Virus record (IMG/VR): IMGVR_UViG_3300030520_000902
Coordinates: 1-24,273 of that record
DNA: 24,273 bases
Source: a virus
Strand: one strand, 5' to 3'
The notes under the pieces: generated by a model
Told to the model about the DNA's origin: nothing
Seen by the model: only the letters and a program-made list of their open reading frames with translations
Database searches by the model: none
Shown: positions 1-24,273 of the stretch, piece by piece
Layout of the letters: each line of letters starts with the position of its first letter
How positions within the stretch are numbered: position 1 is the first letter of the stretch
Translations under genes and position numbers: made by a program

Positions 1-2
1 CG

Positions 3-2726
3 CCGATCCTCACGCTCGCGCTCACTTCGCCGACCATGCCGTTGACGCAGGTGCAAGACCTGGCCGACACGCGTCTCGCGCAGAAGATCTCGCAGGTGGC
101 GGGTGTGGGTCTCGTGAGCCTTTCAGGCGGCCAGCGCCCCGCTGTACGGATTCAGGCCAACCCGCGCGCGCTGGCTGCGTATGGCCTGAATCTGGACGAC
201 CTGCGCACCACCATTTCGAACCTGAACGTCAATACGCCGAAGGGCAACTTCGACGGTCCGACGCGCGCCTACACGATCAACGCCAACGACCAGTTGACCG
301 ACGCCGACGCCTACAAGAGCGCGGTGATCGCCTACAAGAACGGCCGGCCGGTGATGCTGACGGATGTCGCCAGCATCGTGCAGGGCGCGGAGAACACCAA
401 GCTCGGCGCGTGGGTCGACTCGACGCCGGCCATCATCCTGAATGTGCAGCGCCAGCCGGGCGCGAATGTGATCCAGGTGGTCGACAGCGTCAAGGCGCTG
501 CTGCCGCAACTGCAGGAGTCCTTGCCGGCCGCGCTCAACGTGCGCATCGTCACTGACCGGACCACTACGATCCGCGCCTCGGTGCGTGACGTGCAGTTCG
601 AACTGCTGATGTCGGTGGTGCTGGTGGTGCTGGTGATGTACCTGTTCCTCGCCAATGTCTACGCGACCATCATCCCGAGCCTGTCCGTCCCGCTCTCGCT
701 GATCGGCACGCTGGCGGTGATGTATCTGTGCGGCTTCTCGCTCGACAACCTCTCGCTGATGGCGCTCACCATCGCGACCGGCTTCGTCGTCGACGATGCC
801 ATCGTGATGATCGAAAACATTGCGCGCTACGTCGAAGAGGGTGAGACGGCGCTCGAAGCGGCGCTCAAGGGCTCGAAGCAGATCGGCTTCACGATCATCT
901 CCCTGACGGTGTCGCTGATCGCCGTGCTGATTCCGCTGCTGTTCATGGGCGACGTGGTGGGGCGTCTGTTCCACGAGTTCGCCATCACGCTGGCGGTGAC
1001 CATCGTGATCTCGGCCGTGGTGTCGCTCACCCTCGTGCCGATGATGTGCGCAAAGCTGCTGCGCCACACGCCGCCGAAGGAAGCACACCGGTTCGAAACC
1101 AAAGCGCACGCATTTATCGATTACATCATCGCCCGCTACGCGGTCGCGCTGACATGGGTGTTGAACCGCGAGGGCGCCACGCTGTTTGTCGCGGTACTCA
1201 CGCTGGTGCTGACGGCCGTGCTGTACGTGTTCATCCCGAAGGGCTTCTTCCCCGTTCAGGACACTGGCGTAATCCAGGCAATCACCCAGGCGCCGCAGTC
1301 CGTCTCATACGAATCGATGGCGGAGCGCCAGCAGGAACTGGCCGCGCAGATCCTGAAGAATCCGGATGTGGAGAGCCTGACCTCGTTCATCGGCGTGGAC
1401 GGCAACAACATCACGCTGAACAGCGGCCGCATGCTGATCAACCTGAAGCCGCGCGACGACCGCAGCCACACCGCGAGCGACGTGATCCGGCAACTGCAAA
1501 GGGACGTCGCGCACATTCCCGGCGCGGCGCTGTTCATGCAGCCGGTGCAGGACCTGACAATCGATGCGACCGTCAGCCCCACGCAGTATCAGTTCATGCT
1601 GACCGATCCGAACATCAGCGAGTTCACGACCTGGGTGCCCAAGCTGGTCGAGCGTCTGAAGCAGGCGCCCGAACTCGCGGATGTCGCCACCGACCTGCAG
1701 GCGAACGGCGAATCGGTCTTTGTGCAAATCGACCGCGCCACCGCCTCGCGCTACGGCATCACGCCCGCGACGGTCGACAACGCGCTGTACGACGCGTTCG
1801 GTCAGCGCATCGTCTCGACGATCTTCACGCAGTCGAACCAGTACCGCGTGATTCTCGAGGCGCAGCCGAAAGTGCAGCACTACGCCGATTCGCTGAACGC
1901 GATCTACCTGCCCTCCTCCACTTCGACGACCGGCCAGGTGCAGTTGTCTTCGATCGCGAAATTCATCGAGCAGCCAGCGCCGTTGCTCGTCACTCACCTG
2001 AGCCAGTTCCCGGCCACCACCGTGTCGTTCAACCTCGCGCCGGGTGCGTCGCTGGGCGCAGCAGTCAAGGCGATCAATCAGGCGGAGAAGGACGTCGGCC
2101 TGCCGGCCTCGTTCCAGACCCGCTTCCAGGGCGCGGCTCTGGCTTTTCAGGCGTCGCTCGCGAACGAGCTGTTCCTGATCCTCGCCGCGATCGTCACGAT
2201 GTATATCGTGCTGGGCGTGCTGTACGAGAGCTTCATCCATCCGATCACGATTCTCTCGACGCTGCCGTCGGCGGGCGTCGGCGCGTTGCTGGCGCTGCTG
2301 ATCACCGGGCATGACCTCGACATCATTGGCATTATCGGCATCGTGCTGCTGATCGGTATCGTGAAGAAGAACGCCATCATGATGATCGACTTCGCGCTCG
2401 AAGCGGAACGCGAACAGGGCAAGGCGCCGCGTGAGGCGATCTACCAGGCCTGCCTGCTGCGTTTCCGCCCAATCCTGATGACGACCATGGCGGCACTGCT
2501 TGGCGCCCTGCCGCTGATGCTCGGCACCGGTGCGGGTTCGGAGCTGCGCCGCCCGCTCGGGATTGCGATTGCCGGCGGACTGATCGTGAGCCAGTTGTTG
2601 ACGCTGTTCACCACGCCGGTGATCTACCTCGGATTCGACTCGCTGGCGCGGCGCGTACGGGCCCGTTTCCACCATGACGATCCTGGCCACAATGCGCCGC
2701 CGCCCGCCACGGACGCGGGGAACTGA
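3..2726 (+). CDS. mdtB: MdtB-type RND multidrug efflux permease subunit, 5'-truncated by the window edge
   Basis: Inner-membrane proton/drug antiporter of the resistance-nodulation-division (RND) family; in Enterobacteria MdtB pairs with MdtC and the adaptor MdtA to export drugs through an outer-membrane channel. The reading frame is open from base 3, so the first ATG (base 36) is internal. About 907 codons are present against a usual length near 1040. Visible features: periplasmic porter segments, the TM4 proton-relay motif GFVVDDAIV (two adjacent Asp), [15 protein letters not shown], and the C-terminal TM10 motif [15 protein letters not shown]. The protein follows my memory of E. coli MdtB closely (for example [20 protein letters not shown]). 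The stop lies 3 bases before mdtC, so the two are surely co-transcribed. Assignment to MdtB rather than MdtC rests on this resemblance and on gene order. Confidence 0.95.
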
Positions 2727-2729
2727 GCG

Positions 2730-5700
2730 ATGAATCTGTCGCGTCCGTTCATTGCCCGACCCGTCGCCACGACGCTGCTGGCGGTCGGAATCGCGCTCGC
2801 CGGCGCATTCGCCTTTACGAAGCTGCCGGTCGCGCCGCTGCCGCAAGTGGACTTCCCGACCATCTCGGTGCAGGCGTCGCTGCCGGGCGCGAGTCCCGAG
2901 ACGGTGGCGACCAGCGTGGCGAGCCCGCTCGAGCGGCATCTGGGCTCGATTGCCGATGTCACCGAGATGACCTCGCAGAGTTCGGTCGGCTCGTCGCGCA
3001 TTACCTTGCAGTTCGGCCTGAACCGCGACATCGACGGCGCCGCGCGCGACGTGCAGGCCGCCATCAACGCAGCACGCGCCGATTTGCCCGCGAGCCTGCG
3101 CAGCAACCCGACGTACCACAAGGTCAACCCGTCAGACGCGCCGATCCTGATCCTCGCGCTCACCTCCAATACGCTGACGGCCGGTCAGCTATACGACTCC
3201 GCCGCCACGGTGTTGCAGCAATCGCTCTCGCAGGTGGATGGGATCGGCGAAGTGGATGTAAGCGGCTCGGCCAACCCGGCCGTGCGAGTCGAACTGGAAC
3301 CGCAGATGCTGTTCCACTACGGCATCGGGCTCGAAGACGTGCGCGCGGCGCTCGCCGCGGCGAACGCGAACAGCCCGAAGGGTTCGATCGAGTTCGGGGC
3401 GACCCATGTCCAGCTCTACACCAACGACCAGGCGAGCAAGGCCACGCAGTACAAGGATCTGATCATTGCCTATCGCAACGGCTCGGCCGTGCACCTCTCG
3501 GATGTGTCCGAGGTGGTCGACTCGGTTGAGGACCTGCGCAACCTGGGCCTGTACAACGGCAAGCACTCGGTGCTGGTGCTCCTGTACCGCCAGCCGGGTG
3601 CGAACATCATCGACACCGTGGACCGCGTCAAGGAGATGCTGCCGCAGCTGAAGGCATCGCTCCCCGCCGACGTCGACGTATTCCCGACGGTCGACCGCTC
3701 CACCACGATCCGCGCCTCGCTGAAGGACACCGAACACACATTGATGATTGCGGTGGCCCTGGTCGTGATGGTGGTGTTCCTGTTCCTGCGCAACTGGCGC
3801 GCGACGCTGATTCCGAGCGTCGCGGTGCCGATCTCGATCATCGGCACATTCGCCGCAATGTACCTGATGGGTTTTTCGATCGACAACCTGTCGCTGATGG
3901 CGTTGACCATCGCGACCGGCTTCGTGGTCGACGATGCGATCGTGGTGCTCGAAAACATCTCACGGCATATCGAGGACGGCGTGCCGCGCATGAAGGCCGC
4001 ATTTCTCGGCGCACGCGAGGTCGGCTTCACGGTGGTGTCGATCAGCATCTCACTGGTCGCCGTGTTCCTGCCGATCCTGCTGATGGGCGGCATCGTCGGG
4101 CGGCTGTTCCGCGAATTTGCGCTGACCCTGTCACTGGCGATCGGCGTCTCGCTGCTGGTCTCGCTGACGCTGACGCCGATGATGTGCTCACGCCTGCTCA
4201 ACGAGCCGCACGAACGCGAGGAAGAAGGACGCTTCGCGCGCTGGCTCGAACGCGGCTTCGCGGCAACGCAGCGCGGCTACGAGCGCACGCTCGGCTGGTC
4301 GCTGCGCCATCCGCTGCTGATCCTGCTGGTGCTGATTGCGACGATCGGGATCAACATCTGGCTCTACGTGATCATCCCGAAAGGCTTCTTTCCACAGCAG
4401 GACACTGGCCGTCTGGTCGGCGGAATCCAGGCCGACCAGTCGACGTCCTTCCAGGGGATGAAAGGCAAATTTTCCGAGATGATGAAGATCGTCGGCGAAA
4501 ACCCCGCGGTGGACGGCGTCGTCGGCTTTACCGGAGGACGCCAGACCAATTCCGGCTTCATGTACGTGCAGTTAAAGGAAAAGCCAGGACGCCGCCTGTC
4601 GGCGGACCAGGTGATCGCGCAACTGCGCGGGCCACTCTCCGATGTAGCGGGCGTGCGTACCTTCCTGCAGGCCGTGCAGGACATCCGCGTGGGCGGCCGG
4701 CAATCGAACGCGCAATACCAGTTCACGCTGTTGGCCGATTCGACGACCGACCTCTACACGTGGGGCCCGAAACTGACGGAGGCGCTGCAGGCTCGGCCCG
4801 AACTTGCCGACGTGAATTCCGACCAGCAGCAAGGCGGCCTCGAATCGATGGTGACGATCGACCGCGCGAGTGCCGCGCGGTTGAATATCGAACCGGCGCA
4901 GATTGACAACACGCTGTACGACGCATTCGGGCAGCGTCAGGTGTCGACGATTTACAACCCGCTGAACCAGTACCACGTGGTGATGGAAGTCGCGCCGAAA
5001 TACTGGCAAAGCCCGGACATGCTGAACCAGATTTACATCAGCACGTCGGGGGGCAGCGCGAGTGGCACCCAGAGCACCAATGCGACGGTGGGTACGGTAA
5101 CGGCGACGGTGGCAAACACCAGCAGCACGAGCAGCACCAGCGCATCGAGCGGCGGCACGGGCGGCACGACCTCCTCAAGCGCAGCGGCTATCGCATCGGA
5201 CTCGGCGCGCAACCTGGCGATCAATTCGCTGGCGGCGAGCGGCAAGTCGAGCGCGTCATCGGGGTCGGCGGTCTCGACGTCGAAGGAGACGATGATTCCG
5301 TTGTCGGCGATTGCGAGCTTCGGGCCCGGGAATACGCCGTTATCGGTGAATCACCAGAGCCAGTTCGTGGCCTCGACGATCTCGTTTAACTTGCCACCTG
5401 GCAAGTCGTTGTCGGATGCAACGAAGGCCATTTACGACACAATGGGCGAGATCGGCATGCCGGGGACGATCCACGGCAGCTTCCAGGGCACGGCGCAAGC
5501 GTTTCAGCAGTCGTTATCGGATATGCCGCTATTGATTCTGGCTGCATTGGCAGCGGTGTATATCGTGCTAGGGATTTTGTACGAGAGCTATATCCATCCG
5601 TTGACGATTTTGTCGACATTGCCTTCGGCGGGGGTGGGGGCATTGCTGGCGTTGATGCTGTTTCAGACGGAGTTCAGCATCATTGCGTTGATCGGGGTGA

Positions 5701-6053
5701 TTCTTCTGATCGGCATCGTAAAGAAGAACGCAATCATGATGATTGATTTCGCGATCGAGGCCTCGCGGCAGGGGTTGTCGTCTTATGACGCGATTCATCA
5801 GGCGTGTTTGTTGAGGTTTCGGCCGATCATGATGACGACCTGTGCCGCGCTGCTTGGGGCGTTGCCGTTGGCGTTTGGGAATGGGGATGGGGCTGAGCTT
5901 CGGGCGCCTCTTGGCATTGCCATTGTTGGTGGGTTGATTGTTAGTCAGGTGCTTACGCTTTATACCACTCCGGTTGTTTATCTTTATATGGATCGAATTC
6001 GGGTTAGATGGGAGGGGCGGGCCCGGCGTGGGCGGCGGGCTGCACAGGTGTAA
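2730..6053 (+). CDS. mdtC: MdtC-type RND multidrug efflux permease subunit with a low-complexity periplasmic insertion
   Basis: Second RND permease of the MdtABC-type pump; it forms a mixed trimer with MdtB in E. coli. It has 1107 residues against about 1025 in E. coli. The start [20 protein letters not shown] is TM1. The TM4 relay [14 protein letters not shown] and the TM10 motif [15 protein letters not shown] are intact. The extra length is one block at about residues 770-851 (bases 5041-5287), rich in Ser, Thr, Ala and Gly, placed in the C-terminal periplasmic half between LNQIYIST and [10 protein letters not shown]. MdtB has only a short Ser/Thr stretch at the same place. The start is 3 bases after the mdtB stop, suggesting translational coupling. 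Codon choice drifts in the last 600 bases toward TTG, GGG and T-ending codons. A dispersed repeat begins directly after the stop. Confidence 0.95.
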
Positions 6054-6209
6054 AAGGTTTGGTTTTTGCCTGCGCGGCGCTTGTCTGGTTTCTCGCGGCG
6101 TTGGCCTCTCCTTGCTTTTCTTGGGGTCTGGTTGCCTGCGGCGCCTTGGTTTGGCGGTTGCTCTTGCTGTGTTGGCCTTTCCTTGCATTGTTAGTGGTCT
6201 ATTAGCTTC
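6054..6209 (+). repeat. Dispersed repeat, copy A, starting at the mdtC stop codon
   Basis: The sequence after the stop begins GGTTTGGTTTTTGCCTGCG, followed by CGCGGCGCTTGTCTGG. It holds two diverged tandem sub-units, each with GTTGGCCTYTCCTTGC (near 6102 and 6174), then TTAGTGGTCTATTAGCTTCG, which leads into the large inverted repeat. The same order of blocks recurs at 24054-24146 on the other strand, again starting at a gene's stop. Open frames across it (a protein-like string with FPCIVSGLLASPLCGA) are probably artefacts of the repeat, because the second copy gives the same string. It may serve as a 3'-end or terminator-associated element; that is inference. Confidence 0.8.
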
Positions 6210-6806
6210 GCCCCTGTGCGGGGCGGCACTTACTTTCTTTGTCCCACAGGGACTACCTTCGGGTCGCCGCCGCAAAGAAAGTAAGCAAAGAACGCGGGCT
6301 TGCAACCGCCAGCCTGTAGGTGTCCACCACTGGCATGAAGCCGGAGTGGTCCGCGCACGGAATCTGCCCTCGCACCACCCACGTTAGTGACAAAGGACTC
6401 ATTCATCCCGCCCGCGCACTACGTGCGCGGCGGATGGGTATGCAAGAGAAAGCGGCGGCGGAAGCCATCAGCCGGCAAGCATTGCCGCACCCTCGGAACC
6501 CAAGCAGATTGCCCCCATCCTGCCGAAGCCCCCCGGATATAGTAAGCATCCCTACAGAGTCTGCAGAAGGTATTATGCCCGACGGCGGGGCGCGAAGCGC
6601 GACGCTGGAGCGGATGAGCGCTTTGTCACTAACGGGGGTGGTGCGAGGGCGGCTCTCGTGCGCGGACCACTCTGGTTTCATGCCAGTGGTGAACACCTAC
6701 TGGCTAGCGGTTGCAAGCCCGCTTTCTTTGCTTACTTTCTTTGCGGCGGCGACCCGAAGGTAGTCCCTGTGGGACAAAGAAAGTAAGTGCCGCCCCGCAC
6801 AGGGGC
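6210..6806. repeat. Large inverted repeat: two arms of about 195 bp around a loop of about 207 bp
   Basis: The left arm (6210-6404) starts GCCCCTGTGCGGGGCG; the right arm (6612-6806) ends with its reverse complement. The arms stay alignable with few mismatches through GTTAGTGACAAAG. Each arm also contains its own 13-bp inverted repeat, CTTACTTTCTTTG and CAAAGAAAGTAAG (6229-6241 with 6273-6285; 6731-6743 with 6775-6787), so the motif occurs four times. The loop carries short hairpins such as GCGCACTACGTGCGC. Both arms contain small open frames with TTGMKPEWSAH, which I regard as spurious because they derive from the repeat. No transposase is present. It resembles a paired REP/MITE-like element in Paraburkholderia style. 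Confidence 0.85.
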
Positions 6807-6880
6807 AACATGCGGGAAAACCCTTCTTCGCTGAAAGCGTTGTCTGGTAGGGCTTCTAGCGTTCCCAGCGCACTTTGAGA

Positions 6881-6919
6881 AATTTTCCCCTATTTGCTAG
6901 GGGAGCCATAGGGGAATTT
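6881..6919. repeat. Cluster of three TAGGGGA motifs, possible integrase arm sites or an island end
   Basis: AATTTTCCCCTA (6881-6892, inverted), TAGGGGA (6898-6904) and TAGGGGAATTT (6909-6919) lie within 39 bases. The first can pair with either of the others, so it could also form a hairpin. The exact 11-mer TAGGGGAATTT recurs beside the integrase at 23942-23952. Short direct and inverted repeats of this kind often serve as arm sites for tyrosine integrases, so this may mark the other end of an integrated element. It is a short motif and the link is inference. Confidence 0.35.
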
Positions 6920-7386
6920 TTGCGAGGCGGCACCGGATTGGAATCCGCGAGCGCTTCTCCTCGACCGGCCCTGATCGACCCAACTCCGGACCTTCAATCA
7001 GCCGTTGGCCACTCGGCCGCCTTCGGATGCACAACGGTCATCGGTCTGCGCAGGAAGTTTGCCAAGGTACTCGTCCATTCGCGTCGTTCGAGTCCTTTCA
7101 ATGGCGATTAGCTAACCAGACAATTCCACTTCGGAGCATCACTCGCTCAGTGCGCGCCTGCAGCATGGTGGTCGACCGCGAAATGGGGCAAGATTTGCCG
7201 AAGGTTGTCGACGACGGTGGTAAATTCTATCTTGCAGGCCTCCGAAGTTCTATCATGGACGAGACGCCTCGCGTGACTCCGAGCGGGGCGGAACTGAAGC
7301 ATTTGCCGAACTGAAAGATTTTCTCGCGTAGATACCGGCTTGACCATCCTTTTCCGTTGGAGTGTGTCGCAATAAGGAGAGCCGGA

Positions 7387-7413
7387 ATGGAATTAACGGT
7401 CCTTAGCTATTAA
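7387..7413 (+). other. Eight-codon leader-like open frame upstream of the hydrolase
   Basis: The frame reads MELTVLSY-stop. AAGGAG lies 9 bases before its ATG, a better Shine-Dalgarno match than that of the hydrolase gene 37 bases downstream. It could be a leader peptide, or chance; nothing else supports it. Confidence 0.25.
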
Positions 7414-7449
7414 GAGAAACTCGAAAACTAAACTTGAAGTGAGAGACGC

Positions 7450-9297
7450 ATGGCTACTCAACGCTTACCCTTCGGCAGGGCTGTCCGAGTGTTGCTTTTT
7501 TCGATAGCTGCCTGCCTTCTAGTAAGCTCAACAGGATGCCAGAAGAATGCGGCCGCCGTTGGTTCGGATGCCAATGTGTCTCCCGGGCCCAATAAGACTG
7601 ATCCCCAGTGGGTATACCAGTCTCGCCCTCAACATAAAATCGCCGTTGTTTTCGTGCACGGCGTATTCGGTGACACCTTAGGAACGTGGTCATCAGGCGG
7701 CCAGGCAAAGTCTTTTTTTCAGCTTGTAAACGATAACCCTACGGTTGGACCTCAAGTTGATATATTCGCTTTCGGATTTACTTCCAACATGTTTCAAAAC
7801 GGCTCAATGTCCATCGATGAAGCTGCGGTGAAACTACATAACATACTGAAGTTCAAAGGTGTCGTAAACTACCAGCAGATAGTGTTTGTTGCCCACAGTA
7901 TGGGAGGTCTTGTTGTCTTGAGAGAACTGATTTCTTATCCAGATCTACTTAATAAGGTGCCGCTCATAGTTTTATACGCCGTTCCACAAGAAGGGGCGGA
8001 AATTGCTCGCATTGGTAGTCTATTTCTTAATAACCCTGGGCTTTCGGAGATGATTCCGGCCGATTCAAATGGGTATCTGGAGTCATTGACAATTGACTGG
8101 AAAAATATTACAAGGCTACCTATGCATCCACATGTGATCTGTGGGTATGAGAAACTGCCAACGCACAACATTATGGTCGTACCTCGAACAAGTGCCTCGC
8201 GGTTTTGTGATGATAATCCCGTCGCAATCGAAGGGACCAATCATGAAACGATTGTGAAACCCGATAGGCCAGATCACGGGTCAATGGTGATCTTCGTCAA
8301 TGGCATGAATGATTATGTTTTGGGTGAAGATTTAAAATCTGATCTCCAAACTCCCGACTTTTTTTCCGAGAAAGATCATTTTGTCTATGAAATTTCGGAT
8401 TCAAATGCGGAAAGTACTGCAAGATTAATAAATCCGAGTATTGAGGCGATCCACTTTACACTCGGAGCAGTCTCGCCTCCAACGATGCATCTATTCCCAA
8501 ACGATACACCGAAGACAATTGAGCCGCATGAAACGCAAAAAATTACGATGATTCTCGGCAGAAATGCAACCGATAGTGAATATCATTTCAAATTACAGGT
8601 TGATGGCATGCCGGATAGAATCATATATGTGAGATATGCCGATCTGAGCAAGGCGCGCGCCCAGCAAGCTGCATCGGCTCAAAATATAACGAAGGATCTT
8701 TCGCGTCATTTTTCTGATTCCTCGAAACTTGAAAAACTAGCGTCATTACCAGCGTCTGACTCGACTGCGAAAGATGAAGTAATTGAAGTGGTTCGTGCTT
8801 CGATATCAAAAGACAATCCGAATCTTCCGCCTGAGGCTCAATATGTGGCTGCAGCGGACTTTTTAGCGTTTAGAAATTGGCCAGATCTGGCCGCGATTTC
8901 GCTAAAACATGCCGAAACGATATCGCCCTCAACTGGCTCGTCGCAGAGTACTAAATATCTCGCGGCGGTCATAGCTGCCGAATCCAATTACAGCTCCAAA
9001 TCGTACTCCACCGGGCCCGGAATTGACAAGGGTGAGATTCGTCGTGAAATCGCACAAAGCCGAATTCCGGATGCAACTTCGGTAATCGACGTGCAAACGG
9101 TGGCGTCGCAGTTCGAAAAAATTCCGTCGCTTAAGGAGTACGGACTTAGCCTGAAAGGCGACGCATTTGTAGCTGCGGGACAGACCGACCAGGCACGCGA
9201 CGCTTATTACGACGCAATCAAGTTGAAGAGTTCACCGTCTTTGGATTTTAGACTTCAGTCATTACCCGTAAACAAAACCGAGGCACTAAATCATTAG
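7450..9297 (+). CDS. Lipoprotein alpha/beta-hydrolase (lipase/esterase-like) with a repeat-type C-terminal half
   Basis: Predicted secreted lipid-anchored hydrolase of 615 residues. Residues 1-30 form a lipoprotein signal: charged N-terminus, hydrophobic core (VLLFSIAACLLVSS) and Cys30 in STGC. An alpha/beta-hydrolase fold follows at about 62-270: the oxyanion-side motif FVHGVFGD (68-75), nucleophile elbow VAHSMGGL with Ser150 (Ala replaces the first Gly of GxSxG), and a candidate catalytic His265 in GTNHETIVKP. This matches the PGAP1/triacylglycerol-lipase type of serine hydrolase; the substrate cannot be told. Residues 400-610 look helical, ending in a TPR-like stretch (GDAFVAAGQTDQARDAYYDA). 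The gene is clearly AT-richer than its neighbours, suggesting transfer. GAGAG lies 4 bases before the ATG. It stands alone, with no partner gene. Similar lipases occur as toxins and as defence effectors, but nothing here proves either. Confidence 0.85.
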   Translation: MATQRLPFGRAVRVLLFSIAACLLVSSTGCQKNAAAVGSDANVSPGPNKTDPQWVYQSRPQHKIAVVFVHGVFGDTLGTWSSGGQAKSFFQLVNDNPTVGPQVDIFAFGFTSNMFQNGSMSIDEAAVKLHNILKFKGVVNYQQIVFVAHSMGGLVVLRELISYPDLLNKVPLIVLYAVPQEGAEIARIGSLFLNNPGLSEMIPADSNGYLESLTIDWKNITRLPMHPHVICGYEKLPTHNIMVVPRTSASRFCDDNPVAIEGTNHETIVKPDRPDHGSMVIFVNGMNDYVLGEDLKSDLQTPDFFSEKDHFVYEISDSNAESTARLINPSIEAIHFTLGAVSPPTMHLFPNDTPKTIEPHETQKITMILGRNATDSEYHFKLQVDGMPDRIIYVRYADLSKARAQQAASAQNITKDLSRHFSDSSKLEKLASLPASDSTAKDEVIEVVRASISKDNPNLPPEAQYVAAADFLAFRNWPDLAAISLKHAETISPSTGSSQSTKYLAAVIAAESNYSSKSYSTGPGIDKGEIRREIAQSRIPDATSVIDVQTVASQFEKIPSLKEYGLSLKGDAFVAAGQTDQARDAYYDAIKLKSSPSLDFRLQSLPVNKTEALNH

Positions 9298-9643
9298 TGT
9301 GAATAATCCATCAAGAACTTGGCTACGGATTTCGCCCTCGCGTAGGACAAGGTGTTTTGCAGAGAAGACGTCGCAATCTTGAACTAAGATACTTTGCGAG
9401 AAGGCAAGCCGTTTTGGTTCATTCTGAGTCACGCGCTGCCGACGACGCTACCCCGAGGCGAATGCTCAAGCGTTCATGTGTACCGATGATGCGACGTGTC
9501 CGATCGGCCCGCGAAGGTCCACGGTCGAACCGAAGACGGCATCCGGGTGTTCATCTGAGTGCATGCCAACTGATAAAACTGCCGGCCTCTGCCATCCGCT
9601 GCGCCTGCGTGGATTCGAACTGGTAATTCACGGACCCATCGCC
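9298..9643. other. Gene-free stretch
   Basis: I find no supportable gene in these 346 bases. Plus-strand frames here are short and lack domain signatures. The sequence near 9604-9620 resembles a tRNA T-loop but lacks the rest of a cloverleaf. Confidence 0.5.
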
Positions 9644-9862
9644 CTAAACGATGTACGAGTCGTGGTACTCGTTGCTGATTGCTCCCCTGAATTCAGCAGC
9701 ATGGGGGCACTAGCCGGGTCAACACGAAGCCCAGCCTCTCGACCACAGCCATGGAAGCCGCGTTCCGAGTGTCGATCTCTACACTCACACACGCTAGGCG
9801 GAAGGTGGCCACGACTTCTGACATCGACGCACGGATGACTGACTGTCGGACGCGAGCATTCA
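9644..9862 (-). pseudogene. Remnant of a GNAT-family N-acetyltransferase, C-terminal part with frameshift
   Basis: Read leftward, one frame gives VEIDTRNAASMAVVERLGF, the acetyl-CoA-binding and final strand signature of RimJ/RimL-like GNAT enzymes, then ends at a premature TGA (VPPCC-stop). A neighbouring frame just downstream continues with EFRGAISNEYHDSYIV and a stop at 9644, which is the usual GNAT C-terminus. One frameshift near 9700 therefore joins the two halves. The N-terminal two thirds of the enzyme are not visible, so the piece cannot be functional. Confidence 0.55.
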
Positions 9863-9919
9863 TGAGTCGGCCCCCGATTAAAAGTACCAATTCGCTATCG
9901 AAAGATTGCGTGTACGATA

Positions 9920-9935
9920 CTGTATAAATATACAG
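9920..9935. promoter_or_regulatory. LexA (SOS) box upstream of imuA
   Basis: CTGTATAAATATACAG is a perfect CTG-N10-CAG box with 6-bp symmetric arms (CTGTAT and ATACAG). It lies 15 bases before the imuA ATG. LexA repression with derepression on DNA damage is the known control of imuA-imuB-dnaE2 cassettes. The box also covers a TATAAA that could act as the -10 element, so LexA would block polymerase directly. Confidence 0.9.
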
Positions 9936-9950
9936 GTTTTTCACTTTTCC

Positions 9951-10658
9951 ATGCCTACCTCCATAGTTCCCGCTGAGGAGATTCACCCGTCCCTGTGGCG
10001 AGCGTCCCAGCTCGCGCGCGGGCGTGGGCGGTTTCTGGGGACGGGGTATCCCGCGCTGTCAGCAGAGCTGCCTGGCGGCGGATGGCCTATAGCTGCGCTG
10101 GTCGACCTGCTGGTGCAGCAAACCGGTGTGGGAGAGTTGCGGTCGCTGCAGCCAGGGCTCAGCAAGGCTGGTATCTGTCCGGTCGCATTTGTGCAGCCAC
10201 CCCATTCCCTCAACGGACTGGGGCTGTGCCATATCGGCCTTCCCGTCGAGCGGGTGCTTCGCGTGCAGGCTGCGAAGACAGCAGACGCCTTGTGGTCGGT
10301 CGAGCAGATTCTTCGCGCAGGTAGTTGCGCCGCGGTAATTTTCTGGACCGACTACGCGAAAGCGTCATCACTCCGGCGTCTGCACCTTGCAGAGCAGTCG
10401 TCCGAGACGCTTTTCGTGATGGTCAGGCCACTCGCCGCCGCACAGGAATCGTCGCCGGCGCTCCTGCGATTGGCATTAAGACCGTCAGCCGACGGTCTGA
10501 CCGTCGATATTGTGAAACGACGAGGGCCAAATAGCGCAGAGCCCTTATCGATTTCCCTTCAACCCAATCCTGTTCTGTTTTCCCAACATGCGCGCCTTCC
10601 TCGCCGTTCACTTGCCGAACTTGCCTCTCGCGATATCGCGACCGATACGCTTGTATGA
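9951..10658 (+). CDS. imuA: ImuA, RecA/SulA-like accessory protein of SOS translesion mutagenesis
   Basis: In Proteobacteria ImuA acts with ImuB and the polymerase DnaE2 in damage-induced mutagenesis. The 235-residue protein begins with the typical segment HPSLWRASQLARG, then TGYPALSAELPGGGWP and LVDLLVQQTGVGELRSL, which mark the ImuA group of RecA-like proteins. A complete Walker A motif is absent, as usual in the family. I chose the ATG at 9951 because the only upstream start (9906) lies before the LexA box. No Shine-Dalgarno sequence is visible in the 15 bases between box and start, so initiation may be nearly leaderless. Length looks complete. Its partners imuB and dnaE2 are both damaged, so it probably has no working complex here. 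Confidence 0.85.
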   Translation: MPTSIVPAEEIHPSLWRASQLARGRGRFLGTGYPALSAELPGGGWPIAALVDLLVQQTGVGELRSLQPGLSKAGICPVAFVQPPHSLNGLGLCHIGLPVERVLRVQAAKTADALWSVEQILRAGSCAAVIFWTDYAKASSLRRLHLAEQSSETLFVMVRPLAAAQESSPALLRLALRPSADGLTVDIVKRRGPNSAEPLSISLQPNPVLFSQHARLPRRSLAELASRDIATDTLV

Positions 10659-10728
10659 GCTGGCAGATGGCAGCGCTGTAGCGAGGGAAGAGAAACGGAG
10701 CGGGTTCCTTCATGGCCTGTCAGGATGA
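10655..10728 (+). pseudogene. imuB: Probable deletion scar of imuB between imuA and dnaE2
   Basis: Only 76 bases separate imuA from dnaE2, where an imuB of about 1.4 kb is expected. An ATG at 10655 overlaps the imuA stop as ATGA, the coupling normal for the next gene, and reads MSWQMAAL-stop. At 10702-10728 another frame reads GFLHGLSG-stop and ends 6 bases before dnaE2; it resembles the W-F-x-H-G ending that I associate with ImuB. The two ends of imuB may therefore survive with the middle lost. The missing imuB is certain; the identity of the scar is inference. Confidence 0.45.
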
Positions 10729-10734
10729 CACGCC

Positions 10735-12216
10735 ATGGACGCAACCTTCACCGTTCTACCGGCGTATGCCGAGCTGTTCTGCCTCTCCAATTTCTCGTTC
10801 CTGCATGGTGCTTCGCATGCGGAGGAGCTGGCCCAACGTGCGGCGCAACTGGGCTACTCGGGTCTGGCGATAACTGACGAATGCTCGCTTGCGGGAATCG
10901 TACGGGCGCACGTCGCCGCGAAGGAGGCGAACCTTCCCTTCGTTGTCGGCTCGTACTTCCGGCTCGTCAATGCCGATGGCTCGCCGGCGTTCGGTCTCAT
11001 CCTCCTCGCCCAGAACCGTGAGGGATACGGAAACCTCTCCGAACTCATAACGCTTGCCCGCACACGCGGACGGAAAGGCACGTACCGGCTGACGCCACAC
11101 GACCTCTCGCGGCCGGACCTGGAGAGCAGCCACCTTCGCGGCGTGCCGGACTGTCTCGCGATACTGATACCGCATTTCCCCGCCAAGGAGGACGTGCTCG
11201 ACGTCCAGCTTGAGTGGCTCGCGCAGACGTTTCCCAACCGCGCATGGTGCGGCCTTGTGCTGCACCAACGTGCCATGGACGATATTCACCGGGGGGCTGT
11301 CGAATACATCGCCGACGGCCGTGGCATTCCGGTCGTCGCACTCGGCCAGGCGGTGATGCATGTGCGCTCGCGCAAACCGTTGCAGGACACGATGACCGCA
11401 ATCCGTGTGGGCAGGCCGGTGCAGGAGTGTGGCTACGACCTCTCGCCCAACGCGGAGCAGCACCTGCGCTCCCGCTTGCGTCTCGTGAACCTGTATCCGG
11501 AATATGCGCTCGCAGAGACGACGAACATCCTGTCGCGTTGCTCGTTCTCGCTCGACGAGTTGCGCTATGAGTACCCGGACGAACTCGTGCCGAAGGGCGT
11601 CACGCCGACCGCTTATCTGCGGCAGGAGACCTATATTGGCGCCCGCCGCCGGTTTCAATCCGGCATCCCATATCACGTGCAGGAACAGATTGAACACGAG
11701 CTTGAACTCATCAGGGAGCTCGAATACGAGCCGTACTTCCTGACGGTCTATGACATCGTCCGCTTTGCCCGCAGCCAGCACATCCTGTGTCAGGGCCGGG
11801 GCTCAGCCGCGAACTCAGCGGTCTGTTACTGCCTGGGTGTGACAGAAGTCGACCCGGCGCGAGGCAACATGCTTTTCGAGCGTTTTATCTCGAAAGAGCG
11901 GGGCGAGCCGCCCGACATCGACGTCGACTTTGAACACCAGCGACGGGAAGAGGTCATTCAATACATCTACCGGAAATATGGCCGCGACCGTGCCGCGATA
12001 GCCGCGGCGGTGTCGACCTATCGTCCGCGTGGTGCACTTCGCGAAACCGGCAAGGCGCTGGGCGTCGACCCCCAGATTGTCGATGCCGTGGCCAAGAGCC
12101 ATCAATGGTTTGATGGGAAACAGGACCTCCTCAATCGTTTTTCCGAGTCCGGCCTGAACCCGGAGACGCCTCTGATTCAACTGTGGGCATCGCTTGCATC
12201 GCAACTGCTCGGCTTC
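10735..12216 (+). pseudogene. dnaE2: Error-prone DNA polymerase DnaE2, 3'-truncated at the phage junction
   Basis: DnaE2 (ImuC) is the SOS-induced C-family polymerase. Residues 1-494 are DnaE2: the signature CLSNFSFLHGAS at the start of the PHP domain, LAITDECSLAGIVRAH, the polymerase segment QGRGSAANSAVCYCLG, and PPDIDVDFEHQRREEVIQYI with two catalytic Asp (394 and 396). The match ends at SLASQLLGF; after base 12216 the open frame runs on 244 codons to 12951, but that part is the antisense of a phage gene. The usual protein has about 1050 residues, so the third catalytic Asp, the fingers, the beta-clamp motif and the OB region are missing. It cannot be an active polymerase. The remaining 3' half is not in the window. 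AGGA lies about 10 bases before the ATG. Confidence 0.92.
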
Positions 12217-12219
12217 CTT
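12214..12219. other. Junction between host dnaE2 and phage DNA
   Basis: Rightward dnaE2 homology ends and leftward phage homology begins within a few bases of 12217 (GGCTTCCTTT). Both genes are cut in mid-domain, so this is either a deletion or recombination joint, or an attachment site inside dnaE2. No integrase is next to it, and no copy of this sequence was noticed at the integrase end, which favours a deletion joint. Confidence 0.7.
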
Positions 12220-12894
12220 TACGAGTGCCGCCACGATCTTGCGGCGCGCCTTCAGGAAGCAGAGATCGCAGTTTCCAAGATCGCCTTGCGGGTCCAGTTG
12301 AAGATCAAACGGCTGTTCCCGCCAAAAATTCAGCACGTCGCTTTTGCTGACGTTGGCTCGTGCGAGTGGCAGAACCGGATAGCCGTCGCGGTTGTCGCGC
12401 GCAGGATTGAGCATGCGTGCAACACGGCCCGGTTCGTCCGCTCGAATGCCCATCACCGAATCCCATTCGTCAAAGCCATAGCCCCGCATGTAAGCGCCGC
12501 CTGTGCGCACCTTGAGGTTCGCGGTACACAGACGCATCGGCGGATTCGGCAGCATGCCCAATGCGCTATTCAACGTCGCGAATGGTTCCCCGTTACGCGA
12601 AGCCGTTTCGAATGTCACCGTGCGGTACCGGCACATGCGTTGCGGTTGTCCGTCGTTGAAGCCATCCCATTCGAGCCAAGTTATAGGGACGTTCCAGCGG
12701 CGCGCGCATTCGTCAATGAATACGAGCGTTTCTTCGCGTTCCTTTCCTGTGTTCTGAAACAGGACGTGACAGTCCGCAGGCAATCCTTCGTTCGCCTGCA
12801 GAATTTCGTGCAGCATGAAACCGCTCGTTCGGCCACCGCTGAAGCAGATTTGCGCGGGGCCGCAGACGATATACGGGGCGAGACTCACGAGCAT
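12217..12894 (-). pseudogene. Phage PAPS-reductase-like (adenine nucleotide alpha-hydrolase) protein, 3'-truncated
   Basis: Read leftward, the protein starts MLVSLAPYIVCGPAQICFSGG, with the PP-loop SGGRTS that binds ATP or PAPS. FQNTGKEREETLVFI, a GIRADEPGRVARM segment and GDLGNCDLCFLKARRK with a conserved Cys pair follow. These mark the phosphoadenosine phosphosulfate reductase family found in many phages, where the role is unknown (DNA or tRNA thiolation and sulfur supply are suggested). About 226 phage-derived residues remain; the open frame then continues 134 codons through antisense dnaE2 to a stop at 11815, giving a 359-residue chimera. I prefer the ATG at 12894, 4 bases after the upstream gene's stop codon, over the one at 12921. 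The Cys pair survives, so partial function cannot be excluded. Confidence 0.75.
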
Positions 12895-12898
12895 GGCT

Positions 12899-13120
12899 TC
12901 ATCTCTCGCGAAAGACTTCATCGAAGACGATGCGCAGGTCTTCGCCCTTGAGCGGCCTGCGGCCGTACCATTTCACCGCGAGCGCCGCGCGCTGGTCCGC
13001 GACGGCCACCCACTCACCGCCGCGCCGGACCGCTTCAGCGCGTACCTGCGCCCCCAGCGTGGTATGCGTGACCCCAGGCAATATCTCATGCGCGGGGAAC
13101 CTTAGAGCGTCGCGTGTCAT
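12899..13120 (-). CDS. Small conserved phage protein of unknown function (73 aa)
   Basis: I do not recognise a family. The protein is compact, with a basic middle and no Cys or membrane segment; a central strand-like part reads EWVAVADQRAALAVKWYG. GGGAG lies 7 bases before the ATG, a good ribosome binding site. The stop is only 4 bases before the chosen start of the PAPS-reductase-like gene, so the two form one leftward transcription unit. Coding is supported by the binding site and tight packing rather than by homology. Confidence 0.6.
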   Translation of the reverse strand: MTRDALRFPAHEILPGVTHTTLGAQVRAEAVRRGGEWVAVADQRAALAVKWYGRRPLKGEDLRIVFDEVFRER

Positions 13121-13144
13121 GGACTTTCTCCCTGGCGCGATGGG

Positions 13145-13342
13145 TCAGTGCTTCGCCGCGTCAGCTTTCAGGCGCGGGTCTTCGGGTTCTGCCCCGACAA
13201 GCGCGGTTCGCGCAATGCGTGCGATATCGGGCAGCGTCAGCGCGCTATGCGAGCGTTCGGCCATCTCGGCAATCAGCGCGAGAGCATCGCGCAGCCGGCT
13301 CGCATCATGCAGCGCGCGCTCGCGTATGTGGTCTGAGCGCAT
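13145..13342 (-). CDS. Small phage protein of unknown function (65 aa)
   Basis: Starts MRSDHIRERALHDASRLRDA, a mainly helical protein ending in PEDPRLKADAAKH. I place the start at 13342 because GGGAG lies 9 bases upstream; longer versions of the frame run back into rusA and give an arginine-rich string with no sense. The helix-turn-helix-like stretch ALTLPDIARIARTAL is suggestive only. It lies 31 bases after rusA in the leftward operon. Confidence 0.6.
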   Translation of the reverse strand: MRSDHIRERALHDASRLRDALALIAEMAERSHSALTLPDIARIARTALVGAEPEDPRLKADAAKH

Positions 13343-13373
13343 AACCCTTAACTCCCTTTGTTTCAGGTTCAAT

Positions 13374-13859
13374 TCACACCTCCAGCGATGGCGTCGTTTC
13401 AAGCGCGAGCGCACACTGCTGCGCGGCCAGCGGCTCAACGATAATTTCGGTGCGCGGGTTGGTGCGGTCGATGCCGTGATAGACGTGCTTCTCACGCACC
13501 TGCCGGTCGTTCAGATAAACGCCTTTCTGGACCAACTCACGTGCCTTCCTGCTGCCGCGCTTGACCTTCGCATAGCGGTCCTGCAACACGTCGAGAATGA
13601 CCGATTCGTCCAGGTCAGGCCGCTCGCTCGCGTAGAAAATCCGCAGCGTCACGCGCACCGGTCCCGTGAGTTGCGCGCGCGAGTTCTGGGGAATCTGTCG
13701 GAGTGCGTAGCGTTCGAAAGCGAGCGCCTTGTCGGATTTACGCACCATCGGACGCGCTTTTACCTCGCCTGACTCGTCGCGGAATTTCAGCGTACCGATC
13801 GCGCGGCTGTTTGCCTTGCTCGCCGGTTCGCCAAGGATCGTAAAAGCGATAGCGGTCAT
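13374..13859 (-). CDS. rusA: RusA-family Holliday junction resolvase
   Basis: RusA endonucleases cut Holliday junctions during phage recombination and replication. The 161-residue protein shows the family pattern: an N-terminal strand FTILGEPASKANSRA, then RPDLDESVILDVLQD with the Asp82/Asp84 pair, and VYLNDRQVREKHVYHG with Asp118, the acidic residues expected to hold the metal. It is somewhat longer than E. coli RusA (120 aa), within the range of phage forms. The ATG overlaps the stop of the upstream gene as ATGA, so translation is coupled. It lies with the replication genes in the leftward early operon. Confidence 0.88.
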   Translation of the reverse strand: MTAIAFTILGEPASKANSRAIGTLKFRDESGEVKARPMVRKSDKALAFERYALRQIPQNSRAQLTGPVRVTLRIFYASERPDLDESVILDVLQDRYAKVKRGSRKARELVQKGVYLNDRQVREKHVYHGIDRTNPRTEIIVEPLAAQQCALALETTPSLEV

Positions 13860-14380
13860 GCTGCGGCCCCTTCCGGCTCTTCGTCATCGTCGCCGGGTTC
13901 GCGCTCGCGCATCGGGTGCGCCGCTTCCCACTTGCGGATCGCTTCGCTTGCAATCGCGAGCTTCAGCGCAGGAACGGCCTTCGTCTTCGAGTCTTCGACA
14001 ATCCGCTGCGCCCAAGCGATACCGGGTTGCGGATGAAGGCTGATGGTCCCCGCGATGCCAGCGAGCTTCGCTCGTGCGGTCGGGCTGTCGGTGCGCTCGA
14101 TGGCTTCCTCGATGCGGAATTGATGCGCAAGCGGCACCGGCCGTGGCTCTGCGCAAAGTTCCAGGAACTCGGGCAAGGTCGGCGGGTTCTTCGCGTGGTA
14201 TAGCGCAGCAACCCCGCGTTGCAGGGCGTCGCGGGGCATGCCGCGCATCGTGTTCGTCCATTCCGCTTCCGCCTCGCTCATGTCCACGTCGCGCCACATG
14301 TCGAGAAACCGCGCCCCGTACAGGCTCGACATCTTCCGGAAGAGCCACGCACCGCGCGTCTCAATGCTTTGGGATGACAT
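13856..14380 (-). CDS. Phage replication protein, helicase-loader-like (lambda P analogue)
   Basis: A 174-residue protein that begins MSSQSIETRGAWLFRKMSSL, followed by FLDMWRDVDMSEAEAEW and NPPTLPEFLELC. The short helical domain with a xPTLPEFxxxC motif, next to a replication initiator, is the usual form of lambda P-like or DnaT-like loaders that bring the host helicase to the phage origin. I infer the role from this motif and the gene order; I cannot name the family firmly. GGAGG lies 6 bases before the ATG, which decides the start against a frame that is open for 105 more codons upstream. The start lies 20 bases inside the end of the upstream gene, and the stop overlaps rusA. Confidence 0.65.
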   Translation of the reverse strand: MSSQSIETRGAWLFRKMSSLYGARFLDMWRDVDMSEAEAEWTNTMRGMPRDALQRGVAALYHAKNPPTLPEFLELCAEPRPVPLAHQFRIEEAIERTDSPTARAKLAGIAGTISLHPQPGIAWAQRIVEDSKTKAVPALKLAIASEAIRKWEAAHPMREREPGDDDEEPEGAAA

Positions 14381-14735
14381 TGCGGACCTCCGCAGCTTCA
14401 ACGTCGATAACGTCCGGCGAGACTTCAGCGCCAGCGCGCCCGCCGGTGAGCGCCACATAAGCCCGCTTGCGATCCGCACTGCGTTCGTCGAAGTGGGCAC
14501 GCTGACCACTGGCGGATGGCGAGGCGCGCGCGGGCGGCAGCGATTGCATGCGCTGCGCGTCCAGCGTCCACCGCTCGGCAATCGCGAGTACAAAGCCCGG
14601 TTTGATGCGCCCATACGTGTCCGACGCGTGCGCTTCCACACACGCGGCTTCGATCGTTGCGGCTGTGATTCCCTGCTCGGCGGCAGCGATGACACGCGGG
14701 TCCGATGGCGACGCTTCGATCGAGTGGCGTCGCAT
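14361..14735 (-). CDS. C-terminal part of a split phage replication initiator
   Basis: From the ATG at 14735 the protein reads MRRHSIEASPSDPRVIAAAE, then GITAATIEAACVEA and GFVLAIAERWTLDA: a small helical domain common at the C-terminus of O-like phage replication proteins. The same frame is open and protein-like well upstream of this ATG (HSERAAGKPAELTAA, and before it EGSRKGVGRERSKPKTKGTN) back to the 11-bp repeat at 14881-14921. This is therefore the second half of one gene whose first half is at 14888-15340 in another frame. Removing one 11-bp unit would join the halves into a single protein of 322 residues. No good ribosome binding site precedes 14735, which supports a split gene over two genes. 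Confidence 0.7.
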   Translation of the reverse strand: MRRHSIEASPSDPRVIAAAEQGITAATIEAACVEAHASDTYGRIKPGFVLAIAERWTLDAQRMQSLPPARASPSASGQRAHFDERSADRKRAYVALTGGRAGAEVSPDVIDVEAAEVRNVIPKH

Positions 14736-14880
14736 TGCTGCGGTCAGTTCGGCAGGCTTCCCGGCCGCACGTTCTGAATGGCCGGTGGGGGCGTGGTCGG
14801 ACGCTTCACGCGTATACGCGCGCGTGCGCGGGTTATGCCCCGTCCGTCCGTTAGTACCCTTGGTTTTAGGTTTACTCCTT

Positions 14881-14921
14881 TCCCTTCCTACTCCCTTCCT
14901 ACTCCCTTCCTACTCCCTTCC
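14881..14921. repeat. 11-bp tandem repeat inside the replication gene, 3.7 copies
   Basis: TCCCTTCCTAC occurs three times without change (14881-14891, 14892-14902, 14903-14913), followed by a partial fourth copy TCCCTTCC (14914-14921). Because 11 is not a multiple of 3, each gain or loss shifts the reading frame. In the leftward gene the repeat encodes a basic linker (EGSRKGVGRE); in the present state the frame from the N-terminal half meets TAG at 14888-14890. Confidence 0.95.
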
Positions 14922-15340
14922 GTCCCACACTGCTCCATGATTACGTCGTGAGCGCCACCTGAAGCGGGCGGACTCCCGCCATTGCCTCTCGCCCCGAACC
15001 CCCTGTCGGGCGGGGGAAAGGCGGGCTTGGAAGGCCGGTTGATGACCTGGTGCTTTTTGAACGTCGGGATGTGCAGATACCGCTCTCCGGTATCACTCAC
15101 TGAATATTCGATGAGCAATCCCTGTTCTATCAGGCACACGATAAGCGGTTCCACCTCGATGTCGGCATCGTGCGAACTCGGAAACACCTGCATCTTCAGC
15201 TTCTCGGGGTCGCGTGGCAGGTTGCCGCAGTCGTCCGCAAAATTCCATGTGCCGATGAACAGCAACCGTGCTGCCAGCGGCACGCGTACAACCTGCGGAT
15301 TTGTCCAGAACTCAGGTTTGATCGTTCGGATGCGCGCCAT
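14888..15340 (-). CDS. N-terminal part of a split phage replication initiator (winged-helix)
   Basis: Begins MARIRTIKPEFWTNPQVVRV, then RLLFIGTWNFADDCGNL, LKMQVFPSSHD and LIEQGLLIEYSV. This is the well-known N-terminal winged-helix domain of phage replication proteins that bind the origin (O-like initiators in many phages of Burkholderia and related hosts). It ends after 150 residues at a TAG inside the 11-bp repeat; the expected C-terminal domain continues in another frame (14361-14735). GCGGAG lies 6 bases before the ATG. The domain alone could still bind DNA but would lack the part that contacts the loader. Assembly error, mutation or a reversible switch are all possible. Confidence 0.8.
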   Translation of the reverse strand: MARIRTIKPEFWTNPQVVRVPLAARLLFIGTWNFADDCGNLPRDPEKLKMQVFPSSHDADIEVEPLIVCLIEQGLLIEYSVSDTGERYLHIPTFKKHQVINRPSKPAFPPPDRGFGARGNGGSPPASGGAHDVIMEQCGTEGSRKGVGRE

Positions 15341-15352
15341 GACAAACTCCGC

Positions 15353-15739
15353 TTACGCGAGCTGTTCGGTGTTCACCGGCTCTGCGTCGGGCGCTCGACG
15401 GCGTGCGACTTTCTGCGCCGGATCACGCGGCAGCATGCCGGGCTTCATGACGCCACATGCGGCGAGTTGCCTGCCTAGCAGCATCCACATGCGCCAAAGG
15501 TCTGGGCGCAGCGTGTACGGCGTGACGAGCGCGTTGTCGGCTCCGTCGACCACGAACGGGACCAGATGCATGGGGATCGGCTGCGAACATGCCTTCCACT
15601 GCGCGATCGACTGGTCACTGATGCCGAGCAACCGGCACAGCTTGCGCGGTGTGCCGACCTTTCGGGCGGCGATCTGAAGGGCTGCGAAACCGATCGTCGC
15701 TTGGGCCTGGGTGAAGCGTGGGGTAATGAGGCGAGCCAT
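15353..15739 (-). CDS. Cro/YdaS-like helix-turn-helix regulator of the leftward early operon
   Basis: A 128-residue protein with a helix-turn-helix TPRKLCRLLGISDQSIAQWK at residues 30-49, then IPMHLVPFVVDGADNALVTP and YTLRPDLW. The xLRPDLW ending of the DNA-binding domain is characteristic of YdaS/Cro-type phage regulators that identify themselves by this tail. It is first in the leftward operon and faces an operator-like region, so self-regulation is likely. The stop lies 12 bases before the replication gene. I take ATG 15739 (GGGAG 11 bases upstream) rather than 15775, which has no binding site. The C-terminal 60 residues are basic and of unknown use. Confidence 0.72.
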   Translation of the reverse strand: MARLITPRFTQAQATIGFAALQIAARKVGTPRKLCRLLGISDQSIAQWKACSQPIPMHLVPFVVDGADNALVTPYTLRPDLWRMWMLLGRQLAACGVMKPGMLPRDPAQKVARRRAPDAEPVNTEQLA

Positions 15740-15853
15740 GATTTTTCTGTCTCCCGATGAGGCAGTCAGAATCAAACCATAGGCGATTTAGTGCCGCTTA
15801 ATCAATGATCCGGATTAGCCGGTCTCAATAGCGCAGGCGCGCAGTAAATTGTA

Positions 15854-15879
15854 TTGAGTTGCCTAAAGTTTCAACTCAA
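15854..15879. promoter_or_regulatory. Inverted repeat, candidate operator and promoter of the leftward operon
   Basis: TTGAGTTG (15854-15861) and CAACTCAA (15872-15879) form perfect 8-bp arms around a 10-bp spacer. On the leftward strand TTGAAA and TACAAT (15848-15853) lie 15 bases apart, a short but possible promoter spacing, so the repeat would overlap the -35 element. That suits autoregulation by the Cro/YdaS-like protein. The arms are plain to see; the binding protein is inferred. Confidence 0.45.
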
Positions 15880-15919
15880 TTCATTTCAGTGCGCTAAAAT
15901 ATTTCGGTGGAGGTTCATC

Positions 15920-15943
15920 ATGGGAGTAGACACTAACGTATAG
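15920..15943 (+). other. Seven-codon open frame with a strong ribosome binding site
   Basis: GGAGG sits 6 bases before an ATG that reads MGVDTNV-stop. The binding site is better than that of most genes in the phage region. It could be a leader peptide, or the start of a repressor gene that was lost through a later mutation. No further evidence. Confidence 0.3.
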
Positions 15944-16192
15944 TAAACCCGCATCAATTTTTGTGCGTCCGCACAACCTCCTGATCGCGTCCAGACATCG
16001 CCGCCGGACATGGATTTTCGACGTTGGGCACGGTGAAGGGATGCACGGTTTCGCTGCATGGCTTCACCTGTCTGCAAGTTTCGCTTTCGACTGTTCCATC
16101 AAGTGCGACAATCGGCCGGTTCTTCCTGACCTCTCTGGCGGGACAGCAATTTTAATATCGCATTGCACAATCGTCCGGTAGTCGCCGGAATT

Positions 16193-16237
16193 ATCCGGAT
16201 TGGTCGTATTTGCAAATGCGATTTCCCGAACTATTCT
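16193..16237 (+). promoter_or_regulatory. Candidate rightward early promoter with adjacent operator-like motif
   Basis: TTGCAA (16210-16215) and TATTCT (16232-16237) are separated by 16 bases and point toward the alpha-CTD and recombination genes. ATCCGGATTGG (16193-16203) lies just upstream and nearly repeats ATCCGGATTAG (15808-15818) at the leftward side, so one regulator could bind both. Short motifs; moderate to low certainty. Confidence 0.3.
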
Positions 16238-16298
16238 CGTAATTCATTCTCCGCTTCGGGGATTATCCGTGCAATACGACTTTAGCAACCGCACTGCG

Positions 16299-16448
16299 AT
16301 GTCATATCGCGGTGCTTTAAGACTCGTTCCTAAAAGCCTGCGTCCGCAATGGCTGGCGATGCGGCTCGCCTATGCCGCGCCGCGCGTGGATATCGGCTGC
16401 GCGTGGGTGCCGCCCCCGGTCGCGCGCAACTGCCTGCGCGCATCGTGA
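16299..16448 (+). CDS. Possible small phage protein (49 aa)
   Basis: Starts MSYRGALRLVPKSLRPQWLA and ends 10 bases before the alpha-CTD gene. The packing and the sensible composition (one likely amphipathic helix, then a Pro-rich tail) favour a gene. Against it, no Shine-Dalgarno sequence precedes the ATG. Function unknown. Confidence 0.35.
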   Translation: MSYRGALRLVPKSLRPQWLAMRLAYAAPRVDIGCAWVPPPVARNCLRAS

Positions 16449-16458
16449 GGAAGTCCCC

Positions 16459-16803
16459 ATGCGAATTGTCATCGAAGCTCCCGACGACCTCGCCGAACTG
16501 CTGCAAGCGCGGCAGGCGATTGACGCTCTTTTGCACCCGTTGATGTTCAACGAGCCAGCCCGGGCACCGGTCGTGCGAGACAGACGCTCGCCGGTTCGCC
16601 TGCGCGAACTGGTGCTATCCGTGCGCACGCTCAACGCGCTGGCCGCCGAGAGCATTACCACGCTTGATTCGCTGCTGAAGTGCCGGACGTCCGACCTGAT
16701 GCGCCTGCCCGGTTTCGGGCGCAAGTCACTGGACGAAGTCCGGGGCGCGCTCGAATCGCGCGGCCAGCATCTTCAACCCGATAACCCGGAGTGTCAGGCA
16801 TGA
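16459..16803 (+). CDS. Phage protein with an RNA polymerase alpha-subunit C-terminal domain
   Basis: A 114-residue protein starting MRIVIEAPDDLAELLQARQA. Residues 48-102 closely follow the C-terminal domain of bacterial RpoA: LVLSVRTLNALAAESITTLD, then LMRLPGFGRKSLDEVRGALE. The E. coli residues that contact UP-element DNA (Arg265, Asn268, Gly296, Lys298, Ser299) align with Arg56, Asn59, Gly87, Lys89 and Ser90, so minor-groove binding should be retained. The N-terminal assembly domain of RpoA is absent; residues 1-45 are unrelated and partly helical. It may bind DNA or an activator independently of polymerase, or act as a decoy; the function is unknown. GAGGAAG lies 5 bases before the ATG. The stop overlaps the exonuclease start as ATGA. 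Confidence 0.78.
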   Translation: MRIVIEAPDDLAELLQARQAIDALLHPLMFNEPARAPVVRDRRSPVRLRELVLSVRTLNALAAESITTLDSLLKCRTSDLMRLPGFGRKSLDEVRGALESRGQHLQPDNPECQA

Positions 16804-17699
16804 ACACGGCAAGCGAGGAATGGCTACAGAAGCGGCGCACCGGGATCGGCGGCAGCGACGCGGCGATTGCATGCGGGCTGCACCCCTACGTCGCGCCGAT
16901 CGAACTGTATCTGGACAAGATCGGTGAAGCGCCTTTCGAGCGGGAAGACACCGAACGCATGCAGATGGGCCGGGCGCTTGAGGATACGATCGCGAGCGTT
17001 TTCGCGGAGCGCTTTGGCGTGAAGCTGCGCCGGCACAACGCGATGCGCCGCAACCCGCGCTATCCGTGGATGCTCGCCAACCCTGACCGGCTGATCGAAG
17101 GCGCGCGCGTCGGGCTCGAAATCAAGAACGTCGATTCGCTGGTCTACCGCTTCGGCCAGTGGGGCGAGCCGGATTCCGACGAAGTACCCGAGCCGTACCT
17201 GTTGCAGGCACTGCATTACGCGGTCGTCTTCGACTATCCCGAGTGGCACATCGGCGCGCTGGTCGGTGGCAACCGGCTGGTCCGTTACATCGTGCGGCGG
17301 GACGCTGAACTCGAAGAAATGATGCTCGATGCCGAGCGCGATTTCTGGCACTGCGTCGAGAAGCGCGAACGCCCCGAGATTGACTATGCCCGACCCGGCA
17401 CGCTCGCGATGCTGAAGAAGCTCCACCCAGGCACGGACGGTTCCACCATCGCGCTACCCGACGATATCGAGCACTGGCATCGCACGCTTGTGGATGCCGC
17501 GCAGTATGAAAAACAGTATCAGGCCGCAGTCGATTGCGCGAAGGCCCACATCCTGTTCGCGATGGGTGACTCCGCAATCGGTCGGCTTGCCAGTGGCGGC
17601 GAGTATCGCCGCAAGGTCATCGAGCGGAAAGGCTACACGGTGGAAGCATCGACCTATGTGGACTTCCGCTTTTCGAAGAAGGGGCAAGCCAATGAATGA
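16800..17699 (+). CDS. YqaJ-like viral recombinase (lambda-exonuclease-type 5'-3' alkaline exonuclease)
   Basis: Resects double-stranded DNA ends so that an annealing protein can load on the 3' strand. The 299-residue protein shows the PD-(D/E)XK core: GIGGSDAA at 15-22, MGRALED at 56-62, ANPDRL with Asp96, GLEIKN with Glu107 and Lys109, and YLLQALHYA with Gln136. These are the metal and catalytic positions of the YqaJ/Exo family. I take ATG 16800 (CGGAG 8 bases upstream), although a GTG 9 bases earlier is in frame. It overlaps the gene before it by 4 bases and the gene after it by 8, so all three are translationally coupled in the rightward early operon. Confidence 0.9.
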   Translation: MNTASEEWLQKRRTGIGGSDAAIACGLHPYVAPIELYLDKIGEAPFEREDTERMQMGRALEDTIASVFAERFGVKLRRHNAMRRNPRYPWMLANPDRLIEGARVGLEIKNVDSLVYRFGQWGEPDSDEVPEPYLLQALHYAVVFDYPEWHIGALVGGNRLVRYIVRRDAELEEMMLDAERDFWHCVEKRERPEIDYARPGTLAMLKKLHPGTDGSTIALPDDIEHWHRTLVDAAQYEKQYQAAVDCAKAHILFAMGDSAIGRLASGGEYRRKVIERKGYTVEASTYVDFRFSKKGQANE

Positions 17700-18795
17700 T
17701 GTCGTCGCAGCCAATCCGTTCGGCAACGAGGGACCATCACCGGGAGGTGGTGCGCTCGTCGCAGCCGAACAGTCGAAGGCCATCGCGGAAGTGCAGGCCG
17801 CGCTGCTGATCGCTCGCGCGAACCCACGCGATCCGCGTCGTGCGATGGATCGTATATTGCAGGACTGCATGCGCCCGTCGCTCGCCGAGGAAGCGGCCTA
17901 CCAGTATTCCCGCGGTGGGACCGATATCAGCGGCCCGTCAATCCGGCTCGCTGAAACGCTCGCGAAGCGCTGGGGAAACATGGAGGCCGGGGTGAAGGAA
18001 CTGAGCCGTCACGACGGCGTTTCAGAGTGCCTTGCCTACGCATGGGACTACGAATCGAACTATCGCGACGTGCGCACGTTCACGGTTCGCCACTGGCGCG
18101 ACCGGAAGAATGGCGCCGGTTATGCGGTCACCGATGAGCGCGATATCTACGAGATGGTCGCGAACTATGGCGCGCGCCGCAAGCGGGCGTGCATCCTGGC
18201 GCTGATTGACGGCGATGTCGTTGAAGCAGCAACGAGGCAATGCGAACTCACGCTCGCTGCAAGGATCGAGGTCACTGATGAACTGATTGCGCAGATGCTT
18301 GAACGGTTCGGCGCATATGGCGTGACGAAGGAAATGATCGAAAAGCGTATCCAGCGTCATATGTCTGCACTCACTCCCGCGATGGCGATGTCGCTCAAGA
18401 AAATCTATAACTCGCTGCGCGACGGCATGAGCGCGCCCGCCGAGTGGTTCGAAATGGGCGAAAGCCCCGCTGCGAACGTGGCCGCGCCCACCGCCGACTC
18501 GCGCACCTCGTCAGTCAGGCAGCGCATGAAGTCCCGCAGGGGCAAGGACAGTACTGCGCCCGCTGCGGCTGGAAGCAGGCCACAGGATGACGCGCCGGCA
18601 CAGGCCAAATCGAAGCGACACGAACGCGTGATGACCTACGCGGAAGTCGCCGATGCGCTGAACGTCGCGACCGGTTCGGACGCGCTCAACGCGGCGGCTG
18701 ACCTGATTCGCCACGTCAAGGACGACGCGCAGCGTACCGAACTGACGCAGCTTTACAGCACGCGCGCCGCCGAATTTGATGAGCGCGGGGTGTGA
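17692..18795 (+). CDS. Conserved phage protein, probable recombination partner of the YqaJ exonuclease
   Basis: A 367-residue protein of a common phage type, recognised by KAIAEVQAALLIARANPRDP, ISGPSIRLAETLAKRWGNME, DERDIYEMVANYGARRKRAC and LALIDGDVVEAA. The place directly after a YqaJ exonuclease is where phages keep a single-strand annealing protein (RecT, Redbeta or Erf class). This family is not clearly one of those, so the annealing role is inference. The N-terminal 250 residues look globular; a Ser/Lys/Ala-rich linker (about 265-310) follows, then a small C-terminal domain, MTYAEVADALNVATGSDALN. That domain plan also occurs in annealing proteins that bind host SSB or exonuclease. The start ATG overlaps the end of the exonuclease gene by 8 bases. 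Confidence 0.72.
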   Translation: MNDVVAANPFGNEGPSPGGGALVAAEQSKAIAEVQAALLIARANPRDPRRAMDRILQDCMRPSLAEEAAYQYSRGGTDISGPSIRLAETLAKRWGNMEAGVKELSRHDGVSECLAYAWDYESNYRDVRTFTVRHWRDRKNGAGYAVTDERDIYEMVANYGARRKRACILALIDGDVVEAATRQCELTLAARIEVTDELIAQMLERFGAYGVTKEMIEKRIQRHMSALTPAMAMSLKKIYNSLRDGMSAPAEWFEMGESPAANVAAPTADSRTSSVRQRMKSRRGKDSTAPAAAGSRPQDDAPAQAKSKRHERVMTYAEVADALNVATGSDALNAAADLIRHVKDDAQRTELTQLYSTRAAEFDERGV

Positions 18796-18796
18796 C

Positions 18797-19033
18797 GTGA
18801 AAACCGTTGCCCAACGATGGGACGACTTCGAAAGGCGTGTGATCGCGCCTGATGGCCTGACGATCCAGAGCAGTGGAATGCGCGTCGCCTTCTACGCGGG
18901 CGCAAAAGCGATGCTCGACGCCGGACTTGAGATCGCGGAGATTGCCGACGATCAGCGCTGCGTCGCGCTGCTCGAATCCTTTCACCAGGAATGTCGCGAG
19001 TTCGGCGCACAGCAGCGCGCCGGGAACGCGTGA
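18797..19033 (+). CDS. Small conserved phage protein of unknown function (78 aa)
   Basis: Begins VKTVAQRWDDFERRVIAPDG and contains MRVAFYAGAKAMLDAGLEIA and LLESFHQECREFGAQQ. I have seen this RW-x2-FE ... FYxGAKAML ... ESFHQEC pattern in many phage early operons; no function is known. The GTG at 18797 is preferred, since it follows the upstream stop by one base and gives the usual N-terminus; an ATG at 18776 would overlap the gene before it. It is probably translated by coupling. Confidence 0.65.
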   Translation: MKTVAQRWDDFERRVIAPDGLTIQSSGMRVAFYAGAKAMLDAGLEIAEIADDQRCVALLESFHQECREFGAQQRAGNA

Positions 19034-19048
19034 TTAAGGAGAGCGAGC

Positions 19049-19558
19049 ATGCTCGACTTCCAGCGTCACCCCGTAAAGATCGCCCATATCAACGTCAGGA
19101 CCGAGACGCACGGTGACGAAGAAGTGACCGCCGTCGACCTGAAGCTGACCTTTGATGTGCCAAATTTCGTTCTCGACAAGCTCAGTCCGACGCTGCGGCC
19201 CTCACTGTACGAGGCCGCGAACGACGACATCTTCGGACCGGACGGGAACACGCTTTCACACGTCAAGAATCCGCAACTCGGCAGACTCAACTGGGCGGGT
19301 GAGCACGAACCCGTTTCACTGCATCTGCATTGCGGCGTGAAACCGAAAGACGACCTTCTGTTTACGGACTCCACTTTCGGAAAGATCAACTTCGAGGTCA
19401 AAGAAGGAGGCACCTGTTCGTTCGCTACCCGCGTGCAGATTCTGCCGAACGCCGCCGAGGCCGCGAAGCCGATGATGCTGCTAAAGCATGAAGTACTTGC
19501 GACGCTCGACACAGCAAATGCGTCGAACATTGACGGGCCGGATGATGACGGGAAATAG
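19049..19558 (+). CDS. Conserved phage early protein, possibly single-strand DNA-associated (169 aa)
   Basis: Reads HPVKIAHINVRTETHGDEEV, then AVDLKLTFDVPNFVLDKLSP, with a beta-rich body (HEPVSLHLHCGV, INFEVKEGGTCSFATRVQIL) and an acidic tail (DGPDDDGK). The family recurs next to exonuclease and annealing genes in phages of Burkholderia and Pseudomonas. A beta-rich body plus an acidic C-terminus is also the plan of SSB-type proteins, but no OB-fold motif is clear to me, so the role is open. AAGGAG lies 8 bases before the ATG. It follows the preceding gene by 15 bases. Confidence 0.7.
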   Translation: MLDFQRHPVKIAHINVRTETHGDEEVTAVDLKLTFDVPNFVLDKLSPTLRPSLYEAANDDIFGPDGNTLSHVKNPQLGRLNWAGEHEPVSLHLHCGVKPKDDLLFTDSTFGKINFEVKEGGTCSFATRVQILPNAAEAAKPMMLLKHEVLATLDTANASNIDGPDDDGK

Positions 19559-19633
19559 GCGGCACGCCTGCCGCTAACCGGTGCGGGCGTGACCGTTGCG
19601 TGAATCGCTCGTTCCATACCGTGAGAGGTTGAA

Positions 19634-20185
19634 ATGGATATCTCGATGGACATGCTGGAGCGCATGGATACCCAGGATGTTTTTGATTACTGTGCGTCCC
19701 ATATGCTCATGCAGGGCAAGCGCGGTTGTGACGAACGGGGCAAGTGCATGTATCGCGCGCCCGGTGGCGGCCGTTGCGCGGTGGGTTTTCTGATACCCGA
19801 TTCGATCTATTCGCCCATCATGGAGCACCGTTATGCAGGCGATCTTGCCGCCATGCTGGAGACAACCTGGTACGGGCATCGCTTCGCGCGTTTTCTTCGC
19901 GCCCACATCGGGTTGCTACACGAACTGCAAGCCATTCACGATGGTCGCGAACCGGGTGCCTGGCAGACAGAACTGTACGCGCTCGCACAGCGTCGCGGAC
20001 TTGATGTGACGGTTGTGCGCCTGCTCCGGAACCCCGTGAGGGTCGTGCTGGCCGCACGGGAAACCACACTGGCGGGCACGCGGCCCTCCCAGCCCATGTT
20101 CTACGCCGTACCTCTACCGTCATTCATGGAGGCCGATCATGGCAGCAAGAAACACGAGGAAACGCGAGAAGTTTCGACCGCCTGA
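19634..20185 (+). CDS. Conserved phage hypothetical protein with a Cys-rich N-terminal part (183 aa)
   Basis: Contains the common phage/plasmid pattern LMQGKRGCDERGKCMYRAPG followed by GRCAVGFLIPDSIYSPIME, which gives three Cys spaced around short loops. The C-terminal third is basic and irregular. The pattern is widespread in phage and host accessory regions with no assigned function. GAGAGG lies 6 bases before the ATG. A 75-base gap with a weak hairpin (GCGGCA...TGCCGC) separates it from the gene before it, and its end overlaps the next gene by 47 bases, which is long for true genes; the last 15 codons may be variable. Confidence 0.65.
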   Translation: MDISMDMLERMDTQDVFDYCASHMLMQGKRGCDERGKCMYRAPGGGRCAVGFLIPDSIYSPIMEHRYAGDLAAMLETTWYGHRFARFLRAHIGLLHELQAIHDGREPGAWQTELYALAQRRGLDVTVVRLLRNPVRVVLAARETTLAGTRPSQPMFYAVPLPSFMEADHGSKKHEETREVSTA

Positions 20186-20387
20186 CCTGGCCGACATCCA
20201 GCAGCTCGACGCCAGCGACTTTCAGGCCGTCGATGAATGGATGCCGAACTGGGGGCGCGAATGCGAGGTGTGCGGCCATGCGCCATGTGTGTCCGATGTG
20301 TATCAGGGGAAGGTGGTCTATGACGGGACAATGTGCGGCGTCTGCACATGGGGCGAAGCCGCGTGTCGCGATCCTGCCAACTGGTGA
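20139..20387 (+). CDS. Small Cys-rich, probable zinc-binding phage protein (82 aa)
   Basis: The C-terminal half reads ECEVCGHAPCVSDVYQG and then MCGVCTWGEAACRDPANW, giving paired CxxC-type ligands for one or two zinc ions. The N-terminus is basic (MAARNTRKREKFRPP). I know this CGVCTWGEA ending from other phage early regions, without a function. GGAGG lies 6 bases before the ATG, so the start is firm despite the overlap with the previous frame. It could be a small DNA- or protein-binding factor. Confidence 0.7.
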   Translation: MAARNTRKREKFRPPDLADIQQLDASDFQAVDEWMPNWGRECEVCGHAPCVSDVYQGKVVYDGTMCGVCTWGEAACRDPANW

Positions 20388-20415
20388 AGATTCACCCGAT
20401 TAGGGAAGGCTGACC

Positions 20416-20646
20416 ATGAACGCAACTAAGGAAACCACCGAGCGCCCGGCTCGGGCCGACGACGCGCCGCTCACGATCGCGCAGTTCTGCGAGCGTTACG
20501 GCATCAGCAAATACATCTACTATCGGCTCCGCAAACGCGGCGAAATGCCCAGAGAGACAGTAGTCAGTCCGCGGCGTCGCGTAATACTGGCCGCGTCGCT
20601 GCGCGAGTGGGAGCGTCGCGTTGAGGCGAAAAGCCTGGAGCAGTAA
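20416..20646 (+). CDS. Excisionase-like / AlpA-like helix-turn-helix protein
   Basis: A 76-residue protein with a MerR/AlpA-type winged helix: LTIAQFCERYGISKYIYYRL, then the wing GEMPRETVVSPRRRVI and the closing helix SLREWERRVEAK. Such small proteins serve as recombination directionality factors (Xis) or as regulators of the integrase gene. Its place at the end of the rightward early operon and the integrase 1.9 kb away fit an Xis, although the ATPase gene now separates them. GGGAAGG lies 7 bases before the ATG. Confidence 0.7.
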   Translation: MNATKETTERPARADDAPLTIAQFCERYGISKYIYYRLRKRGEMPRETVVSPRRRVILAASLREWERRVEAKSLEQ

Positions 20647-20853
20647 TGCCCGCACTGCAAAGGAGCCTCGTGTACGTCACGGAGTTTTCAGGACTTCGCT
20701 CATCGGCTCAGCGTCGAAGCCGCAGCGCTCCAGACTTGTGGGTCGTATCTTGTCGCACTCCCATACCAAGAAAGTTCTTCTTCCAAAGTCGAGTTACACT
20801 GGTACGGTGCTCCTACGCGTTGTAACTATAAAATTTTCGAAAGGTGACGATCC
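20647..20853 (+). promoter_or_regulatory. Leader of the ATPase gene with a promoter-like -10 element
   Basis: Gene-free 207 bases, AT-richer toward the end. TATAAA lies at 20827-20832, but no convincing -35 is visible at 16-18 bases. GAAAGGTGA precedes the ATG at 20854. The gap and the change in composition suggest that the ATPase gene has its own promoter and is not simply part of the early operon. Confidence 0.35.
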
Positions 20854-22359
20854 ATGAAGGAAGTCCTTCGCGCTCTAGACTTGGGAAACTCGGTCGCGGA
20901 ATTCGACGACTCGCTTGAGAAGTATTTCGTCGAAAATGAGGCGTTCCATGCGTTGGTGAACGGCAAAGTGGATGTCGTTGCGGGCGACAAAGGCACCGGA
21001 AAGACAGCTTTATATAGAATTTTGAAAAAACGCTACGGCTCTTTGCCCGAGTTGAAAGGCATCGAAGTGCTCGCCGGATTCAACCCGGCAGGCAGTCCGG
21101 TCTTTCAGCGTCTTGTTCGTGAGGAGGTACTAAAGGAAGGACAATACGTCAGCGTTTGGAAAACCTATATTCTCGCGCTCGTTGGCAACTGGTTGCTCGA
21201 GATTGTCGGTGAGGACCAGTCGCAGAACTTTCGTGACCTTTCGGACATGCTGACGGAGACGGGCCTGCGCTCAAAAGACGATAAGCCCGAGACGATTTTC
21301 AGCAAGATCGTCAATGTAATACAGAAGGCGCTCAAACCAAAGACCGCGGAGTTGGAGTTCACTCTTTCAGAGACCGGCATCCCGATCGTCACTCCGAAGC
21401 TGAGCTTCTTCGACTCAGCGGAGGAGGAGCAGCCCAAGGAGATCACACATGAGAGAGCGCTGCGCCTCCTCGACGATTGCCTCGGAGAGTTGGGCTATTC
21501 CGTTTGGGTCGTGTTGGATCGGTTAGATGAGGCGTTCCAAGGGTTTCCCGCGGTTGAAATCCCAGCACTTCGCGCATTGCTGCGCACCTATCTCGATCTT
21601 CTCGAATTTGGAAACTTCCGCCTCAAGCTTTTCGTTCGCCGCGACTTATTCAGACGGATCATCGGCGACGGCTTTGTGAATCTTACGCACATCAACGCGC
21701 GAAAGATCGAAATCTCTTGGGACGAGGGCGATCTGTTGAACCTGCTCTGCCGCCGAGTACGCGACAACGCGGATGTCATAAGTGCGCTCCATGCCGCCAA
21801 CTTATCAGACGAGGAACTGTTTTATAAGCTGTTTCCGGCGAAGGTCGACGTCGCGACTCGTAAGCCAACTTCATGGAAATGGATCATGGGCCGTATTAGG
21901 GACGGCAATGACGTTAGGCCGCCACGGAATCTAATCGACCTTACCAAAATGGCTCGGGACGAGCAATTGAAGGCCGAGGGTCGAACGCCGCGCGCGTTTA
22001 GCACAGAACAGCCGGTAATCGCATCCGAGGCAATTCGAAAGGCGCTGGAAAAACTTAGCGCCCAGCGTGTCGAAGATACGCTCCTCGCCGAGGCGGGCGT
22101 TCAAACGGCGGCACTGATCCAGAGGTTCCGCCGTGCTAAGGCCGAACAGAATTTAGAAAGCCTCGCGCCGATACTCGGACTGGAAGGCGAAGCTCTGCAA
22201 AGCGGTATTCGACAACTCGTAGAGGTCGGTTTTCTAGAGGAGATAAAGACCAGTTGGAAGGTGCCTATGCTCTATCGAGACGGCCTAGAGATCACCCAAG
22301 GCAAGGCTTTCCAATCTGCCTCGACCGAACCAGAGGACGAGGATAGCGAGGTGGAATGA
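20854..22359 (+). CDS. P-loop ATPase (Sll1717-like family), candidate phage cargo or defence protein
   Basis: A 501-residue ATPase. Walker A is GDKGTGKT (44-51), with VDVVA as the preceding strand. Walker B is VWVVLDRLDEAF (217-228) with Asp222 and the DE pair 225-226. LKLFVRRDLFRRI (257-269) follows, with arginines in a sensor-like place, and DVRPPRNLIDL (353-363) resembles the sensor-2 region of KAP/STAND-type ATPases. Residues about 405-485 look like a winged-helix domain; the tail is acidic (EPEDEDSEVE). No membrane segment or nuclease motif is visible. I recall this type as the family named after Synechocystis Sll1717, which has no settled function. It sits alone between the excisionase-like gene and int, has its own leader and is less GC-rich than the phage genes, as expected of an acquired cargo gene. 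A defence role is inference. Confidence 0.78.
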   Translation: MKEVLRALDLGNSVAEFDDSLEKYFVENEAFHALVNGKVDVVAGDKGTGKTALYRILKKRYGSLPELKGIEVLAGFNPAGSPVFQRLVREEVLKEGQYVSVWKTYILALVGNWLLEIVGEDQSQNFRDLSDMLTETGLRSKDDKPETIFSKIVNVIQKALKPKTAELEFTLSETGIPIVTPKLSFFDSAEEEQPKEITHERALRLLDDCLGELGYSVWVVLDRLDEAFQGFPAVEIPALRALLRTYLDLLEFGNFRLKLFVRRDLFRRIIGDGFVNLTHINARKIEISWDEGDLLNLLCRRVRDNADVISALHAANLSDEELFYKLFPAKVDVATRKPTSWKWIMGRIRDGNDVRPPRNLIDLTKMARDEQLKAEGRTPRAFSTEQPVIASEAIRKALEKLSAQRVEDTLLAEAGVQTAALIQRFRRAKAEQNLESLAPILGLEGEALQSGIRQLVEVGFLEEIKTSWKVPMLYRDGLEITQGKAFQSASTEPEDEDSEVE

Positions 22360-22522
22360 GATCAGCGCCGCATCCAGCACGCGCGCCGCTGGAATCGCCG
22401 CGCGCAGCATCCATGCGCGGCCGATCGCTTCGTTCGATAGGGTCAATCAAGATGGCATGTTGCCCATCGTATCTGCGCGATTGGCACGCTCACTACTCGA
22501 CTAGGTGAAACGCTTCCGCACG
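22360..22522 (-). other. Intergenic stretch with shards of a decayed leftward reading frame
   Basis: No intact gene. Read leftward, one frame gives RADTMGNMPS, a stop, then NEAIGRAWMLRAAIPAARVL and LDAALIS, which looks coding with one stop codon in it. A second frame gives DGQHAILIDPIERSDRPRMD. I cannot name the source; it may be the tail of a lost phage or host gene. The stretch also separates the convergent ATPase and integrase genes; no clear terminator hairpin is visible. Confidence 0.3.
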
Positions 22523-23881
22523 TCACGCGGCCCGCTGCGTGGCATCGTTTGCGGCCTGTGCGGCGTGTACGCGGGCTTGATCCAGTGCAGCAATCGCGCG
22601 GGCGTTGAAGTCGGCATCGCGGTGCGCGTAGCGCATCGTCTGCTCAATGCGGCTGTGACCCATCCAGCGGCTGACCACATCCAGCGGAACACCATGTTGC
22701 ACGGCGCGCGTCGCAAAGGAGTGCCGCAGGTCGTGCCAGCGGAATCCGGTGATCTTCGCGGCCTTTAGCAGGTCGGACCATTGCGAGATTGCACGCAGAA
22801 GCTCACCCGCAGCGTTCGTGAAAACGTGGATCGGATGCACGTTGTCCTGGAAGCACTGTGCGTGCCACTCGCGAATGACTTCGAACGCCTCGGCGGACAG
22901 CGGGACAACTCGGGTGCGGTTTACCTTTGAGTTTTCACTGCGGACGGTGACTGTGCGTGCGTAGAGGTCGATATCATCCCACCGCAGGGTGAGCTGCTCT
23001 TTGCGTCGCAAGCCGGTGTTGAGTGCGAACAGCACCGCAGGTTTCAGAAAATCGACAAACGCATGATGAGGTTCGAAAACGTCATGAAAGCGGGGGTCCG
23101 CATTGATGCGTTTCCAGTCAAGCCGGATGCTTCGCTCGCGTTCGTCCAGCGCGACGCGGAGCCGACATTCTTCGTCAGGCTTGAGCCAGCGCACCACGCC
23201 TGAGCCTTCGTCCTCCTTCTCGATCCCCTGACCAGGATTCTCTTTGATGATTTTCCGTTCGTAGGCATTGGTCAGTAGGCCGCGTAGCGCATTCATTTTC
23301 CGGTTAGCGGTAGCAGGCTTCATGTACTGCGCCGGGGCAGAGGCGGTGGCGGGCTTCTTCACCCGCGCCAGTTCGGTCGTAACCCATTGCATGAGGTCAT
23401 CGCGCGAAACCTCGTTGAGAGCCTTGCCGAGGATATCTGCAAAATGCTCACGGATGTCAGCGATCGTCCGCTTTGCACGCTCCTTGTTCCGCGACTTGCC
23501 GACGAAATAATCGGCGTACGTTTTCGTCAGGAACTCCCCCCCAGTCGGGACCGCCTTGAGCCGTTCGGCGGTCACAGCGCGTGCGGCCTGTTTCGTGAGC
23601 AGGGTCACGTCATCATCGCTGCTGCGGTCGAGCGTCGCGCCCATTTTCTTTGCAAGCTCGCGCGCCACGCTGGGAGCAATCGCCGGATAGTGGCCGACCG
23701 TCTTGCGCGGGTGCTTGCCGTTAGGGCTAGACCAGCGGTAGTAGTATGTAACGCCGCCCTTAGGGGTGACCTTCACGCCGAAGCCGCGCAGGGCTGCGTC
23801 AGCGTATTCCTGATATTTGCCCGTGCCTCCCGCCTGGCGGATGTTTTCCAGAAAGTCACGATTGATGGTGTAACGCTGCAT
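22523..23881 (-). CDS. int: Tyrosine-type phage integrase
   Basis: Catalyses site-specific integration and excision of the element. The 452-residue protein has an N-terminal arm-binding part that begins MQRYTINRDFLENIRQAGGT and includes LRGFGVKVTPKGGVTYYYRW (DUF4102-like), a core-binding SAM-like region (about 118-215) and a catalytic domain with all key residues: Arg292 in NTGLRRKEQL, Lys319, His383 and Arg386 in WHDLRHSFAT, His409 in WMGHS and Tyr418 in MRYAH. It looks complete and active. GAGGG lies 7 bases before the ATG. The gene reads away from the nearby right end; the region upstream of its start carries a palindrome and TAGGGGAATTT repeats. Confidence 0.93.
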   Translation of the reverse strand: MQRYTINRDFLENIRQAGGTGKYQEYADAALRGFGVKVTPKGGVTYYYRWSSPNGKHPRKTVGHYPAIAPSVARELAKKMGATLDRSSDDDVTLLTKQAARAVTAERLKAVPTGGEFLTKTYADYFVGKSRNKERAKRTIADIREHFADILGKALNEVSRDDLMQWVTTELARVKKPATASAPAQYMKPATANRKMNALRGLLTNAYERKIIKENPGQGIEKEDEGSGVVRWLKPDEECRLRVALDERERSIRLDWKRINADPRFHDVFEPHHAFVDFLKPAVLFALNTGLRRKEQLTLRWDDIDLYARTVTVRSENSKVNRTRVVPLSAEAFEVIREWHAQCFQDNVHPIHVFTNAAGELLRAISQWSDLLKAAKITGFRWHDLRHSFATRAVQHGVPLDVVSRWMGHSRIEQTMRYAHRDADFNARAIAALDQARVHAAQAANDATQRAA

Positions 23882-23900
23882 GGCTCTGCCCTCGCTGTTT

Positions 23901-23915
23901 GCCTGTTAAACAGGC
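23901..23915. promoter_or_regulatory. Palindrome upstream of int, candidate operator
   Basis: GCCTGTTAAACAGGC has perfect 7-bp arms around a single base. It lies 20 bases before the int start and just upstream of its ribosome binding site, where a bound regulator, such as the excisionase-like protein or Int itself, would block expression. Confidence 0.45.
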
Positions 23916-23930
23916 TGCACGGTTTGAGCG

Positions 23931-23952
23931 TAGGGGGAATTTAGGGGAATTT
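23931..23952. repeat. Tandem TAGGGG(G)AATTT motifs beside int, candidate integrase arm sites
   Basis: TAGGGGGAATTT (23931-23942) and TAGGGGAATTT (23942-23952) follow each other directly, 50-70 bases upstream of int. Arm-type sites of tyrosine integrases often look like this and lie near the attachment site. The exact 11-mer is also present at 6909-6919. No tRNA gene or long direct repeat is visible that would show the crossover core. Confidence 0.45.
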
Positions 23953-24053
23953 CCGTATGGAACTCCCTGCATGCCCAAACACCGCCGCGCAACCTAAGGG
24001 CTTGATTTTGTTGAGTTACGCATGTCCGTGCAACTCAGCGCAGGGGTAGAATT

Positions 24054-24146
24054 GCCCCGCACAGGGGCGAAGCTAATAAACCACTAACAAAGCAAGGAAA
24101 GGCCAACGCCGCAGGAACACGGACAAGCGCCGCGCAGGCAAAAAAA
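24054..24146 (-). repeat. Dispersed repeat, copy B, starting at a gene's stop codon
   Basis: Read leftward from the stop at 24147 it gives TTTTTTTGCCTGCGCGGCGC, then GCGGCGTTGGCCTTTCCTTGC, TTAGTGGTTTATTAGCTTCG and CCCCTGTGCGGGG. This is the same order as copy A at 6054-6220, but copy B has one GTTGGCC sub-unit instead of two and lacks the large palindrome. In both cases the element begins at the stop of the adjacent gene and has the same direction as that gene. Confidence 0.85.
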
Positions 24147-24273
24147 TCAAAGCCTCTGCTCAATAGCCAACCCAAAAACCCTCTTCCACTGCTTAGCCTG
24201 CCGCTCGTCCCGCATGGGCAACTTCCAGACAGGACACTTAGCATCCCGAACCTTAAGCGAAAGCTGAACCCCC
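24147..24273 (-). CDS. C-terminal 41 codons of an unidentified leftward gene leaving the window
   Basis: The frame is open from the right edge to TGA at 24147-24149. It ends KVRDAKCPVWKLPMRDERQA, then KQWKRVFGLAIEQRL, which reads as the end of a real soluble protein (mixed charge, no low complexity). No start is inside the window, so nothing more can be said; I do not recognise the family. It is probably a host gene that flanks the element on the right and faces mdtC across the island. Confidence 0.6.
   Translation of the reverse strand, partial: GVQLSLKVRDAKCPVWKLPMRDERQAKQWKRVFGLAIEQRL

What the first reader, a model, noticed from the sequence alone, without database searches (positions are those of the whole stretch)
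20854..22359. Solitary P-loop ATPase at the cargo position beside a phage integrase: candidate uncharacterised defence gene
A 501-residue ATPase with clear Walker A (44-51) and Walker B (217-228) motifs, a sensor-like arginine region and a C-terminal winged helix lies alone between the excisionase-like gene and int. That slot in temperate phages and satellites often holds anti-phage or lysogenic-conversion genes. The gene has its own leader and a base composition unlike the phage genes. Its family (Sll1717-like, as I recall) has no settled role. It has no visible effector domain, so it would act alone through its ATPase or recruit a partner.
Basis: partly seen in the sequence, partly recalled or inferred. 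Interest (0 to 1): 0.62.

Follow-up and report, generated by a model that had tools for sequence, protein, structure and literature searches.

The report
Prophage ATPase of Fun(Z) defence family
Beside its integration gene, a bacterial virus carries one lone ATP-using switch protein; it belongs to the same protein family as the gene with which phage P2 protects its host from rival viruses, so it is very probably a virus-against-virus defence gene, though nobody has tested this copy.

Summary
In detail: a 501-aa P-loop ATPase (20854-22359, +) sits alone between an excisionase-like gene and a tyrosine integrase. It is a full-length member of NCBIfam NF047389, 'ATPase_Sll1717' (175 bits, cut-off 75). 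That family is not without a role. Phage P2 Fun(Z), a known abortive-infection gene against T5, T-even and other phages, scores 209 bits in it, and an orthologue of the lab-tested anti-phage protein DS-41 scores 113. The window protein is a distant member, not an orthologue of either. Context fits mobile defence cargo. A syntenic sister phage carries, in the same slot but opposite orientation, an ATPase from a different clade of the family; other relatives hold unrelated cargo there, including a SIR2 gene. Chromosomal homologues are solitary, patchy across phyla, and about 13 GC points below their flanks (35 of 36 lower), some beside restriction-modification genes. The AlphaFold model resembles ORC/Cdc6, STAND/NLR, BrxC and RdrA ATPases and shows no effector domain. 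Some relatives are fused to an NDT/DNPH1-like domain, and one such gene neighbours a close homologue. Most likely function: prophage-encoded anti-phage switch; mechanism inferred. New member of a known kind; its interest is a concrete route into how Fun(Z) works.

The parts
20854..22359 (+). Solitary P-loop ATPase, NF047389 (Sll1717/Fun(Z)) family, 501 aa
   Evidence: 175.4 bits, cut-off 75; PDC-M28C 2.2e-16; phrog_14159 1.7e-62; fold; tree
20647..20853 (+). 207-nt leader between the excisionase-like gene and the ATPase; no sigma-70-like promoter found
20416..20646 (+). Excisionase-like HTH protein, left border of the slot; 64% identical (over 50 residues) to its counterpart in sister phage L157
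   Evidence: HTH_17 3.4e-5, just under the Pfam cut-off; PHROG excisionase 2.8e-5
22523..23881 (-). Tyrosine integrase, right border of the slot, convergent with the ATPase; 47% identical to the L157 integrase
   Evidence: Phage_integrase 2.1e-30; phrog_1
19049..19558 (+). Early phage protein conserved at the slot border in related phages
16791..17699 (+). YqaJ/RecE-like exonuclease of the syntenic early module (51% identical to L157)
17692..18795 (+). Early phage protein, phrog_3657 (listed ORF starts at 17488; likely real start near 17692 by comparison with relatives)
14888..15340 (-). Replication-initiation-like protein of the early module
   Evidence: phrog_1408 3.5e-29

Best explanation
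The gene is lysogenic-conversion cargo of a temperate phage: a single-protein anti-phage (superinfection-exclusion or abortive-infection) ATPase of the Sll1717/Fun(Z) family, inserted in a variable slot between excisionase-like gene and integrase. SHOWN here: family membership, intact and conserved ATPase motifs, ORC/Cdc6-STAND-like fold, solitary mobile AT-rich gene, occupation of the same slot by another clade of the family in a sister phage, and membership of P2 Fun(Z) and a DS-41 orthologue in the same family. INFERRED: the prophage expresses it; the protein waits as a nucleotide-bound switch, is triggered by some event of another phage's takeover (replication or DNA/nucleotide metabolism is the likeliest), and its ATP-driven change then stops that phage's growth, probably together with the cell, as the Fun(Z) abortive-infection system does by a still unknown route. 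With no effector domain of its own it acts either directly (oligomerising on DNA or replication proteins) or through a partner; NDT/DNPH1-like proteins are the best partner candidate. Confidence refers to the anti-phage function; for the trigger-and-abort mechanism about 0.35.
For: Family: NF047389 175 bits, cut-off 75; P2 Fun(Z) 209 bits over its full length and DS-41 orthologue L117 113 bits in the same model; hhalign of the homologue profile against DS-41 E 1e-8 over residues 1-304 and against Fun(Z) E 5.6e-8 over residues 6-120. Activity of relatives: Fun(Z) 'blocks growth of T5' and inhibited all tested Tevenvirinae, Vequintavirinae and Markadamsvirinae plus a Felixounavirus (PMC8594841); DS-41 validated (PMC13092281). 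Slot: sister phage L157 is syntenic (int 47%, xis 64%, exo 51%), and its slot holds a clade-B ATPase, 34% identical, in inverted orientation; other relatives hold a SIR2 protein, an NDT-like gene plus a putative membrane protein, or other genes. Recurrence beside integrases in 8 of 15 viral loci and in the P2 S-V slot. Horizontal transfer: GC 13 points below flanks, 35 of 36 loci lower, against 0 of 86 control genes more than 10 points below; patchy multi-phylum tree. Defence neighbours. Fold resembling defence and immune ATPases BrxC, RdrA, Avs3 and NLRs as well as ORC/Cdc6.
Against: No member of the window's own clade (A) or of clade B is known to me to have been tested. Fun(Z) and DS-41 are at most about 20% identical to other family members and lie on long branches, so function may have shifted. 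Several clade A chromosomal copies stand alone among housekeeping genes without a defence neighbour. No promoter was recognised. The record lacks structural genes and may be a remnant. Global TM-scores to solved structures are low (0.3-0.55).
Confidence: 0.75

Rival explanations
1. Lysogenic conversion for something other than phage defence: the ATPase alters host physiology (for instance nucleotide metabolism or stress response) or excludes plasmids, and any effect on phages is secondary.
For: P2 fun also makes cells sensitive to FUdR (record note); many family members sit singly in chromosomes without defence neighbours; cyanobacterial members are fused to a ParA-like domain.
Against: Two members have direct anti-phage activity (PMC8594841, PMC13092281). 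Slot-mates and neighbours include SIR2, restriction-modification and Mrr-like genes.
Confidence: 0.13
2. A phage-maintenance protein: an ORC/Cdc6-like ATPase that helps replication, partition or control of integration of this phage.
For: Best fold matches are ORC/Cdc6 initiators; the gene lies next to int and xis.
Against: Related phages with the same kind of int and early module lack it or carry an unrelated gene there; L157 has a different clade in the opposite orientation; homologues occur at many unrelated positions in unrelated phages and chromosomes.
Confidence: 0.07
3. A passenger with no present function in a decaying prophage remnant.
For: The record lacks structural genes and the left phage-host junction truncates genes on both sides; one close homologue (L002) has a frameshift.
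Against: The ORF is intact, every family-invariant residue is kept, and dN is 0.19 with saturated dS against close homologues.
Confidence: 0.05

Closest known systems
Phage P2 Fun(Z) (NC_001895, 15675-17261)
   Same: Same curated family (NF047389); P-loop ATPase of about 500-530 aa; single-gene, non-essential cargo of a temperate phage; lysogenic conversion; no recognised effector domain
   Different: Very distant (separate long branch); P2 keeps it in its tail-gene region just before FI, not beside int; according to PMC8987985 fun is flanked by inverted repeats, which was not tested for here
DS-41 / NF053860 (DefensePredictor)
   Same: Homologous over the ATPase core, residues 1-304; DS-41 orthologue exceeds the NF047389 cut-off; lab-tested anti-phage
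   Different: Window protein scores 49 bits against a cut-off of 370, so it is not a DS-41 orthologue; the L117 C-terminus has cysteine pairs (zinc-ribbon-like) that the window protein lacks
PADLOC PDC-M28C (phage defence candidate)
   Same: E 2.2e-16 over residues 17-306
   Different: To my knowledge the M in the name marks a multi-gene candidate; here the ATPase is alone. No held paper names PDC-M28
Prophage and satellite defence hotspots (Rousset et al. 2022, PMC9122126)
   Same: Small variable slot between two conserved phage genes, in their Vibrionaceae example between repressor and integrase; defence cargo
   Different: This slot (xis to int) belongs to a different phage group and is described here from few relatives
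ORC/Cdc6 and STAND/NLR ATPases (2qby, 2fna, BrxC 9zll, RdrA 8hrb)
   Same: AAA+-like core plus C-terminal winged-helix-like region
   Different: TM 0.3-0.55 only; PF24389 ORC-CDC6-like scores 16.8 against a cut-off of 27

Membership tests
NF047389 P-loop ATPase, Sll1717 family | Whole-protein score over the curated cut-off (75 bits) | tested here: met
   175.4 bits, residues 10-463 on profile 1-417 of 454
NF047389 P-loop ATPase, Sll1717 family | Intact Walker A and Walker B and family-invariant residues | tested here: met
P2 Fun(Z) as orthologue | Groups with Fun(Z) rather than with another clade | tested here: not met
   Window in clade A (99/99); Fun on a long branch in another part of the tree
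Fun(Z)-type superinfection exclusion (function) | Gene blocks growth of other phages when expressed | not testable with these tools
   Needs plaque assays
DS-41 (NF053860 equivalog) | Score over the 370-bit cut-off | tested here: not met
   49 bits
PDC-M28 candidate system | All components encoded together | tested here: inconclusive
   Component C-like ATPase found; the window neighbours were not scanned against PADLOC for other components
ORC-CDC6-like (PF24389) | Score over the Pfam cut-off | tested here: not met
   16.8 bits against 27
ParA-fused Sll1717-type proteins (cyanobacterial) | N-terminal ParA-like domain | tested here: not met
   Window protein starts directly with the ATPase; fusions found in L091 and others
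Prophage cargo hotspot | Same flanking phage genes with different cargo in relatives | tested here: met
   L157, L166, L172, L177, L191, L197; excisionase-like left border recognised in L157, L166 and L177 only

The most novel reading that the evidence does not exclude
The Sll1717/Fun(Z) family is an ATP switch whose output is an attack on the deoxynucleotide (or NAD) pool through NDT/DNPH1-like N-glycosidase-type domains: in cis in the phage-borne fusions (L022, L029, L030, L032 and L034), in trans for solitary members such as the window protein and Fun(Z). That would explain both the FUdR sensitivity given by P2 fun and Fun's preference for large phages with their own nucleotide metabolism, and would make one nucleotide-targeting immune family out of genes now filed as unknown.
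Probability: 0.13. Interest if true: 0.75.

Novelty: new member of a known kind. Interest (0 to 1): 0.5.

Why it matters
How P2 Fun(Z) stops T5 and many other phages is still described as unknown (PMC8594841). Placing Fun(Z), DS-41 and a widely spread set of solitary prophage ATPases in one family, some with nucleotide-hydrolase-like domains attached, gives a set of natural variants with which that old question can be tested. It also shows that these ATPases are repeatedly recruited as prophage cargo, and that the slot between excisionase and integrase in this phage group is worth searching for further defence genes.

Tried and rejected
Sequence search against solved structures: no hit. tblastn against phage records: no match; plasmids: only three at about 25%. 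Papers naming Sll1717 or PDC-M28: none held. A scan for relatives of the 19634-20185 gene found none. Scans with the integrase alone or as a two-row alignment gave only L157, so the slot was read mainly through exonuclease relatives. Integrases from 393 Burkholderiaceae genomes were at most 40% identical and their loci too short to judge the slot. A sigma-70 promoter for the gene: not found. Att repeats joining the left junction zone and the right end: none of 10 nt or more. A conserved partner gene: none seen next to clade A members, so a two-gene system was rejected for this clade. An ORC/Cdc6-type initiator role was rejected because the slot is variable. Some PADLOC tally hits (kinase and cyclase models) were not mapped to loci and are not used as evidence; PD-T4-6 models can match ordinary kinases.

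Full report
WHAT IS THERE. Window 20854-22359 (+) encodes a 501-residue protein with Walker A GDKGTGKT (44-51) and Walker B VWVVLDRLDEAF (217-228). It stands alone between an HTH/excisionase-like gene (20416-20646) and a tyrosine integrase (22523-23881, minus). Its GC is 54.1% against 61.1% for the rest of the phage part and 63.0% for the host part. The record is an IMG/VR virus record of 24,273 bases; it holds host genes on the left and a phage early module (replication protein, RusA, YqaJ exonuclease, excisionase-like gene, integrase), and I recognised no structural genes.

FAMILY. NCBIfam NF047389 'P-loop ATPase, Sll1717 family' matches at 175 bits, cut-off 75. PADLOC gives PDC-M28C at 2.2e-16; PHROG 14159 (unknown function) at 1.7e-62. 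NF053860, the anti-phage protein DS-41, matches weakly (49 bits, cut-off 370). Two kinds of member with laboratory activity were found by testing them against the same model: P2 Fun(Z), 209 bits over its whole length, and a DS-41 orthologue (L117), 113 bits. Profile comparison agrees: E 1.1e-8 with DS-41 over residues 1-304 and 5.6e-8 with Fun(Z) over residues 6-120. The P2 record says of fun 'cloned gene blocks growth of T5; nonessential; lysogenic conversion; confers sensitivity to FUdR'. [quoted passage not shown] DS-41 is one of 42 validated systems of DefensePredictor (PMC13092281). No held paper mentions 'Sll1717'. The relation is distant: Fun(Z) and DS-41 lie on long branches, at most 20% identical to the other rows.

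STRUCTURE. AlphaFold2 with 42 homologues gives pLDDT 88.6, pTM 0.84. Foldseek against the PDB: Cdc6/Orc1 (2qby, 3.9e-6), the archaeal ATPases 2fna and 2qen (TM to target 0.55), BREX BrxC (9zll, 9zdx), RADAR RdrA, plant NLRs, Avs3. These are ATPases that act as switches or loaders, many with winged-helix domains. Overall TM-scores are low, so this places the superfamily, not the function. No extra domain for an effector is visible; confidence falls in the acidic C-terminal tail (about residue 490 onward).

THE SLOT. The only IMG/VR relative of the integrase (L157, 47%) is syntenic with the window: exonuclease 51%, 19049-gene 47%, excisionase-like gene 64%, replication protein 39%. Its slot also holds an NF047389 ATPase (191 bits), but that protein is only 34% identical, points the other way, and falls in clade B (support 100/99), whereas the window protein is in clade A (99/99). 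The simplest reading is two separate acquisitions of the same family at the same place. That contig also encodes a second family member near its other end (L187:3-1247, 142 bits). In exonuclease relatives the region between the early genes and int holds other cargo: an NDT-like gene and a putative membrane protein (L166), a SIR2 protein (L197), a TPR/aspartyl-protease protein (L172), DUF1254/DUF1214 proteins (L177), almost nothing (L191).

OTHER LOCATIONS. Of 15 distinct viral loci of clades A and B (window included), 8 have a tyrosine integrase within 5 kb (window, L157, L001, L002, L007, L011, L012, L019). Assuming a quarter of random prophage genes would be so placed, p is 0.017; the quarter is my rough assumption. 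L008 lies exactly between P2-like genes S and V, where P2 has orf30, a region named as a site of acquired genes (PMC3091744). By my reading of the sequences L013 is beside the portal gene and L009 beside a terminase gene. In E. coli 43 of 5,426 complete genomes carry a close copy of another family member; in the one read it lies between a DUF977 gene and hokD of a Qin-like prophage. In Burkholderiaceae 37 of 393 genomes have a member above cut-off.

CHROMOSOMAL COPIES. Clade A spans Pseudomonadota, Planctomycetota, Actinomycetota, Chloroflexota, Bacillota, Thermodesulfobacteriota and others with little host order. The gene has no constant partner or locus. Over the 36 chromosomal loci examined it is on average 13.1 GC points below its flanks, lower in 35; control genes from eight of the same genomes have a mean of +0.3 and SD 2.6 points, and none of 86 is more than 10 points below. 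Scanning up to two genes on each side against PADLOC, 146 families match at E 1e-10 or better among 126 neighbours, against 16 among 126 control genes; families, not genes, are counted. Mapped examples: HmaC (L044, 4.6e-108), type IIG enzyme (L045), type II methyltransferases (L053, L056), Mrr-like PDC-S02 (L068, 3.9e-93). In L068 the ATPase sits 15 and 18 nt from a methyltransferase-like gene and PDC-S02.

DOMAIN FUSIONS. Other members carry N-terminal domains. Cyanobacterial and Chloroflexi members have a ParA-like domain. A group of phage-borne members (L022, L029, L030, L032, L034) has about 290 extra residues; four sequences of this type (L029, L030, L032 and the genomic L127) match PF05014, nucleoside 2-deoxyribosyltransferase, below the gathering score (9e-5 to 0.013). 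The model of this part (pLDDT 79.8) matches DNPH1 with TM to target 0.66 (E 0.004, prob 1.0) and a plant TIR domain; the very top hits by E-value are other Rossmann-like proteins with low TM-scores. A stand-alone PF05014-like gene neighbours the ATPase in L001, and a similar gene fills the slot in L166. The record note that fun confers FUdR sensitivity points to the same chemistry. This is a hypothesis, not a result.

HOW IT MOST LIKELY WORKS. Shown: intact conserved ATPase, switch-like fold, mobile cargo in a variable phage slot, family with two tested anti-phage members. Inferred: prophage expression, sensing of another phage, ATP-driven activation, arrest of that phage with the cell. Either the protein acts alone on DNA or replication proteins or it uses a partner; which one is open. 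Function as anti-phage gene 0.75, this mechanism about 0.35.

VERDICT. New member of a known kind.

Noticed in passing
window 10735-12921: dnaE2 is cut off near 12216 (after ...SQLLGF) and runs straight into a phage PAPS-reductase-like gene (11815-12921, minus) that appears cut at the same point; no dnaE2 remainder was recognised in the 390 nt right of int. Deletion, rearrangement or an assembly join.
   Followed up: partly
window 6063-6224 and 24054-24144: Inverted copies of a 65-66 nt sequence (85-91%) in the two flanks, 17.8 kb apart; probably a dispersed intergenic repeat of the host. A further 232-nt inverted repeat lies at 6210-6441 / 6575-6806 (87%).
   Followed up: no
L187:3-1247 (IMGVR_UViG_2918835809_000002): The window's sister phage contig encodes two different Sll1717/Fun(Z)-family ATPases, one in the int slot and one near its other end.
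   Followed up: partly
L022, L029, L030, L032, L034 (N-terminal ~290 aa): Phage-borne Sll1717-family proteins fused to an NDT/DNPH1-like or TIR-like domain; the invariant residues are listed.
   Followed up: partly
L068:5637-10532: Apparent operon in an Akkermansia MAG contig: methyltransferase-like gene, Sll1717-family ATPase, Mrr-like PDC-S02, with gaps of 15 and 18 nt.
   Followed up: partly
L197:13744-15984: A 747-aa SIR2 protein with a SEC-C motif lies beside the integrase of a related phage; an uncharacterised defence candidate.
   Followed up: partly
L002:1275-2775: The 73% homologue is interrupted by a frameshift near 2357 right beside its integrase: pseudogene or sequencing error.
   Followed up: no
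L042:2413-3861: Neighbour of a clade A ATPase with a SIR2-like looking N-terminus (ILGAGFSKALS) but no Pfam or PADLOC match.
   Followed up: no
window 14881-14921: Three perfect overlapping copies of a 19-nt sequence repeating every 11 nt (unit TCCCTTCCTAC) near 14.9 kb in the early region.
   Followed up: no
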